Shown: in pieces, positions 1 through 64,000 of the stretch
Position numbering within the stretch: the first letter of the stretch is position 1
Layout of the letters: every line of letters begins with the position of its first letter
Source: Actinomycetospora soli
GTDB lineage: Bacteria > Actinomycetota > Actinomycetes > Mycobacteriales > Pseudonocardiaceae
Direction: 5' to 3'
Length of the DNA: 64,000 nucleotides
Assembly: GCF_021026295.1 (NCBI RefSeq)
Contig: NZ_JAJNDA010000008.1
Span: 62,001-126,000, forward strand
The notes under the pieces: model-generated
Databases searched by the model: none
The model's input: only the letters and a program-made list of their open reading frames with translations
Told to the model about the DNA's origin: nothing
Position numbers and translations under genes: made by a program

Positions 1-847
1 CACGCGCACGCCGACCACCGGGACCTCCCCGCTGACCGGGGAACCGGGCGACCCGGGACGGGCCGTCCTCGCCGTCAAGATCGACAACGCGCCGGAGGGG
101 CGGCCGTGGATCGGGGTCGGCGACGCCGACGTCGTCTACGTCGAGCCGGTCGAGGCCGGCCTGACCCGCCTGCTCGCCGTGTTCGCCTCCCGCCTGCCCC
201 CGACCGTCGGTGCGGTCCGCAGCCTGCGCGAGTCCGACCTCGACCTGCTCGCCGCCTACGGCCGCCCCGCCCTGGCGTACTCGGGCAACGCCCCCGAACT
301 CGACGCCGACGTCGCGCGCGCGGCCATCGACGGGGTGTCCGCGGAGCGCGTGCCCGGCGCCTACCGGCGGGTGGGCGACCGCCCGGCCCCGCACGACCTC
401 CTCGGCGACCCGGCGGCCCTGCTGCGCGCCGCCCCGGACGCGACCGCGCCGCGGGACGTCGGGTTCCGCTTCGGTCCCCCCGCCCCGGGCGGCAGCCCGG
501 CCCCCGACGTCGTCGAGCGGGTCGGCCGCACCGAGGTGCTGGCTCGCGCCGACGGCGACCGGTGGGACCTCACCGTCGGCGGGACCCCCAGCGACGTGCG
601 CCCGGCGACGATCGTCGTGCAGCGCGTCCCGGTGCGGACCTCGGCGATCCGGGACGTCGCCGGCGCCCCGTCGCCGACCGCGGTCACCGTCGGGTCGGGG
701 CCGGTCGAGGTGCTGCGCGACGGGCGCCGCTTCCCCGGCACGTGGTCCCGCGTCGGCCCGTCCGACCCGACGACGTTCACCGGCACCGACGGCGCCCCGC
801 TGACGTTCGCGTCGGGACCGGTCTGGGTGCTGTTGGTGGCCGCCTGA
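1..847 (+). CDS. DUF3048 domain protein (YerB-like), 5' truncated by window edge
   Basis: Reading frame 2 is open from the window edge to TGA at 845-847. The visible protein begins in a PLTGEPG...AVLAVKIDNAP stretch, followed by ADVVYVEPVEAGLTRLLAVF, the conserved front of DUF3048, a family of usually lipid-anchored extracytoplasmic proteins (YerB type) of unknown biochemical role. The C-terminal half, with GTWSR...FTGTDGAPLTFASGPVWVLL, matches the family's second domain. The N-terminus, including any lipobox or signal peptide, lies outside the window, so localisation cannot be judged. An internal ATG at 179 is too late to be the start because conserved sequence precedes it. Confidence 0.85.
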   Translation, partial: TRTPTTGTSPLTGEPGDPGRAVLAVKIDNAPEGRPWIGVGDADVVYVEPVEAGLTRLLAVFASRLPPTVGAVRSLRESDLDLLAAYGRPALAYSGNAPELDADVARAAIDGVSAERVPGAYRRVGDRPAPHDLLGDPAALLRAAPDATAPRDVGFRFGPPAPGGSPAPDVVERVGRTEVLARADGDRWDLTVGGTPSDVRPATIVVQRVPVRTSAIRDVAGAPSPTAVTVGSGPVEVLRDGRRFPGTWSRVGPSDPTTFTGTDGAPLTFASGPVWVLLVAA

Positions 848-867
848 GATCGGGTATCTCCCCGGAC

Positions 868-1038
868 ATGGCTACCGGTGACAAGATCGACAACAAGACG
901 GACGAGCTCAAGGGCAAGGCGAAGGAGGCCGTCGGCAAGGTCCAGGACGACAAGGACCTGCAGGCCGAGGGCAAGGCCGACCAGACCAAGGGCAGCATCA
1001 AGCAGGCCGGCGAGAAGGTGAAGGACGCCTTCCGCTGA
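868..1038 (+). CDS. CsbD family stress protein
   Basis: A 56-residue, highly charged protein starting MATGDKIDNKTDELKGKAKE and rich in Lys, Asp, Glu, Gly and Gln, with the repeated K-G-K-x-x-E-A-x-G pattern of CsbD (general-stress protein of Bacillus and relatives, predicted intrinsically flexible helical bundle). It starts 21 nt after the DUF3048 stop, so the two may be co-transcribed. Function in actinobacteria is unknown beyond association with stress regulons. A strong hairpin follows immediately. Confidence 0.9.
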   Translation: MATGDKIDNKTDELKGKAKEAVGKVQDDKDLQAEGKADQTKGSIKQAGEKVKDAFR

Positions 1039-1047
1039 CCACGGTTC

Positions 1048-1080
1048 CGACGACGGGTCCGCGCGGCGGGCCCGTCGTCG
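1048..1080. terminator. Bidirectional hairpin between csbD-like gene and convergent gene
   Basis: CGACGACGGG at 1048-1057 pairs perfectly with CCCGTCGTCG at 1071-1080 (10 bp, loop of 13 nt that can extend the stem by TCC/GGG). It lies in the 52-nt gap between two converging genes, as expected of a shared intrinsic terminator. No T-run follows, which is usual in high-GC actinobacteria. The arms are the same sequence as the CCCGACGACGGG motif dispersed through the window. Confidence 0.7.
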
Positions 1081-1090
1081 CCCCGGGGCT

Positions 1091-1336
1091 TCAGTACCCG
1101 CGGGAGAAGCGGTTGCCCGCGAACCCGTAGACCGGCGTGCCGTCCGGGTCGCGGCGGGCGAGACGGTGCACCGCGAAGACGTTGACGCCGGGGATCGTGC
1201 CGCCGTTGACGCCATCGGTCGGCGTGCGCGGACCCTTCTCCACCAGGACGAGGTACTCCTCGGGCGGCGGCGCGGAGTCGACGACGCGGACGTCGTGCTC
1301 CCCCGCGCAGGGTCCGTCCTGCAGTCGGATCCGCAT
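1091..1336 (-). CDS. Hypothetical 81-aa protein
   Basis: An 81-residue protein, MRIRLQDGPCAGEHDVRVVD..., not recognised as a named family. The ATG at 1334-1336 is chosen because GGGGAGGAG lies 5-6 nt upstream on the minus strand; the longer upstream reading frame has no ribosome site and atypical composition. It has no signal peptide or membrane segment. The C-terminal part (VYGFAGNRFSRGY) is aromatic and basic. Small cytoplasmic proteins beginning R-x-x-L-x-D-G-P-x-x-G are common in actinomycetes, so this is probably real, but no function is assigned. Confidence 0.7.
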   Translation of the reverse strand: MRIRLQDGPCAGEHDVRVVDSAPPPEEYLVLVEKGPRTPTDGVNGGTIPGVNVFAVHRLARRDPDGTPVYGFAGNRFSRGY

Positions 1337-1451
1337 GGCGCTCCTCCCCTGAAGGCGGGGCCATGGTCGCACGACCTGGTTACCGGTGAGTCGCGTGGCA
1401 CACCGGGGGCCAACTCCTTGACGCGCGGGTGTACGCAGAGGAGTCTCGACA

Positions 1452-1480
1452 GCGTCGATCATGCCCCCCGTGATCGACGC
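1452..1480. repeat. Perfect 10-bp stem hairpin
   Basis: GCGTCGATCA (1452-1461) is followed by a 9-nt C-rich loop and its exact complement TGATCGACGC (1471-1480). It is separated by only 1 nt from a second strong hairpin. Could be part of a terminator pair or a structured small RNA; no T-run on either side. Confidence 0.6.
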
Positions 1481-1481
1481 G

Positions 1482-1513
1482 AGCCCGGTCGGTGTCCCCC
1501 CGCCGACCGGGCT
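1482..1513. terminator. Perfect 11-bp stem hairpin, possible terminator
   Basis: AGCCCGGTCGG (1482-1492), a 10-nt loop of mostly C, and CCGACCGGGCT (1503-1513). The shape is that of an actinobacterial intrinsic terminator, but no recognised gene ends here on either strand: both flanking genes point away. That suggests an unannotated short transcript, for instance a small RNA ending here. Confidence 0.5.
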
Positions 1514-1712
1514 TCTCCATGTTCCGGCCACGCTCCGTCCGGATGTCGTCACCCGATGGCGCAACGCCGCCCCGAACGGGCTAGTCAGCGACCTCGTCGT
1601 CCTTCGTTCACCGATCCGATACCGGCGCGACCCCCGGACACGTGTGAACCGCGCGTGTCAGGGCATTCTCCGTGGGCCGGACCGTGAACGGCGTGTCGAG
1701 GAGGCAAGGCCC

Positions 1713-2066
1713 GTGGTGGACGACGACGAGCGCCGTCACCTGCGGGATCTGGTGCACCGCGCCCACGAGGCGCTGGCCGAGGTCACCGCCCGACGCTCGG
1801 GCTGTCCGGCCGGGGTCGACCGCTTCGACTGGTCGGCGGACCTGCTCGACGAACTGGCGCGCATCGCACTGCAGGTCGGCGACGCGGCCGCGGCGCTCAC
1901 CGGCGGCGAGGACGACGAACTCGAGGCCCGGTCGCGGGAACTCGCCACGACGATCGTCCGACACCGGAACGACGCCGTGACCCCGCTGCGACCGGCCCGC
2001 CGGCGGCCGCGACGGGCGCCCGCGCCCGCGTCGCTCGACGCGCGCGCGTTGTCGCGGCACGCCTGA
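1713..2066 (+). CDS. Uncharacterised small protein, paralogue of the gene at 27924-28274
   Basis: A 117-residue protein. The GTG at 1713 is preceded by GAGGAGG (1698-1704) with an 8-nt gap; the frame is open further upstream but without another ribosome site. The core [17 protein letters not shown]...VGDAA...[11 protein letters not shown] matches DRFGWTVDVLDELARVA...VGRAV...DAIVAHRNTML of the second copy near 28 kb, so the two form a small all-helical family I do not recognise. The C-terminus is Arg/Pro rich. It lies 14 nt upstream of purU in the same direction and may be co-transcribed. Confidence 0.7.
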
Positions 2067-2080
2067 CTACCCTGCTCGCC

Positions 2081-2938
2081 GTGTCCCGCCCCGCCGACAC
2101 CGTCGGCCGCCTGCTCGTCCGTTGCCCGGACCGCTTCGGGATCGTCGCCGCCGTCTCGTCGTTCCTGTCGGCCTCGGGCGCGAACATCCTGTCGCTCGAC
2201 CAGCACACCACCGCGACCTACGACGGCACGTACTTCCAGCGCACCGAGTTCGCCCTGCCCTCGCGTGACCTCGACCGGCTGCGGGCCGCCTTCGACTCCG
2301 ACGTCGCCCGCCACTTCGCGATGGACTTCTTGGTCACCGACACCGCCGCCCCCAAGCGGATCGGCATCCTCGTGTCCAGGATCGACCACTGCCTGCTCGA
2401 CCTGTTGTGGCGCACGCAGCGCGGCGACCTCGACGTCGCCGTCGAGGTCGTCATCTCCAACCACCCGGACCTGGCCGCCGCGGTGGAGTCGTTCGGCGTG
2501 CCGTTCGTCCACGTGCCCGTGACGCCGGAGACGAAGGCGGACGCGGAGGCCCGGCAGGCCGAGCTGCTCGCCGGCCTCGACCTGGTGGTGCTCGCGCGCT
2601 ACATGCAGATCGTGTCGGGCGGACTGCTCGCGGCCGTCGGCGCCCCGATGATCAACATCCACCACTCGTTCCTGCCCGCCTTCGTCGGGGCGGTGCCCTA
2701 CCGGCAGGCCAAGGAGCGCGGGGTGAAGCTCGTCGGCGCGACCGCGCACTACGTGACCGAGGAGCTGGACCAGGGCCCGATCATCGAGCAGGACGTGGTG
2801 CGCGTGAACCACCGCCACACCGCGGCCGACCTCACCCGCCTCGGGGCGGACGTCGAGCGCTCGGTGCTCTCCCGCGCGGTGCGGTGGCACTGCGAGGACC
2901 GCGTCATGCGCGACGGCGCGACGACGGTCGTGTTCTAG
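2081..2938 (+). CDS. purU: Formyltetrahydrofolate deformylase
   Basis: A 285-residue enzyme that hydrolyses 10-formyl-tetrahydrofolate to formate and tetrahydrofolate, balancing one-carbon pools and feeding formate to PurT-type purine synthesis. Residues 10-85 form an ACT-like regulatory domain ([19 protein letters not shown]). The C-terminal formyltransferase domain holds the catalytic triad: Asn192 and His194 in [10 protein letters not shown] and Asp230 in ELDQGPI. Length is normal for the family (about 280-290). The GTG start at 2081 lies 14 nt after the upstream stop. Confidence 0.95.
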
Positions 2939-2983
2939 CCGGGCGCTGCAGCCGGGCCGCTGGTCGCGCCGCCGGACGGCGGC

Positions 2984-3049
2984 AAGATCTCGTTACGCGG
3001 AGCGAAGTGGTCGCTGAGCGACCACCTTGCTCCGCTCGACCGGATCTCG
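2984..3049. repeat. Interspersed palindrome, CAAGATCT family, copy 1
   Basis: An imperfect palindrome of about 66 bp: AAGATCTC at the left end, GGATCTCG at the right, and a core in which GCGGAGCGAAGTGGTCGCT pairs with AGCGACCAC-C-TTGCTCCGC. Two more copies with the same layout occur at 38334-38399 and 38506-38572. It lies 45 nt after the purU stop, between converging genes. The right terminal repeat is more degenerate than in the other copies. Confidence 0.85.
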
Positions 3050-3106
3050 AGGCCGTCCCGGGCGCGCCACCAGGCCGATCAGGCCGCCGGGGCGCGCGAT
3101 CGGTCG

Positions 3107-3211
3107 TCAGGCCGTCCAGGCGATCCACATCGCGAGGACGATCACCAGGAGCACGAGCAGCAGGGCGAGGGCCGGGACACCGCTGGGGGTCCTCGGGGTC
3201 GGCACGGCCAT
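3107..3211 (-). CDS. 34-residue single-span membrane protein
   Basis: A very short gene starting ATG at 3209-3211 with GAGGAG 7 nt upstream on the minus strand. The product starts MAVPTPRTPSGVPALALLLV and ends LAMWIAWTA: a short Pro/Thr-rich leader, one hydrophobic helix of about 20 residues and almost no tail. The good ribosome site and clean membrane-helix composition argue that it is translated. Single-span proteins of this size often modulate larger membrane complexes, but no partner is evident. Confidence 0.6.
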   Translation of the reverse strand: MAVPTPRTPSGVPALALLLVLLVIVLAMWIAWTA

Positions 3212-3300
3212 GGTGGTCTCCTCAACCGGACGGGGCGTGTGCCCCCTCATCGCGGCCGGCACGCCGGGTGTGAGCCGGAGTCACCCGATCGTGACCTGTA

Positions 3301-3315
3301 GTCCTGTTTCAGGAC
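3301..3315. promoter_or_regulatory. Perfect palindrome upstream of the 3335-4827 operon
   Basis: GTCCTG-TTT-CAGGAC is a perfect inverted repeat (6-bp arms) ending 19 nt before the ATG at 3335. A plausible -10 hexamer TACGTT lies at 3323-3328, 7 nt before the start codon, which would give a nearly leaderless transcript. The palindrome would then cover the spacer or -35 region, a typical repressor-operator position. No regulator gene is adjacent. Confidence 0.45.
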
Positions 3316-3334
3316 CGACTGCTACGTTCCTCGC

Positions 3335-3721
3335 ATGCGGGAGCAACTCGACGCGATCATCGGGACCTGGCGCACCGAGGGCGAGGTGGACGACGGGACC
3401 ACCGTGCGGGGCACCGACGCCTACTCCTGGCTGGGCGACGCGTTCGTCGTGCACCACGTGGACGTCGTGATGGGCGACTCGCCGGTGCGGGCGCTCGAGG
3501 TGATCGGACCGGTGTCGGCGTCACCGGTGCCCACCCGCGCCTTCGGCGGGGACGGATCGGTCGAGGAGTCGACGCTCGAGCTCACCCCCGACGGCCACCT
3601 CAGCTTCGGCGGCCCGGGGGCCCGCTCGGTGATGCGGGTCGACGGCGACACCGGCACGGGCGTGTGGCACCGGGACGGCGTCGCCGAACCGTGGATGACG
3701 CTGCGGTTCACCCGGGCATGA
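3335..3721 (+). CDS. DUF1579-like hypothetical protein
   Basis: A 128-residue cytoplasmic protein beginning MREQLDAIIGTWRTEGEV. The N-terminal G-T-W-x-x-E-G, central WLGDAFVVHHVD and later WHRDG...WMTLRFTR suggest the small beta-barrel fold of DUF1579 and related lipocalin-like proteins, which start with a similar L-x-G-x-W motif. No enzymatic function is known. The stop overlaps the start of the next gene (ATGA at 3718-3721), so the two are translationally coupled. Confidence 0.65.
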   Translation: MREQLDAIIGTWRTEGEVDDGTTVRGTDAYSWLGDAFVVHHVDVVMGDSPVRALEVIGPVSASPVPTRAFGGDGSVEESTLELTPDGHLSFGGPGARSVMRVDGDTGTGVWHRDGVAEPWMTLRFTRA

Positions 3722-4827
3722 GCGCGTTCGACGAGGCGGTGTCGTCCGCCGACGTCCCGGGCGTGGTCGCGCTGGCGGCCCGGGGCGACGACGTCCACGT
3801 CCGCACCCACGGGTTCCTGACGACGGGTGGGGCGCCGGTCCGACGCGACTCGCTGTTCCGCATCGCCTCGATCACGAAGCCGGTGGTCGCGGCCCTCGCG
3901 GAGTCGCTCCTCGACGACGGCGCCCTGGCCGTCGACGAGCCCGTCGACCGCCTGCTGCCGGAACTCGCCGGCCGGCGCGTGCTCCGCGCGCCCGACGCGG
4001 ACCTCGACGACACCGTGCCCGCCGACCGTCCGATCACGGTCCGGGACGTGCTGACCTACACCGCCGGACTCGGCATGACGACGGAGATGTTCGCGGCCGA
4101 CCCGCCGTGGCCGCTGATGGCGGCCGCGACGTCGGGGCGGCTGAACACCATCGGGCCGCCCGACCCGACGCTGCCGCCGGAGCCGGACGAATGGCTCGCC
4201 GAGTTCGCCCGCCTGCCGCTGCTCGCGCAGCCCGGGGAGCGCTGGCTCTACCACGCCTCGGGCCAGCTGCTGGGCGTCCTGCTCGCCCGCGCCGGCGGCC
4301 GCCCGCTCCCCGACCTGCTGTCCGAGCGTGTGTTCACGCCGCACGGCATGGCCGACACCGGGTTCTGGACCACCGCGACCGACCGGCTCGCCACGGCCTA
4401 CGACGGGGACGGCGTGTGGGACGCGCCGGACGGCCACTGGTCCCGCCCGCCCGCGTTCCCGGACGGGGCGGGCGGCCTGGTCTCCACCGTCGACGACCTG
4501 CTGGCGTTCGCGCGCGCCCTGCTCCACCGGCCGCCGATGACCCGCGACCAGCTGACCCCCGCCCAGCGCGCGAGCGCCCTGGCGTCGGGCTTCCTCGACC
4601 CCGCGTCGAGCTGGGGCTTCGGCGTCTCCGTGACGGTCGACGGGCCACGGGCGGGGTCGTTCGGCTGGGCGGGCGGGCTCGGCACGAGCTGGCACGTCGA
4701 CCCGGTGCGCGACCTCGTCGTCGTGGTGCTGACCCAGAAGCTGTTCTCGGGCCCCCGCGACGTCGCGCTCCACACCGCGGTCGTCGACGCGGCCTACGCG
4801 GAGTTCGTGGACCGCGTCCCGACGTGA
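3718..4827 (+). CDS. Serine hydrolase, beta-lactamase / DD-peptidase-like (family S12)
   Basis: A 369-residue protein of the class C beta-lactamase superfamily. The nucleophile motif is SITK (Ser51, Lys54) and the second motif YHAS (Tyr178 to Ser181) stands where YxN/YxS occurs; TLTYT-type sequence around 112-116 and the C-terminal SFGWAGGLGTSWHVDP region fit the family's active-site wall. There is no signal peptide, so it is likely cytoplasmic and more probably an esterase or peptidase than an antibiotic-resistance enzyme. It overlaps the preceding gene by 4 nt. Substrate unknown. Confidence 0.85.
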   Translation: MSAFDEAVSSADVPGVVALAARGDDVHVRTHGFLTTGGAPVRRDSLFRIASITKPVVAALAESLLDDGALAVDEPVDRLLPELAGRRVLRAPDADLDDTVPADRPITVRDVLTYTAGLGMTTEMFAADPPWPLMAAATSGRLNTIGPPDPTLPPEPDEWLAEFARLPLLAQPGERWLYHASGQLLGVLLARAGGRPLPDLLSERVFTPHGMADTGFWTTATDRLATAYDGDGVWDAPDGHWSRPPAFPDGAGGLVSTVDDLLAFARALLHRPPMTRDQLTPAQRASALASGFLDPASSWGFGVSVTVDGPRAGSFGWAGGLGTSWHVDPVRDLVVVVLTQKLFSGPRDVALHTAVVDAAYAEFVDRVPT

Positions 4828-4906
4828 ACGGCGCATCCCTGTCACCGGACGCGTCAGCGGGGCCACCGACCCGTCCGGTGTCCCGCCCGGTGGCATCCTC
4901 GGCGGG

Positions 4907-5218
4907 GTGAGCCGGATCCAGCGTCACGACGACGGGCTCGAGGTCGAGATCCATCCCGGCCGCGAGGAGTTCGCCGCGCGCGTGGTGGCCGAGCGCGAGG
5001 CCCTCGTCGGGAAGGCCCTGCACCTGCTGTCGCTCTACCTGCACCACGACCGACGCGGGTTCTGGCTCGACACCATCACCGTGCCGAGCGCCGGGGAGGC
5101 CGAGCTCAGCTTCTCCTGGTCCTCCGCCGACGAGCCGGAGGCCGAGGCCTACACCCGGTTCGACGTGTTCTTCTCGGCCGACCTGCACCCGGTCGGGTTC
5201 GCCGTGCGCTTCCACTGA
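4907..5218 (+). CDS. Hypothetical 103-aa protein
   Basis: A 103-residue acidic protein, MSRIQRHDDGLEVEIHPGRE..., of no family I recognise. GTG at 4907 is the first possible start after the preceding gene (79 nt away). It contains LHHDRRGFWLDTITVPSAGE and FSWSSADEPEAEAYTRFDVFF, suggesting a compact alpha/beta fold with a central sheet. No signal peptide or membrane segment. Possibly the last gene of the 3335-4827 transcript. Confidence 0.6.
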   Translation: MSRIQRHDDGLEVEIHPGREEFAARVVAEREALVGKALHLLSLYLHHDRRGFWLDTITVPSAGEAELSFSWSSADEPEAEAYTRFDVFFSADLHPVGFAVRFH

Positions 5219-5293
5219 CGGGCCGGCCCCGAGGGTCACGTCAGGCAGCGCCGGCACCTCCGGAACCTGCCCGGCGTGGACCTCGCGGCGGGC

Positions 5294-6886
5294 TCAGTTC
5301 CCCGACCAGCGCTGCGGCGCCACCGCGGTGACGGCGCTGGCCGCCGCCTTGGCCGAGGCCGCCGTCGGGGCGGGCAGGTTCACCGCCGTCGGCACCGGCT
5401 GCGGCGTCGGGGCGCACTGCGCGTCGGACCCGCCGCCCGCCTTCCGGGCCGGCAACGAGCCGTCGGCCAGGTAGCGGGCCACGATCTGGTCCTCGCACGG
5501 GGCCTGCCCCTGCAACGTCCCGGCGTGCGTCGTCCCCCCGGTGCCCTCGACGAGGGCCGACTTCGGGAAGGACTGCCGCACGGCCAGCGCGCCGGCGTAC
5601 GGCGTCGCCGCGTCCAGGGTCTCGGAGACCAGCAGGATCGGCGGTGCCGCGGCGCCGTTCACGGCCGTCGGCCGCCCGGCCGGGGCCGGCCAGAAGGTGC
5701 AGGGCGCGTTGAACCAGGCGTTGGCCCAGGTCTCGAACGGTGCCTTCGGGAAGAGCGCCGCGTTCTTCTGCCGGAACTGCGGGTAGCGCGACCACGGGGC
5801 GTCGGAGCACTGCACGCCGAGGTAGACCGCGTACCCGTTGTCGTCGGTCGGTGCCGGGTAGAGCGCGAGCAGCCCGGCGGGATTCTGCTGGTTGACCCAG
5901 GCCGAGAACGCGGACGCGATGTCCTCCCAGCCGTACACGTAGTAGCCGGCCTGCAGGAAGATGTCGTTCCACTCCGAGGAGCCGATGAGTCCGCCGGCCG
6001 GCTGGGTGCGCAGCTTCTGGTACTGCTCGTCGTAGCGCGCCCGCACCGCCTGCTGGGTGGTGCCGAGGTGGTAGACGGCGTCGTACTTCGCCACCCACGC
6101 GAAGAACACGCCGATCGAGCGCTCGAACGCGACGTCCTGGTCGTAGTTGCCCTGCTCCCAGACCTTCGACGGATCGACGACGCCGTCGAGCACCATCCGC
6201 CGGGTCTGCTGCGGGTGCAGCGTCGCGTAGGTCGTGCCGAGGTAGGTGCCGTAGGAGAACCCGTAGAAGTTGATCTGCCGCTCGCCGAGCGCCTTGCGGA
6301 TCGACTCCATGTCCTCGACGGTGTCGGTCGTCCGCAGGTGCTTCAGCAGGTCGCGCCCGGCGACCGCACAGGCCGCCGTGTACCGGGACGTCTTGGCGAG
6401 CCACGCCGCCTCGGCCCGCGGATCCTCGGTGGCCACGTAGTACGGGCGGTTGTAGCCCGCGTAGGTCTTGTCGCACGACAGCGACGGCTCGCTCGCGCCC
6501 ACGCCGCGCGGGTCGAACCCGATCCAGTCGTAGGCGTTCCCGGCGCCGTTCGGCACGCGGGACCGGAGCCGGGAGAGACCGAGGCCGGAGCCACCGGGAC
6601 CACCGGGGTTCACCAGCATGATCCCCTGCGACTGCGGGGTCGTGTGGGCGATCCGCGAGATCGCGATCCGGATCTTCTGCCCGGCCGGGTTCGCGTAGTC
6701 CAGGGGGACGGTGACGAACCCGCACCGGGCGCCCGCGGTGACCAGGGACGGCGTGGTGCACGGCCCGAACGTCACGGGTGGCGGCTGGTAGCCCGGCGCC
6801 GGGGCGGCCTGGGCCGGCACGGCGGTCAGGGCTCCGACGACGGTGAGGAGCAGGACGGCGACGAGACCGACGAGTCGAGTACGCAG
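5294..6886 (-). CDS. Secreted alpha/beta hydrolase, tripeptidyl-aminopeptidase type (SlpD/SlpE-like)
   Basis: A protein of about 530 residues with an N-terminal signal peptide (RTRLVGLVAVLLLTVVGAL...AVPAQAAPAP). The hydrolase domain follows: MLVNPGGPGGSG oxyanion region, YDWIGFDPRGVG, nucleophile elbow FYGFSYGTYLG, and a C-terminal domain ending the triad with a late Asp and His (SETLDAATPYAGA, GTTHAGTL). This is the layout of secreted Streptomyces tripeptidyl aminopeptidases. The frame has no ATG, GTG or TTG start before the signal peptide; the only codon with a good ribosome site (GAGGAG, 6-nt spacing) is CTG at 6884-6886, so a CTG start is proposed. A frameshift upstream is the alternative. 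Confidence 0.85.
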   Translation of the reverse strand: MRTRLVGLVAVLLLTVVGALTAVPAQAAPAPGYQPPPVTFGPCTTPSLVTAGARCGFVTVPLDYANPAGQKIRIAISRIAHTTPQSQGIMLVNPGGPGGSGLGLSRLRSRVPNGAGNAYDWIGFDPRGVGASEPSLSCDKTYAGYNRPYYVATEDPRAEAAWLAKTSRYTAACAVAGRDLLKHLRTTDTVEDMESIRKALGERQINFYGFSYGTYLGTTYATLHPQQTRRMVLDGVVDPSKVWEQGNYDQDVAFERSIGVFFAWVAKYDAVYHLGTTQQAVRARYDEQYQKLRTQPAGGLIGSSEWNDIFLQAGYYVYGWEDIASAFSAWVNQQNPAGLLALYPAPTDDNGYAVYLGVQCSDAPWSRYPQFRQKNAALFPKAPFETWANAWFNAPCTFWPAPAGRPTAVNGAAAPPILLVSETLDAATPYAGALAVRQSFPKSALVEGTGGTTHAGTLQGQAPCEDQIVARYLADGSLPARKAGGGSDAQCAPTPQPVPTAVNLPAPTAASAKAAASAVTAVAPQRWSGN

Positions 6887-7003
6887 GGGGCGCTCCTCAC
6901 ACGGATCCGATGACGCTCCGACTCTAAACACCCACACGGGGTAACGGAGTAGTCCTGTCCGATTCCTCCCCGGACGTGATCGGCGTAGTGCGACCATCGA
7001 GGC

Positions 7004-7948
7004 GTGGAGTTCGTGGACTGGTCCGACGACGGCCCGGCGGTGGTCCTGCTCGACCAGCGCGCCCTGCCGCACGAGACGGTGTGGCTGACGCTGCGCACGA
7101 TCGACGAGGTGGTCGACGCCATCCGGAGCCTCGCCGTGCGCGGGGCACCGAGCCTGGGGATCGTCGGGGCCTACGGCGCCGCGCTCGCCTGCGCGCTCGG
7201 GACACCGGAGGCGGCCGAGCTCGTCGCGATCGCCCGCCCGACCGCGGTGCCGCTGAGCCTCGGCGTCCGCCGCGTGCTGACCCGCGCCGACGACGGCCCC
7301 GCGGCCGCCCTCGAGGAGGCCCGCGCGGTGGCGACCGAGGCCGCCGTCGTGAACGCCCGGGCCACCGAGCGCGCTGCCGACCTGGTCCAGGACCTGTGCG
7401 ACGGGCCGGTCCGGGCGCTGACCGTGTGCAACACCGGCGACCTCGCCTGCGGCCCCGGCGGCTCCGCCCTCGGCGCGATCCTCCGGCTGCACGACCGCGG
7501 CGCTCTCACCGAGGTGCTCGCCTGCGAGACGCGGCCGCTGCTCCAGGGCGCGCGCCTCACCGTGTGGGAGCTCGCCCGCGCCGGCGCCCCGCACCGGCTG
7601 TGCGTGGACTCCGCCGGGCCGGCGGCCATCGCGTCCGGGCTGGTCGACGCGGTGCTGGTCGGCGCGGACCGGATCGCGGCGAACGGCGACACCGCCAACA
7701 AGATCGGCACGTACTCGCTCGCCTGCGCCGCCGCCCGGTCCGGCGTGCCGTTCCTCGTCGTGGCCCCCGAGGAGACCATCGACCCGGGTACGGCCACCGG
7801 GGCCGACATCGTCGTCGAGGAGCGCGGCGCCGAGGAGGTCCGCGGGACGACGACGCTCGCCGACACCCCCGTCTACAACCCCGCCTTCGACGTCACCCCG
7901 TTCGACCTCATCACCGCCGTCGTCACCGAGAAGCAGGTCTGGCGCTAG
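7004..7948 (+). CDS. mtnA: S-methyl-5-thioribose-1-phosphate isomerase
   Basis: A 314-residue enzyme of the methionine salvage pathway that converts 5-methylthioribose-1-phosphate to the ribulose form. The eIF2B-like fold is marked by LAVRGAPSLGIVGAYGAAL near residue 50, the catalytic Cys174 in ACETRPLLQGARLT, the catalytic Asp222 in VGADRIAANGD and NKIGTYS after it. Start is GTG at 7004. No other salvage gene (mtnP, mtnK, mtnD) is adjacent. It is slightly shorter than many homologues (about 340) but has all motifs. Confidence 0.92.
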   Translation: MEFVDWSDDGPAVVLLDQRALPHETVWLTLRTIDEVVDAIRSLAVRGAPSLGIVGAYGAALACALGTPEAAELVAIARPTAVPLSLGVRRVLTRADDGPAAALEEARAVATEAAVVNARATERAADLVQDLCDGPVRALTVCNTGDLACGPGGSALGAILRLHDRGALTEVLACETRPLLQGARLTVWELARAGAPHRLCVDSAGPAAIASGLVDAVLVGADRIAANGDTANKIGTYSLACAAARSGVPFLVVAPEETIDPGTATGADIVVEERGAEEVRGTTTLADTPVYNPAFDVTPFDLITAVVTEKQVWR

Positions 7949-8877
7949 CCGACCAGGCGCTCCGAGACCTCCCACAGCCGCTCGGCGTTCGCCGGGTCGA
8001 GCGCGAAGGGTGCGACCCCGTGCCGGCCGTCGGCCTGCGTCCGGTCGGTCAGCACGGTCGCCTCGTGGCAGTCCTCGAAGTACCGCCCGCCCACGCCGTC
8101 GAGCAGCGGGGACACCGCGCACAGCACCGAGGTCGACGCGCCCTGCTCCGTGGTCTTCATCGGAGCGGTCGCGCCCGCCGCCCGTCGCGCGGCCAGCAGC
8201 GCCTCCGTGTCCACGTGGCGCTGCAGCCCCGTTGCGATGCCGCCCGGCATCAAGGCGTTCACGGTGATCCCGTCGTCCGCCCAGCGCCGCGTGGCCTCGA
8301 CGGCGAACAGCACGTTGGCGGTCTTCGACTGGGCGTAGCCGATCCACGGGTCGTACTGGACGAACGAGAAGTTCAGGTCGTCGAACAGCACGGGCAGGCG
8401 CAGGTGCGCCGAGGACGACACCGCCACGACCCGCGCCCCGTCGGCGGCCGCGAGCGCCCGGTGCAGGCCCGTGGCCAGCGCGAAGTGCCCGAGGTGGTTC
8501 GTCGCGAACTGCGCCTCCTGCCCGTCGATCAGCGTGCGCTCCGGCAGCGCCATCACGCCGGCGTTGTTCACCAGCAGGTGCAACGGGCCCTCCCAGCCGT
8601 CGACGAACGCGGCGATCGAGGCGCGGTCGCCGAGCTCGAGCGGCCTGACGTCGACCTTCCCGCCCTGCGCGCGGATGTCCGCCGCGACCTTCTCCCCGGC
8701 CTCGAGGTTCCGAACGGCGAGCGTCACCTCGGCGCCGTGGGTGGCCAGCGTGCGCGCGGTCTCGACGCCGATCCCCGACGAGGCCCCGGTGACGACGGCC
8801 CGCTTCCCGGTCAGGTCGATCCCGGCGGCGACCTCGTCGGCGGTCGAGAACTCACCGAAGGGGGTCTGGATGGTCAT
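7945..8877 (-). CDS. Short-chain dehydrogenase/reductase (SDR)
   Basis: A 310-residue NAD(P)-dependent oxidoreductase. The Rossmann motif TGASSGIG lies near residue 31, NNAGVMA near 105 and the catalytic YAQSK near 180, with the helix insert typical of protochlorophyllide-reductase/retinol-dehydrogenase-like SDRs. Start ATG at 8877 is preceded by GGGGAG. It overlaps mtnA tail-to-tail by 4 nt. It is divergently transcribed from a TetR regulator with two operator copies between them, so expression is probably controlled by that repressor. Substrate unknown. Confidence 0.9.
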   Translation of the reverse strand: MTIQTPFGEFSTADEVAAGIDLTGKRAVVTGASSGIGVETARTLATHGAEVTLAVRNLEAGEKVAADIRAQGGKVDVRPLELGDRASIAAFVDGWEGPLHLLVNNAGVMALPERTLIDGQEAQFATNHLGHFALATGLHRALAAADGARVVAVSSSAHLRLPVLFDDLNFSFVQYDPWIGYAQSKTANVLFAVEATRRWADDGITVNALMPGGIATGLQRHVDTEALLAARRAAGATAPMKTTEQGASTSVLCAVSPLLDGVGGRYFEDCHEATVLTDRTQADGRHGVAPFALDPANAERLWEVSERLVG

Positions 8878-8895
8878 GGTCGTGCTCCCCTGAAA

Positions 8896-8910
8896 CGTAG
8901 GGCGCCTACG
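8896..8910. promoter_or_regulatory. TetR operator copy 1
   Basis: CGTAGG-GCG-CCTACG, an inverted repeat 18 nt upstream of the SDR start. Preceded by GAAA as in copy 2; the shared pattern is GAAACGTAGGNGCNCTACG. Confidence 0.8.
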
Positions 8911-8936
8911 GATACGGCTCGACCGTACCACCGAAA

Positions 8937-8951
8937 CGTAGGAGCACTACG
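8937..8951. promoter_or_regulatory. TetR operator copy 2
   Basis: CGTAG-GAGCA-CTACG, 10 nt upstream of the TetR start codon at 8961 and 41 nt (start to start, about four helical turns) from copy 1. Two copies between divergent genes is the classical arrangement for a TetR protein repressing both promoters. Confidence 0.8.
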
Positions 8952-8960
8952 CTTGTCGAC

Positions 8961-9488
8961 GTGCCCCGTGCCGACGCCCGCGCGAACCGGGCCGCCCTCC
9001 TCGCGAGCGCGGCCCGCCGCTTCGCGTCCGACGGCCCGGACGTCGCGCTGGAGAAGGTCGCCCGCGACGCGGGCGTGAGCATCGCGACGCTCTACCGGCA
9101 CTTCCCGCACCGCGAGGCCCTCGTCGCGGCCACGTACGCGCGCGAGATCGAGGAGCTCGGCGAGGTTCCCGACGACGGGTCCGGGGCGGTCGCGCTCGCC
9201 CGCTGGCTCCTGCGCTTCGTCGAGTTCGCGCGGACGAAGCGAGCCCTCGGCGACCTGCTGCACGCCCCCGGCGCGGACCACCCACCGGCCCGCGGGGTCA
9301 TGCTCGACGCCCTCGACCGCATCCTGGCCCGGGGCCGGGCCGACGGGACGCTGCGCGACGACCGCGACCCCGCCGACGTGCTCGCCCTGCTCGCGGGCCT
9401 GTGGACCCTGCCCGACGACGAGACCTGGCCGCTCCGTGCCGACCGGCTCGCGGGCTTCGTCCTGGACGGGCTGACGACGGCGCGCTGA
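8961..9488 (+). CDS. TetR/AcrR family transcriptional regulator
   Basis: A 175-residue regulator. The N-terminal helix-turn-helix is clear: LLASAARRFASDGPDVALEKVARDAGVSIATLYRHFPHREAL (residues about 13-53). The C-terminal ligand-binding domain is variable and gives no clue to the inducer. GTG start. It lies 83 nt from the divergent SDR gene, and the two inverted repeats in the gap are its probable binding sites, giving autoregulation and control of the SDR. Confidence 0.93.
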   Translation: MPRADARANRAALLASAARRFASDGPDVALEKVARDAGVSIATLYRHFPHREALVAATYAREIEELGEVPDDGSGAVALARWLLRFVEFARTKRALGDLLHAPGADHPPARGVMLDALDRILARGRADGTLRDDRDPADVLALLAGLWTLPDDETWPLRADRLAGFVLDGLTTAR

Positions 9489-9493
9489 ACCGC

Positions 9494-10120
9494 TCAGCCC
9501 CGGAACGCGCGCGCCGCCGCGACGCCGGCGTCGAGGTCCCAGTCCGGGACGTCGGCGACCGCGCGCAGCTGCTCGCGCGTCAGGTCCGCGCCCGCCGCGA
9601 TCAGCGCGGCGACCGCGTCCGGCCGCACCGGGTCCGGGACCTCGTTCTCCACGAACTCGACGACCATCTCCGCGCACCGCTCGTCGTCGACGAACACCGG
9701 GTGCAGCGAGGAGAACCCGTCGGAGAGGTCGTAGGGCGCCCTCCACCAGCGCTCGCCGTCGTAGCCGTAGACGAAGCCGACCCACTGCTGGCGGGCCATG
9801 CCGTCGACCGCGGGCGCCTCCCACCAGTCCGGCGCCCCCGCGAGCAGGTCGGTCTCCTCCTCCTGGAAGTACGTCGCCGCCTCGCGGAAGTAGGTGTCGG
9901 AGTACTCGTGGTCGTTGCCGACGAGCACGGCGCGCCCGTCACCGACGAGGTGCAGGTCGGCCCAGTTGCCCCCGCCGTCGTCGTAGTGCCAGCGGCCGGG
10001 TTCGGCGAAGGCGCCGCTCCCCCAGCCGCGGGCGCCGAGGATCGCGGCGAAGGCGGCCCAGCGGCCGCGCATGGTCGTCGGGGCGGGCAGGTCGACCGGG
10101 ACGAGAGCCATGCCCGGCAT
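9494..10120 (-). CDS. Hypothetical 208-aa protein
   Basis: A 208-residue acidic soluble protein, unrecognised. The centre is aromatic-rich: WHYDDGGGNWADLHLVGDGR, NDHEYSDTYF, WVGFVYGYDGERWWRAPYDL, resembling actinobacterial orphan proteins of the knr4/Smi1-like or immunity-protein type, but I cannot place it. Start could be 10120 (MPGMALV) or 10111 (MALVPV); neither has a strong ribosome site. The stop is 6 nt from the convergent TetR stop. Confidence 0.65.
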   Translation of the reverse strand: MPGMALVPVDLPAPTTMRGRWAAFAAILGARGWGSGAFAEPGRWHYDDGGGNWADLHLVGDGRAVLVGNDHEYSDTYFREAATYFQEEETDLLAGAPDWWEAPAVDGMARQQWVGFVYGYDGERWWRAPYDLSDGFSSLHPVFVDDERCAEMVVEFVENEVPDPVRPDAVAALIAAGADLTREQLRAVADVPDWDLDAGVAAARAFRG

Positions 10121-10181
10121 CCTGGCGTCCCCCGATCCGGCCCGGACTCCGGGGAACTACCTGGTTCGGCACAATGCCCCC

Positions 10182-11057
10182 ATGTCGGTCCTCCGGGATC
10201 CCCTGACCCTCGCGGTGCCGTTCTTCATCCTCTTCGTCGTGCTCGAGGCGGTCTCGTTCGCCGTGTTCGCCGACGACGACCTCCGCGGCTACGAGCGCCG
10301 CGACACGATCACCAGCGTGGTCAGCGGCATGGTCGCGCTGCTGTTCAACGCGGTCGCCCGCGGCGTGGCGCTCCTCGGCTACGCCGTGCTGTACGAGCTC
10401 ACGCCGCTGCGCCTCGACCCGTCGAGTCCGTGGACGTGGGTCGGCGTGCTGCTCGGCGTGGACCTGCTCTGGTACTGCTACCACCGCACGGCGCACCGGG
10501 TGCGGCTCGTGTGGGCCGCCCACCAGGCCCACCACAACAGCGAGTACTTCAACTTCTCCACCGCGGCACGCCAGAAGTGGAACCCGTGGTTCGAGATGCT
10601 GTTCTGGGTGCCGCTCCCGCTGCTCGGGGTGCCGCCGTGGATGATCTTCACGGCGTTCTCGATCACCCTCGTCTACCAGTTCTTCGTGCACACCGAGCGG
10701 ATCGGGCGGCTGCCGGCGCCGATCGAGTTCGTGTTCAACACGCCGTCGCACCACCGCGTGCACCACGCGAGCGACCCGGAGTACCTCGACCGCAACTACG
10801 GCGGCGTCCTCATCGTCTGGGACCGGCTGTTCGGCACCTACGCCGAGGAGCGGCAGCGTCCCCGCTACGGACTGACCACCCCGCCGCCCACGCTGAACGT
10901 CGCCGGCCTGCAGTACCACGAGTTCGCCGCGATCTGGCGCGACGTCCGGGCGGCGTCGACCTGGCGCGAGCGGCTCGCGCACGTGTTCGCCCCGCCCGGG
11001 CGGCCCGCCGTCGAGTGGTCCCGCAGCGCTGCGCCGGAACCCGCGGGACCGCGCTGA
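10182..11057 (+). CDS. Sterol desaturase / fatty acid hydroxylase family membrane protein
   Basis: A 291-residue integral membrane di-iron oxygenase-like protein. The eight-histidine signature is complete: YHRTAH near residue 103, WAAHQAHHNSE near 116-120 and PSHHRVHHASD near 190-195, between hydrophobic segments. Members hydroxylate or desaturate fatty acyl chains or sterols at the membrane using O2 and reductant. ATG at 10182 fits the first membrane helix; a longer frame upstream is not hydrophobic. The C-terminal tail is Arg/Pro rich. Substrate not inferable from context. Confidence 0.9.
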   Translation: MSVLRDPLTLAVPFFILFVVLEAVSFAVFADDDLRGYERRDTITSVVSGMVALLFNAVARGVALLGYAVLYELTPLRLDPSSPWTWVGVLLGVDLLWYCYHRTAHRVRLVWAAHQAHHNSEYFNFSTAARQKWNPWFEMLFWVPLPLLGVPPWMIFTAFSITLVYQFFVHTERIGRLPAPIEFVFNTPSHHRVHHASDPEYLDRNYGGVLIVWDRLFGTYAEERQRPRYGLTTPPPTLNVAGLQYHEFAAIWRDVRAASTWRERLAHVFAPPGRPAVEWSRSAAPEPAGPR

Positions 11058-11069
11058 GGGACCACGCGA

Positions 11070-15030
<3,961 letters not shown>

Positions 15031-15112
15031 CCGGCGCTCGCACCCGGAACGACCGTTGTGTCCGGTTCGCCGGGAGCGCGACCATGGGACCTCGTCCACC
15101 GAGGGGGCTCCC

Positions 15113-15991
15113 ATGGATTCCGTGTTCGTCGCCGTCGGGCTCCCGGTCGCGCTCGCCGTCGTCATGCTCGGTCTCGGGCTGTCGCTGACCCCCGCCGACT
15201 TCCGCCGCGTCGCGCAGCGCCCCCTCCCGGTCGCCGCCGCGCTCGGCACCCAGCTCGTCGTGCTGCCGGCGATCTGCTTCGGGCTGGTCCTCGCGCTCGG
15301 GCTCGACCCGGTGCTCGCGGCCGGGATGATGCTGCTCGCCGCCTCCCCGGGCGGCACCACCGCGAACCTGTTCAGCCACCTCTTCCGCGGCGACGTGGCC
15401 CTCAACATCACGCTGACCGCGGTCAACTCGGTGCTCGCCGTGGTGACGCTGCCGGTGGTCCTGGGTCTGTCGCTCGCCTTCTTCGGTCTGGACGGGGCGG
15501 TCGGGCTGCAGGGCGGCAAGGCGCTGCAGGTGTTCGCCGTGGTCCTGGTGCCGGTCGTGCTCGGCATGCTCGTCCGGCGTGCCGCCCCCGGGTTCGCCGA
15601 CCGGGCGGACCGCCCCGTCCGCATCCTGTCCGCCCTGGTCCTCGCGGGCGTGATCATCGGCGCCCTGCTCTCCGAGCGGGAGGCCCTGCCCGGCGTGATC
15701 GCCGAGGTCGGGCTCGCCGTCGTGCTCCTCGGCGTGATCAGCCTCGCGCTCGGCTACCTGCTGCCGCGCCTGCTGCGCGTCGGCCACCCGCAGGCCGTGG
15801 CCTCGTCGTTCGAGGTCGGCATCCACAACAGCACGCTGGCGATCGCCGTCGCGGTGGGTGTGCTCGGCGTCGAGCGGCTGGCCGTGCCCGCCGCGGTCTA
15901 CGGCGTGCTGATGTTCCCGCTCGCCCTCGCCGCGGGCTTCGCGCTCCGCCGCCTCGCCCCGGACCGGGAGGCCTCGCCGGTCCCGGCGTGA
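15113..15991 (+). CDS. Bile acid:sodium symporter family transporter
   Basis: A 292-residue membrane protein with about nine to ten hydrophobic helices. Family features are LLAASPGGTTANLFSHLFRGDVALNITLTAVNS (the first Na+-site motif) and EVGIHNSTLAIAVA (the second, with the conserved E...N). Members move organic anions such as bile acids, pantoate or keto acids with sodium; the physiological substrate here is unknown. ATG at 15113 follows GAGGGGG closely. Separated from the peptidase by 82 nt. Confidence 0.9.
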   Translation: MDSVFVAVGLPVALAVVMLGLGLSLTPADFRRVAQRPLPVAAALGTQLVVLPAICFGLVLALGLDPVLAAGMMLLAASPGGTTANLFSHLFRGDVALNITLTAVNSVLAVVTLPVVLGLSLAFFGLDGAVGLQGGKALQVFAVVLVPVVLGMLVRRAAPGFADRADRPVRILSALVLAGVIIGALLSEREALPGVIAEVGLAVVLLGVISLALGYLLPRLLRVGHPQAVASSFEVGIHNSTLAIAVAVGVLGVERLAVPAAVYGVLMFPLALAAGFALRRLAPDREASPVPA

Positions 15992-16029
15992 CGGGCGCGT
16001 CCGTGGTCCGCGTCACGTGAGGCTTGAGT

Positions 16030-16044
16030 GTGCCGCAGCGGCAC
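16030..16044. promoter_or_regulatory. Second GTGCCGC-N-GCGGCAC palindrome, possible MerR site
   Basis: GTGCCGC-A-GCGGCAC (7-bp arms, 1-nt centre) preceded by TTGAGT at 16024-16029 and followed by GG. The site at 13126 has the same arms, the same TTGA four to six nt before and the same GG after. It lies 18 nt upstream of the DUF3159 start at 16062, in the position of a promoter spacer. This suggests that the MerR regulator, 3 kb away, also controls this gene. Confidence 0.5.
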
Positions 16045-16061
16045 GGACTTCCCTCGTGGCC

Positions 16062-16700
16062 ATGACCGAGCAGCAGCAGACCGATCCCCCGACGCGACCC
16101 GCCGCTCCCACGGTCCTCGACCAGATGGGCGGACCGGCGGGCTTCGTGTACTCGACGATCCCGGTGGTCGTGTTCGTGACGGCGAACGCGTTCCTCTCCC
16201 TGCCGGTCACCCTCGCGGTGTCGCTGGCGACCGGCCTGGCCCTGACCGTGTTCCGGCTCGTCCGCGGCGAGAAGGTCGCGTCGGCGGTCGGGAGCCTGCT
16301 CGGCGTGGCGGTCGCGGCCGCGATCGTGGCCGTCACCGGGTCCGCGCGGGACTTCTTCGTCATCGGCATCTGGGCCGCGCTCGCCGGGTTCGTCGTCACC
16401 GCGGCCTCGCTGCTGGCCCGCCGTCCGATCACCGGCATCGTCTGGAACGCGGTGCACGGCGGCACGCACCCGTGGCGCGCCGACCGGCGGGTGCTCCGCG
16501 CCCACGATCTCGCCACCCTCGCCGCCGCGGTCGTGTTCGGCGCCCGCTTCGTGGTGCAGCAGTGGCTCTACGTCGCCGAGGCGACCGGTGGGCTCGGCGT
16601 CGCCCGCGTCGTGATGGGGACCCCGCTGACCGTGCTCGCCGCGCTCGTCGTCGTCTGGGCCTTCCGCCGCAGCTCGAAGGCCCTGCTGCCCGCCACGTAA
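16062..16700 (+). CDS. DUF3159 domain membrane protein
   Basis: A 212-residue integral membrane protein with about five to six helices, beginning MTEQQQTDPPTRPAAPTVLD then LDQMGGPAGFVYSTIPVVVFVTANAF, the hallmark of DUF3159, a family confined to actinobacteria. ARRPITGIVWNAVHGGTHPWR in the middle loop is also typical. Function unknown. ATG at 16062 is preferred over an in-frame GTG at 16017 because the extension would include the palindrome and promoter-like sequence. Confidence 0.88.
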   Translation: MTEQQQTDPPTRPAAPTVLDQMGGPAGFVYSTIPVVVFVTANAFLSLPVTLAVSLATGLALTVFRLVRGEKVASAVGSLLGVAVAAAIVAVTGSARDFFVIGIWAALAGFVVTAASLLARRPITGIVWNAVHGGTHPWRADRRVLRAHDLATLAAAVVFGARFVVQQWLYVAEATGGLGVARVVMGTPLTVLAALVVVWAFRRSSKALLPAT

Positions 16701-16763
16701 CGCGCCGACCGGATCTCGCGACACCAGCCTCGACACACGGGGACGGTCGGGGGGACGACGAGG

Positions 16764-17453
16764 GTGCGCACGGCATACAAGGTCTGGTCCGGGATCGCGG
16801 CAGGGGTCTTCTGCCTCGTCGCGATCGGGGACCTGTCGAACGGGTCGGACACGACGACGGCGGCTCCGGCCGCGGTCAGCGCGCCCGCCGCGCCCACGTA
16901 CGTGGCGCCCGCGGCGGCGGCTCCCGTCCAGGCACCGGTCGCGGCACCGGTCGAGGTGCCCGCGGGCGACACCGTGACGGTCACCGACGTCGTCGATGGC
17001 GAGTCCTTCGTCGCGGGCGGGCAGCGCATCCGCATCCTCGGGATCGACGCCTGCGACCCGTCGACCTACGGCGGACGCCAGGCCACGTCGACCGCCGAGA
17101 CGTTCCTCGAGGGGCAGCAGGTCACGCTCCGGACCGAGCCCGGCGTCGACGAGGACCGCAACGGGCGGCTGCTGCGCTACGTCGACACGAGCGCCGGCGA
17201 CTACGGCACGCTCGCCGTCACCTACGACCACACCGAGGTCGACGACGCGAGCCGGGCCGACGCCTCCTACCTGGACGAACTGCGCTCCGCCGACCCGAAC
17301 GGCCGGACCTGCGCCGCGCCGCCGAGCTCGTCGTCGTCCTCGTCCTCCGAGGACGACGACCACGTGTACGTCCCGCTGCCCCGCCGCGGCGACGACGGCC
17401 TGCCCGACGGTGCCCTCACCGGCGGCTACTGCGCGAAGAAGTGGTGGTGCTGA
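16764..17453 (+). CDS. Secreted nuclease-like protein (SNase/thermonuclease fold)
   Basis: A 229-residue exported protein. Signal peptide or anchor MRTAYKVWSGIAAGVFCLVA is followed by an Ala/Pro-rich linker to about residue 65, then a domain starting VTVTDVVDGESFVAGGQRIRILGIDACDPSTYGG, the pattern of staphylococcal-nuclease-like proteins (V-x-D-G-D-T-x...RL-x-G-ID-x-P). FLEGQQVTLRTEPGVDEDRNGRLLRYV continues the fold and includes the D-x-R-G-R-L-L region. A poly-Ser stretch and a Cys-containing tail (GGYCAKKWWC) follow. The catalytic Arg/Glu set looks incomplete, so nuclease activity is uncertain. Confidence 0.75.
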   Translation: MRTAYKVWSGIAAGVFCLVAIGDLSNGSDTTTAAPAAVSAPAAPTYVAPAAAAPVQAPVAAPVEVPAGDTVTVTDVVDGESFVAGGQRIRILGIDACDPSTYGGRQATSTAETFLEGQQVTLRTEPGVDEDRNGRLLRYVDTSAGDYGTLAVTYDHTEVDDASRADASYLDELRSADPNGRTCAAPPSSSSSSSSEDDDHVYVPLPRRGDDGLPDGALTGGYCAKKWWC

Positions 17454-17455
17454 CG

Positions 17456-17785
17456 ATGGCCTCGCGACGCTCGAACTCCTCCGGCGTGGGCACCGTGATC
17501 GGGGTCGTGCTCCTGATCGGCCTGGCGCTCCTCATCCTCAAATGGGCACTGATCACCGCCGCGATCCTGGCCGTGCCGTTCGGGATCTGGTGGGTCTACG
17601 ACCAGGTCCAGCAGCGCACGGCCGTCGACCGGCGGGCCGAGGTGGAGAGCCGCGCGGTGGTCGACGCCGCCGGTGGCTGCGGCTGGTGCGGCTCCCGGAT
17701 CGCGCACCGGGACCACGAGACCGGTGGACTCGTCATGCCGGCCGACTTCCACCGCGACGAGATCGAACGCACGATCGCGGCCTGA
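17456..17785 (+). CDS. Small membrane protein with CxxC and His zinc-ribbon-like tail
   Basis: A 109-residue protein starting 2 nt after the nuclease stop. A short polar leader (MASRRSNSSGVG) is followed by two hydrophobic segments covering about residues 12-45 (TVIGVVLLIGLALLILKWAL, ITAAILAVPFGIWWVY), a charged linker and GGCGWCGSRIAHRDHETGG, whose CxxC plus two His could bind a metal. Tail VMPADFHRDEIERTIAA. Not recognised as a named family. Close spacing suggests an operon with the nuclease-like gene. Confidence 0.7.
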   Translation: MASRRSNSSGVGTVIGVVLLIGLALLILKWALITAAILAVPFGIWWVYDQVQQRTAVDRRAEVESRAVVDAAGGCGWCGSRIAHRDHETGGLVMPADFHRDEIERTIAA

Positions 17786-17793
17786 GACGACGA

Positions 17794-17823
17794 AGGGCCC
17801 GCCACCAGCCGGTGACGGGCCCT
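17794..17823. terminator. Hairpin terminator
   Basis: AGGGCCCG (17794-17801) pairs with CGGGCCCT (17816-17823), loop 14 nt. It sits 8 nt after the stop of the gene at 17456 and 7 nt before the 3' end of the converging tRNA-Arg, so it can end both transcripts. Confidence 0.8.
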
Positions 17824-17830
17824 CGTGATG

Positions 17831-17903
17831 CGCGCCCGAAGGGATTCGAACCCCTAACCTTCTGATCCGTAGTCAGATGCTCTATCCGTTGAGCTACGGG
17901 CGC
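17831..17903 (-). tRNA. tRNA-Arg(ACG)
   Basis: On the minus strand: acceptor GCGCCCG/CGGGCGC with discriminator G, D-arm GCTCAACGGATAGAGC, anticodon stem TCTGA/TCAGA with loop CTACGGA (anticodon ACG, read as ICG), T-arm AGGGGTTCGAATCCCTT. 73 nt without an encoded CCA. Confidence 0.97.
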
Positions 17904-17947
17904 AGGTTCTTGAGTTGTACGGCGACAGACTACTCCGAACGCCGCAG

Positions 17948-18037
17948 CGGAGGCTCCGGGATTTGAACCCGGGATGGGGGGTTACCCCAAACCGCATTAG
18001 CAGTGCGGCGCCATAGACCAGACTAGGCGAAGCCTCC
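17948..18037 (-). tRNA. tRNA-Ser(GCT)
   Basis: On the minus strand: acceptor GGAGGCT/AGCCTCC, discriminator G, anticodon stem CCGCA/TGCGG with loop CTGCTAA (anticodon GCT), a long variable arm built on GGGGTAACCCC as expected of class II tRNA-Ser, and T-arm CCGGGTTCAAATCCCGG. 90 nt, 44 nt upstream of tRNA-Arg, probably one transcript. Confidence 0.97.
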
Positions 18038-18228
18038 CGGAGCCCTGGGGCCCACCGGGAGAAGACATTACACGTCGCCCGCGAGGCCCTTGACGGGCAC
18101 CCCCACCCCGTCCGCGCGGCCACCCGCCGACGACCGCACCCGCCGTCGGGACGGGGAACGTCGCAGGTGAGGGCTGTGACACATCCGCCGCGCCGCATGC
18201 GTGACGGGCGCACGGGTAGCCCGGGCGC

Positions 18229-19260
18229 ATGAAGGCGACGCTCATCTACGGAGCAGGCGACATCCGGGTCGAGGAGGTCCCCGACCCGAAGCTGGAGAAC
18301 CCGACGGACGCGATCGTCCGGATCACGCACTCCTGCATCTGCGGGTCCGACCTCTGGCCGTACAAGAACCGCGAGGCGACGCAGGAGGGTGGCCGGATCG
18401 GCCACGAGTTCATCGGGGTCGTGGAGGAGGTCGGCTCGGACATCGGCCGTCTCCAGCAGGGCGACGTGGTCGTCGCCCCCTTCTTCTACGCCGACGGCAC
18501 CTGCGAGTACTGCCGGGCCGGCCTGACGACCGCCTGCCCGAACGGCAGCGCCTGGGGCGCCGAGACCGACGGCGGGCAGGGCGAGGCGGCGCGTGTGCCG
18601 TTCGCCGACCACTCGCTGATGAAGCTCGACGTGCCGGTCGAGTCCGACCTGATGCCGAGCCTGCTCACGCTCTCCGACGTGTTCGGCACCGGCCACCACG
18701 CCGCCGTGTCGGCGCGGGTCGAGCCGGGCAAGGACGTCGTCGTGGTGGGCGACGGCGCGGTGGGACTGCTCGCCGTGCTGGCCGCGAAGCGCCTCGGCGC
18801 CGAGCGGATCGTCCTGATGGGTCACCACCGGGACCGCACCGACCTGGGCCGCGAGTTCGGCGCCACCGACGTCGTCGCCGAGCGCGGCGAGGAGGGCGAG
18901 CAGAAGGTCCGCGACGTCCTCGGGACCGACGGCGCGCACTCGGTCATCGAGGCGGTCGGGTACGACCAGTCGCTCTCGACCGCGATCAACGTGGCGAAGC
19001 CGGGCGGCTTCGTCGGCATCGTCGGCGTCCCGCAGAGCGGCACGATCCCCAACGCCGCCCGGAAGTTCGGCGCCAACATCACGATCGCCGGCGGCATCGC
19101 GCCGACCCAGGCCAACATGCACGAGCTCCTGCCCGACGTGATGGACGGGAAGATCGAGCCCGGCAAGGTCTTCGACCGGACGATCCCGCTCGACGAGACC
19201 CCCGAGGGCTACCGCGCGATGAACGACCGCGAGGCCCTCAAGGTGCTGGTGCGTCCTTAG
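18229..19260 (+). CDS. Zinc-dependent alcohol dehydrogenase (MDR superfamily)
   Basis: A 343-residue medium-chain dehydrogenase. Catalytic zinc ligands are the Cys of CICGSDLW, the GHEFIG histidine-glutamate pair and a later acidic residue; the structural-zinc lobe DGTCEYCRAGLTTACPNG has three of the usual four cysteines. The nucleotide-binding motif is VVVGDGAVGLLAVLAAKRLGA near residue 167. It is closest to glutathione-independent formaldehyde/threonine dehydrogenase-like enzymes common in actinobacteria; substrate unproven. The gene ends 13 nt before a 40-nt palindrome. Confidence 0.9.
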   Translation: MKATLIYGAGDIRVEEVPDPKLENPTDAIVRITHSCICGSDLWPYKNREATQEGGRIGHEFIGVVEEVGSDIGRLQQGDVVVAPFFYADGTCEYCRAGLTTACPNGSAWGAETDGGQGEAARVPFADHSLMKLDVPVESDLMPSLLTLSDVFGTGHHAAVSARVEPGKDVVVVGDGAVGLLAVLAAKRLGAERIVLMGHHRDRTDLGREFGATDVVAERGEEGEQKVRDVLGTDGAHSVIEAVGYDQSLSTAINVAKPGGFVGIVGVPQSGTIPNAARKFGANITIAGGIAPTQANMHELLPDVMDGKIEPGKVFDRTIPLDETPEGYRAMNDREALKVLVRP

Positions 19261-19273
19261 GTGGCTTCGCCCC

Positions 19274-19313
19274 GTGAGTACTTCCGACGGTCATACCCGT
19301 CACAAGTACTCAC
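19274..19313. repeat. 40-nt palindrome family, copy 1
   Basis: GTGAGTACTT...AAGTACTCAC arms (10 bp) enclose a GACGG/CCGTC inner stem with TCATAC in the loop. The element lies between converging genes, and the last codons of the AbiEi-like gene (stop at 19310-19312) run into it. The left flank GTGGCTTCGCCCC is nearly identical to that of copy 6. Confidence 0.9.
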
Positions 19314-20257
19314 GGGCACCTCGGGCACCGGCGCATCTCGCCCGTCCACCCGAGCTGCGTCATCCGCCTCGCGAGCATCGCGGCCGTGCGACACGGGTCG
19401 CGGACCTCCTCGCTCCCGAAGGTGAGACGTGCGCGGCCCTCGAGCTCCGCCGCGTTGTCCCGCTGACGGTCGGCGTGGGCAGTGCGGCGGTTGGCGTGGT
19501 ACCGCCAGCCGTCGAGGCGGACGGTCAGGACGCCCAGCGGCAGTTCCCACTCGTGGTCCTCGATCCTCCGCCGTCCCTCGACCACGCGCGCGACCTGTCG
19601 CGTCCCTGACGGGAAGCCGTGGGGTTCGAGCACGTCGGTCGCGAAGTCCGCCTCGAGCGGTGACTCGACGCCCTCCGCGAGCCGGCGGGCCGCGGCCATC
19701 AGGGCCTTCTCGTACCGACGGGGTGGACGGTTCTCCAACGCCTCGACGATCGTCCAGCCGCCGAGGCGTGCGCGGGTCGCACCCGCCGTCAGGACCTGCA
19801 TGGCCTCACGAGGACCGTCGGCGTCCACTGCGAGGTCGATCAGGGTGGCCACCTTGGTCGTCACCGGTGGCAGGACGTTCCGGTCCCGGATGTGCGCGAA
19901 GGCCCGGCTCCGGTGGACGACGATCCCCGTGCAGCCTCGTGCGGAGGATCGGTACGGCACCGTCAGGTGGACGGGCCCCTCCTCGCGGCCGCCGGGCAGG
20001 CCGTGGACCGCGGCGGCCGAGGCGTGACTGAGCACGGCCTCGCCCCGGACGAACAACAGCGCCGCCATGCGCCACATCGCCGCCGTCGGCTCGCCGGTCA
20101 CCACCGCGAAGACCCCGCGGAACAGCGGCAGCCACCGGTGGGCCGCGATGTTGGCGCTGATCACATGGTCGGTCAGACCCTGCTCCAGGGCCTGGGCCCG
20201 GGTCGCGATGTTCAGCTGATCGCGCAGCGTCCGCTGCCACTCCTCGGGATCCTCCAC
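19310..20257 (-). CDS. AbiEi-like antitoxin / DUF559-type protein
   Basis: A 315-residue protein. The N-terminus (ALEQGLTDHVISANIAAHRWLPLFRGVFAVV) matches the winged-helix AbiEi-antitoxin domain common in actinobacteria, with LSHASAAAVHGLPG and HLTVP, GIVVHRSR following. The C-terminal 80 residues (FPSGTRQVARVVEG...VRLDGWRYHANRRTAHADRQRDNAAELEG...RLTF) resemble the PD-(D/E)XK endonuclease-like tail of such proteins. No AbiEii nucleotidyltransferase toxin is adjacent, so this is a solitary gene; thousands of such orphans exist and a toxin-antitoxin role is not implied. Start GTG at 20257. It lies between two copies of the 40-nt palindrome. Confidence 0.8.
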   Translation of the reverse strand: MEDPEEWQRTLRDQLNIATRAQALEQGLTDHVISANIAAHRWLPLFRGVFAVVTGEPTAAMWRMAALLFVRGEAVLSHASAAAVHGLPGGREEGPVHLTVPYRSSARGCTGIVVHRSRAFAHIRDRNVLPPVTTKVATLIDLAVDADGPREAMQVLTAGATRARLGGWTIVEALENRPPRRYEKALMAAARRLAEGVESPLEADFATDVLEPHGFPSGTRQVARVVEGRRRIEDHEWELPLGVLTVRLDGWRYHANRRTAHADRQRDNAAELEGRARLTFGSEEVRDPCRTAAMLARRMTQLGWTGEMRRCPRCP

Positions 20258-20306
20258 ATCAGCTTGGAGGGATCCGGGCCCGAATCGGTTCCAGGTGCCG
20301 AGGCTC

Positions 20307-20346
20307 GTGAGTACTTGTGACGGCTATACCCGTCACAACTACTCAC
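20307..20346. repeat. 40-nt palindrome family, copy 2
   Basis: GTGAGTACTT...AACTACTCAC with inner TGACGG/CCGTCA and loop CTATAC. It differs from copy 1 at few positions. It sits between the start of the AbiEi-like gene and the 3' end of the lysyltransferase gene (stop at 20356), both on the minus strand. AGGTG before it and CACCT after it extend the symmetry. Confidence 0.9.
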
Positions 20347-20355
20347 GGGACGAAG

Positions 20356-22107
20356 TCACCTCCTGAGCACCCGCAGCAGCGCCGGCGGGCGGCCGCCGTA
20401 GCCCTCCGCCTCGAAGGCGGCGACGGCGATGCGCGGCAGGTCGCGCACCGCGTCGAACACGAGGAAGCGCGGCACCCAGGTCGGGCCGAAGCGGGCGTTG
20501 AAGCGGTAGAGCGTCTCGATCTGCCACCAGCGCGAGGCGATCCGCAGGAGGCGGGCCCAGAGCCGCGCCACCGGACCCGCCCCGATCCGCTCGCCGCGCT
20601 CCAGGGCCGAGCGGAACACCGCGAAGTTCAGCGACACCCGGTCCACCCCGAGGCCGCGGCACGCGGCGAGCAGGTCGGTGATCAGCAGCTCGTTGAGCCC
20701 GTTCTCGGTGACGGCGGGGTCGCGGATCATGAGGTCCAGCGACAGCCCCTCCGTCCCCCACGGCACGAACTGCAGCAGGCCGCGCGGCGCGCCCTCGGCG
20801 GTGGCGACGACGACGACCGCCTCCGGGTCGGCCTCGGCGTCGCCCACCCGGGAGAGCGCCATCGAGAAGCCGCGCTCGTCCGGCCCGCCGCGCCAGCGCT
20901 CCACGCACGCCGCGAGCTCGGTGAGCTCCGCGGCGGGGACGTCGCGCAGACGCCGCACGGTCGTCTCGTACCCGGCGCGCTTGATCCGTGAGACCGCCTG
21001 CCGGACGGTGCGCATGGCGCGGCCCTGCAGGGAGAAGGTCGCGACGTCGACCACGGCCTCGTCGCCGAGCTCCAGCGCGTCCAGCCCGGCCTCCCGGGAC
21101 CACACGCGGGCGCCGGTCTCCGAGCAGCCCAGCACCGCGGGCACCCAGCCGTGCCGCCGGCACACGCCGACGAACTCCTCGATCGCGCCCGGCCAAGCCT
21201 CGACGTCGCCCAGCGGGTCGCCGGAGGCGAGTGCCACGCCCGCCACCACACGGTACGCGACCGCGGCCTTGCCGGTCTCGGAGAACACCACCGCCTTGTC
21301 CCGGCGCAGCGCGAAGTAGCCGAGCGAGTCCGCCTTGCCGTGCTTCTCGAGCAGGCCGCGGATCCCGGCCTGCTCCTCGGCCGACAGCTGCGGACGTGGC
21401 TCGGCCGAGCGCAGCAGGAAGTAGCCGCCGAGCACGAGGGCGCCGACGCCGAACGTGAGGCCGACCGCCGAGGTCAGGTCGTCGTACCAGACGAACCGGA
21501 ACTCGACCGGGCCCTCGACGCCGATCAGCGAGAGCAGCGCGTGCAGCAGCCTGTCCCCCGCCGACGGCCGTCCCACCAGGAACGAGGGCCGCACGAACAG
21601 CAGCATCGCGCTGACGATCACGAACCCGGCGACCAGCAGCTGCAGCACCACGCGCACGGCGACGAAGCGGCCGACCGGGTCGGGCAGGGCGTCGAACTCG
21701 CGGCGGGTCCACAGCAGCCCGACGAGCAGGATCACGGCCACGACCAACGGCGGGATCGGGTGCCGCCCCAGCGCGTGCGACGCGATGATCACCAGACACA
21801 GCAGGACGGCGAGCTGCCACGCCCGGCGCTTGCGCCGCCGCAGCCCGGTGGCCAGCAGCATCAGGCCCACCCCGGCCGTCGCGAGGACGACGGTGCCCAC
21901 GAGCGTGGCCTCGACGGGGAGCCCGAACCACGCGGCCGGCTCCAGCCGTCGTCGGGCGGCCGGGGCGAAGATCGAGATGATGGAGAGCAGGCCCACGATG
22001 CGGGCCGACCAGACCACGACCCGCGCGATCCGGGCCCGGCGCCGCCGTTCCCGGCGGGCCTCGTCCTCGGCGCCCTCCTCGGCGTCCGCGACCCGAGTGC
22101 CTGTCAC
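20356..22107 (-). CDS. Lysyl-phosphatidylglycerol synthase-like protein (MprF/LysX type, DUF2156)
   Basis: A 583-residue membrane protein. About six to seven hydrophobic helices occupy residues 25-235, followed by a cytoplasmic DUF2156 acyltransferase-fold domain: KADSLGYFALRRDKAVVFS, ASGDPLGD, WVPAVLGCSE, RTVRQAVSRIKRAGYE, GGPDERGFSMALSRVGD and VSLNFAVFRS. Such enzymes transfer Lys or another residue from aminoacyl-tRNA to phosphatidylglycerol, giving positive membrane charge. There is no fused lysyl-tRNA synthetase domain, unlike mycobacterial LysX. GTG at 22107 is preceded by GGAGG with 6-nt spacing; the frame runs on upstream through palindrome copy 3, which is unlikely to be coding. Confidence 0.88.
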   Translation of the reverse strand: MTGTRVADAEEGAEDEARRERRRRARIARVVVWSARIVGLLSIISIFAPAARRRLEPAAWFGLPVEATLVGTVVLATAGVGLMLLATGLRRRKRRAWQLAVLLCLVIIASHALGRHPIPPLVVAVILLVGLLWTRREFDALPDPVGRFVAVRVVLQLLVAGFVIVSAMLLFVRPSFLVGRPSAGDRLLHALLSLIGVEGPVEFRFVWYDDLTSAVGLTFGVGALVLGGYFLLRSAEPRPQLSAEEQAGIRGLLEKHGKADSLGYFALRRDKAVVFSETGKAAVAYRVVAGVALASGDPLGDVEAWPGAIEEFVGVCRRHGWVPAVLGCSETGARVWSREAGLDALELGDEAVVDVATFSLQGRAMRTVRQAVSRIKRAGYETTVRRLRDVPAAELTELAACVERWRGGPDERGFSMALSRVGDAEADPEAVVVVATAEGAPRGLLQFVPWGTEGLSLDLMIRDPAVTENGLNELLITDLLAACRGLGVDRVSLNFAVFRSALERGERIGAGPVARLWARLLRIASRWWQIETLYRFNARFGPTWVPRFLVFDAVRDLPRIAVAAFEAEGYGGRPPALLRVLRR

Positions 22108-22124
22108 CTGTGACCTCCGGTCTC

Positions 22125-22164
22125 GTGAGCACTCACGGTCGCCACAGCGACCGTCAGTGCTCAC
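22125..22164. repeat. 40-nt palindrome family, copy 3
   Basis: GTGAGCACT-C-ACGGTCGC, loop CACA, GCGACCGT-C-AGTGCTCAC: symmetric except for the two C:C positions and the loop. It lies between the start of the lysyltransferase gene and the 3' end of the DLH-like gene. A second small hairpin TGCGC-GGA-GCGCA follows directly, as at copy 5. Confidence 0.9.
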
Positions 22165-22183
22165 CTGCGCGGAGCGCACCCCC

Positions 22184-22888
22184 TCACCGCAGGTGCGCGT
22201 CGAACCAGTTCAGCACGCGGTGCCGCGCCTCGCTCCGGGTCCCCTCCTCGCCCTCGCCGGCCGCGAGACCGTCCGGCACCACCGGCGAGTCCGCGTCGTC
22301 GAAGCGGTGCTCGGTGTCCGGGTAGACGATCACGTCGACCACGGCACCGGAGGCGTGCGCGGCCTCGCGCAGCCGGTCGACGTCCTCGGGGTCGACCGGG
22401 TCGCCGGTCTCGCCGTAGAGCCCCAACCAGGGACACGTCAGCTCGCCGACGACGTCGAGCAGCGGGGGCAGGCCGTCCGCGAGGGGCCGCTGTACCCCGG
22501 CGGCGGCGACGGTCACGGCCGCGCCGAGCGAGCGCTGCGAGGCGACGACCAGAGCCGCGGTGGCCCCGAGGTCGAAGCCCAGGACACCCATGCGGTCGGC
22601 GGAGACGCCGTGGTCGGCCAACCACCCGAACGAGGCGTCGGAGTCGGCCAGCACCGAGGCGCCCGAGACCTCGTCGGCGGACCCGGTGCGGTGGAACAGG
22701 TGGGGGGCGACGGCCAGCCAGCCCTCGTCGGCGAGCCCGGCCACGATGCGCTCGGTGCGCTCCGTGACACCCCGCGAGGAGTGCAGCACCACGATCCCGC
22801 CACGGATCGGGGCGCCGTCCGGCTCACCGACGGTCACCGCGAGCTCGGTGTCGTCGACGAGCGGGATCGTCTCGGTGCGGGTCGTCAT
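22184..22888 (-). CDS. Dienelactone hydrolase-like protein with Asp in the nucleophile position
   Basis: A 234-residue alpha/beta hydrolase of the dienelactone hydrolase family (GGIVVLHSSRGVTE, LADEGWLAVAPHLFHRTG, WLADHGVSADRMGVLGFDLGATAA, PWLGLYGETGDPVDPED, YPDTEHRFDD). The usual nucleophile elbow G-x-C-x-G-G reads G-F-D-L-G-A, so Asp106 replaces the catalytic Cys, while the acid (Asp in GDPVDP) and base (His in TEHRF) remain. The family's Glu in the early VVLQE motif is also replaced. Either an Asp-nucleophile enzyme or an altered activity. ATG at 22888. Confidence 0.85.
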   Translation of the reverse strand: MTTRTETIPLVDDTELAVTVGEPDGAPIRGGIVVLHSSRGVTERTERIVAGLADEGWLAVAPHLFHRTGSADEVSGASVLADSDASFGWLADHGVSADRMGVLGFDLGATAALVVASQRSLGAAVTVAAAGVQRPLADGLPPLLDVVGELTCPWLGLYGETGDPVDPEDVDRLREAAHASGAVVDVIVYPDTEHRFDDADSPVVPDGLAAGEGEEGTRSEARHRVLNWFDAHLR

Positions 22889-22986
22889 GGGAGCAGCCTT
22901 CCATGTCCCGACCCCCGGGTGCCGCGTGGTCTGACCCGATGAGCGCAACCGGTTCCACCGGCGCGTCGCCGCACTACGGTGGTGGT

Positions 22987-24033
22987 GTGACACCGCTGCG
23001 CCCCGACCTCTCGTCGCTGCCCGCCTACGTCGCCGGCCGGACCGTGCCCGGGGCCGTCAAGCTGGCCAGCAACGAGGTCGCGCTGCCCCCGCACCACCGC
23101 GTGCAGGAGGCCGTCGCGCAGGCGGTGGCCGCCGGGAACCGCTACCCGGACATCACCGTCACCACCCTGACGCAGCGCCTCGCCGACCACCTCGGCGTCG
23201 ACCCCGGGCGCATCGCGGTGGGCTGCGGGTCGGTCGCCCTGTGCGGGCAGCTGGTGGCCGCGGTCTGCTCGCCCGGCGACGAGGTCGTCTTCCCGTGGCG
23301 CTCCTTCGAGGCCTACCCGATCGTCTCGGTGATCGGCCACGCCACCCCGGTGCCGGTGCCCAACACCGCCGGGCACGAGCACGACCTCGAGGCGATGCTC
23401 GCGGCGATCACCGACCGCACGCGCATCGTGTTCGTCTGCAACCCGAACAACCCCACCGGCACCGCGGTCCGTCGTCGGGAACTCGTCGACTTCATGGCCC
23501 GGGTCCCGGAGCACGTGCTGGTGGTGCTCGACGAGGCCTACCGCGAGTTCGTGGCCGACGACGACGTCCCCGACGGGCTGACGCTGCTCGACGCGCACTC
23601 CCACGTCGCGGTCCTGCGCACGTTCTCCAAGGCGCACCGGCTCGCCGGCCTGCGCGTCGGCTACGCGGTCGCGCCGCCCGACCTCGCGAGCGCGCTGCGC
23701 AGCGTCTCCGTGCCGTTCTCCGTCTCCGCCCCCGCCCAGGCGGCGGCGATCGCGGCTCTCGACGTCCTCGACGACCTGCTCGCCGACGCGCGGGCGGCCG
23801 CCGCCGAGGCCCGCCGGATGGCCGACGAGCTGCGCGCGGCCGGCTACGAGGTGCCCGAGACCCACGCCAACTTCTGCTGGCTGCCGCTCGGGGAGCGCAC
23901 GCAGGCGTTCGCCGAGCACGCCCTCGACCACAAGGTGGTCGTGCGGGCGTTTCACCCCGACGGCGTGCGCGTCTCCGCGGGCGCACCGGAGGAGAACGAG
24001 CTGCTGCTCGACGCCGCGCGGTCCTTCGCCTGA
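22987..24033 (+). CDS. Histidinol-phosphate / aromatic amino acid aminotransferase
   Basis: A 348-residue fold-type I PLP enzyme of the HisC/Pat group. Motifs: VKLASNEVALPP (substrate loop), VGCGSVALCGQL, NPNNPTGTAV, VVLDEAYREFV with the pyridine-binding Asp, and Lys215 in RTFSKAHRLAGLRVGYA. The ASNE-hallmark and lack of other his genes nearby fit the aromatic aminotransferase Pat, which makes Phe or Tyr from the keto acids, but HisC activity is possible. GTG at 22987 follows a TACGGT -10-like box by 6 nt, suggesting a leaderless transcript; ATG at 22939 is the alternative. Confidence 0.88.
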   Translation: MTPLRPDLSSLPAYVAGRTVPGAVKLASNEVALPPHHRVQEAVAQAVAAGNRYPDITVTTLTQRLADHLGVDPGRIAVGCGSVALCGQLVAAVCSPGDEVVFPWRSFEAYPIVSVIGHATPVPVPNTAGHEHDLEAMLAAITDRTRIVFVCNPNNPTGTAVRRRELVDFMARVPEHVLVVLDEAYREFVADDDVPDGLTLLDAHSHVAVLRTFSKAHRLAGLRVGYAVAPPDLASALRSVSVPFSVSAPAQAAAIAALDVLDDLLADARAAAAEARRMADELRAAGYEVPETHANFCWLPLGERTQAFAEHALDHKVVVRAFHPDGVRVSAGAPEENELLLDAARSFA

Positions 24034-25118
24034 CGCCGGGCGGTGAGCGCCCGGAAGGCGGGGCGCTCCACGAACCGCGTGAGCAGCCAGCCGAGGGTGA
24101 AGGCCAGCACGAGCACGCCGATCAGCCGGCCCCACCCGGTGATCCCCGCGTAGTCCTGCGCGAGCCAGGCGAAGAAGTAGCCGATCTGCTGGTTCATCAG
24201 GTAGACGCCGTAGGAGACGCCCGCCGCCCAGCCGATGAGGCGCGGCAGCGGGCCGATCCGCAGGAAGTCCCAGTCCGGGCCGAGGGTCGCGGCCGCGATG
24301 AGCAGGCACGCCGCGGCGAGGACGATCGCGGAGTCGGTGTCGGGCGTGATGACCGCCTCGGCGAGCACGCCGGCCGCGGTGAGCGCGGCGAGGTGGGTCA
24401 GCGAGATGCGCCGCGTGCTGGCCAGCCACATCGCGAGCCCGATGGCGAACAGCTGCCAGCGCCACATGACGAAGCCGTCGGAGAGGAACTTCAGCCACCC
24501 GGTCGCGTACGTGGCGAGCAGCACGGGCGCGATGACGCCGAACCACGCGAGCAGCGGCAGGACGCCCGGGCGGCGCCACAGGTCCCGGCCGAGCAGCCCG
24601 ACCGTCAGCGCCACCAGCGAGAACACCCCGAGCTGGAGCGGCAGGGTCCAGTAGGAGTGGTCCATGTACGTCACGGCCGGGTCGAAGCCCTGCACCAGCA
24701 GCAGGTTCCCGACGAGGTCGCGCACGCCGGGGCGCCAGTACCCGTAGTCGGCGGCGAGCAGCGTCGCGCCGTAGGTGACGAGCACGGCGACGAGGTAGGC
24801 GGGCAGCAGCCGGGAGAGCCGCTGCGTCCACCAGCGACCGGGCCGGCGCTTCGCGATCGTGACGCAGATGAAGAACGCGGAGACGACCATCAGCGTGTTC
24901 GCCCCGGCCTCGACGCTCCAGGTGAACGGCGGCGGCGCGAGCCACGGCATCACGCCCTGCGCGGTGTAGGTGGCGTGCTGGACGACCACCGAGAGGACGG
25001 CGAGGACCCGGATCACGTCCCACGACAGGCGGCGTTCGCCCGACGCGGCGGGCTGCAGCAGCCGGCCGGTGGGCTCGGCGCTGCAGACCCGGACGGGGCG
25101 TTCCTCGAGGAGCGTCAT
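23952..25118 (-). CDS. Acyltransferase family 3 (OafA/YrhL-like) membrane protein
   Basis: A 388-residue integral membrane O-acyltransferase with about ten helices. The family start is LSWDVIRVLAVLSVVVQHAT, where the R...QH pair corresponds to the catalytic H-containing helix, followed by NTLMVVSAFFICVTIAKRRPGRW (R-rich loop) and SYGVYLMNQQIGYFFAW near the end. These enzymes acetylate or acylate sugars of envelope polymers. The last 27 codons, ending in a Ser-rich tail (AASSSSSFSSGAPAETRTPSG), overlap the end of the converging aminotransferase by 82 nt, an unusually long tail-to-tail overlap. Confidence 0.88.
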   Translation of the reverse strand: MTLLEERPVRVCSAEPTGRLLQPAASGERRLSWDVIRVLAVLSVVVQHATYTAQGVMPWLAPPPFTWSVEAGANTLMVVSAFFICVTIAKRRPGRWWTQRLSRLLPAYLVAVLVTYGATLLAADYGYWRPGVRDLVGNLLLVQGFDPAVTYMDHSYWTLPLQLGVFSLVALTVGLLGRDLWRRPGVLPLLAWFGVIAPVLLATYATGWLKFLSDGFVMWRWQLFAIGLAMWLASTRRISLTHLAALTAAGVLAEAVITPDTDSAIVLAAACLLIAAATLGPDWDFLRIGPLPRLIGWAAGVSYGVYLMNQQIGYFFAWLAQDYAGITGWGRLIGVLVLAFTLGWLLTRFVERPAFRALTARRQAKDRAASSSSSFSSGAPAETRTPSG

Positions 25119-25249
25119 CGCCGCCGGAAGTTACGGACGGCTCCTGAGCGGTCGCTGAGAGGTGCGTGTGTGCTCCCCGGTGGACCGCCGAACGGACGGC
25201 GTGACGCGATCGCCGGGCCGGGGACGACCTGGCGTCGGGAAAAACGGGT

Positions 25250-25948
25250 ATGAGGAGCGCGATGCGGACGATGCGGCTGAGCCCGGTGTCCGATCCGGCG
25301 GCCGACCTCGCCGAGATCGCGGGCCTCGAACTCAACTACGACCCCTCCACGACGGGCGGCAAGGGCTGGCACCACGACCGGCTCCGGCACACGCTCGCGG
25401 TGGAGGACCCCGGCGACCCGGAGCCCGGCGGGCCGTGGGAGATCGCCTGCGCGCTCACCCACGACTACGAGTTCGCCGACCGGCACATCATGTCGGCGCT
25501 CTTCCACGCGGACGTCCCGTTGAAGGGGCGCGACATGCTCCTCGAGGGTCGCTTCGTGGTGCTGCGCTTCCCGATGGGGGTGCGGGTCGACACCGTGGTC
25601 GACGAGACCCGCCGTCGGGCGGACGGCGCCGAGGAGCGCGTGTGGGGCTGGAGCTACCAGACCCTCGGGCGGCACCTCGAGCGCGGCCGGCTGGTGTACG
25701 AGGTCGTCAAGAACACGACGACGGGGCGGGTCGAGTTCGTGATCACGGGAGTGTCGTCGCGGGCGTCGATCCCGAACCCGGTGATCGCGCTCGGCTTCCT
25801 CGTCTTCGGCCGCTTCACCCAGCGGCGGTTCTACCGGGCCGTCGCGGCGAAGCTGGAGGAGCGGGTCCGGGACGTGCTCGAGGGAGCGCCGCGGCCGACG
25901 CCGGCGCCCGTCGGGCCGGGCGACATCGTGCGGGCCCCGTCGGCATGA
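25250..25948 (+). CDS. DUF1990 family protein
   Basis: A protein of about 232 residues with the DUF1990 signature: LELNYDPSTTGGKGWHHDRLRHTLA, ALFHADVPLKGRDMLLEGRFVVLRF, and GWSYQTLGRHLERG. Plant and bacterial members are START-like single-domain proteins of unknown activity. Possible starts are ATG 25250, 25262 and 25271; AGGAG at 25253-25257 favours 25262 or 25271, so the first few residues are uncertain. No signal peptide. Confidence 0.85.
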   Translation: MRSAMRTMRLSPVSDPAADLAEIAGLELNYDPSTTGGKGWHHDRLRHTLAVEDPGDPEPGGPWEIACALTHDYEFADRHIMSALFHADVPLKGRDMLLEGRFVVLRFPMGVRVDTVVDETRRRADGAEERVWGWSYQTLGRHLERGRLVYEVVKNTTTGRVEFVITGVSSRASIPNPVIALGFLVFGRFTQRRFYRAVAAKLEERVRDVLEGAPRPTPAPVGPGDIVRAPSA

Positions 25949-25975
25949 CGAGCCCGCACAGGGAGTGGTGGCGGG

Positions 25976-26020
25976 CGCCGGGCCGTCAGCCGTGGCCCAC
26001 CGCTGACGTCTGACGTCAGC
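25976..26020. repeat. CTGACGTC/GTCAGCCGTG element, copy 1
   Basis: GTCAGCCGTGGCCCACCGC followed by TGACGTCTGACGTCAGC. GTCAGCCGTG-x-CCAC-x-GCTGAC recurs at 28518-28552 and 47618-47651. Here the CTGACGTC half lies on the right, in the other copies on the left. It lies between the converging DUF1990 and monooxygenase genes. Confidence 0.65.
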
Positions 26021-26101
26021 AGGTCGCCACGGTCGCGGGCGGCGTCCGGGTCCTGACCGTGGGCGCCCTGCCGACCCGGCTCGACCCGGCCCGACCCGTC
26101 G

Positions 26102-27205
26102 TCAGGAAGCCATCGCCTCGAACCACCGGATCAGGCCGTGCGGCGCGTCCTCGCCGTACATGAGCTCGTGGAGCTGCGCCCCGTCCGCGGCCTCGTCCCG
26201 GGCGAACATGGCCTGCTCGAAGGTCGCGAGGGCGGCCTCGACGTCGTCGGGGTGCGCGGCGAGGGCGAGGGCGAGCTCGGCCCCGTCCTGCATGGCGAGG
26301 TTGGCGCCGTCGCCGTTGGGGAGCGCGAGGTGGGCGGCGTCGCCGACGAGGGTGACGCCCGGGACCCGCTCCCACCGGTGCCCGACGGGCAGGGTGTGGA
26401 GCCGACGGACGACGGGCGGGACGTCGCTCTCGGTGAGCAGCGCCGTGAGCTCCGGGGCCCAGCCGTCGAACTCGGCGGCGACCCGGGCGGTGATCGTCTC
26501 CGGCTCCAGGGCGTCGAACCAGGCGAGCGGGCGGGTCAGCGCGACGTAGCCGTGCAGGGTGCCGCCACTCTCGCGGTGCGCCGAGATGCCCTGACCGGGA
26601 GCGAGCGCCATCAGGGCGCCCCCGCCGACCACCGCGGCCGCCTCGGGATGGCGGGTGTCGCCGTCGTAGAGCCAGGTCTCGACGTACGAGTGCCCGACGT
26701 AGGTCGGCCGGGCGGCCGAGACCAGCGGCCGGACCTTCGACCAGGCGCCGTCGGCGCCGACGAGCAGATCGGTGGTCACGCTCGTCCCGTCGGCGAAGGA
26801 CACCTCGTGGCGGCCGTCGCCGAGCGGGCGGACCCCGGTCACCTTGTGGCCCCACCGCACCGTGTCCGGGGGCAGCGCGTCGAGCAGGAGCCGGCGCAGG
26901 TCGGCCCGCTGGACCTCGGGCCGGCCGCCCGACCCGTCGTCGGGCTCCTCGAGGAGCACCGTGCCGTGGGCGTCGAGGACGCGCATCGCCTCGCGGCCCT
27001 CCAGGACGAGGGCGCGGAAGCCCTCCGTGAGCCCGGCCGCCTCGAGGGCCGGCTGGCCGTCCTCGGCGTGGATGTCGAGCATCCCGCCCTGGGCCCGCGC
27101 GTCGGCCGAGGCCTCCGCCTCGTACACGACGGCGGGGATGCCGTGCACGTGCAGGACGCGGGCGAGCACCAGACCGCCCAGACCGGCACCGACGATCGTG
27201 ACCAT
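26102..27205 (-). CDS. FAD-dependent monooxygenase (TetX/UbiH-like)
   Basis: A 367-residue class A flavoprotein hydroxylase. FAD-binding GAGLGGLVLARVL near residue 7, the DG motif LLVGADGAWSKVRP near 150 and GDAAHLALPNGDGANLAMQDGAELA near 275, where the D and the L-P-x-G-x-G-A-N-L pattern are those of the TetX subfamily. It would oxidise an aromatic or polycyclic compound with NADPH and O2. ATG at 27205 has GAGGAG upstream. It is divergent from a TetR gene, with two perfect operators between, so it is likely induced by the compound it modifies. Confidence 0.92.
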   Translation of the reverse strand: MVTIVGAGLGGLVLARVLHVHGIPAVVYEAEASADARAQGGMLDIHAEDGQPALEAAGLTEGFRALVLEGREAMRVLDAHGTVLLEEPDDGSGGRPEVQRADLRRLLLDALPPDTVRWGHKVTGVRPLGDGRHEVSFADGTSVTTDLLVGADGAWSKVRPLVSAARPTYVGHSYVETWLYDGDTRHPEAAAVVGGGALMALAPGQGISAHRESGGTLHGYVALTRPLAWFDALEPETITARVAAEFDGWAPELTALLTESDVPPVVRRLHTLPVGHRWERVPGVTLVGDAAHLALPNGDGANLAMQDGAELALALAAHPDDVEAALATFEQAMFARDEAADGAQLHELMYGEDAPHGLIRWFEAMAS

Positions 27206-27216
27206 GTCGTCTCCTC

Positions 27217-27231
27217 TGGAACGTCGTTCCA
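27217..27231. promoter_or_regulatory. TetR operator copy 1 (TGGAACG-T-CGTTCCA)
   Basis: Perfect 7-bp arms with a one-base centre, 12 nt upstream of the monooxygenase start codon and overlapping its leader. Confidence 0.88.
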
Positions 27232-27239
27232 ACGTAGCT

Positions 27240-27254
27240 TGGAACGACGTTCCA
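27240..27254. promoter_or_regulatory. TetR operator copy 2 (TGGAACG-A-CGTTCCA)
   Basis: Same arms as copy 1 with the central base changed, 23 nt from it start to start (about two helical turns), and 19 nt before the TetR gene. Together they should repress both divergent genes. Confidence 0.88.
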
Positions 27255-27273
27255 GCCGTGTCAAGATGGGTCC

Positions 27274-27951
27274 GTGCCCCGACGTTCCGAGTCGCTCTCC
27301 CGCGAGCAGATCGTGTCGACGGCGGTCGGGATCCTCGACGCGGCCGGCGCCGGCGGGCTGACCTTCCGCGTGCTGGCCGAGCGGCTGGCCACCGGACCGG
27401 GGGCGATCTACTGGCACGTGGCGAACAAGGACGAGCTGCTCACGGCGGCCACCGACGCCGTCGTCGCCCGGGCCCTGGCGGAGGAACCCGCCTCGGGCTC
27501 GCCGGAGGACCGGGTCCGGGCCGTGGCCCTCGGCCTGTTCGACGCGGTCGACCAGCACCCGTGGATGGCCGCGCAGCTCTCGACCGGCACGTGGCAGGCG
27601 ACGAGCCCGCACGTCCTCGAGGCGGTCGGCCGTCAGGTCCGGGCGCTGGGGGTCCCGCGCGCCGACTGGTTCGTGACGACGACGGTGCTGATCCAGTACA
27701 TCCTCGGCGCCGCGGTGCAGAACGCGGCGAACGCACAGGCTGCGCCGCGGGTCGGGAGCCGCGGGGAGTTCCTCGACGCCGTGGCCACGGCGTGGGAGGA
27801 ACTGGACGCCGAGGAGTGGTCGTTCACCCGGACGATCGGCGACCAGATGCGCCACCACGACGACCGCGAGCAGTTCCTGGCCGGGATCGACCTCGCGCTG
27901 CGGGGGATCGCGGCGTCGCGACCTCAGGTGCGCGCGGCGGGCGGCGCGTAG
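27274..27951 (+). CDS. TetR family transcriptional regulator (TetR_C type)
   Basis: A 225-residue repressor. The HTH region REQIVSTAVGILDAAGAGGLTFRVLAERLATGPGAIYWHVANKDELL (residues 10-55) resembles tetracycline-repressor-type proteins, including the YWHV signature, and the C-terminal domain is the TetR_C type (QHPWMAAQL...YILGAAVQNAA). GTG start. Divergent from the FAD monooxygenase with the paired TGGAACG operators between. Its 3' end overlaps the converging small gene by 28 nt. Confidence 0.93.
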   Translation: MPRRSESLSREQIVSTAVGILDAAGAGGLTFRVLAERLATGPGAIYWHVANKDELLTAATDAVVARALAEEPASGSPEDRVRAVALGLFDAVDQHPWMAAQLSTGTWQATSPHVLEAVGRQVRALGVPRADWFVTTTVLIQYILGAAVQNAANAQAAPRVGSRGEFLDAVATAWEELDAEEWSFTRTIGDQMRHHDDREQFLAGIDLALRGIAASRPQVRAAGGA

Positions 27952-28274
27952 TCGCGGCGGGTGCGGTCCTCGTGCGCGGCACGGACGTCCGCAGCGGCGT
28001 GGCGCCCGGGCTGCAGCATCGTGTTGCGGTGGGCCACGATCGCGTCCACCAGGTCCTGGGCGGCGCGCCGGACCTCCGGGCACGCGTCGCCGGAGGTGTG
28101 GTCGACGGCGCGGCCGACGAGGCCGGCGACCCGCGCCAGCTCGTCGAGCACGTCCACGGTCCAGCCGAAGCGGTCGCTGCCGGGCGGGCGCTGGTGCGGG
28201 CCGTGCTGGTCGAGTGCCTCGAGTGCTTCCGCGGCCCGTCGAGCCAGTGCGACGCCCGTGTTCTCGATCGTCAC
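27924..28274 (-). CDS. Uncharacterised small protein, paralogue of the gene at 1713-2066
   Basis: A 116-residue, mainly helical protein: MTIENTGVALARRAAEALEA..., core DRFGWTVDVLDELARVAGLVGRA and DAIVAHRNTMLQPGRHAA, tail rich in Arg/Asp. The core is shared with the protein near 2 kb (DRF-x-W-x-x-D-x-LDELAR and IV-x-HRN), identity is confined to this region. No family name known to me. Its last nine codons overlap the TetR gene end to end. Confidence 0.7.
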   Translation of the reverse strand: MTIENTGVALARRAAEALEALDQHGPHQRPPGSDRFGWTVDVLDELARVAGLVGRAVDHTSGDACPEVRRAAQDLVDAIVAHRNTMLQPGRHAAADVRAAHEDRTRRDYAPPAART

Positions 28275-28356
28275 GACCGTTCAGCGTAGAACGCTCCGCC
28301 CCGTGCCTGCGCGCGGGTCGGCCGTGGCGGCCCCGGTGCCTGGGCCGGTCGGGCGG

Positions 28357-28441
28357 CGGAAGCGGGGGGATTCGAACCCCCGGTACCTCTCGGTACGTCC
28401 GCTTTCAAGGCGGATGCAATCGGCCGCTCTGCCACGCTTCC
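28357..28441 (-). tRNA. tRNA-Ser(TGA)
   Basis: On the minus strand: acceptor GGAAGCG/CGCTTCC, discriminator G, anticodon stem CCGCC/with loop CTTGAAA (anticodon TGA), long variable arm built on GTACCGAGAGGTAC, T-arm GGGGGTTCGAATCCCCC. 85 nt class II tRNA. Confidence 0.97.
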
Positions 28442-28517
28442 GCGGGACAGGGTAGGCAACGCCGGCAGGCACGGCGCGCCAGGACCCGCCGTCGGGACGG
28501 TGGGCGTGGCGCCGCCC

Positions 28518-28552
28518 TGACGTCGGACGTCAGCCGTGTGCCACGGCTGACC
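28518..28552. repeat. CTGACGTC/GTCAGCCGTG element, copy 2
   Basis: CTGACGTCGGACGTCAGCC, then GTGTGCCACGGCTGAC. GTCAGCCGTG pairs with CACGGCTGAC (10 bp, loop TGC). The flank GCGTGGCGC to the left is shared with copy 3. It lies 12 nt from the MarR gene stop. Confidence 0.75.
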
Positions 28553-28563
28553 CGGAGGTGACG

Positions 28564-29028
28564 CTAGGGACGCAGCTTCGCGACGATCCGCTCCATCACG
28601 TCGCCCATGACGCGGCGCTCGTCCTCGTCGAGGAGGTCGACGAAGTGCTCGCGGACGCCGCGGAGGTGGTCGGGTGCCGCCTTCTCCAGGCGCGCGTACC
28701 CCTCGGGCGTGAGGACGGCGAAGACACCGCGGCCGTCGGAGTCGCACACCTCACGGCGGACCAGGCCCTGTCCCTCGAGCCGCGCCACCTGGTGCGACAG
28801 GCGCGACTTGGACGCGACGACCTCCTCGGCGAGCGAGGTCATCCGCTGGCGGTGGTCGGCCTTCTCGGAGAGCCGCACGAGGATCTCGTAGTCGGCGAAC
28901 GCGAGATCGTGCTGGTCGGAGAGCTCACGACCGAGCCGCCCGAGCAGGAGCGCCTGCCCGGCGATGAAGTTCCGCCAGGCACGCCACTCCTCGGCGTCGA
29001 GCCAGCGCGGCTCCTCCGGGGTGGACAT
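28564..29028 (-). CDS. MarR family transcriptional regulator
   Basis: A 154-residue winged-helix regulator: WRNFIAGQALLLGRLGRELSDQHDLAFADYEILVRLSE (dimer helix), then RQRMTSLAEEVVASKSRLSHQVARLEGQGLVRREVCDSDGRGVFAVLTPEG (recognition helix and wing, residues 65-115). ATG at 29028 chosen as the first start that fits the domain; 29037 is possible. It is divergent from the quinone oxidoreductase, and AACCG-CTTC-CGGTT at 29051-29064 is a candidate binding site, so it may regulate both genes. Confidence 0.9.
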   Translation of the reverse strand: MSTPEEPRWLDAEEWRAWRNFIAGQALLLGRLGRELSDQHDLAFADYEILVRLSEKADHRQRMTSLAEEVVASKSRLSHQVARLEGQGLVRREVCDSDGRGVFAVLTPEGYARLEKAAPDHLRGVREHFVDLLDEDERRVMGDVMERIVAKLRP

Positions 29029-29050
29029 ACGGTGCATCCTATCCGCAGGC

Positions 29051-29064
29051 AACCGCTTCCGGTT
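29051..29064. promoter_or_regulatory. Inverted repeat in the marR/qor divergent gap
   Basis: AACCG-CTTC-CGGTT (5-bp arms, 4-nt spacer), 22 nt from the MarR start and 44 nt from the oxidoreductase start. Position suits a MarR operator; arms are short so the call is weak. Confidence 0.35.
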
Positions 29065-29108
29065 CGTCCTTCTGCGTCGCCGCGCTCGGACCACTAGCGT
29101 CCGCCGGC

Positions 29109-30110
29109 GTGTACGGCATCTCCATCCGTGAGCCCGGCGGCCCCGAGGTCCTCGAGTGGACCGAGCAGCCCGACCCCGAACCGGGGACGGGCGAGGTGGT
29201 CCTCGACGTCGTGGCGGCGGGGATCAACCGCGCCGACGTCATGCAGCGGCAGGGCAACTACCCGCCACCGCCCGGGGCGTCGCAGCTGCCCGGGCTGGAG
29301 TGCTCCGGCCGCGTGAGCGCGGTCGGACCGGGCGTGAGCGGCTGGAACGTCGGCGACGAGGCCTGCGCCCTGCTCGCCGGCGGCGGCTACGCGCAGAAGG
29401 TCGCGGTGCCGACGGCGCAACTGCTGCCCGTCCCGGCCGGGGTGTCGCTGGTCGACGCGGGCGGTCTGCCCGAGGTGGCGTGCACGGTCTGGTCGAACCT
29501 CGTCCTGACGGCGGGTCTGCGCTCCGGCCAGACGCTGCTCGTCCACGGCGGGAGCGGCGGGATCGGCACGCACGCGATCCAGGTCGGCAAGGCCCTGGGC
29601 GTGACGGTGCTCGCGACGGCGGGGCACGAGGACCGCCTGCAGCTCTGCCGCGACCTCGGCGCCGACGCGGCCCTCGACTACCACGGAGACCTGGTCGAAC
29701 TCGTCAAGCAGGCCACCGACGGGCGCGGGGCCGACGTCGTCCTCGACCACATCGGCGCCCGCAACCTCGACGCCAACCTGGACGCGATGGCGAACGGAGG
29801 CCGCATGGTGATCATCGGTCTCATGGGCGGCGCCAAGGGCGAGATCAACCTGGCCAAGATGCTGACCCGCCGGCTGTCTGTGGCCGCCACCTCGCTGCGC
29901 GGACGCCCGACCGACGGACCCGACGGCAAGGGCACGATCGTCGCCGCCGTGCGGTCGGACCTGTGGCCGCTGGTCGAGTCGGGCCGGGTGCGCCCGATCG
30001 TCCACGAGCGCATCCCGATGCCCGAGGCCGCGCGGGCCCACCGGCTCATGGACGACGGCGGCGTCGTCGGGAAGATCATCCTCGAGGTGCCTCCGGCAGG
30101 TGAGCACTAA
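29109..30110 (+). CDS. NAD(P)H-quinone oxidoreductase, zeta-crystallin/PIG3 type
   Basis: A 333-residue zinc-free MDR enzyme. PDPEPGTGEVVLDVVAAGINRADVMQRQGNYPPPPGASQLPGLE is the PIG3 hallmark; the NADPH motif is VHGGSGGIGTHAIQVGKALG near 140 and LDHIGARNLDANL near 218. It reduces quinones or removes electrophiles. GTG start. The stop codon TAA at 30108-30110 lies inside palindrome copy 4. As I recall, the M. tuberculosis counterpart (Rv3777) has the same neighbours. Confidence 0.92.
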   Translation: MYGISIREPGGPEVLEWTEQPDPEPGTGEVVLDVVAAGINRADVMQRQGNYPPPPGASQLPGLECSGRVSAVGPGVSGWNVGDEACALLAGGGYAQKVAVPTAQLLPVPAGVSLVDAGGLPEVACTVWSNLVLTAGLRSGQTLLVHGGSGGIGTHAIQVGKALGVTVLATAGHEDRLQLCRDLGADAALDYHGDLVELVKQATDGRGADVVLDHIGARNLDANLDAMANGGRMVIIGLMGGAKGEINLAKMLTRRLSVAATSLRGRPTDGPDGKGTIVAAVRSDLWPLVESGRVRPIVHERIPMPEAARAHRLMDDGGVVGKIILEVPPAGEH

Positions 30111-30139
30111 CGGTCGCTATAGCGACCTTTAGTGCTCAC
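30100..30139. repeat. 40-nt palindrome family, copy 4
   Basis: GTGAGCACTA...TAGTGCTCAC (10-bp arms) around a perfect 16-nt palindrome GGTCGCTATAGCGACC. The only mismatches are AC opposite TT. It carries the oxidoreductase stop codon and lies 12 nt from the converging aminotransferase-like stop, a position for a shared terminator. Confidence 0.93.
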
Positions 30140-30150
30140 GAGAGCGCAGC

Positions 30151-31368
30151 TCACATCCGCGCCAGCGCGCCCAGCAGGGCGTTCACGTCCGCGCGCGAGG
30201 TGTAGTGCGCCAGGCCGATCTTGACGACCCCGCCGATCTCGGCGCCGCCGACGACCTCGAGCGCCCCCTGGTCGCCGGGGTCGATCAGGACGCAGACACC
30301 CTGGTCGGCGACCCGCTCGGCGACCTCCTGCGCGGTGCGACCGGCGACGACGAAGGCGACGGTGGGGATGCGCCGCGCCGGGTCGCCGATCACGGTGACG
30401 CCGGGCAGGTGGCGGAGCTCCTGCACGAGGTAGGTCGTCAGCTCGTCGTGGTGGGCGCGCAGCGAGGACATCGAGGTGAGCACCCGGTCGCGCCGGGAGC
30501 CGCGGGCACGGTCGTCGAGCTCGGCGAGGTGGTCCACCGACGCGGCGAGGCCCGCCAGCAGCGCGACCGGGGCGTCGCCGACCTCGAGCCGCTCGGGACC
30601 GCGGGCGGCGGCGTCGAAGGACACGGCGGGCAGCCGGTCGAGCAGCTCGGGCTGCCGGAAGACCAGGGCGCCCACCGACGGGCCGCCCCAGGCCGCCGCG
30701 GAGAGCACCATGACGTCGGCGCCCATCGTCGCCAGGTCCAGCGGCAGGTAGGGCGCGGCCGCCGAGGCGTCGACGACCATCAACGGCTCGACCCCGGACG
30801 CGGGCGGCGGCAGCGCGTGCACCTTGCGCGCGATCGCGGCGATCTCGGTGCGGGTGCCGAGGTGGCCGCAGGCGGCGGTGACGGTGACGACGCGGGTGCG
30901 GTCGCCGAGCAGGTCGTCGTACTGCCAGCTCGGGAGCTCGCAGGTCTCGACGTCCACCTCGGCCCAGCGCACCGCCGTGCCGGTCCGCGAGCAGGCCCGC
31001 GTCCACGGCAGCACGTTCGCGCGGTCGTCGAGCCGGGAGACCACGACCTCGTCGCCCAGCGACCACTGCGAGGACAGCGTGTCGGCCAGCCGTTCGAGCA
31101 GCGACGCCGCCGACGACCCGAGGACGACGCCCTTCGGATCGGCGCCCACGAGGTCGGCCACCGCGCGGCGGGCGGCGTCGACGATCGCGCCGCCGCGCTG
31201 CGAGGCCGGGAAGACCGAGCCGGGCGGGGACACCGGCGCGCGCAGCGCCGAGGACACCGCCGTCGCCACCTGCTCGGGCACCTGCATGCCGGCCGGCGCG
31301 TCGAGGTGGACCCAGCCGTCACCGAGCGCGGGGACCTGGCCCCGGACCCGAGCGACGTCCACCGTCAT
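30151..31368 (-). CDS. Class V aminotransferase / cysteine desulfurase-like protein lacking the PLP lysine
   Basis: A 405-residue protein with the SufS/Csd fold order (WVHLDAPAGMQVP, GVVLGSSAASLLERLADT, VVVSRLDDRANVLPW, VVTVTAACGHLGTRTEIAAIA, LMVVDASAAAPYLPLDL, KIGLAHYTSRADV). The Schiff-base segment, normally SGHKxxGP, reads VLSAAAWGGPSVGALVF: the Lys is Ala and the Asp-x-x-His aspartate pattern is altered to DASAAA. PLP catalysis is therefore doubtful. I recall that the mycobacterial Rv3778c at the same locus also has a His-Ala-Trp in that place, so the loss may be ancestral. Role unknown. Confidence 0.85.
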   Translation of the reverse strand: MTVDVARVRGQVPALGDGWVHLDAPAGMQVPEQVATAVSSALRAPVSPPGSVFPASQRGGAIVDAARRAVADLVGADPKGVVLGSSAASLLERLADTLSSQWSLGDEVVVSRLDDRANVLPWTRACSRTGTAVRWAEVDVETCELPSWQYDDLLGDRTRVVTVTAACGHLGTRTEIAAIARKVHALPPPASGVEPLMVVDASAAAPYLPLDLATMGADVMVLSAAAWGGPSVGALVFRQPELLDRLPAVSFDAAARGPERLEVGDAPVALLAGLAASVDHLAELDDRARGSRRDRVLTSMSSLRAHHDELTTYLVQELRHLPGVTVIGDPARRIPTVAFVVAGRTAQEVAERVADQGVCVLIDPGDQGALEVVGGAEIGGVVKIGLAHYTSRADVNALLGALARM

Positions 31369-31561
31369 GCTCCGGCACGGTACGGCGGCTCCGTCCGGTA
31401 GCCGAGCCCGGTCCGCCCGGCGCTCGACCGGCGGAGGGTCCTGGTCGGCGGAGGGCTCGACCGGCGCAGTCCGGAGCGGTCCGCTGACGGTGCGGCGTCA
31501 CGGGGACCGGATGCACGCCGCGCCGCGATGCGTGCGCGGGGCGCACCGGGTATCCGCCAGG

Positions 31562-32125
31562 ATGGCGGACATGAGCGACCAGCCCAGCGACCCGTCCGGG
31601 GCCTCCGAGGGCGACCAGGTGATGATCGTCGGTGCCGACGGCCGCCCCGTCGGCACCGTGCGCATGCCCTCCGGCGAGCCCGCCGAGGAGACCGACGGCG
31701 AGCGCGAGGACCTGTCGTCGGCGGTCGAGGAGCCGGCGAAGGTCATGCGGATCGGGACGATGATCAAGCAGCTCCTCGAGGAGGTGCGCGCCACCGAGCT
31801 CGACGACGCCAGCCGCCGTCGGCTCAAGGAGATCCACGCGTCGAGCCTCGCCGAGCTCGAGTCGGCGCTCTCCCCCGAGCTGCGCGAGGAGCTGGCCCGG
31901 ATCATCGCGCCGTTCGAGGGGGACGACACCCCCACCGACGGCGAGCTGCGGATCGCCCAGGCGCAGCTGGTCGGCTGGCTCGAGGGCCTCTTCCACGGCA
32001 TCCAGACGGCCCTGGTCGCCCAGCAGATGGCGGCCCGGATGCAGCTCGAGCAGATGCGCCGCGGCCTGCCCGCGGGCGCCGGCGGTGCGAACGGCTCCGG
32101 GGGGACGACCGGCCAGTACCTCTGA
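31562..32125 (+). CDS. bpa: Bacterial proteasome activator Bpa (PafE)
   Basis: A 187-residue protein that forms a dodecameric ring on the 20S proteasome and promotes ATP-independent degradation of unfolded proteins. Residues about 50-165 form the four-helix bundle (KVMRIGTMIKQLLEEVRATELDDASRRRLKEIHASSLAELE, LSPELREELARII, LRIAQAQLVGWLEGLFHGIQTALVAQQMAARMQLEQM). The C-terminal GQYL, which inserts into the proteasome alpha-ring pocket, is present. A Ser/Asp-rich disordered N-terminus precedes. ATG at 31562 lies 5 nt after a TATCCG box, suggesting a leaderless transcript; 31571 is the alternative. The proteasome genes are outside the window. Confidence 0.95.
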   Translation: MADMSDQPSDPSGASEGDQVMIVGADGRPVGTVRMPSGEPAEETDGEREDLSSAVEEPAKVMRIGTMIKQLLEEVRATELDDASRRRLKEIHASSLAELESALSPELREELARIIAPFEGDDTPTDGELRIAQAQLVGWLEGLFHGIQTALVAQQMAARMQLEQMRRGLPAGAGGANGSGGTTGQYL

Positions 32126-32149
32126 CCCGCCCGGGTACGCTCACCGCCC

Positions 32150-33115
32150 GTGGCCGTCCCTGCACTCGCGCGTCCCGGCGCCGACGATCCGTCGGACGAC
32201 GACGCCGCGGGGGGCGACCTGCACGGGGCGTCCCCCCGCTCCTGGCGGCGCGCCTTCGGGGACATCCGCCAGGCGATCGCCCAGCGTGAGCTGTGGGGCC
32301 ACCTCGGCTGGCAGGACATCAAGCAGCGCTACCGGCGCTCCACGATCGGCCCGCTGTGGATCACCATCAGCATGGCCGTGACGGCCGCGGCGCTGGGCGG
32401 GCTGTACTCCCAGCTCTTCGGTCAGCCGATCGGCACGTTCATGCCGTACGTGACCGTCGGCTTCATGATCTGGTACTTCATCAGCGCCTGCGTGCTGGAG
32501 GGGACCGAGACCTTCATCGCCAACGAGGGCCTCATCCGGTTCCTGCCGGCCCCGCTGATGATCTACGTGTTCCGCACGGTCTGGCGCCAGGTGCTGTTCT
32601 TCGCGCACAACGTGGTCGTCTACGTCATCGTGCTGGCGATCTTCTTCGGCCAGCTCGACGAGCCGTACCGGATGATCAACCAGCTGAGCGACGGCACGCC
32701 GGGCATCCTCCACCCGGGCCTGAGCTGGACGGCGCTGCTCGCGATCCCGGCCTTCGTCGTGATCGTCGCGAACGGCCTCTGGGTGACGCTGCTCTTCGGC
32801 ATCATCGCCACCCGTTTCCGCGACATCCCGCCGGTGGTCTCGAGCTTCATGCAGCTCTTCTTCACCATGACGCCGATCATCTGGACCCCGGACCTGCTCG
32901 CGGGCGGGGCGCCGGGCAGCACGAAGGCGCTGGTGGAGCAGCTGGCGCGACTGAACCCCTTCTACCACTTCATCGAGATCTTCCGGGCTCCACTGGTCGG
33001 TCAGGTGCAGAGCTGGACGCACTGGGCGGTCGTCGGCGTGATCACCGTGGTCGGCTGGACGCTGGCCCTGATCGCGCTGCGCAACTACCGCTCGCGCGTC
33101 GCGTACTGGGTGTGA
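32150..33115 (+). CDS. wzm: ABC-2 type exporter permease, Wzm (galactan export)
   Basis: A 321-residue permease with six helices and the amphipathic DIKQRYRRSTIGPLWITISM entry motif of O-antigen/teichoic acid exporters, VGFMIWYFISACVLEGTETFIANEGLIRFLPAPLMIYVFRTVWRQ and PFYHFIEIFRAPLVGQ. With the next gene it would carry lipid-linked galactan from the cytoplasm to the periplasm. GTG at 32150, 24 nt after bpa. Gene order here is Wzm-Wzt-GlfT1; in M. tuberculosis I recall Wzt-GlfT1-Wzm (Rv3781-Rv3783). Confidence 0.93.
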   Translation: MAVPALARPGADDPSDDDAAGGDLHGASPRSWRRAFGDIRQAIAQRELWGHLGWQDIKQRYRRSTIGPLWITISMAVTAAALGGLYSQLFGQPIGTFMPYVTVGFMIWYFISACVLEGTETFIANEGLIRFLPAPLMIYVFRTVWRQVLFFAHNVVVYVIVLAIFFGQLDEPYRMINQLSDGTPGILHPGLSWTALLAIPAFVVIVANGLWVTLLFGIIATRFRDIPPVVSSFMQLFFTMTPIIWTPDLLAGGAPGSTKALVEQLARLNPFYHFIEIFRAPLVGQVQSWTHWAVVGVITVVGWTLALIALRNYRSRVAYWV

Positions 33116-33120
33116 CACAC

Positions 33121-33927
33121 ATGGTCTCGATCGATGTCCAGGGCGCGAGCGTCGACTTCCCGATCTTCGACGCCAAGAACCGCAGCCTCAAGAAGTCCGT
33201 GCTGGGCCGGGCCGGTGGCCGGATCACCGACGCGAAGGTGCCGGTGGTCGAGGCGCTGCGCGACATCGACCTGAGCCTGCGCCAGGGCGACCGGGTGGGC
33301 CTCGTCGGCCACAACGGCGCCGGGAAGTCCACGCTGCTGCGCCTGCTCGCCGGCATCTACGAACCGACCCGCGGCCGCGCACGTATCCGTGGACGTGTCG
33401 CCCCGGTCTTCGACCTCGCCGTCGGGATGGACCCGGAGATCTCCGGCCTGGAGAACATCCTCATCCGCGGCCTCTTCCTCGGCATGACGCGCAAGGAGAT
33501 GGAGCGCCGCGTCGACGAGATCGCCGAGTTCACCGAGCTCGGCGACTACCTGCGGATGCCGCTGCGCACCTACTCGACGGGCATGCGGGTGCGGCTCGCG
33601 CTCGGCGTCGTCACCTCGATCGACCCCGAGATCCTCATCCTCGACGAGGGCATCGGCGCGGTCGACGCCGCGTTCCTGGAGAAGGCCCGCGACCGGCTCC
33701 GCGACCTCGTGTCCCGCTCCGGGATGCTCGTCTTCGCCTCGCACTCCGACGAGTTCCTCGTCGAGCTCTGCGACACCGCGATCTGGATGGACACCGGCGA
33801 GATCAAGGAGCAGGGCTCCCTGCGCGAGGTGGTGAGCCACTACAAGGGCCGCGACCTCTTCGAGACCCTGAGCCCCGAGACCCTCAAGCGGATCGGGGCG
33901 GACGCACCCAGCGAGGCCCGTCCGTGA
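33121..33927 (+). CDS. wzt: ABC exporter ATP-binding protein, Wzt (galactan export)
   Basis: A 268-residue ATPase: Walker A GHNGAGKST (63-71), signature YSTGMRVRLA (from 151; the degenerate STGM form is typical of polysaccharide exporters), Walker B ILILDEG (from about 171) and H-loop SHSDEF. There is no C-terminal carbohydrate-binding extension, so export is probably coupled to lipid-linked substrate recognition by the permease. ATG at 33121 is 5 nt after wzm, and the stop overlaps glfT1 by 4 nt, a tight operon. Confidence 0.95.
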   Translation: MVSIDVQGASVDFPIFDAKNRSLKKSVLGRAGGRITDAKVPVVEALRDIDLSLRQGDRVGLVGHNGAGKSTLLRLLAGIYEPTRGRARIRGRVAPVFDLAVGMDPEISGLENILIRGLFLGMTRKEMERRVDEIAEFTELGDYLRMPLRTYSTGMRVRLALGVVTSIDPEILILDEGIGAVDAAFLEKARDRLRDLVSRSGMLVFASHSDEFLVELCDTAIWMDTGEIKEQGSLREVVSHYKGRDLFETLSPETLKRIGADAPSEARP

Positions 33928-34820
33928 CCGGCAGCGTGCACGCGGTCGTCGTCACCCGCCACCGCCCCGAGCTGCTGGCGGACGGCCTGGCCGTCATCGC
34001 CGGGCAGACCCGCCGTCCGGACCACCTCGTCGTGGTGGACAACGGGCCGGACGAGAAGACCCGCGAGGTCGTCGAGTCCTGCGGCCTGCCGGTGACCTAC
34101 CTGCCCTCGCACCACAACCTCGGCGGGGCGGGCGGCTACGCGCTCGGCATGCTGACCGCCCTCGCCGCGGGCGCCGACTGGCTCTGGATGGCCGACGACG
34201 ACGGCCGCCCGGCCGACGAGCACGTCCTCGCGACGCTGCTCGAGGTCGCCCAGCGCCGCGGGCTCGCCGAGGTCTCGCCGGTGATCGCCGACGCCGCCGA
34301 CCCGCAGCGGCTGGCCTTCCCGCTGCGCCGCGGCCTGACCTGGGTTCGTCGCCGCAGCGACCTCGACGGGTTCGGCGACGGCGAGCTGATGCCCGGGATC
34401 GCGCACCTGTTCAACGGGGCGCTCTTCCGTGCCGAGACACTCGATGTGGTGGGCGTGCCCGATCTTCGCCTGTTCGTGCGGGGCGACGAGGTCGAACTGC
34501 ACCGCCGCCTCATGCGCTCCGGGCTTCCCTACGGCACGTGCCTGACGACCGCCTACGTCCACCCCGACGGGTCCGACGAGTTCAAACCGATGCTCGGCGG
34601 TCGGCTGCACGCCCAGGACCCGGGCGACGCGACCAAGCGCTACTACACCTATCGCAACCGCGGCTACCTGCTCGCGCAGCCGGGACTGCGCAAGCTGGGC
34701 GCCATCGAGCACCTGCGGTTCGGCTGGTACTTCCTCGTGGAACGACGCGACCCGGCGGCGCTGCGCGACTGGCTGCGCCTCGTCCGGCTCGGTCGTCGCG
34801 AGAAGTTCCGCCGGGCATGA
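33924..34820 (+). CDS. glfT1: Galactofuranosyltransferase GlfT1
   Basis: A 298-residue GT2 (GT-A fold) enzyme that adds the first galactofuranose residues to the decaprenyl-PP-GlcNAc-Rha linker. VVVTRHRPELLADGLAVIAGQTRRPDHLVVVDNG opens the nucleotide-sugar domain; the metal-binding DDD is at residues 91-93 (WMADDDGRP); LFNGALFRAETLDVVGVPDLRLFVRGDEVELHRRLMRSG is the acceptor region typical of GlfT1. Overlaps wzt by GTGA. Confidence 0.93.
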   Translation: MTGSVHAVVVTRHRPELLADGLAVIAGQTRRPDHLVVVDNGPDEKTREVVESCGLPVTYLPSHHNLGGAGGYALGMLTALAAGADWLWMADDDGRPADEHVLATLLEVAQRRGLAEVSPVIADAADPQRLAFPLRRGLTWVRRRSDLDGFGDGELMPGIAHLFNGALFRAETLDVVGVPDLRLFVRGDEVELHRRLMRSGLPYGTCLTTAYVHPDGSDEFKPMLGGRLHAQDPGDATKRYYTYRNRGYLLAQPGLRKLGAIEHLRFGWYFLVERRDPAALRDWLRLVRLGRREKFRRA

Positions 34821-34849
34821 GCTCCCCCCTCCTGGAGGTTCTCCCCACC

Positions 34850-34873
34850 ATGTCAGGACGCCCCACGTGCTGA
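34850..34873 (+). CDS. Possible seven-codon upstream ORF overlapping the Emb-1 start
   Basis: ATG at 34850 encodes M-S-G-R-P-T-C then TGA (34871-34873). GGAGG at 34834-34838 stands 11 nt before this ATG, whereas the GTG used by Emb-1 at 34867 has no ribosome site of its own. The mini-ORF overlaps the Emb-1 start by 7 nt (GTGCTGA), so ribosomes ending on it could restart on the long gene. Translation is not proven. Confidence 0.35.
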   Translation: MSGRPTC

Positions 34874-37800
34874 CCTCGGACTCGGTCCCGCCGGCCACGG
34901 CCCGCGCGACCGGCGACGGGACCCGCCCCGACCCGTCGTCGGGACGGGACGACGAGCGGGTGCTGCGCCGGTGGCGCTGGATCGCGATCGTGCTCGGCGG
35001 TCTCGGCTCGGTGCTCGCGCTCGTCTACCCGTTCCTGCCGGTGGTGCAGGACACGGCGACGATCCAGTGGCCGAGCGCGACCACCGGCACCCGCTCGGTC
35101 GACGCCCCGCTCGTGGCGTTCCGCCCGGAGTCGATGACCGCCACGATCCCGTGCGCAGCCATCCGCAGCCTCGACGCCCGCGCCACCCAGCGCGCGACCG
35201 TGCTCTCCACGACGCCGCCGCTCTCCCCGCAGGGCAACCAGGTGGGCATGCAGCTGTTCGTCGACGACGGGCAGCTCACCGTGGCCGACCGCGGCCAGCA
35301 GGCCGCGCAGGAGCCGGTCCCGGCCGGCCCGTGCAACGTCACGATCACCTCGGACTTCTCCGAGACCGTGATCAACCTCGGTGCGGGCGCCGACACGGTG
35401 CTGGGCGGCGACTTCCGCCCGCAGGTCGTCGGCATCTACTCCGACCTCGACCAGAACCGCGACCCGGTCGCCGGGACCAGCGTCTCGATCACTCCGGACA
35501 CGCGCTTCCAGACGACCGCCACCGAGCTCAAGACGGCCGCCGGCATCCTCGCGATCCTGTGCTTCCTCGGCGCGGTGTGGGCGCTGCACGTGCTCGACAC
35601 CCGCGCCGGCCGCCGCGCCCCGCGGCTCGCCCCGCGCCGCTGGTGGGTGCCGACCTGGCGGGACGGCGTGGTGGTCGCCGGGCTCGCGGTCTGGGCGGTC
35701 ATCGGCTCGCAGACCTCCGACGACGGGTACATCCTCGGGATCGCCCGGGCCCGCGAGAGCGCCGGCTACATCGGCAACTACTACCGCTGGTTCAACGTCC
35801 CCGAGGCGCCGTTCGGCTGGTTCTACGAGCTGTACTCGGTCTGGGTCCAGGTCAGCGACACCGTGCTGTGGATGCGCCTGCCCTCGGTGTTCATGGGCAT
35901 CGTGTCCTGGCTGCTCATCAGCCGGGAGATGCTGCCCCGCCTCGGCCAGCAGGTGCGGCGCTCGAAGGCCGCGGGCTGGGCCGCCGCGATGGTCTTCCTG
36001 ATGTTCTGGCTGCCGTTCAACAACGGCCTGCGCCCCGAGCCCGTCGCCGTCATCTCCGCCCTGCTCGCGTTCTGCTCGGTGGAGCGGGCGGTGGCCACCC
36101 GGCGGCTCGCGCCGGTCGCGCTCGGCCTCGTCGCCGCCGCGTTCGCCCTCGCCGCGACCCCGACCGGCCTCATGGCCGTCGCCCCGTTCCTCGCCGCCGC
36201 CCGGCCGCTGTTCCGGCTCGTGCAGGAGCGCGTGGCCCGGCTGGGCTGGCTGCCGGTGGTGCTGCCGATCCTGGCGTCCGGGTTGATCGTGCTGGTCGCG
36301 ATCTTCGCCGACCAGACCTACGCCGCGGTGATGGAGGCCAACCGGGTCCGCTTCAACCTGGGACCGAACTACACCTGGTACCAGGAGGTGGTCCGCTACG
36401 AGTCGCTGTTCTCGGTCTCCGCGGACGGCTCGCTGGAACGCCGGGCCCCGGTGCTGCTGCTGATCCTCGGGCTCGTCGTGTGCCTCGTCGTCCTGCTGCG
36501 GCGCAACCGCATCAAGGGCGCGGCGCTCGGACCGTCGCAGCGCCTCATCGGCACCACGCTGCTCGGCTTCCTCGTGCTGGCGCTGACCCCGACCAAGTGG
36601 ACCCACCACTTCGGCGCGTTCGCCGCGCTCGGGTCGGGCATGGCGGCGCTGACCGCGCTCGCGACGTCGTCGGACGTGCTGCGCTCGCGCCGCAACCGCT
36701 CGCTGTTCCTCGCCGCGGTGTTCGCGACCCTCGCGCTCGCCTTCACCGGCCCGAACACGTGGTGGTACACGAACAACTGGGGCGTCCCCTGGAACGACAA
36801 GCCGCCCTCCTACAACGGCCACCAGGCCTCCACCCTGCTCCTCGGCGTCGCGTTCCTCTTCCTCGTCGTCGCGGCCATCGAGCACCTCCGAGGCATCCCG
36901 GAGGAGCGGCGCGACCCGTCGTCGGGAAAGACCTCCTTCCTGACGACGGCCTCGGCGCCGCTGCGCGAGCGCGTCCGCCGGCTGCGGGGGTCGCGCTCGG
37001 CGGGTGCCGTGGAGCGGCGCGCCCGGGCGCTGCGGCTCGGCTCGGCGCCGATCGCGGTGATCTGCGGGGCGCTCGTGCTGTTCCAGATGGCGTCGATGGG
37101 CAAGGCGATCGACAAGCAGTGGGACAGCTTCTCGCTCGGCGGTGACGTGCTCCGCAACGTCTTCTCGTCGTCGTGCGGGCTGGCCGACCACGTGCGCGTC
37201 GAGGGCAGCCCGGAGGCCGGGATCCTGCCGACGGCGCCGCCGTTCACCGGGCTCGTCCCCTCGGCGCGCGGGGTGCTGCCGATCGTGGCGCCGCAGGTGC
37301 CGCTCGCGCCCGGCCAGCAGCCCGCGCCGCTGCCGCCGGACACCGTGCCGGCCTCGAGCCCGCTCGCGCAGCTCGTCGACCCGAACCCGGTCAACGAGGG
37401 CTTCCACGCCGAGGACGCCGTGCCGCCGACCGGCGGCGGAACCGGGGTGTCGGGCTACGAGTACACGCTGCGCAACGACCTGTCGTCGCAGGTCCTGGGC
37501 ACGTTCGACCCCGAGGGCCGGGCGACCGGGACGCTGCGCACGCCGTGGCAGTCGGTGGACGACTCGCTGCGCGCCGGGACCACCCCGCTGGTGATCTCGG
37601 TGGCCGGACGACTCGACGGCGGGAACTCGCTGTTCCTGCAGTACGCGAAGCGCTTCCCCGACGGCCGCATCCAGATCCTCGGCTCCGACCAGCTCGGTGG
37701 CGGCAGCGGCAACGAGCCGCCGTGGCGGGAGATCAAGGTCAACCTCTCGACCACCAAGGGCGCGACCGCCGACGAGGTGCGGCTCGTGGCCCAGGACCGC

Positions 37801-38262
37801 TCGCTCGGCCCGGACGGCTGGATCGCGATCGCCCCGATGCGCGGGCCGAAGCTGGTGCCGTTCACGCAGGCGGTCGGGACGCAGCCGGGCTACCTGGAGT
37901 GGCCGGTGCAGTTCGCGTCGCCGTGCCTGCGGCCCTTCGACGTGGCCGACGGCATCGCCGAGGTGCCGACCTACCGGCTCATCGCCGACGCCTCCCAGTT
38001 CCGGATCGGCGGCGAGACCTGGTCGCAGCCCTCGGCGGGTGGCCCGATGGGCTGGATCGAGGTGCTGGAGCGCCAGCAGGACGTGCCGTCGTACCTCGAG
38101 GGCGAGGCGACCCTGGACTGGGGCCGCATCGAGGCCCTGGAGCCGTACGCGCCGGGCACGGTGGCGCCGCAGGTCGTGCACGGCGAGAAGACGGTGTGGG
38201 GCACCCACAGCGAGGGCGAGATCGGCGACCCGCCGCCGGGGATCCCGTCGCCGGAGAGGTGA
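34867..38262 (+). CDS. Arabinosyltransferase, EmbA/B/C family (Emb-1)
   Basis: A 1131-residue GT-C glycosyltransferase that polymerises arabinan from decaprenyl-phospho-arabinose; the family is the ethambutol target. About 13-15 membrane helices follow a periplasmic loop (residues about 60-220). Catalytic Asp285-Asp286 lie in SQTSDDGYILGIARARESAGY-like sequence after helix 2; RLPSVFMGIVSWLLISREMLPRLG, NNGLRPEP, ATPTGLMA and [14 protein letters not shown] are family motifs. The C-terminal half holds carbohydrate-binding modules (CGLADHVRVEGS...DWGRIEALEP). A palindrome encoding PSSGKTSFLTTAS (36913-36948) sits in a cytoplasmic loop. Which of embA, B or C it equals is undecided. Start is GTG 34867, possibly coupled to a mini-ORF. 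Confidence 0.95.
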   Translation: MLTSDSVPPATARATGDGTRPDPSSGRDDERVLRRWRWIAIVLGGLGSVLALVYPFLPVVQDTATIQWPSATTGTRSVDAPLVAFRPESMTATIPCAAIRSLDARATQRATVLSTTPPLSPQGNQVGMQLFVDDGQLTVADRGQQAAQEPVPAGPCNVTITSDFSETVINLGAGADTVLGGDFRPQVVGIYSDLDQNRDPVAGTSVSITPDTRFQTTATELKTAAGILAILCFLGAVWALHVLDTRAGRRAPRLAPRRWWVPTWRDGVVVAGLAVWAVIGSQTSDDGYILGIARARESAGYIGNYYRWFNVPEAPFGWFYELYSVWVQVSDTVLWMRLPSVFMGIVSWLLISREMLPRLGQQVRRSKAAGWAAAMVFLMFWLPFNNGLRPEPVAVISALLAFCSVERAVATRRLAPVALGLVAAAFALAATPTGLMAVAPFLAAARPLFRLVQERVARLGWLPVVLPILASGLIVLVAIFADQTYAAVMEANRVRFNLGPNYTWYQEVVRYESLFSVSADGSLERRAPVLLLILGLVVCLVVLLRRNRIKGAALGPSQRLIGTTLLGFLVLALTPTKWTHHFGAFAALGSGMAALTALATSSDVLRSRRNRSLFLAAVFATLALAFTGPNTWWYTNNWGVPWNDKPPSYNGHQASTLLLGVAFLFLVVAAIEHLRGIPEERRDPSSGKTSFLTTASAPLRERVRRLRGSRSAGAVERRARALRLGSAPIAVICGALVLFQMASMGKAIDKQWDSFSLGGDVLRNVFSSSCGLADHVRVEGSPEAGILPTAPPFTGLVPSARGVLPIVAPQVPLAPGQQPAPLPPDTVPASSPLAQLVDPNPVNEGFHAEDAVPPTGGGTGVSGYEYTLRNDLSSQVLGTFDPEGRATGTLRTPWQSVDDSLRAGTTPLVISVAGRLDGGNSLFLQYAKRFPDGRIQILGSDQLGGGSGNEPPWREIKVNLSTTKGATADEVRLVAQDRSLGPDGWIAIAPMRGPKLVPFTQAVGTQPGYLEWPVQFASPCLRPFDVADGIAEVPTYRLIADASQFRIGGETWSQPSAGGPMGWIEVLERQQDVPSYLEGEATLDWGRIEALEPYAPGTVAPQVVHGEKTVWGTHSEGEIGDPPPGIPSPER
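36913..36948. repeat. Full palindrome of the CCCGACGACGGG motif inside Emb-1
   Basis: GACCCGTCGTCGGGAA, spacer AGACCTCC, TTCCTGACGACGGCC. The two halves are inverted copies of the short motif found alone elsewhere in the window. Read in frame it codes for DPSSGKTSFLTTAS in a hydrophilic loop of Emb-1 between the transporter-like helices and the C-terminal domain. Confidence 0.7.
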
Positions 38263-38269
38263 TCCGGTT

Positions 38270-38301
38270 CCCGACGGCGGGTCGCGTGGCCCGTCGTCGG
38301 G
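38270..38301. terminator. Hairpin terminator after Emb-1
   Basis: CCCGACGGCGGG (38270-38281) pairs with CCCGTCGTCGGG (38290-38301) with one mismatch, loop TCGCGTGG, 8 nt after the Emb-1 stop. The right arm is the dispersed CCCGTCGTCGGG motif. Confidence 0.75.
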
Positions 38302-38333
38302 GGCGTCGGCGGGGCGGCCGGCGGAACGGCGGC

Positions 38334-38399
38334 AAGATCTCATCCGGCGGAGCGAAGTGATCGCTCAGCGATCACATTGCTCCGCTGGTCCGGATCTTG
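38334..38399. repeat. CAAGATCT-family palindrome, copy 2
   Basis: AAGATCT at the left, CGGAGCGAAGTGATCGCTCA pairing with GCGATCACATTGCTCCG, and CCGGATCTTGG at the right. Same length and layout as copies 1 and 3. Confidence 0.88.
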
Positions 38400-38505
38400 G
38401 GTCGCCCGGGGTGCGGCCGCCCGCCAAGGGACTCGCCCCTCCACCGGGGGTGGCGCCGGCCGGTCCGGAGCGGTATGAGGCGCCGGGCACCGCGGCCCTG
38501 GGCCG

Positions 38506-38572
38506 CAAGATCTCAGCCGGCGGAGCGAAGTGATCGCTGAGCGATCACATCGCTCCGCTCGATCAGATCTTG
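38506..38572. repeat. CAAGATCT-family palindrome, copy 3 (best conserved)
   Basis: Exact terminal inverted repeats CAAGATCT (38506-38513) and AGATCTTG (38565-38572). Core GCGGAGCGAAGTGATCGCT, one G, then AGCGATCACATCGCTCCGC: nearly perfect. It ends 13 nt before the gtrA stop. Confidence 0.9.
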
Positions 38573-38584
38573 CTGCGCGGAGCG

Positions 38585-39037
38585 TCAGCTCCTGAACAGC
38601 ACCCACTTCATGACGACGAAGTTGATCGTCGTCGCGCAGGCCTGGGCGACGAACCACGACAGCACCGAGGCGACGAGCGGCGGGTTCACCGACGGCGCGT
38701 CCATCAGGTGCAGCACCAGCGACGCGACACCGACGTTCACGGCGAACGTCGACCCGTACAGCACCACGAAGCCCAGGAACTTCGCCCCGCCGCCGGAGGA
38801 CGCGGCGAACGTGAAACGCCGGTTCAGCAGGTAGGCGGTCGTCGTGCCGAGGATGAAGGACACACCCTTGGCGAGCGGCGCCCAGACCCCGAGGGCCAGG
38901 AGCAGCTGGTAGACGCCGAGGTCGACGCACGCCGCGACGCCGCCGATCAGCACGAAGCGCACGAGTTGCGCCTTGAGGCCCAGCGCGGCGGGGGCGACCG
39001 CCGCCTCCGCGGGACCGACGTTCTCCTCGACGCTCAC
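38585..39037 (-). CDS. GtrA-like membrane protein
   Basis: A 150-residue protein with four helices and the GtrA signature (LVRFVLIGGVAACVDLGVYQLLLALG, SFILGTTTAYLLNRRFTF, FLGFVVLYGSTFAVNVGVA, INFVVMKWVLF). The mycobacterial homologue beside dprE1 (Rv3789) has been proposed to anchor or flip decaprenyl-phospho-arabinose or to recruit arabinosyltransferases. Here it is antisense to the Emb genes and converges with Emb-1; its start is 65 nt from the divergent Emb-2 start, so they may share a promoter region. Confidence 0.93.
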   Translation of the reverse strand: MSVEENVGPAEAAVAPAALGLKAQLVRFVLIGGVAACVDLGVYQLLLALGVWAPLAKGVSFILGTTTAYLLNRRFTFAASSGGGAKFLGFVVLYGSTFAVNVGVASLVLHLMDAPSVNPPLVASVLSWFVAQACATTINFVVMKWVLFRS

Positions 39038-39102
39038 GCCTCCCGATGGTAGGCACCCTCCCCCACCGGCCGGTCACCGCACCGTCGATACCGTTTCCAC
39101 CC

Positions 39103-42100
39103 ATGGCCGTCGTCGAGGACACCCCCGTGCACGTCACGGAGGACGATCCCCGGAGGACCCCCTCACGGCGGACGATCCGCTCCGGGTGGTTCCTCGCGGC
39201 CCTCGCGGCGGTGACCGTGCTGCTGGGGGTGGCGATCCCCTTCGCGCCGGTCACCGCGGACGACCCGGTGGTCTCCTGGCCGAAGGCGGGCCAGCCGGCG
39301 ACCTCCACGAGCGTCCCGCTGGTGCCCTACCGCCCGCTGGCGATGACGGCCGAGGTCCCGTGCCAGGCCCTGCGCGGCGGCGGGGACGCGCTGCGCACCC
39401 AGCCCGCGAGCGCCGGCACCCCCGGGCGGGGCCTCACCGTCTCGAGCTCGGGCGGTCGGGTCACCGTCACGAGCGACGGCGCCACCCTCGTCGACGAGGT
39501 CCTCCCCCTCACCCCGTGCCTCTACCGCTACGCCAACGACGGCACGACGACCACGCTCACGCGCGACGGGCAGCAGCTCTACGCCGCGCCGGGGCAGGCC
39601 CCGCAGGTCGCCGAGCTCGCCACCGACGCCCCCGGGACGCCCGGCCTCGCCGCGACCGTCCATCCGGACGACCGCTACTCCAGCGTCCCGTCCGGGCTGA
39701 AGCTGACGCTGCTGATCCTGCACGTCCTCGCGCTCGCCGCGACGATCGTGCTCGCCGCGCGGCGCTGGTGGGGCCGGAACGACGGCGGGTTCGTCCGGCC
39801 CCGGTTCCACGGCGCCGACGTCGCGGTCGGGGTGGTGAGCGCGGCCTGGGTGGTCCTCAGCCCGCTGCAGAACGACGACTCCTGGTACCTGCTCATGGCC
39901 CGCAACGCCGGGGCGACGGGGTACGTCGGCAACCAGATCTACATGTTCGACGCGACGGAGAACCCGTTCGTCGGCAGCCAGTACCTGATGTCGATGTGGG
40001 GGTCGGTCGGGAACTGGCTCGGCATGCCCGGGTGGGGCCTGCTGTGGATGCGGATCCTGCCGCTGCTGCTCGGCCTGCTCACCTGGTTCCTGCTGCGCGG
40101 CGTCCTCGCCACGGCGCTGGGCCGGATCGAGCGGCGCCGCTGGGTTCCCTGGACGCTGCTCGGCGCGCACCTGGCGTGGTTCCTGCCGTACGGGATGGCG
40201 CTGCGCCCCGAGGTGTTCATCGTCCCGGTGTTCGCGGGCGTGCTGCTGCTCGCGGAGATCGCGCGGAAGCGGGACGCGGTCGGACCGCTGATCCCGGCGA
40301 CGGCGCTCGCGGCCCTGTCCGTGACCATCTCGCCGTCGGGCCTGGTCTCGGCCGCACCCGTCGTCGTGACCCTCCCCTGGCTCTTCCGCTGGCTCCGCAC
40401 GACGAGCTGGCGGACGCGGCTCGGCGTCGTCGGAGCGGTGATCGCGGCGGGGACGATCGCGATCCCGGTGGGGTTCGGCGACGCGACCCTGGGCGACGTC
40501 GTCGAGGCCACCGGCGTGCACTCCTGGTACTACGTGACGTTCCCCTGGTACGAGGAGTGGGCGCACTACCGGACGCTCATCGAGACCGGGACGTGGGGCC
40601 GCCGCCTGCCGGTGCTGCTCACGCTGGTCCTGCTCGTGATCGTCTCGATCGGCTCCGGACGACGCGGCCGCTCCGACGGCCCGCTGCACGCCTACACGCT
40701 CTCCACCGCGGTGACGACGGCGGTCGCGCTGTTCCTCCTCGCGCTCGGCCCGACGAAGTGGGTCAACCACTTCGGCGCGATCGCCGCCCCGGGCACGCTG
40801 CTGCTCGCGCTCGCGATGCTGCAGACGCCGCTGCCGCGCCGACCGGGCGCGCTGGTCACCGGGGCCGGGGTCGCGCTGCTCACCGGCGCGACGGTGCTCG
40901 GGTTCGCCGGCCCGAACGTCTGGAAGCCCTACTCCGACCGCGGCCAGCCGTTCGGCAAGCACCTCGACCCCGACCTGTCGATGCTCGACATGGAGCAGCT
41001 CGCGCCCCACATCGGGCCGCTCTACCTGCGGCAGTTCTGGTGGTGGCTGGGGCTGGCCCTCGCGACGGCCCTGTTCGTCGCCTGGCGCCGGCGGAACCGG
41101 AAACCCACGTTCGGCATCACGCCCGACCGTGCGGTGCTCGTCCCGTCCGTCGTCATGACCGCGCTGCTGATGGTCGCGGTGATGGTCTACGCGCCCGTGA
41201 TCCAGGCGCCGGGCTGGTCGGTGGCGGGCGCGCAGCTGCAGGCCCTCGCCGGCCGGCCCTGCCAGCTGTCGAACTCCGTCGAGGTGATGGAGCGGACCCC
41301 CGCCGATCTCGGCGGACCGGTCACACCCGCCGTCGGGACCGGGGACTTCGCCCTCACCGAGCCCGGCAACGGCGGTCCCGACGAGGCCCCGGTCCCGCCG
41401 CCCGGGCCCGCGCCCGGCGGGACGGGCCCGGCGATGTGGCACGACGCCGTGACCAGCGACCCGAACCTCCCGCAGCAGGGCACGGGCCTCGGGACCCTGA
41501 CGACGGGCTGGTACCCGGTGCCCGCGCAGTCGACCGCGACGCACGTCGTGGTGCCGGTGGCGGGCAACGACCCCGACCAGCAGCGGATCGTCCTCGAGTT
41601 CGGCTACGGCCCGGCCGCCGCGCCGACCCGCACCACGGCGGTGACCGTCAACCCCGCGAACGGGCTGACGGCGCGGCAGTGGCAGGAGGTCCCCGTCCTG
41701 CTCCCCGGCGACCGGCCGAGCGCCGTGCGTCTGGTCGCCGAGGACCGCGTCGCCGGCCCGGACACCGCGCTGGCCGTCGCCCCGCCGCACCTCGCGGCGA
41801 TGCAGCCGGTGCAGTCGCTGACCGGTCCGGACGCCTACGGCAACGGACCGGGCACCGGCCCACCGGTCTTCGCCGACCAGCTCTCCGCGGTGCTGTGGCC
41901 GTGCGTGAACCAGGTGGCGGTCCAGCACGGGATCGCGCCGACGCCGGTGGTGCGCCTGCAGGCCGCGGAGAACACACCGGACTTCATCCTCACCAACCCG
42001 ACCTACGAGTCGTGGGGCGGCACGATGGTGCAGTCCGAGCGGACGTGGGCGACCGTGCGCATCTACTCCACCGTGACGGCGGGCGGACCGCCCACGCTGC

Positions 42101-42243
42101 AGTGGGGCAACGTCGACCGGATCGTCTACGACCACCCGACGGACAACTACGACCTCACGGTCGGCTCGGTGACCCGCAGCGGCCTGACCCGGTTCCCGAC
42201 CCTCGCGTCGGAGGCGTACTCGGGGCGTGAGTACCTCGGGTAG
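39103..42243 (+). CDS. Arabinosyltransferase, Emb family, divergent member (Emb-2)
   Basis: A 1046-residue Emb paralogue. Topology is as in Emb-1, but the catalytic region reads PLQNDDSWYLLMARNAGATGY (Asp258-Asp259) in place of SDDGYI, the later motif is LGPTKWVNHFGAIA in place of PTKWTHHFG, and SPSG replaces TPTG. The C-terminal lectin-like half is shorter, with a Pro/Gly-rich linker near 760. These changes suggest the EmbA-like or otherwise specialised subunit of a heterodimer. ATG at 39103. The last 17 nt overlap the start of Emb-3. Confidence 0.94.
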   Translation: MAVVEDTPVHVTEDDPRRTPSRRTIRSGWFLAALAAVTVLLGVAIPFAPVTADDPVVSWPKAGQPATSTSVPLVPYRPLAMTAEVPCQALRGGGDALRTQPASAGTPGRGLTVSSSGGRVTVTSDGATLVDEVLPLTPCLYRYANDGTTTTLTRDGQQLYAAPGQAPQVAELATDAPGTPGLAATVHPDDRYSSVPSGLKLTLLILHVLALAATIVLAARRWWGRNDGGFVRPRFHGADVAVGVVSAAWVVLSPLQNDDSWYLLMARNAGATGYVGNQIYMFDATENPFVGSQYLMSMWGSVGNWLGMPGWGLLWMRILPLLLGLLTWFLLRGVLATALGRIERRRWVPWTLLGAHLAWFLPYGMALRPEVFIVPVFAGVLLLAEIARKRDAVGPLIPATALAALSVTISPSGLVSAAPVVVTLPWLFRWLRTTSWRTRLGVVGAVIAAGTIAIPVGFGDATLGDVVEATGVHSWYYVTFPWYEEWAHYRTLIETGTWGRRLPVLLTLVLLVIVSIGSGRRGRSDGPLHAYTLSTAVTTAVALFLLALGPTKWVNHFGAIAAPGTLLLALAMLQTPLPRRPGALVTGAGVALLTGATVLGFAGPNVWKPYSDRGQPFGKHLDPDLSMLDMEQLAPHIGPLYLRQFWWWLGLALATALFVAWRRRNRKPTFGITPDRAVLVPSVVMTALLMVAVMVYAPVIQAPGWSVAGAQLQALAGRPCQLSNSVEVMERTPADLGGPVTPAVGTGDFALTEPGNGGPDEAPVPPPGPAPGGTGPAMWHDAVTSDPNLPQQGTGLGTLTTGWYPVPAQSTATHVVVPVAGNDPDQQRIVLEFGYGPAAAPTRTTAVTVNPANGLTARQWQEVPVLLPGDRPSAVRLVAEDRVAGPDTALAVAPPHLAAMQPVQSLTGPDAYGNGPGTGPPVFADQLSAVLWPCVNQVAVQHGIAPTPVVRLQAAENTPDFILTNPTYESWGGTMVQSERTWATVRIYSTVTAGGPPTLQWGNVDRIVYDHPTDNYDLTVGSVTRSGLTRFPTLASEAYSGREYLG

Positions 42244-45163
42244 GTGGATCGCCCTCGTCGCGGGCGCCGTCTCGGTGCTCGCGGCGCTGGCGTTCCCGTT
42301 CGCGCCGGTGACGCAGCCCGTCGTCACGTACTCGTGGCCGACGTCGGTCGCGCCCACCGGCGCGGCGATCCCGATGCTGCCCTACCAACCGCAGTCGCTC
42401 GTCGTCACCGTGACGGCCGACGCGGTGCGGGCGGCCGCGCCGGGCACCGTGCTGTTCTCCACGGCGCCGCCGGTGACCGACCCGCTCGCCGAGCCGATCC
42501 AGGGGCTGACGGTCCGCACGGCCGCGGACGGGGTCGAGGTGACCTCGGGCGGGCGGACGTTCGCGCCCGTGCCGGCCGGGTCGCTGCGCGTGGACTCGTC
42601 GGTCGACGCGACCACCCTCGCCGTCGACGGCCGCGAGGTCGCCCGGGCCGACGGGGACGTCCGGCCCGCCGTGGCGGGCGCGTTCACCGGCGCGGCGACC
42701 TCCGCGGGGCTGAGCTTCTCCGCGGTCGGGGACACGCGGTTCCAGACGACCGCGAGCGGCTGGAAGGTCGCGCTCGGGGTCGTGGCGGTGCTGGCGTTCC
42801 TCGTGGCGCTGGGCGCGCTGTGGCGCGCCTCCCCCGGTGACAGGAAAGCGTCGTTGCTGTCATCCAGTGGCAGGAACGCCACTTCGTCGGGAGGCCCCCG
42901 CGCCCGCGTCGCCGACCTCGGCGTCGTCGGGGGCCTCCTGCTGTGGCAGGTGATCGGGCCGCTGACGGTCGACGACGGCTACATCGCCGGGATCGTGCGC
43001 TCGCTCGGGCAGAACGGGCAGGTCGGCACCGTCTTCCGGTGGCTGAACTCCCCGGAGACGCCGTTCGGCTGGTTCTACGAGGTGCTGGCCGTGATCGCCG
43101 GCGTCGGCCCGGCGCCGTTCTGGCTGCGCCTGCCCGCGACGGTGCTCGGGATCGTCGGCTGGTTCCTGCTGACCCGCTCGGTGCTGCCCCGGCTGACGGT
43201 CCCGGCGGCTCCGCTGCTGGCCGGGGTCGTCTACCTCGCCTGGTGGCTGCCCTACGACCTCGGCGTCCGGCCCGAGCCGTGGGTGCTCGTCGGGTCGGCG
43301 CTCGTGTTCGTGCTGGTGGAGCGGGCGATCGAGCGGTCGAGCGCCGTCGCCCTGGTCGGCGCGCTGGCGATCGCGGGGGTCACGCTCGCGGTCACGCCGA
43401 CCGGCCTGATGGCCTTCGTGCCGCTGCTCGTCGGGCTGGCAGCACTCCGTCCCCTGCTGAAGCCGGCCACGCTCGTCGTCGGGATCGCCGCCCTGGGCCT
43501 GACCCTGGTGCTGGTCTACGCGGACCAGACCTGGGCGTCCGTGCTCGACTCCGTCGGCATCCGCACGCTCATCGGCGGCGACCGGCCCTGGACCGACGAG
43601 TACGTCCGCTACGCCTCGCTGCTCACCGTCGGCGACGCGGAGGGCAACCTCGGGCGCCGCGCCCCGGTCCTGCTGCTCGTCCTGGCGTTCGCCGCCCTCG
43701 CCTTCGGAGCCCGGGACCGGCTGACCGGGACGAGCCGCCGCGTCGTCGTGGTGACGCTGCTCTCGCTGGTCTCGCTCGCCTTCACCCCGACGAAGTGGAC
43801 CCACCACTTCGGCGCCTTCGCCGTCCTCGGCACGGCCACCACGCTCCTCGCGCTGGACGCGTGGCGGCGCTCCCTTCCCGACGACGAGGGTCGCCGGCTC
43901 CGGCGCGCGTCGGTCGGGGTCGCGGCGGCGGCGGGCGTGTCGGGGCTGACGCTCGCCGGCTACAACCAGTGGCACTGGATCTCCAGCTACGCGATCACGT
44001 GGTCGACGCTGTCGCCGCAGCTCGGCGGTGTGCGCTTCGCCGACGCGGTGCTCGTGGTCGGTGCGGCCGTGGCGGTCGTCCTGGCGGTCCTGGCGCTGCG
44101 ACGGAGTGGCGAACCTGCCACTGGACGACAGCAACGACGCTTTCCTGCCACGGCGTGGGCGCCCGGACTCGCGATCGGTGTCGTGGTGCTGGTGGTCGCG
44201 ATCGAGGTGCTCTCGTTCGCGCGGACCGCGTACCAGCGACGGGACTCGTACACCCTGGCGTCCGACTCGATCGCGTCGTTGACCGGCGGCTCCTGCGGCA
44301 TCGCCGACCGGCTCCGCGTCGAGCGCGACCCGCTCGCCGGGCTGCTCCCGTCCGACGGACCCGGTGCCCTCCCGACGACGGGTCCCGACGGCCCGAGCAT
44401 GGCCGGCGCCGATCTCCCCGGCTGGCGCGGACCCGACGTGACGACCGGCTGGTATCGCCTGCCCGACCGCGACAGCGCCACGTACCCGCCGGGCGAGGAG
44501 CCCGACCCGCCCGGACCCGTCGTCGTGACCCTGACCGGGCCGGTCGCGGCCGGGGACGTCGTCGCGGAGTTCCGCGCTCCCGACGGCGAGGTCACCCGCG
44601 TGCCGCTCGACGAGGGCGCGACCCAGTACGCGGAGTCGGCGAGCGTCGACGCCCCGCGCTCGCGCGACCTGCGCCTCGACCCCGGGCTCTCGGCCGACTA
44701 CACCGCCATCCGCCTGGTCAGCGCCCGGGACACACCGGAGACGCAGGGCTTCTCCGCGCCGCGGATCGCCCGCCTCGTGCCGTGGAACGAGGTCCTCACC
44801 CCCGGCACGCCCGCCGCCGTCGACTGGCCCGGCGCGTTCCTCTTCCCGTGCACCCCGTTCCCGACCCTGCGCGACGGGGTCGCCGAGCTCCCCGGCTGGC
44901 GGGTGTCCACCGACGCCCGCAGCGAGGCGCAGTCGGGCTACATCAGCTACACCGCCTCGCAGGGCGGCCCGTGGCTCACCGCGCGGGCGCTGGTCCGCCA
45001 GGTCCGCTACGCGGTCTACCTCCCGGGCCTGCCGCTGACCGACATCGCGAGCCTCGAGCGCTGGGTCCCGACGACGCCGCTGGTCCCGCCCGGGGTCACC
45101 TCCCGCGAGGTCTCCCACAGCGGGTTCTCGACGCCGGGTCCGCTCTCGATCGGGGAGAGCTAG
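42227..45163 (+). CDS. Arabinosyltransferase, Emb family, with two embedded palindromic elements (Emb-3)
   Basis: A 978-residue Emb paralogue with Asp249-Asp250 in [40 protein letters not shown] and [14 protein letters not shown], and the C-terminal carbohydrate-binding domain. Two 47-bp repeats lie in frame inside it: one at 42837-42883, encoding [15 protein letters not shown] in the loop before the catalytic segment, and one reversed at 44105-44151, encoding [16 protein letters not shown] in the loop before the last helix. Both loops are hydrophilic and tolerate insertion. GTG start overlaps Emb-2 by 17 nt, giving coupled translation. Confidence 0.94.
42837..42883 (+). repeat. 47-bp element inside Emb-3, copy 1 (forward)
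   Basis: GTGACAGGAAAGCGTCGTTG, then CTGTCATCCAGTGGCAGG, AACGCCACT. It contains two potential hairpins: TGACAG/CTGTCA and GTGGC-AGGAAC-GCCAC. Aligned with the reverse complement of copy 2 it differs at about five positions. Confidence 0.9.
44105..44151 (-). repeat. 47-bp element inside Emb-3, copy 2 (reverse)
   Basis: On the minus strand GTGGCAGGAAAGCGTCGTTG, CTGTCGTCCAGTGGCAGG, TTCGCCACT. Same length as copy 1 and opposite orientation, 1.2 kb away in the same gene. No other copy was seen in the window. Confidence 0.9.
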
Positions 45164-45203
45164 CACCTCCGAGCAGGGCACGGAACCCCGCGCGCTAGCC
45201 TCG

Positions 45204-46580
45204 ATGGCGATGGCTCGCACCGTGAAGACCCTGGTCGGATGGGCCCGCACCGCCCCGAGCCGGGCGACCGTGCTCTCCGGCGACGAGGTCACCTCCGACG
45301 TCCAGCTCGCCGAGGCGGTCACGACGGCGGGTCCGCGCGGTGTCATCCCGCGGGGTCTCGGCCGCTCGTACGGCGACCCGGCGGTCAACGCCGGCGGCCT
45401 CGTCGTCGACATGACGTCCCGGAACCGTGTGCATTCCATCGACGCCGAGACCGGCCTGGTCGACGTCGACGCGGGCGTCTCGCTGGACACGCTGATGAAG
45501 GTCGCGCTGCCCTTCGGGCTGTGGGTTCCGGTGCTGCCCGGCACGCGCCAGGTGACCATCGGCGGCGCGATCGCCAGCGACATCCACGGCAAGAATCACC
45601 ACTCGCACGGCAGCTTCGGCAACCACGTCGTGGCGATGGACCTGCTGACCGGGACCGGCGAGATCCGTCGTCTGGAGCCCGAGGGACCCGAGTCGGAGCT
45701 GTTCTGGGCGACGGTCGGCGGCATCGGCCTGACCGGGATCATCCTGCGCGCGACGGTGCGGATGACGAAGACCGAGACCGCCTACTTCGTCGCCGACACC
45801 GAGCGCACCGCGAATCTCGACGAGACGATCGAGCGGTTCTCCGACGGGTCCGACGAGGCCTACGACTACTCCTCGGCCTGGTTCGACTCCATCTCCACCG
45901 GCCCGAAGCTGGGCCGCGCCGCGCTGGGCCGCGGCTCACTGGCGCGCCTCGACGAGCTGCCCGAGAAGCTGCGCCGCGACCCGCTGAAGTTCGACGCCCC
46001 GCAGCTCGCGACGCTGCCCGACGTCTTCCCGAACGGCCTCGCCAACAAGGCGACGTTCTCGCTGATCGGCGAGCTGTACTACCGGAAGACGAAGAACAAG
46101 CGGGGCCAGATCCAGAACCTGACGGCCTTCTACCACCCGCTGGACCTGTTCGGGGACTGGAACCGGGCCTACGGCTCGAAGGGCTTCCTGCAGTACCAGT
46201 TCATCGTCCCGCTGGCCGCCGAGGCGGAGTTCCGCTCGATCATCGCCGACATCGCGGCGTCCGGGCACGTCTCCTTCCTCAACGTGTTCAAGAAGTTCGG
46301 CGAGGGGAACCGCGCGCCCCTGTCGTTCCCCATGCCCGGCTGGAACATCTGCGTGGACTTCCCGATCGTCGACGGTCTCGGCCGCTTCTGCCGCGACCTC
46401 GACCGCCGGGTCCTCGCGATGGGCGGCCGGCTCTACACCGCCAAGGACTCCCGCACCGACGCCGCCACCTTCGCCGCGATGTACCCGCGGCTCGACGAGT
46501 GGCGCAAGGTGCGCGACGCCGCCGACCCGGACGGCGTGTTCGCCTCGGACATGTCGCGCCGGCTCGCGCTGACCAGCTGA
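45204..46580 (+). CDS. dprE1: Decaprenylphosphoryl-beta-D-ribose 2'-oxidase DprE1
   Basis: A 458-residue FAD oxidase of the VAO/BsFAD family that oxidises decaprenyl-phospho-ribose to the 2'-keto form, the committed step to the only arabinose donor. FAD-binding part: [20 protein letters not shown] and [25 protein letters not shown]. Cys383 in GWNICVDFP corresponds to M. tuberculosis Cys387, the residue attacked by benzothiazinones, and Lys414 in YTAKDSR to the catalytic Lys418, so the enzyme should be active and probably benzothiazinone-sensitive. ATG at 45204 or 45210. Confidence 0.97.
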
Positions 46581-46600
46581 TCTCTTCCGACTGGAGACCC

Positions 46601-47356
46601 ATGATCGACGCCGTCGGGCACCCGTCCTCCCTGCTCCTGCTCGGGGGCACCTCCGAGATCGGGCTCGCGATCGCCGAGCGCTACCTCGCCGACGGGCCGG
46701 TGCGCATCGTGCTGGCCGGCCGTCAGTCGCCGCGCCTCGCGGACGCCGCCGCGCGCCTCGAGCGCGCGGGCGGGCACGTCGAGACCGTCGAGTTCGACGC
46801 CAAGGACGCCGCGGTGCACACCGAGGCCGTCCGCAAGGCGTTCGCCGGCGGGGACATCGACATCGCGGTGGTCGCGTTCGGGCTCCTGGGCGACCAGGAG
46901 AAGGCCTGGCAGGACATCGACGTGGCCGTCGAGCTCGCCGAGGTCAACTACGTGGCGACCGTGTCGGTCGGCGTCGCCCTCGCCGCCGAGTTCCGCCGCC
47001 AGGGACACGGCCGGATCGTCGCGCTGTCCTCGGTCGCCGGGGAGCGCGCCCGCCGCTCGAACTTCGTCTACGGCTCCACCAAGGCCGGGATGGACGCCTT
47101 CTACACCGGGCTCACCGAGGCGCTGCGCGGCGACGGGATCGGCGTGACGATCGTCCGGCCCGGGTTCGTGAAGACCAAGATGACCGCGGGCATGGACTCG
47201 GCGCCGCTCGCGACGACCCCGGAGCAGGTCGCCGAGATCACGGTCGGGGCGGTGACGAAGGGCCGGGAGCTGGTCTGGGCGCCGCCGCAGTTCCGGTACG
47301 TCATGAGCGTGCTCCGCCACATCCCGCGCCCGATCTTCCGGCGTCTGCCCGTGTAG
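46601..47356 (+). CDS. dprE2: Decaprenylphosphoryl-D-2-keto-erythropentose reductase DprE2
   Basis: A 251-residue NADH-dependent SDR that reduces the DprE1 product to decaprenyl-phospho-arabinose. Rossmann motif LLGGTSEIGLAIAERYL near residue 14, the active-site Ser in ALSSVAGERARRSNFVYGSTKAG and Y-x-x-x-K within it; the RPGFVKTKMTAGM segment is DprE2-like. Starts 20 nt after dprE1 with CTGGAG as ribosome site, so one operon. A 40-nt palindrome begins 15 nt after the stop. Confidence 0.96.
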   Translation: MIDAVGHPSSLLLLGGTSEIGLAIAERYLADGPVRIVLAGRQSPRLADAAARLERAGGHVETVEFDAKDAAVHTEAVRKAFAGGDIDIAVVAFGLLGDQEKAWQDIDVAVELAEVNYVATVSVGVALAAEFRRQGHGRIVALSSVAGERARRSNFVYGSTKAGMDAFYTGLTEALRGDGIGVTIVRPGFVKTKMTAGMDSAPLATTPEQVAEITVGAVTKGRELVWAPPQFRYVMSVLRHIPRPIFRRLPV

Positions 47357-47371
47357 GTGGCCTCCGGCCTC

Positions 47372-47411
47372 GTGAGCAGTAAGGGTCGCTATAGCCACCC
47401 TTACTGCTCAC
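47372..47411. repeat. 40-nt palindrome family, copy 5
   Basis: GTGAGCAGTAAGGGT-C-GCTATAGC-C-ACCCTTACTGCTCAC: the arms are perfect 15-mers apart from one C:C pair around GCTATAGC. It follows dprE2 with left flank GGTGGCCTCCGGCCTC and is followed by a second hairpin TGCGC-GTGA-GCGCA, like copy 3. Confidence 0.95.
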
Positions 47412-47424
47412 CTGCGCGTGAGCG

Positions 47425-47595
47425 CACACGGAGCGGCTCGGCGCCGACGAGGGCGCCCCGGTGGTCCGGGCCTACCTCGCGGCGATGACCGTGCCGTGGG
47501 CGCTCGAGGCGTTCCCGGTGGGCCCGGACGACTCGCTCGACGTCGTCCGCGCGCACATGGACGGGATCGCGGTCTTCGCGCTGCTGCCCCGCTGA
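47425..47595 (+). pseudogene. C-terminal remnant of an unidentified gene
   Basis: The frame from 47422 to TGA 47593-47595 reads as protein-like sequence without a plausible start: HTERLGADEGAPVVRAYLAA, then MTVPWALEAFPVGPDDSLDV, VRAHMDGIAVFALLPR. It starts immediately after palindrome copy 5, with a stop at 47419-47421 just upstream. This could be the tail of a gene destroyed by rearrangement at the palindrome, or a short real gene starting at GTG 47461 or nearby. Family not recognised. Confidence 0.35.
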
Positions 47596-47617
47596 GGACC
47601 GCGAGCGTGGCGCATTC

Positions 47618-47651
47618 CTGACGTCGAGTGTCAGCCGTGTGCCACCGCTGA
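47618..47651. repeat. CTGACGTC/GTCAGCCGTG element, copy 3
   Basis: CTGACGTCGAGTGTCAGCC, then GTGTGCCACCGCTGAC, with GCGTGGCGC just before it as at copy 2. The acyltransferase stop codon (47631-47633) lies inside it, so its last residues (SAVAHG) are encoded by the element. Confidence 0.75.
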
Positions 47652-49085
47652 CGCGGCGGGGGACGACGACCGCATCAACCGACGACGCGCCGGCTCCTCG
47701 ACCCACCGGTACGCCAGGTGGGCCACGAGCACCGAGGCGACGAGCACGTGGGGGATCGCGAGGGCCGCGAGCGAGGAGTTCGGGGCCAGGGCCGGGAACC
47801 GGGTCATCGCGACGACGGTGATCTCGATCAGCGGGAAGTGCACCAGGTAGATCGCGTAGGAGATGCGGCCGCCGTGCTGCAGGCGCGGCGAGGACAGCCA
47901 GTCCACGAGCCGGCCCCGGGCAACGCACAGCGCGCCCAGCAGCACCGGGAAGAGCGGGACGGCGAGCCAGAGCCGGTCGGCCGCGGGGATCGCCGCGGAG
48001 GCCGGCGCCGAGGCCGCCCAGTACGCCACCAGCACCGTCTCGGCGAGCACGGCCAGCACCAGGCGGCCCGCCCACAGCTCGACGACGGGCGTCCGGGGCA
48101 GCCGCTCCACCACGAGCCACGTCAGCATCCCGGCGGTGAAGCCGCCGCCGATGCGCAGCAACCAGACCCACGCGCCCGACTCGCCCGAGCCCGCCGTCAC
48201 GAGCGGGACCACCGCGACCGGCGAGGCCGCCAGCACCGCAAACACCGCCAGCACGGGCAGCGGCCACGACCGGATCCGCCACGCGGCGAGCACCAGCAGC
48301 GGGAAGCACAGGTAGGCCAGCCACTCCGCGCTCACCGACCACGCCGGCAGCACGAACGAGACGCCCTCGATGCCGGACGAGGTCCACATCTGGGTCATCG
48401 TCAGCTGCCGGATCCAGCCGAGCGGGCCGAGCGAGGGCTGCGGGTTCTGCCAGGCCACGATCCCGTCGCTGCCGAACACCAGCCGCGCCGCGCACCACGC
48501 GCCGAACGCGACCGTGACGACCGCGTACAGCGGCCACACCCGGGCGATGCGCGCGCGCAGGAACCGGGCCGTCCCACCGACCGACGGCCTGGCCCCCATC
48601 CGCGCGAGGTACGAGCGGGTCAGCACCAGCCCGGAGAGCACGAAGAACAGGTCCACCCCGAGCGGCCCGGCCGCCACGAGCGGCGCGATCGGGGCCGTCC
48701 AGCGCGCGAACACGTCGCCGGGAATGTACGAGGCGTGCAGCAGCAGCACCCACACCGCCGCGACGAAGCGCAGCCCGGTGAGCTGGGCGATGTCCTGCGG
48801 CTTCCGTCCCGACGTCGGGTCGGTGCCGGTCGGCCGCGCGGCCGGCGGCTCCACGGCCGGCAGGGCCGGCACCGGCGAGGTCCCCCTGGTCCGGGGGAGC
48901 GGGAGGACGGTCCCGCTCCCCGCACCGGGCGTCCGGAAGCCAACCGGCGACGCCGCGAGGGCGTCGTCGGACACGAGCGGCACCGCGACCAGCGGTGTCG
49001 TGCGCAGCGAGGAGACCCGGGTCGGCTCCGCCGCCGTCCCGCGCGCACCCGTCGTCCGCGACGTGAGTGACGTCAGCGTTCCCAT
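47631..49085 (-). CDS. Acyltransferase family 3 membrane protein with long N-terminal tail
   Basis: A 484-residue OafA-like O-acyltransferase. The first 100 residues are Thr/Pro/Ala-rich and probably disordered cytoplasmic sequence; then IAQLTGLRFVAAVWVLLLHASYIP (catalytic His helix), GVDLFFVLSGLVLTRSYLAR, ARIARVWPLYAVVTVAFG and PAWSVSAEWLAYLCFPLL follow, with about ten helices and SYAIYLVHFPLIEITVVA near the end. Likely to O-acylate an envelope glycan, given its place beside arabinan genes. ATG at 49085 has GGGGAGG upstream. Divergent from the GT-C gene. Confidence 0.9.
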   Translation of the reverse strand: MGTLTSLTSRTTGARGTAAEPTRVSSLRTTPLVAVPLVSDDALAASPVGFRTPGAGSGTVLPLPRTRGTSPVPALPAVEPPAARPTGTDPTSGRKPQDIAQLTGLRFVAAVWVLLLHASYIPGDVFARWTAPIAPLVAAGPLGVDLFFVLSGLVLTRSYLARMGARPSVGGTARFLRARIARVWPLYAVVTVAFGAWCAARLVFGSDGIVAWQNPQPSLGPLGWIRQLTMTQMWTSSGIEGVSFVLPAWSVSAEWLAYLCFPLLVLAAWRIRSWPLPVLAVFAVLAASPVAVVPLVTAGSGESGAWVWLLRIGGGFTAGMLTWLVVERLPRTPVVELWAGRLVLAVLAETVLVAYWAASAPASAAIPAADRLWLAVPLFPVLLGALCVARGRLVDWLSSPRLQHGGRISYAIYLVHFPLIEITVVAMTRFPALAPNSSLAALAIPHVLVASVLVAHLAYRWVEEPARRRLMRSSSPAASAVAHG

Positions 49086-49466
49086 GGTGCTGCCTCCCCG
49101 ACCCCGTGCTCCCCGACCGAGCGCCCCGATCAGGTCGACCGTGGTGCTCGACCTGGGGAACGGCACGACTCGTCCGATTCCTGATAGGCCATTCAGTGGA
49201 TCGAGCGACGGCCGTCCGGTCGCTGTCCGCGAGCCGGGTGACGTCGGCACGCACCGTGACGACGCCGCCCCGTCCCACGGCCCGATCCGACCCGTCCGAG
49301 CGGTGCGCGGCCCTCCCCGGTGGAGTGGGCCGCGTCCCGACCGCGGAGCGATCGCCCCTGGTCACACACCGTGCGCGCCGCGCCCCGCCCGCCGCGGGTG
49401 ACGGCGGGCCGCCTACCGTGGCGGGGTCGCCGCGCAGGAGGCGTGTGACGAGGAGGAACAGCTGTC
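49086..49466. other. Long divergent promoter region
   Basis: 381 nt between the divergent acyltransferase and GT-C genes. It includes a slightly less GC-rich patch around 49160-49205 (ATTCCTGATAGGCCATTCAG) where the acyltransferase promoter may lie. I see no gene with a ribosome site and no convincing palindrome. Confidence 0.45.
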
Positions 49467-51692
49467 GTGACCAGGGGCCCGACGATCTCCGATCCCGCTC
49501 TCGAGCCGGACCCGACGCGCCCGGCCGACCCCGCGGATCACCCACACGGGGACCGGGTGCAGCCCCACTGGAGGCGCCTCCTCGGTGACCGCGCGCTCCT
49601 CGGGGTCGGCGCGCTCGCCCTCCTGACGTCCCTCGCGGTCGTCGCGGTGAACCTCGCGCACAACCAGGGGCGGTTCGTCCCGCCCCTCGACGACGTGTAC
49701 ATCCACCTGCAGTACGCCCGCCAGATCGGCCTCGGCGAGTTCCTGCGCTACCAGCCCGGTGCCCCGCGCACGACGGGCGCGAGCAGCCTGCTCTACGTCC
49801 TGCTCCTCGGGGCCGCCTCGGTGGTCCTGCCGTCGGGGCTGCTGCTCTACGCGGCGGTCGCGTTCGGGATCGCGTGCTTCGTCGTGACGGTGGTCCTCGT
49901 CGCGCTGCTCGGCCGGGAGCTCGGCTCGCGCCCCGCGGGCACCGTCGCGGGCGTGTTGACCGCGCTCTGCGGGCCCCTGCTCTGGGGTGTCACGAGCGGG
50001 ATGGAGGTGGCGCTCGTCGCGGTGCTCGTCGTGGCCGTGCTGCTGGCGTTCGTGCGGGAGCAGCCGCTCGGCCACTTCGTCGTGACACCGGCCCTCGCGG
50101 TCCCCCTCGTGCTCACGCGCCCCGAGGGTCTGGTCCTCGTCGTCGTCGTGCTCGTCGGCGCGGTGGTGACGCTCGTGCGCCGCCGGCGCCGACCTGCCGT
50201 CGGGAACGCACTCCTGCTGGTGCTGCCGCTCCTGGCGGCACTGGCGCAGTTCGGGCTCTACCGCCTGCTGACCGGCTCGGCGGAGAACTCCGGCGTCGTC
50301 GCGAAGTCCTGGCTCAGCCGGCCGCTGGGGTCGCCGTGGGAGGTCGTCGACCGCGTGGTCACCACCGCGCGGACCGCACTCGAGCTCGTCGGCGGGCTCA
50401 CCACGACGACGGTGGCCGGGCCGGGCGTCGCGATCGTCGCGGCGATCGGGCTGGCCGCGGTGGCATCCCGACGACGGGTCGTGGCCGGCGTGCTCGCCCT
50501 CGGGCTCGCCGGGGTGCTGTCCGCCGTGGCCACGCTGGAGACCGCGCTGTGGCACGACGGCCGCTACCTGCAGCCGTTCCTGCCGGTCGTCGTCCTGCTG
50601 GCGGTGCTCGGCGTCCGCGCGATCGGCCAAGCTGCGGGCGACGCGCGCAGCGGCCGGATCGTGACGACGGGTCTGGTGGCGGTGCTCGGCGCGTTCGCCC
50701 TCGTCTCGGCCCCGACCTGGGCGCTGCGCCAGGCCGAGCAGGCCGCCGGCATCCGGGAGTCGGCCGTCTCGGCGGCGCAGTGGATCAAGGGCAACACCCC
50801 GCCGGACGCGGTCGTGGCCGTGAACGACGTGGGCGCCGTCGCCTGGTTCTCCGACCGTCGCGTGGTCGACCTCGTCGGGCTCACCACCCCGGGCTTCGCC
50901 CGGCCCGCCCTCGAGGGCTCCGGCGCGATGTACGAGCAGCTGGCGCACCTGCCTCCGGACCAGCGGCCGACGTACTTCTCGATCTTCGACGAGACGGAAC
51001 TCGTGCCGGTCGGCGACCTGCCGAAGGCGCGGATCCTCGGCGCCGAGCCGTTGACCTCGTTCGACCTCAAGAGCCCGGAGCGCGACGCCGGGCCGTTCGG
51101 CGGCATCTGCCAGACCGCGGGCGGGTGCCCGGTGATCAGCGTGTGGCGCGCGGACTGGTCGCACGTCGGCAACGGCGACGCGCCCGACTACCCGGTCCCG
51201 GGACGGATCGTCGACCGGGTCGACGTCGGCGACCCCGCCGACGAGGCCGCGCACGGCTACGGCGTCGACCGGGCGCTGGTGGGGGTCGACGACCGCACCG
51301 AGGTTCGCAACCAGGACGCGGCGGGCCGCGTCGTCGTCGACAGCGGACGCCACGTGGTGGGCGGCGAGCACTTCACCCTGCGCGGGCTCACGCCCGGTCG
51401 TCCGGTGACGCTGACCGCCCGCGTCGACGCCCGGGAGCCCGTGGCGGACCGCAACACCGGGGCGGGCGTCGTGGCGGTCGCCGCGAACGGGCGCGGCCTG
51501 GGGACGTGGGAGTTCGGGACGACGGTGCCGGGTCTGCCGCCGGGCGCCGAGCACTCGTGGGCCCAGTCGTCGTTCACGATCCCCGCGGAGGCGGTGACCG
51601 CACCGGACCTCACGGTCACCCTCGGTCCGCGGCAGCCGTTCCTCGCGCCCTACCCCGACTACCGCGCCTTCTCGTACTGGGCCGTGCAGTAG
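49467..51692 (+). CDS. GT-C fold membrane glycosyltransferase-like protein
   Basis: A 741-residue protein with about ten to eleven helices over residues 45-420 and a soluble C-terminal domain of about 300 residues. The first periplasmic loop has FVPPLDDVYIHLQYARQIGLGEFLRYQPGAPRTTGASSLLYVLLL: Asp75-Asp76 fit the catalytic loop of GT-C enzymes such as AftB-type arabinosyltransferases, whose loop also ends in a T-x-x-S-x-x-L/Y segment. C-terminal motifs (WIKGNTPPDAVVAVNDVGAVAWFSDRRVVDLVGL) are shared with GT39/GT87-like actinobacterial proteins. Probably acts on cell-wall arabinan or another polyprenyl-linked glycan. GTG start with GAGGAGG upstream. Confidence 0.85.
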   Translation: MTRGPTISDPALEPDPTRPADPADHPHGDRVQPHWRRLLGDRALLGVGALALLTSLAVVAVNLAHNQGRFVPPLDDVYIHLQYARQIGLGEFLRYQPGAPRTTGASSLLYVLLLGAASVVLPSGLLLYAAVAFGIACFVVTVVLVALLGRELGSRPAGTVAGVLTALCGPLLWGVTSGMEVALVAVLVVAVLLAFVREQPLGHFVVTPALAVPLVLTRPEGLVLVVVVLVGAVVTLVRRRRRPAVGNALLLVLPLLAALAQFGLYRLLTGSAENSGVVAKSWLSRPLGSPWEVVDRVVTTARTALELVGGLTTTTVAGPGVAIVAAIGLAAVASRRRVVAGVLALGLAGVLSAVATLETALWHDGRYLQPFLPVVVLLAVLGVRAIGQAAGDARSGRIVTTGLVAVLGAFALVSAPTWALRQAEQAAGIRESAVSAAQWIKGNTPPDAVVAVNDVGAVAWFSDRRVVDLVGLTTPGFARPALEGSGAMYEQLAHLPPDQRPTYFSIFDETELVPVGDLPKARILGAEPLTSFDLKSPERDAGPFGGICQTAGGCPVISVWRADWSHVGNGDAPDYPVPGRIVDRVDVGDPADEAAHGYGVDRALVGVDDRTEVRNQDAAGRVVVDSGRHVVGGEHFTLRGLTPGRPVTLTARVDAREPVADRNTGAGVVAVAANGRGLGTWEFGTTVPGLPPGAEHSWAQSSFTIPAEAVTAPDLTVTLGPRQPFLAPYPDYRAFSYWAVQ

Positions 51693-51705
51693 GTGGCTTC
51701 GCCTC

Positions 51706-51745
51706 GTGAGTAGTTGTGACGGCGATAGCCGCGACGACTACTCAC
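51706..51745. repeat. 40-nt palindrome family, copy 6
   Basis: GTGAGTAGTtGT...ACgACTACTCAC with inner CG/CG and centre GCGATAGC. Left flank GTGGCTTCGCCTC matches copy 1. It is between converging GT-C and mscL stops. Less symmetric than copies 4 and 5. Confidence 0.88.
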
Positions 51746-51751
51746 AGGTGT

Positions 51752-52189
51752 TCACCTGTCCTGGTGCGGGATCCGCCCCGCGGTGCCGCCGTCGTCGCGG
51801 CGGGGGCCCCGCGCCTGCTCGCGCAGGAGGTCACGGATCTCGGCGAGGAGTTCGACGTCGGTCGGCTCGGCCGGGCCGGCCTCCTCGCCCCGCTTGCGGC
51901 GCTCCTGGACGATCTTGAGCGGCAGGACGACGAGGAAGTAGATGACGGCCGCCGTGATCAGGAACGTGATCACGGCGTTGATGAACGAGGCGTAGTCGAA
52001 CACGACCCCGTTGACCGTGAACGTCCCCGCCAGCTGTCCTCCGCCGCCGGTGGCGAGCTGGATCAGCGGCTTGAGGAAGGCGCTGGTGAACGCGGTGACC
52101 ACGGCGGTGAACGCCGCACCGATCACCACGGCCACCGCGAGGTCGACCACGTTGCCGCGGAGCAGGAAGTCCTTGAACCCCTTCAGCAC
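51752..52189 (-). CDS. mscL: Large-conductance mechanosensitive channel
   Basis: A 145-residue channel subunit forming a pentamer that opens under membrane tension. LKGFKDFLLRGNVVDLAVAVVIGAAFTAVVTAF is the N-terminal amphipathic helix and TM1 pore; FINAVITFLITAAVIYFLVV is TM2; the C-terminal bundle helix EPTDVELLAEIRDLLRE follows, with an Arg-rich tail. GTG at 52187-52189 gives the canonical start (V/M-LKGFKDFLLRG). Confidence 0.97.
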   Translation of the reverse strand: MLKGFKDFLLRGNVVDLAVAVVIGAAFTAVVTAFTSAFLKPLIQLATGGGGQLAGTFTVNGVVFDYASFINAVITFLITAAVIYFLVVLPLKIVQERRKRGEEAGPAEPTDVELLAEIRDLLREQARGPRRDDGGTAGRIPHQDR

Positions 52190-52254
52190 CCGAGGTCCTC
52201 CGTCTCGCTCGTTCGCCACAGATGCGCACCGAGCGTAACCGGGTCGCACACACG

Positions 52255-52300
52255 GACGCGCCCGCCACGCCGGTGGGGGAGCCGGCGGGACGGGCGCGTC
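52255..52300. terminator. Hairpin terminator of the small secreted protein gene
   Basis: GACGCGCCCG (52255-52264) pairs with CGGGCGCGTC (52291-52300); the 26-nt loop has its own CCGG/CCGG pairing. It lies 41 nt downstream (minus strand) of the stop at 52341 and upstream of mscL. Confidence 0.75.
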
Positions 52301-52340
52301 GGTCGTCGGCGCGCCGACGCAGGGCGCGGCCGAGGCCCTC

Positions 52341-52655
52341 TTAGTTGACGGCGTCGATCGGGTTCGAGCAGGACTTCGCGATGCCCGCCGAGTTGCCCTT
52401 CTTCGCGTCCGAGAGGAAGGGGATCGAGCCGGCGTTGTCCTGCACCGGGACCTGGACGCCCAGGACGTTCACCGGCACGTCGTTGTTGCAGACGTTGATC
52501 GGGGTGTTGGGCGCGAAGTCGCTGGAGTTGATCAGGCCCTTCTGCACGGTGGCCCCGTCCCAGTCGCTCTCGTGCGCGAAGGCGGCACCCGTCGTGCTCG
52601 CGAGACCGGCGCCGATCAGCGACGTCGCCAGCACGGCCTTGCGGATCATTCCCAC
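52341..52655 (-). CDS. Small secreted two-cysteine protein, chaplin/rodlin-like
   Basis: A 104-residue exported protein. Signal peptide MGMIRKAVLATSLIGAGLAS with cleavage near AFA-HES. The mature part of about 77 residues has two Cys (INVCNNDVPVNVLGVQVPVQ and AKSCSNPIDAVN), Asn/Val-rich with a V-x-V-x-V repeat, like the chaplin and rodlin surface proteins of sporulating actinomycetes. The Gly/Asn composition and pair of Cys fit, but the chaplin core spacing is not conserved, so the match is by type only. Start 52655 (GTG) or 52649 (ATG). Confidence 0.75.
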   Translation of the reverse strand: MGMIRKAVLATSLIGAGLASTTGAAFAHESDWDGATVQKGLINSSDFAPNTPINVCNNDVPVNVLGVQVPVQDNAGSIPFLSDAKKGNSAGIAKSCSNPIDAVN

Positions 52656-53011
52656 GGTCTTGTCCTCTCGGTCTTCCTCGTCGGCGACCAGGTCGATCGC
52701 GTGAGCGGAACGTCATCACACGTGCACGAAACGTGTCGGAATCGGGGCGGCACCGGTCGGACACCCGTCCGTGCACGGATCGACGCCCCCGTTCCCGTGA
52801 CGACGAAGCCGGAGCGTGGCCCGGACGGGCTTCTTTCCGGACACCTCACTCCGACAGTGCTCAGCGCGTTGTCACGCCGTGCACACGACCGTTCCGGGCC
52901 TTCCTCGACGAGCTGCGCCGAACGGCTGACATGTGGCGCCGGACGGCGCAACTCGTGTCACCCGACGTCGAGAAGGCGGAATCGTCCCGACCGTGGGCTA
53001 GCGTCCGTGCC
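52656..53011. other. Divergent promoter region with an ACACGT-N7-ACGTGT inverted repeat
   Basis: 356 nt between the secreted protein gene and the MFS gene. ACACGT (52718-52723) and ACGTGT (52731-52736) form an inverted repeat about 63 nt before the secreted protein start. TAGCGT at 52999-53004 is a possible -10 box for the MFS gene 8 nt downstream. No gene was seen. Confidence 0.5.
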
Positions 53012-54355
53012 GTGTCCACCGGGTCGGCCGCGCCGCTCTCCCCCACGCCCACCCCGAGCACCACCGGGGCCCTCGTCCGCTGGGCGGCGTGGGACTGGGG
53101 CTCCGCCGCGTTCAACGCGGTCATCACGACCTTCGTCTTCACCGTCTACCTCACCAGCGGCGTGGCGGCCGACGAGGCGAGCGGGTCCGCGGCCCTGGCG
53201 AACACGATCGCGATCGCCGGCGTCCTCGTCGCCCTGACCGCGCCGGTCTACGGGCAGCGCAGCGACGCGGCGGGCGCCGAGCAGGGCCGGCAGCGCCGCC
53301 TCGGCGTCCTCACCGCGATCATCGTGGTGGCCAGCGCCCTGATGTTCCTGGTGCAGGGCGCCCCGGAGTACCTGCTCCTCGGACTGATCCTGCTCGGCGT
53401 CGGGACCTTCGCCTACGAGCTCGCCCAGGTCGAGTACAACGCGATGATCTACCGGCTCGCCCCGCCCGGTCGGACCGGCTGGGTCTCGGGCGTCGGCTGG
53501 TCGGCCGGCTACCTCGGCGGGATCGTCCTGCTCGCGCTGTGTCTGTTCCTGCTGATCCCGCCGGTCGGCGCGATCACGTTCGGGTCCGCGGACCTCGCGC
53601 CCCGGGTCGTGGCCCTGCTCGCCGCCGTGTGGTTCGGGATCTTCGCGATCCCGGTGCTGTTCATGCGCTTCCCCTACCCGCCCCCGCCCGGGGACGCCGA
53701 GGCGGCGACGGTGAGCTGGCTCGGCTCCTACAAGCTGCTGGTCCGGCGGCTGGTCCGGCTCTACCGCACGGACCCGCACCTGCTCGGCTTCCTCGTCGCC
53801 AGCGCGATCTACCGCGACGGCCTCACCGCCGTGTTCACCTTCGGCGGCGTCCTCGCGGCCGGGACGTTCGGCCTCGACCCGTCGGAGGTGATCGTCTTCG
53901 CGATCGTGGCGAACGTGGTCTCCGCGGTCGGCGCCGTCGTCGGGGGGCGCCTCGACGACCGGATCGGCCCGAAGCCGGTGATCCTCGTGTCCCTCGGGGC
54001 GCTCGTCGTGGTCGCCGCGGCGCTGCTCCCGGCGTCGGGGAAGACGGCGTTCTGGATCGGCGGGCTGTTCCTCTGCCTGTTCGTCGGGCCGGCGCAGGCG
54101 TGCTCGCGCAGCTACCTCGCCCGCCTCGTCCCGCCCGGCCGCGAGGGCGAGATCTTCGGCCTGTACGCCACGACGGGGCGGGCCGTCAGCTTCCTCGCGC
54201 CGGCCCTGTTCGGGCTGTTCATCACGCTGTTCGGCGAGCAGCGGTGGGGCATCCTCGGCATCGGGATCGTGCTGCTCCTCGGCCTGCTCGCCCTCGTCCC
54301 GGTCCGGGGTGTCCCCGGCCCCCTCGGCGCCGGGAGTGCGGCCGCCGGGAGCTGA
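53012..54355 (+). CDS. MFS transporter, UMF1/Atg22-like family
   Basis: A 447-residue transporter with about 12 helices. Family features: VRWAAWDWGSAAFNAVITTFVFTVYL at the first helix, YGQRSDAAGAEQGRQRRL loop, GTFAYELAQVEYNAMIYRLAPPGRTGWVSGVGWSAGYLGG (the UMF1 hallmark Y-N-A...G-x-S-G-x-G-W...YLGG), ASAIYRDGLTAVFTFGGVLAAG and PAQACSRSYLARLVPPGREGEIFGLYATTGR. Homologues export amino acids from fungal vacuoles; bacterial substrates are unknown. GTG 53012 probably on a leaderless mRNA. Confidence 0.9.
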   Translation: MSTGSAAPLSPTPTPSTTGALVRWAAWDWGSAAFNAVITTFVFTVYLTSGVAADEASGSAALANTIAIAGVLVALTAPVYGQRSDAAGAEQGRQRRLGVLTAIIVVASALMFLVQGAPEYLLLGLILLGVGTFAYELAQVEYNAMIYRLAPPGRTGWVSGVGWSAGYLGGIVLLALCLFLLIPPVGAITFGSADLAPRVVALLAAVWFGIFAIPVLFMRFPYPPPPGDAEAATVSWLGSYKLLVRRLVRLYRTDPHLLGFLVASAIYRDGLTAVFTFGGVLAAGTFGLDPSEVIVFAIVANVVSAVGAVVGGRLDDRIGPKPVILVSLGALVVVAAALLPASGKTAFWIGGLFLCLFVGPAQACSRSYLARLVPPGREGEIFGLYATTGRAVSFLAPALFGLFITLFGEQRWGILGIGIVLLLGLLALVPVRGVPGPLGAGSAAAGS

Positions 54356-54467
54356 CCCCGTCCCGACGGCGGGTGGGGGCGGGTCGGCGGGTGGTCGCTG
54401 CGCCGAGGTCCACACCACGCAGGTTCGCGGCGCCCGCGACCCGCCCCACGCACACCTCGCGCGCGGG

Positions 54468-55148
54468 CTACTTCACCCGTGCCGCGAGGAACCGGATCAG
54501 GCGGGAGAGCAGCTCGCCGACGAACACCCAGAACACGGCCGCGACGAGCGAGTTGACGATGAGCGCGATCGTCGGGTCGGCGGGCACGAAGAGGTCACGG
54601 AACCCGAGGATCACCAGGTTCGCGAGACCGCCGATGAACTGGGCGACCCCGTTCGCCGGGTTCACCCCGACCAGCACGAGCACGAGGTTCACGATCAGCA
54701 CCAGCGCGAACAGCAGCGCGAGGGTGCGCAGGACGGTGGCGACCACGTTGCCCGCGCGCCAGACGATCTCGCCGACGTCGACGTGGCGGCGCTGCGACGA
54801 CTCGGGCTCTGCCCACGAGGTGTCGGCCGCACCGCGCTCGTGCTTCTCGGTCCTCGCGTCCGCAGGAGCGGACTGCTTCTCGGTCTTCGCGTCCGCCGGA
54901 GCCGACTGCTTCTCGGTCTTCGCGTCCGCCGGAGCCGACTGCTTCTCCGTCGTCGCGTCCGAGGGCTTCTCGCCGGACGACGACTCCGAGGACGTCTCGG
55001 TGGACTTCTCCGAGGACGTCTCGGTGGACTCCTGGTCGGTGGACTCCCGGTCGGTGGCCCCCTCGTCCGGAGCGCGGTGTCGGCCGCTCGCCTCCTCCGA
55101 CGACGACTGCTCGGACGACGTCTGCTCCTCGGTCCCCTGCTGCGCCAT
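54468..55148 (-). CDS. Membrane protein with Ser/Glu/Thr-rich repeat N-terminus
   Basis: A 226-residue protein. Residues 1-120 are low-complexity and acidic (MAQQGTEEQTSSEQSSSEEA..., TDQESTETSSEKSTETSSE) with three tandem copies of EKQSAPADAKT-like units from a 33-bp DNA repeat. Residues about 120-226 hold three hydrophobic segments (NVVATVLRTLALLFALVLIVNLVLVLVGV, IVNSLVAAVFWVFVGELLSRLIRFL), like the actinobacterial YggT/DUF-type small membrane domains. Function unknown. ATG 55148. Confidence 0.75.
   Translation of the reverse strand: MAQQGTEEQTSSEQSSSEEASGRHRAPDEGATDRESTDQESTETSSEKSTETSSESSSGEKPSDATTEKQSAPADAKTEKQSAPADAKTEKQSAPADARTEKHERGAADTSWAEPESSQRRHVDVGEIVWRAGNVVATVLRTLALLFALVLIVNLVLVLVGVNPANGVAQFIGGLANLVILGFRDLFVPADPTIALIVNSLVAAVFWVFVGELLSRLIRFLAARVK
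54841..54963 (-). repeat. 33-bp tandem repeat, 3.7 copies, coding
   Basis: Units start at 54841, 54874, 54907 and 54940 (last partial); the second and third are identical. Encodes the EKQSAPADAKT peptide repeat. In-frame length variation between strains is likely. Confidence 0.85.
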
Positions 55149-55287
55149 CCGCCAATCTTGGCACCGCCTGCCGCGCGGTTCCGCGCGGTCCGGACGCCGA
55201 CGCTCCGAGCGAAATCGGTTGAGCCGGTCGGCCCGTCTCGACCACGGTGAAGCACCCGTGAAGCGCGCCGAGGCCGAGGAGGACACC

Positions 55288-55725
55288 GTGACCGCGACCC
55301 GGACCGTCCCGCCCGTGGCCGTCATCCGCCCCGGCCTGCCCCGCACCCCGTTCGCCGACGCACTCGCCGACTGGCTCCGCGAGGGCATCGCCGCACGGTC
55401 GGGGCCGACCCCGCACGACCGGCGGGGCACACCCGTCGTCGTGATCGTGCCGGAGTACCTGCGCGGCGCACCGCGCTCGCTGATCGCGGCCCTGGCCGAC
55501 CGGCGGTGGGCGGGCCGTCCGGTGGGCCTGGTCGGCTACGCCGGCCGGACCCGGGCCCGGCACGCCCTGGCGGACGCGCGGGAGGTTCTGGGCACCCGCG
55601 GCGCCGAGGTCGTCGAGCCGTCGCTCGGGCTGGACGTCGCCCGGTGGCGGACCACCGGGTTCGACCGGGCCGATGTGGTGCTGCGCGACCTGCTGCTCGA
55701 CGACCTGCTCGCCCACGACACCTAG
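55288..55725 (+). CDS. Flavodoxin-fold protein, truncated NADPH-FMN-reductase-like
   Basis: A 145-residue protein. VVVIVPEYLRGAPRSLIAALADRRWAGRPVGLVGYAGRTRARHALADAREVL resembles the second half of NAD(P)H:FMN reductases (SsuE/ArsH-like: PEYNxxxPGxLKNAxD...GKPVxxVxxGGxxGG), but the N-terminal nucleotide-phosphate loop G-S-x-R-x-x-S is missing and the Asn of PEYN is Leu, so flavin binding is questionable. GTG at 55288 with GAGGAGG. The last 4 nt (CTAG) are shared with the converging glfT2 stop. Confidence 0.6.
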   Translation: MTATRTVPPVAVIRPGLPRTPFADALADWLREGIAARSGPTPHDRRGTPVVVIVPEYLRGAPRSLIAALADRRWAGRPVGLVGYAGRTRARHALADAREVLGTRGAEVVEPSLGLDVARWRTTGFDRADVVLRDLLLDDLLAHDT

Positions 55726-57725
55726 CGGAACCGCGAGAAGACCTGGGCCTCCCACGCGTCGCGGCTGACGAGCTCGCCCATGTCGTCGCGGTAGCGGCGA
55801 CGCAGCGAGGACCAGGTCCGCTGGACCTCGCGGTGCAGGGCGAGCGAGGTGCGCAGCAGCCGGAGGAACTCGGTGCGGTCACGGTGCCGGAAGGTGACGC
55901 CGGTGCCGTCGGAGGTGGACACCGTGACCCCGTCGAGCCGGGACAGCAGGAACCACGTCCCGTGCTCGGCGGGCACGTTGCGCTGCGGACGCTCCGCCGC
56001 CGCGGTGTTGGTGGGGCGCAGCTGGTGGCGCAGGGCCCCGGCCAGCGCCTTCACCTGGGCGACCTTCCCGCGCGGCGGCTCGGGCCACAGCTGCGCCGCG
56101 AGCGCGCCGATCGGCGGCTCGGGCAGCTCCCGGGCGCTCGTCACGACCTTCCCGTCGGGGTAGCGCGCCCGCAGCGCCCGGACCTCGCCCAGCGCCGTGG
56201 GCAGCGACCCGAACAGCGCCTTCGGCCCGGACAGGAAGTCCCGCATCGCCATCTGGTGCAGCGCGATGGCCGAGTACTCGAGCAGGAACAGGTGCCGCAG
56301 CGTGCGCTTGAGCGAGTCGAGCAGCATCGCCTTCGGGTCGTCCGGCCCGTGCAGGGCGGCGACGACGAGACGGTTGCGGGCGTGGAAGTAGGCCTGCCAG
56401 TCGGAGCTGTCGTCCTTCTCGACGAAGCTCATGTGCCAGATCGCGACGCCGGGCACCGTCGCCGTCGGGAACCCGTGGGCGCCGGCACGCAGGCCGTACT
56501 CGCAGTCGTCCCACTTGATAAACAGCGGCAGCGGCTGGCCGACCTGCTCGGCGACGACCCGCGGGATCAGGCACATCCACCAGGCGTTGTAGTCGACGTC
56601 GGTGCGCCGGTGCATCCACAGCGTCTCGCGCAGCGAGTCGACCGCGAAGTCATGGTCGTCCTCGGTGTTGGGCGCGAGCTGCCAGAAGAAGGTGTGCCGG
56701 TCGACCACCTCGCCCATGACGTGCAGGTGGGAGCGGGCCTGCAGCGAGAGCATCTGCCCGCCGATCAGCATCGGGGAGCGCGCGAAACGGGCGAAGGCCA
56801 GCGCACGCAGCACCGAGTCGGGCTCGAGGACGACGTCGTCGTCCATGAACAGGATGAACTCGGCGTCGGTGTGCTCGAGCGCCTCGTACATGATCCGGCT
56901 GTAGCCGCCGGACCCGCCGAGGTTCGGCTGGTCGATGACCCGCAGCCGGTCGCCCAGCAGCGCCGCGGCCTCGTCGAACCCGTCCTGGTCGCGCACCTTC
57001 GAGGTGCCCTGGTCGGGGATGACGACCGCGGTGAGCACGCCGCGCACCAGGGGATCCTCGCCGAGGGCGCGCAGGGTGTTCACGCAGTCCGACGGGCGGT
57101 TGAAGGTGGGCATCCCGACCGTGACGGCCGCGCGCCCGGGCGCGGGCCGGTCGGCGTACCACCCGCCCTCGAGCAGGTCGAGGGGTTCGGTGCCGCTGGA
57201 CAGGTCGAACCAGACCCACCCGCCGTCCTCGAACGGGCGCAGCGGGACCGGCACGTCGACCGTGCCCTCGCCGGTGATCGCCTCGCCGTGGACGTGCACC
57301 GGCACGCCGCGGGCGGTGGAGCGGTACACGTCGATCCGGCCGGCGCCCCGCAGCCGCAGCCGCAGGTGCACGGCGTCGAGCACCGACCAGCGCCGCCAGT
57401 ACGACGCCGGGAACGCGTTGAAGTAGGCCGCGAAGGACGTCTCGGTGTGCTCGGGCACCCGCACGGACGTCCGGGAGAGCACCTCCGCGCGGCGGCCGCC
57501 CGCGGTCGTCAGGTGCAGCACGAACTCGTCCTGCTCCTCGTTCACCGTGCCGGGCCGCTCCGCGGTCGGCGCCGCCGAGCGCAGCGACGTCGCGGTGCCC
57601 TCGTCGAGGTAGAGCGCGCGCACGGTGGTGGGGTCCGCCGGGCGCGGCAGGATGATCCGTTGGAGCAGCGCGGACTCCAGCTCACGCGCGCTCAGCGGCG
57701 CGGGCGCCTCCTGCGTGCTCGTCAT
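55722..57725 (-). CDS. glfT2: Galactofuranosyltransferase GlfT2
   Basis: A 667-residue bifunctional beta-1,5/1,6-galactofuranosyltransferase that polymerises galactan on the inner membrane face. N-terminal beta-sandwich (residues 1-190), GT-A domain with metal-binding DDD at 295-297 in LFMDDDVVLEPD, the acceptor-site WDDCE at 405-409 and catalytic-region His431 in AIWHMSF, then the C-terminal helical domain. These match M. tuberculosis D256-D258, W371-E375 and H413 as I recall them. Slightly longer than that enzyme (637). ATG 57725. Downstream partners glf and glfT1 lie at 62 and 34 kb. Confidence 0.96.
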   Translation of the reverse strand: MTSTQEAPAPLSARELESALLQRIILPRPADPTTVRALYLDEGTATSLRSAAPTAERPGTVNEEQDEFVLHLTTAGGRRAEVLSRTSVRVPEHTETSFAAYFNAFPASYWRRWSVLDAVHLRLRLRGAGRIDVYRSTARGVPVHVHGEAITGEGTVDVPVPLRPFEDGGWVWFDLSSGTEPLDLLEGGWYADRPAPGRAAVTVGMPTFNRPSDCVNTLRALGEDPLVRGVLTAVVIPDQGTSKVRDQDGFDEAAALLGDRLRVIDQPNLGGSGGYSRIMYEALEHTDAEFILFMDDDVVLEPDSVLRALAFARFARSPMLIGGQMLSLQARSHLHVMGEVVDRHTFFWQLAPNTEDDHDFAVDSLRETLWMHRRTDVDYNAWWMCLIPRVVAEQVGQPLPLFIKWDDCEYGLRAGAHGFPTATVPGVAIWHMSFVEKDDSSDWQAYFHARNRLVVAALHGPDDPKAMLLDSLKRTLRHLFLLEYSAIALHQMAMRDFLSGPKALFGSLPTALGEVRALRARYPDGKVVTSARELPEPPIGALAAQLWPEPPRGKVAQVKALAGALRHQLRPTNTAAAERPQRNVPAEHGTWFLLSRLDGVTVSTSDGTGVTFRHRDRTEFLRLLRTSLALHREVQRTWSSLRRRYRDDMGELVSRDAWEAQVFSRFR

Positions 57726-57853
57726 GGACCGACGGTAGCGCCCACCTCCGCGCGCACCCGTCCGACCCCGCGGCGTGCCGCCGGTCGGCGCAACCCGTCG
57801 TTCTGCTGGGGATTGTCCGTTTCCTCCGTTCCCGACGACGGGAAGTTCGCGCC

Positions 57854-59329
57854 ATGCCGTCGTCTGCGCCCGTCGCCACCACCGCGTCCCGCCCCGCCGG
57901 CTCGTCCGGGGGCCTGCTCGGCGATCTCGTCGGGCCCGTCGTCCGGGGCCTGGGCCTCGCCCCGTCCCGGCGCAGCAGCGGCCGCCCGGGACGCACCCAC
58001 GTGGAGGTGCGCGGGGTGGCCACGCCCGGCGAGGCGTCGGCCCGCAAGGACCTCGTCGAGGAGCTGCTCGCGGTGCCCGGGGTGGAGGGCGCGGTGGTCA
58101 ACGCGGTGGTCGGGCGGGTGGTCGTCGACCACGCCCCCGACGTCGCGCTCGCGCAGCTGGTCGCGGTGGTGGAGGAGGTCGAGCGCCGGCACGGGCTCGA
58201 CCGTGCGCCCGCCGACACCTCCGGCAAGCACCCCGTCGACGTCACGCCGTGGGCCCGGCAGGTCCTCGCGCTCGGGGTCGACCTCGCCGGGCTCGGGCTC
58301 GCCGGGGTGGAGCGCGTCCTCGGCCTCGTGCCACTCACCCGTTCCATCCCGCCGGTGCTCACCGCGACGCTCTCCCTGGTCGACGCCGTGCCGTCGACCC
58401 GCACGGCGGCGGAGCGGACCGCCGGGGGCGCCACCACCGAGTCGTGGTTCTCGCTCGGCAGCTCCACCCTGCAGGCCCTCGGCCGCGGCCCGATCGGGCT
58501 CGTCGTCGACGCCTGCTACCGCGTGGTCCGCGCCGACGAGGCCGCCGCCCGCACCGCGGCGTGGACGGCCTGGGACACCCGGACCCCGCTGCACACGCAC
58601 ACCGCGGAGCCGCTGGACGCGACGGCGCGGCCCGGCACGCTGCCCCGCGGACCGGTCGACGTCGTCGGCGACATCTCCGGTGCCACCGCCATCGCCGCCT
58701 TCGGCACGGTCGCGGCGCTGGTGCCGGAGCGGGCCGCCGCGGTGCTGCTCGCCGGCGTCCCGAAGGCCGCCCGTTGGGGCCGCGAGGCCTACGCCGCGGC
58801 CGCGCACCGGGCCGTGTCCGACCTCGGCGTGGTCAGCATGGACCCGGACGCGCTGCGTCGTGCCGACCGCGTCGACATGGTCGTGATCGGCGAGGGTCTC
58901 GTCGACCGGCTCGGCGACGCGGCCGCCGCGGTGGGTCGGCTCGTGGTGGTCGACGAGGAGGCGACGGCGACCGCGGTGACACGGCTGCAGGCCGCCGGCC
59001 ACGGCGTCGTCCTGGTCAGCGCCGAGGACGTCGAGGGCCTGGCGCAGGCCGACGTCGGGATCGGCGTCGGCACCACCGTCCCGTGGAGTGCCGACCTGCG
59101 CTGCGGCGACGTCGAGCAGGCCCGGGCCGTGCTGCTCGCCGTCGCGGGGGCGCGGGCGGCCTCGTGGCGCGCGGCCGTGCTCGCGCTCACCGGGTCCCTC
59201 GTCGGCGCGCCGATCGCCCTCACCTCGTCGCTGGTGGGGCTCACCGGGCGCACGAACGCGCCCGTCACGCTCGCGGCCCTCGCCGCGCTCGGGGTGAACA
59301 CCTGGGCCGGTCGCCGGTCCGCGCGCTGA
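57854..59329 (+). CDS. Degenerate CtpI-like P-type ATPase remnant or adaptor (no catalytic motifs)
   Basis: A 491-residue protein. The N-terminal stretch (HVEVRGVATPGEASARKDLVEELLAVPGVEGAVVNAVVGRVVVDH) is an HMA-like domain without CxxC. The middle (AAAVLLAGVPKAARWGREAYAAAAHRAVSDLGVVSMDPDALRRADRVDMVVIGEGL) resembles the region that precedes the phosphorylation site in mycobacterial CtpI, and LQAAGHGVVLVSAEDVEGLAQADVGIGVGT imitates the hinge of P-type ATPases, yet DKTGT, TGES and GDGxND are absent. About 1100 residues shorter than CtpI. Either a shortened non-pumping relative or a decayed gene that kept its frame. Confidence 0.65.
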   Translation: MPSSAPVATTASRPAGSSGGLLGDLVGPVVRGLGLAPSRRSSGRPGRTHVEVRGVATPGEASARKDLVEELLAVPGVEGAVVNAVVGRVVVDHAPDVALAQLVAVVEEVERRHGLDRAPADTSGKHPVDVTPWARQVLALGVDLAGLGLAGVERVLGLVPLTRSIPPVLTATLSLVDAVPSTRTAAERTAGGATTESWFSLGSSTLQALGRGPIGLVVDACYRVVRADEAAARTAAWTAWDTRTPLHTHTAEPLDATARPGTLPRGPVDVVGDISGATAIAAFGTVAALVPERAAAVLLAGVPKAARWGREAYAAAAHRAVSDLGVVSMDPDALRRADRVDMVVIGEGLVDRLGDAAAAVGRLVVVDEEATATAVTRLQAAGHGVVLVSAEDVEGLAQADVGIGVGTTVPWSADLRCGDVEQARAVLLAVAGARAASWRAAVLALTGSLVGAPIALTSSLVGLTGRTNAPVTLAALAALGVNTWAGRRSAR

Positions 59330-59347
59330 GGGGAGGATCCGGGCGCT

Positions 59348-60082
59348 CTAGTGGTGCGAGGGTTCCCCTCGCGCGGGGAGGAGGGAGCACCACGCCACCG
59401 GGTCCCGGTGCGCGGCGAACGTCGCCGCCCGGCTCTCCTCGAACTCCTCGGGCAGGGCGTGGACCCCGCCGTCGCGTCCGATGTTGTCGCTGCGGCTGGC
59501 GAGCGGGCCGACGAAGCGCATCCCGCGGGCGGCGGCGATGCGCTCCACCCCGAAGTCCCAGCCCGCCCCCGCGCCGTCCCACGGCGCGCGGGCGGCGGGG
59601 AACCAGTCGTCGCGCAGGCAGGTCTCCCACCGGTCGGCCCACGTGCCCCACACCCAGGCGCTGAAGCCGGTGTCGGCGAGCACGTCCGTCGGCTGCGGCG
59701 CGGGGCGGTCGGAGAAGGCGCAGGCGGCGAGCACGTCGGGCTCGTCGGGGACGGCGGCGAGGCACTCGAGGACGTCGTCGGCCACGACGATGTCCTCCTC
59801 GCACAGCACCACGAACCCCGCCCCGGATCCGAAGGCGGCGTCCAGCGCGTGGTGCGGGTTGGCCCGGACCCCGCGGCACTCGGGGTTGACCTCGACCGCG
59901 ACCGACCGCGCGACCCGTCGTCGGGAGAACTCCTCGAGCACCGCCCGGCAGGCCGCGAGCTCGGTGCCCGGCTCGACGACGATCCGGACGTCCCACGCGG
60001 AGAGGCCCCGCACGGCGGACCAGGAGTCGAGCGTCTCGGCGAGGTAGCCGGGCCGGTTCCCGGACACGGTCATGGTGATCAC
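59348..60082 (-). CDS. GT-A family glycosyltransferase-like protein
   Basis: A 244-residue protein starting ITMTVSGNRPGYLAETLDSW, the entry of GT2-like nucleotide-diphospho-sugar transferases, with VRIVVEPGTELAACRAVLEEF, RANPHHALDAAFGSGAGFVVLCEEDIVVADDVLECL (acidic EED in place of DxD), WAWVWGTWADRW-type aromatic patch (FSAWVWGTWADRWETCL) and DFGVERIAAARG. The pattern of HHALDAAF...EEDIV is shared with actinobacterial GlcNAc-transferase-like orphans. No membrane helix. Start GTG 60082 or ATG 60073. Probably adds a sugar to an envelope glycan, given the neighbours, but acceptor unknown. Confidence 0.75.
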   Translation of the reverse strand: MITMTVSGNRPGYLAETLDSWSAVRGLSAWDVRIVVEPGTELAACRAVLEEFSRRRVARSVAVEVNPECRGVRANPHHALDAAFGSGAGFVVLCEEDIVVADDVLECLAAVPDEPDVLAACAFSDRPAPQPTDVLADTGFSAWVWGTWADRWETCLRDDWFPAARAPWDGAGAGWDFGVERIAAARGMRFVGPLASRSDNIGRDGGVHALPEEFEESRAATFAAHRDPVAWCSLLPARGEPSHH

Positions 60083-60098
60083 GCGGGCTGGTACCCAC

Positions 60099-61298
60099 TC
60101 ACTGCTGCGGGCAGCTCACCTCCGCCGAGGGGATGCCGACGCGTGTGGCGATCCACGGCAGGGAGTCGGCGAACGCCTCCGAGAACACGTCGAAGGTGTG
60201 GCCGCCGCCCGGCACCACCACGGAGCAGACGGTGATCCCGACCCGGCGCGCGAGCGGCACCAGCGTCTGCTGGGCGGCGTAGGGCTCGCCGTCGCCGTCA
60301 CCGACCTCGAACCAGCCGCCGAGCCGGGGGAAGCGCCGCGCCGCCAGCAGCGACGCGGGCTCGTGGGCGCGGAAGGCCTGGGCCGAGCCGCCGAACAGGC
60401 CGGACACGGTCGAGGCGGTGTCGGCGTTCGTGTCCCCGACGCGGGGTCCCGCCAGCCCGGCATAGTCGCCGAAGGTCCCGAACAGCGTGGGGTGGCGCAG
60501 CGCCAGCATCGCCGCGCACGAACCGCCCTCGGACAGGCCCGCGACCGCCCACGCCCGCCCGGTCGGCTGCGTGCGGAAGGTCGAGGTCACGAACGCCGGC
60601 AGGTCCTCGGTCAGCGCCGTCTCGACCCGCCCCAGCGACGAGTCGACGCACTCGGTGTCGGCGTCCTCGGTGCCGTTGACGTCGGGCGCCACCAGGATCG
60701 GGGCGGTGCCGCCGTGCGCCGCCGCGAAGGCGTCGGCCGTGGCGGCGGCGCGTCCCGGCCCGAACCAGTCCGACGGCGTCCCCGGCGTGCCGTGCAGCAG
60801 GACGACCACCGGCAGCCGCGGGCGCGGCCGCGCGAACCAGGCGGGCGGCACGTAGACCAGGGCGGGCCGCGCGGCGAACCCGGAGCGCCGCGGCGGGATC
60901 GTCACCGGCGCGATCTCCCCGGCCGCGGGGACGGTGGTCTGGCGCAGCAGGCGCGCCAGCGGCTCCTCGTCGGCGGGCTCGACGCCGAACACGGCGCCGA
61001 GCGTGCGGTCGTAGTCGACGTAGGTGTTCACCCCGGCGGCCACGGTGACCAGCAGGAGCACCACCGCGGCGAGCACCCCGAGCGCCCGGCTCGCACGGCG
61101 GCGGGCGCGGACGGCCCCGACGACGACGAGCAGCAGCAGCACACCGAGCAGCGCGTGGAAGGCCCAGCCGGTCACCTCGACGTCGCGCGGGTCGCCGTCC
61201 GCCTCGGCGAGCAGCACCACCACCAGCACCGCGACCACCACGGCGAGCGCCGCGATCACCCTGCCCGTCCCGACGACGGGTCGGGTCCGGGTGCTCAC
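60099..61298 (-). CDS. Membrane-anchored esterase, antigen 85/esterase-D-like alpha/beta hydrolase
   Basis: A 399-residue protein. Three to four N-terminal helices (residues 10-110; RVIAALAVVVAVLVVVLLAE and ALLGVLLLLVVVGAV, LGVLAAVVLLLVTVAAGV) lead to an extracytoplasmic esterase domain: LPVVVLLHGTPGTPSDWFGPG, nucleophile Ser256 in VAGLSEGGSCAAMLALRHP, and the base His in PGGGHTFDVFSEAFADSLPWIA. This is the layout of the actinobacterial putative-esterase family related to mycolyltransferases, but the antigen 85 signature is absent, so substrate unknown. GTG 61298 overlaps the stop of the DMT gene by 4 nt (GTGA), so they are one operon. Confidence 0.85.
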   Translation of the reverse strand: MSTRTRPVVGTGRVIAALAVVVAVLVVVLLAEADGDPRDVEVTGWAFHALLGVLLLLVVVGAVRARRRASRALGVLAAVVLLLVTVAAGVNTYVDYDRTLGAVFGVEPADEEPLARLLRQTTVPAAGEIAPVTIPPRRSGFAARPALVYVPPAWFARPRPRLPVVVLLHGTPGTPSDWFGPGRAAATADAFAAAHGGTAPILVAPDVNGTEDADTECVDSSLGRVETALTEDLPAFVTSTFRTQPTGRAWAVAGLSEGGSCAAMLALRHPTLFGTFGDYAGLAGPRVGDTNADTASTVSGLFGGSAQAFRAHEPASLLAARRFPRLGGWFEVGDGDGEPYAAQQTLVPLARRVGITVCSVVVPGGGHTFDVFSEAFADSLPWIATRVGIPSAEVSCPQQ

Positions 61299-62161
61299 GC
61301 CGGCGCCGGGTCGGGCGTGCGGGCCGCGCTGGACCGCGCGAGCACGGTCGTGGCCACCACCGTGACCACCACCAGCACGCCGATGAGGACCCACTCCGCG
61401 CCGTCGGCCCGGACCTGCTCGCCCAGGACGGTCAGGCCGAGCAGGGCCGCGACGAGGGGCTCGGCGACGGTGATCGCGGGCAGCGTCGTGGCGAGGTCGC
61501 CGGCCTGGAAGGCCGCCTGCTGCAGGTAGGTCCCGCCGACGGCGGCCACCACCAGCACCCAGGTCTCCCACCCGAGCAGCAGCGGCAGGACCCCGTCGGT
61601 CAGCAGGTCGACCACCGACTTGGTCAGGGCGGCGAGCACGCCGTAGGCGATCCCGGTCGCCACGGCGAGCGCCGCCGCCCGGACCCGGCCGTGGCGACGG
61701 GCGGCGAGGAGCAGACAGGCCGCCAGGACGACGAGGAGCACCGAGCCCGTCGGCACCCACGCGGCGAACGGCGCGCGGTCCTCGCCGGCGGTGGGCTCGC
61801 CGATCACGAGGAACAGCGCGAGGGCGGCCGCCAGCACGAGGGCCCACACCGCGTCGCGCGCCGTGATCCGGCGCCCACCGGTCCACGCCTCGAGCGGCAG
61901 CGCGAACAGGAGGGTGGTCACCAGCAGGGGCTGGACCAGCAGCAGCGAGCCGACCCCGAGGGCGGCGGCCTGGACGACGAAGCCGCCCGCGTCGCCGACG
62001 CTGCCCGCCCACCAGACCGGCGACCGGACGAGCCGGCGCAGCAGCCCGAGCCCACCGGCCTCGTCGTCGGGGACCTCCCCCGCCGCGCGCCGCTGGGCGA
62101 CCGACCCGACCGCGAGCAGCAGCGCCGCGAACAGCGCCAGCGTCACCGCCAGGCCGGTCAC
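61295..62161 (-). CDS. DMT superfamily (EamA-like) membrane protein
   Basis: A 288-residue protein with ten helices in a drug/metabolite transporter arrangement, start VTGLAVTLALFAALLLAVGSVAQRRAAGEVPDDEAGGLGLLRRLVRSPVWWAG (typical of the actinobacterial DMT subgroup often beside glf-like genes), SLLLVQPLLVTTLLFALPL and AITVAEPLVAALLGLTVLGE, the inverted-repeat EamA halves. Substrate unknown. It starts 3 nt after the glf stop and overlaps the esterase gene; glf, DMT and esterase are transcribed together. Confidence 0.88.
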   Translation of the reverse strand: MTGLAVTLALFAALLLAVGSVAQRRAAGEVPDDEAGGLGLLRRLVRSPVWWAGSVGDAGGFVVQAAALGVGSLLLVQPLLVTTLLFALPLEAWTGGRRITARDAVWALVLAAALALFLVIGEPTAGEDRAPFAAWVPTGSVLLVVLAACLLLAARRHGRVRAAALAVATGIAYGVLAALTKSVVDLLTDGVLPLLLGWETWVLVVAAVGGTYLQQAAFQAGDLATTLPAITVAEPLVAALLGLTVLGEQVRADGAEWVLIGVLVVVTVVATTVLARSSAARTPDPAPA

Positions 62162-62164
62162 CGG

Positions 62165-63845
<1,681 letters not shown>

Positions 63846-63861
63846 CGGCGGGTGGCGCGGC

Positions 63862-64000
63862 TCAGCCGCCCACCTGCGCCCGGGTGTTGCCGACCCGCGC
63901 ACTCTCGATCGTGTAGGTCGCCGGCTGCGTGATCGCCGAGTCGCGGTAGAGGCCCATCTTCCAGTAGGAGGCCACCGTGGCGGTCGACTTCTTGTCCGTC
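63862..64000 (-). CDS. Polysaccharide lyase-like protein (heparin lyase I fold), C-terminal fragment
   Basis: The frame is open from the window edge to the stop at 63862-63864 and reads DKKSTATVASYWKMGLYRDS, AITQPATYTIESARVGNTRA, QVGG. The S-Y-W-K-M-G-L-Y-R pattern matches the C-terminal jelly-roll strand of the heparin lyase I / alginate lyase 7 type (YFKxGIYR). The remainder lies outside the window, so catalytic residues and any signal peptide cannot be checked. Confidence 0.65.
   Translation of the reverse strand, partial: TDKKSTATVASYWKMGLYRDSAITQPATYTIESARVGNTRAQVGG

Follow-up and report, generated by a model that had tools for sequence, protein, structure and literature searches.

The window analysed here, a stretch of 64,000 nucleotides from Actinomycetospora soli, contains the open reading frames (ORFs) Emb-1, Emb-2 and Emb-3. 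The Emb-3 ORF is uninterrupted, its three Pfam domains are those of mycobacterial Emb proteins, and its product aligns with the solved EmbA, EmbB and EmbC. Two copies of a short palindromic element lie within this ORF in opposite orientation, and a third, diverged copy lies further downstream. The features are as follows, in window coordinates:

42227..45163, + strand: Emb-3 ORF, arabinosyltransferase family, housing both copies (domains Arabinose_trans, Arabino_trans_N and Arabino_trans_C)
42826..42836, + strand: C-rich tract immediately 5' of copy 1
42837..42889, + strand: element copy 1 in Emb-3, dialect I, type A (69.2 bits with model R2)
42837..42863, + strand: hairpin 1 of copy 1 (model columns 1-27), the part that covaries genus-wide
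42867..42882, + strand: second hairpin of copy 1 (columns 31-46), which forms in dialect I and is without genus-wide support
44099..44151, - strand: element copy 2 in Emb-3, dialect I, type A, in the opposite orientation (63.9 bits with model R2)
44125..44151, - strand: hairpin 1 region of copy 2 (model columns 1-27), absent from the best single-strand fold
47602..47654, - strand: third, diverged copy (34.5 bits), written in the GTGTCAGC dialect; it overlaps the 3' end of a minus-strand gene called at 47631-48983

The original prediction, made from the letters of the window, had placed two inverted copies of a 47-bp unit at these positions, each able to fold into two hairpins and each in frame within a hydrophilic loop between membrane helices. 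Places, orientation and likeness stand, but the true unit is 53 bp long: the copies are identical at 48 of 53 positions, and only four of the five differences fall within the first 47, where about five had been counted. Copy 1 does fold into two hairpins, but the best fold of copy 2 gives the second hairpin only. The placement in charged, in-frame loops is borne out, with copy 1 encoding amino acids 204-221 of Emb-3 (net charge +2) between hydrophobic segments 181-199 and 228-246, and copy 2 encoding amino acids 625-642 (net charge +4) between segments 606-624 and 647-665. Judging by this charge and by the fold that we take Emb proteins to have, both insert loops probably lie on the cytoplasmic face. 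A search of positions 42700-44300 against Rfam at E values up to 10 returned four weak, unrelated matches and none to the elements themselves.

The two copies belong to a large family. In the 6.5 Mb genome to which the window belongs (G000), the left 35 bases of the element have 70 matches with at most three mismatches and the reversed control has none, so the Emb-3 pair is not a chance resemblance; a genome-wide search had been proposed as a check, and these many further copies exclude a repeat confined to a single locus. Across 43 distinct copies, chosen by their likeness to the left 35 columns, conservation is restricted to 53 columns and stops sharply on both sides, and no variation is seen in 17 of the first 25 columns. 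The family is on average preceded by a C-rich tract. Two forms occur: type A is the 53-bp unit seen in the window, and type B, about 53-57 bp long, is a palindrome, perfect or nearly so, whose left half is the same on both strands. Type A mostly starts with GTGNCAG and mostly ends with TCGTCG in G000 or TCCTCG in other species, and its two ends (GTGGCAGG and the opposite end) are not inverted repeats of each other. With at most one mismatch, a 21-base core is matched 122 times in G000, 211 times in G001, 97 times in G003, 26 times in G015 and twice in G007; the other 13 genomes of the genus and 82 genomes of other genera gave no match at this threshold. A count of core matches in G000 that includes both arms of palindromes gives 153. 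A different, longer palindrome of about 65-72 bp (core GGAGCGAAGTGATCGCT) is present in the window in two tandem copies behind Emb-1 (38329-38399 and 38501-38576), and G001 has two similarly spaced copies of it (L200, 18562 and 18684).

Covariance model R1, whose 12 sequences include ten Emb copies and which therefore matches the Emb sites by construction, found strong matches (E <= 1e-7) in all 18 Actinomycetospora genomes and in one of 82 genomes of other genera; its counts at E <= 0.01 were not used, because weak matches in G+C-rich DNA are often due to chance. The sole match outside the genus (E = 9.6e-8) is in G036, a genome of another genus of Pseudonocardiaceae, and belongs to a separate palindrome family. 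That family is itself abundant, with 126 matches of the 17-mer AAAGTGCCGTTGCTGGC at up to two mismatches against one in the control (L191), and it resembles the Actinomycetospora family in length and high copy number but differs from it in sequence. Five other genera tested for a comparable palindrome family gave control levels. Model R2 was built from 31 sequences, with one or more rows from most genomes of the genus. The Emb copies of G010, first recognised by eye in the alignment, also served as model rows. With R2, each Actinomycetospora genome has roughly 42 to 145 matches at E <= 1e-6, where no more than 150 candidates were scored in each genome. Other species have the same element design in different letters, that is, in different dialects. 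Among the matches listed, the core was also found in Actinomycetospora sp. NBRC 106378 and A. chiangmaiensis DSM 45062. An exact 23-mer match in a Pseudomonas record was taken as chance, because the sequence outside the core departs from the element. Phage records, plasmid records and, for an exact 21-mer, viral contigs contained no match.

Covariation was assessed on 31 sequences hand-chosen as examples of different dialects. Hairpin 1 (columns 1-12 paired with 16-27) has 38 double-changed cells against 10.0 +/- 4.0 in shuffled alignments, a value reached in none of 500 shuffles; the number of pairs with a double change and the number of further pair types were both within the range of shuffles (149/500 and 244/500, respectively). 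Covariation is also seen in an alternative hairpin in the middle of the element (24 cells against 9.5 +/- 4.0). The hairpin formed by columns 31-35 and 42-46 was rejected as a conserved part of the family, having no genus-wide support in this test. Hairpin 1 reaches up to 12 pairs with a loop of 3 nt in some dialects and has nine pairs and a 7-nt inner loop in copy 1. Folds of seven typed single sequences, two of which are reverse strands, gave z-scores from -2.71 to +0.62.

A close orthologue of Emb-3 (72-91% identity) is found in seven species besides G000. In these eight species, site 2 (that of copy 2) always carries the element and site 1 carries the whole element in seven, G014 having its 3' part only; neither site is empty in any of the eight. 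Nine distant Actinomycetospora Emb proteins (41-46% identity where measured) lack the element when aligned, and their loops are shorter at site 2 in all nine and at site 1 in eight, the exception being G012, which has a longer loop of unrelated sequence there. G004, with only a partial Emb match (46%), was excluded from this alignment. The neighbouring Emb-1 and Emb-2 ORFs, which had been described as unrelated to Emb-3 at these places, contain no element match with an E value up to 1. Insertion rather than shared ancestry had been proposed on that ground, and it now agrees both with the dispersed, palindromic nature of the element and with its absence from the nine distant Emb proteins. Residues shared with the loops of distant genera, which would have spoken for ancestry, were not found: in mycobacterial EmbB, the loop at this place has an unrelated sequence. 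Insertion into Emb-3 is supported. Because 53 is not divisible by three, extra bases must have entered or left Emb-3; the loop lengths vary among species and the frame is always kept. Read in the coding-strand frame of site 2, the consensus of the family contains a TGA. Of 53 other dialect-I copies, 31 have this stop, whereas it is missing from all four Emb site-2 copies (Fisher p = 0.038, with the four orthologous Emb copies treated as independent).

Placement relative to genes was determined with genes called by our own script for 100 of 106 matches (at least 30 bits; six weaker matches were dropped), a non-random sample drawn from the surroundings of Emb, from one syntenic region and from places where copies were already known. 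Coding sequences contain 16 of the 78 type A matches, and 12 of these 16 are the Emb copies of six genomes. Among the 62 type A matches outside coding sequences, 42 start 0-30 nt behind a co-directional stop codon, 36 of the 62 at a distance of 6-14 nt, and the remaining 20 are elsewhere, five of them overlapping a gene end. For comparison, 259 of 3,172 random non-coding placements had a co-directional stop within 40 nt, and 400 kb of contig C22, taken whole, repeats the pattern behind stops. In the 12 nt preceding 89 copies, C makes up 54% and G 23%; behind 1,447 stops that have no element, the shares are 40% and 35%. While type A lies behind co-directional genes, type B is found at several places where convergent genes end. 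The other clade of the genus comprises G002, G004-G006, G008, G009, G011-G013 and G017; there, only two of 14 sampled copies, the best-scoring one or two per genome, are within 20 nt of a stop. Nine of the 14 continue into GCGACACGCC and four have CACGGGGT in front of them, which makes the unit of this clade longer. Placement behind stops thus looks like a property of one clade.

Beyond Emb-3, in-frame copies were found by our gene calls in five ORFs: one at C22:91288, presumably biotin carboxylase-like; one on C13, presumably regulator-like, with a type B copy in its linker; ORF C22:208592, at its C-terminus; an ORF of G001, at its N-terminus; and an ORF of G003. The N- and C-terminal cases may be mis-called genes. 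Coding copies use frames that give hydrophilic peptides, not those containing cysteine or tryptophan.

To follow the element at fixed places, we compared flanks and elements in all 28 pairs of the eight species, with element identity available for every pair at site 2 and for 21 pairs at site 1, where G014 was left out. Between G014 and G010 the flanks of site 2 are 91% identical and the elements 57%. The same holds for G000 and G007, with flanks 85% and 83% identical and elements 57% and 53% identical at sites 1 and 2, respectively. Between G000 and G010 at site 1 the elements are, conversely, more alike (79%) than the flanks (75%). In these pairs the version of the element has changed independently of the surrounding gene. 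The six pairs within clade I (G000, G001, G003 and G015) show elements 83-96% and flanks 88-92% identical, as under plain inheritance, and orthologous copies are closer than non-orthologous ones in 72 of 80 ordered pairs; replacement is therefore not frequent over short times. Between clade I and G007 or G016 (28 ordered pairs), the distance is 0.42 for copies at orthologous sites, 0.40 for non-orthologous copies and 0.18 within a genome. A 17-base core of G007 is present in six of its own seven sampled copies, including both Emb copies, and in none of 76 sampled clade I copies, and in G001 the dialect-I core is common to 13 of 15 sampled copies. Copies are thus inherited over short times, and their versions differ over longer times.

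A non-coding site varies in a similar way: at C22:76442, G000 has a GTGCAAGC palindrome, G003 and G001 have dialect I palindromes, G007 has a GTCAGC-type unit and G016 has no element. At C22:67503 a deletion in G001 has left a remnant, and G016 and G007 have sites that lack an element. Four alignments include a relative without all or most of the element; a target duplication is not clearly visible in any of them, and three show a gap of roughly 77-83 bp, longer than the element itself. The version differences may stem from direct overwriting or from loss followed by re-insertion; for the Emb sites overwriting is favoured, since neither of them is empty in any of the eight species.

We consider the most probable reading, at roughly 0.7, to be that the Emb-3 repeats are members of a REP-like miniature palindromic family of Actinomycetospora that were inserted in frame in the common ancestor of the eight species and were later overwritten or re-inserted. 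It starts from what is observed directly, namely family membership, sharp 53-bp ends, a conserved hairpin 1, presence in both loops, absence from distant Emb proteins and the difference between versions. The element would have entered two permissive loops of Emb-3 in that ancestor, where the inserts may be tolerated because the encoded peptides are hydrophilic and lie in loops between helices. It probably spreads by copying, and newer versions would overwrite resident copies, either through template-directed replacement or through renewed insertion at the spot concerned. Non-coding copies would be transcribed, placing a hairpin just past the terminating ribosome with a possible effect on mRNA ends. 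The REP-type transposase (PF01797, Y1_Tnp) was found at E <= 0.01 in none of the 18 genomes of the genus and in six of 14 control genomes, and the moving enzyme would accordingly not be a Y1/RAYT transposase detectable with PF01797; our searches identified no mobiliser of the element, transposase or other. Tentatively, a homing-like system without a Y1 transposase could rewrite resident elements in place, including those in a gene for a cell-wall enzyme, so that versions spread by replacement and not by reaching new sites, a possibility to which we attach some weight but less than even odds.

A rather unlikely alternative is that the element inserts repeatedly and independently into hot spots, namely the positions behind stops in one clade and the two Emb-3 loops, with old copies deleted and new versions landing in their place. 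A target rule of this kind would re-use sites and would fit the 36 of 62 non-coding copies that lie 6-14 nt behind a stop, and loss by deletion did occur at C22:67503 in G001, with element-free sites in G016 and G007. The Emb sites, however, are hundreds of bases inside an ORF and far from its stop codon, no empty site exists there among the eight species, and it is harder to see how this route would lead every lineage to one pair of loops with frame and orientation kept.

It is also unlikely, somewhat more so, that the element is a non-mobile RNA signal of 3' ends, such as a terminator, an mRNA stabiliser or a hairpin at the ribosome edge, selected for a species-specific partner, with the Emb copies being stray or regulatory. 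Its position behind stops (type A following co-directional genes, type B found at a number of convergent ends) and the C-rich 12 nt in front of it (54% C and 23% G, against 40% and 35%) would suit such a role, and ribosome stalling is reported for E. coli REPs that lie no more than 15 nt from a stop (PMC12306157). Against it stand the copies that occur in frame, on both strands, within several coding sequences unrelated to one another, and the sampled copies of the other clade, most of which are without an adjacent stop. Moreover, selection alone poorly explains near-identity over most of 53 columns in dozens of copies.

The inverted arrangement in Emb-3 has parallels elsewhere in G000. Among the 70 copies there are five adjacent convergent pairs 0.77-1.3 kb apart, of which the Emb-3 pair is one, where 0.27 are expected from random places and strands; none of 5,000 random trials reached five. 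Part of this excess may come from placement behind stops, a constraint absent from the random trials. Genes lying within the other convergent pairs are mutually unrelated by eye; we take them to be, for example, monooxygenase-like and deiminase-like. A transposase lying between such pairs was considered and rejected, since the enclosed genes are unrelated and Pfam gave no family for the one tested. One unassigned gene lies between convergent elements in three species (G000 C8, 78670-79917; G001 C1, 195980-197215; G003 C1, 3554400-3555116), its G003 version being much shorter. A small conserved gene is bounded on both sides by nested inverted elements in G000 (C22; L157, 8758-9559), G003 (L212, 12903-13714) and G015 (L220, 6615-7399), with dialect I outside and another version inside. 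The original prediction had raised recombination between the two Emb-3 copies with inversion of the 1.2 kb between them; an invertible switch of this kind is highly improbable, for although the copies are inverted and 91% identical and convergent pairs at such distances are in excess (5 against 0.27 expected), all eight species have an intact Emb-3 with its parts in collinear order, none was seen with the segment inverted, and the other convergent pairs examined enclose unrelated genes.

The preferred reading of a REP-like family invites comparison with known repeats, for which we rely on the available portions of two sources. REPs are defined there as having many highly similar copies, as palindromic, as seldom found in coding regions and as 14-40 nt long in E. 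coli (PMC12306157). The Actinomycetospora element likewise has many similar copies (70 close and 153 core matches in G000), forms a palindromic stem-loop (hairpin 1, by covariation in 31 sequences) and is seldom in coding regions (62 of 78 type A matches are outside called coding sequences), but at 53 nt it exceeds the E. coli length, hairpin 1 alone being 27 nt. It shares with GTAG REPs and REPINs (PMC3733652) the high copy number of palindromes near gene 3' ends and species-specific types, and its type B resembles an inverted dimer; unlike GTAG REPs, it has no terminal GTAG tag and no Y1_Tnp protein in any of the 18 genomes. The element is also like the CGTC REPs of the same source (including Rickettsia RPE-4/RPE-6 and Neisseria dRS3; PMC3733652): in the portion available, both are short dispersed palindromes mostly behind ORFs, both also lie in frame within genes, sometimes twice per gene, and both are without a known dedicated transposase. 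In contrast, our element measures 53 bp against about 27-30 for CGTC REPs, a figure obtained from their stem, loop, tag and tail lengths, and hairpin 1 departs from the stem of 8-9 bp and loop of 4-5 nt described there. CGTC or CCTC does occur in our element, in the 3' tail behind the hairpins; the CGTC REPs have an unpaired CGTC, TGTC or CCTC at one end. The same portion already reports REPs behind ORFs and twice in one gene and suggests loops and linkers as their places (PMC3733652), so these features are not new; the word Actinobacteria is absent from the text of this article (Di Nocera et al. 2013) as available.

Hairpins directly behind stop codons are common to E. coli REPs and the Actinomycetospora family; by the available part of the E. 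coli source they are a minority there (446 of 4,072 REPs; PMC12306157), whereas this is the commonest place among the sampled copies of one Actinomycetospora clade and a rare one in the other. Rickettsia palindromic elements insert in frame at tolerated coding places, and our element, found twice in Emb-3 and in five further called ORFs, two of them at a terminus, works like them, as the original prediction had suggested by analogy. It departs from MITEs in having no terminal inverted repeats in type A and no clear target-site duplication in four alignments. Integron attC sites, which came to mind on account of the placement behind stops, were set aside. Judged by titles and the beginnings of abstracts, the open-licence literature yielded no description of such a REP family for Actinomycetospora.

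What is new is thus a genus-specific variant, and what is unusual is the difference between versions at fixed sites inside a coding sequence. The genus-wide family, its placement behind stops in one clade and the version difference at a fixed site had all been missed when the window was first read. REP-like elements are usually thought to spread via a linked transposase and then to stay and decay. Here, two related species have different versions at the same place of a gene whose flanks are 91% alike, which makes the replacement of REPs without a known transposase directly testable, and the Emb-3 copies provide a case in which a repeat writes part of a membrane enzyme.
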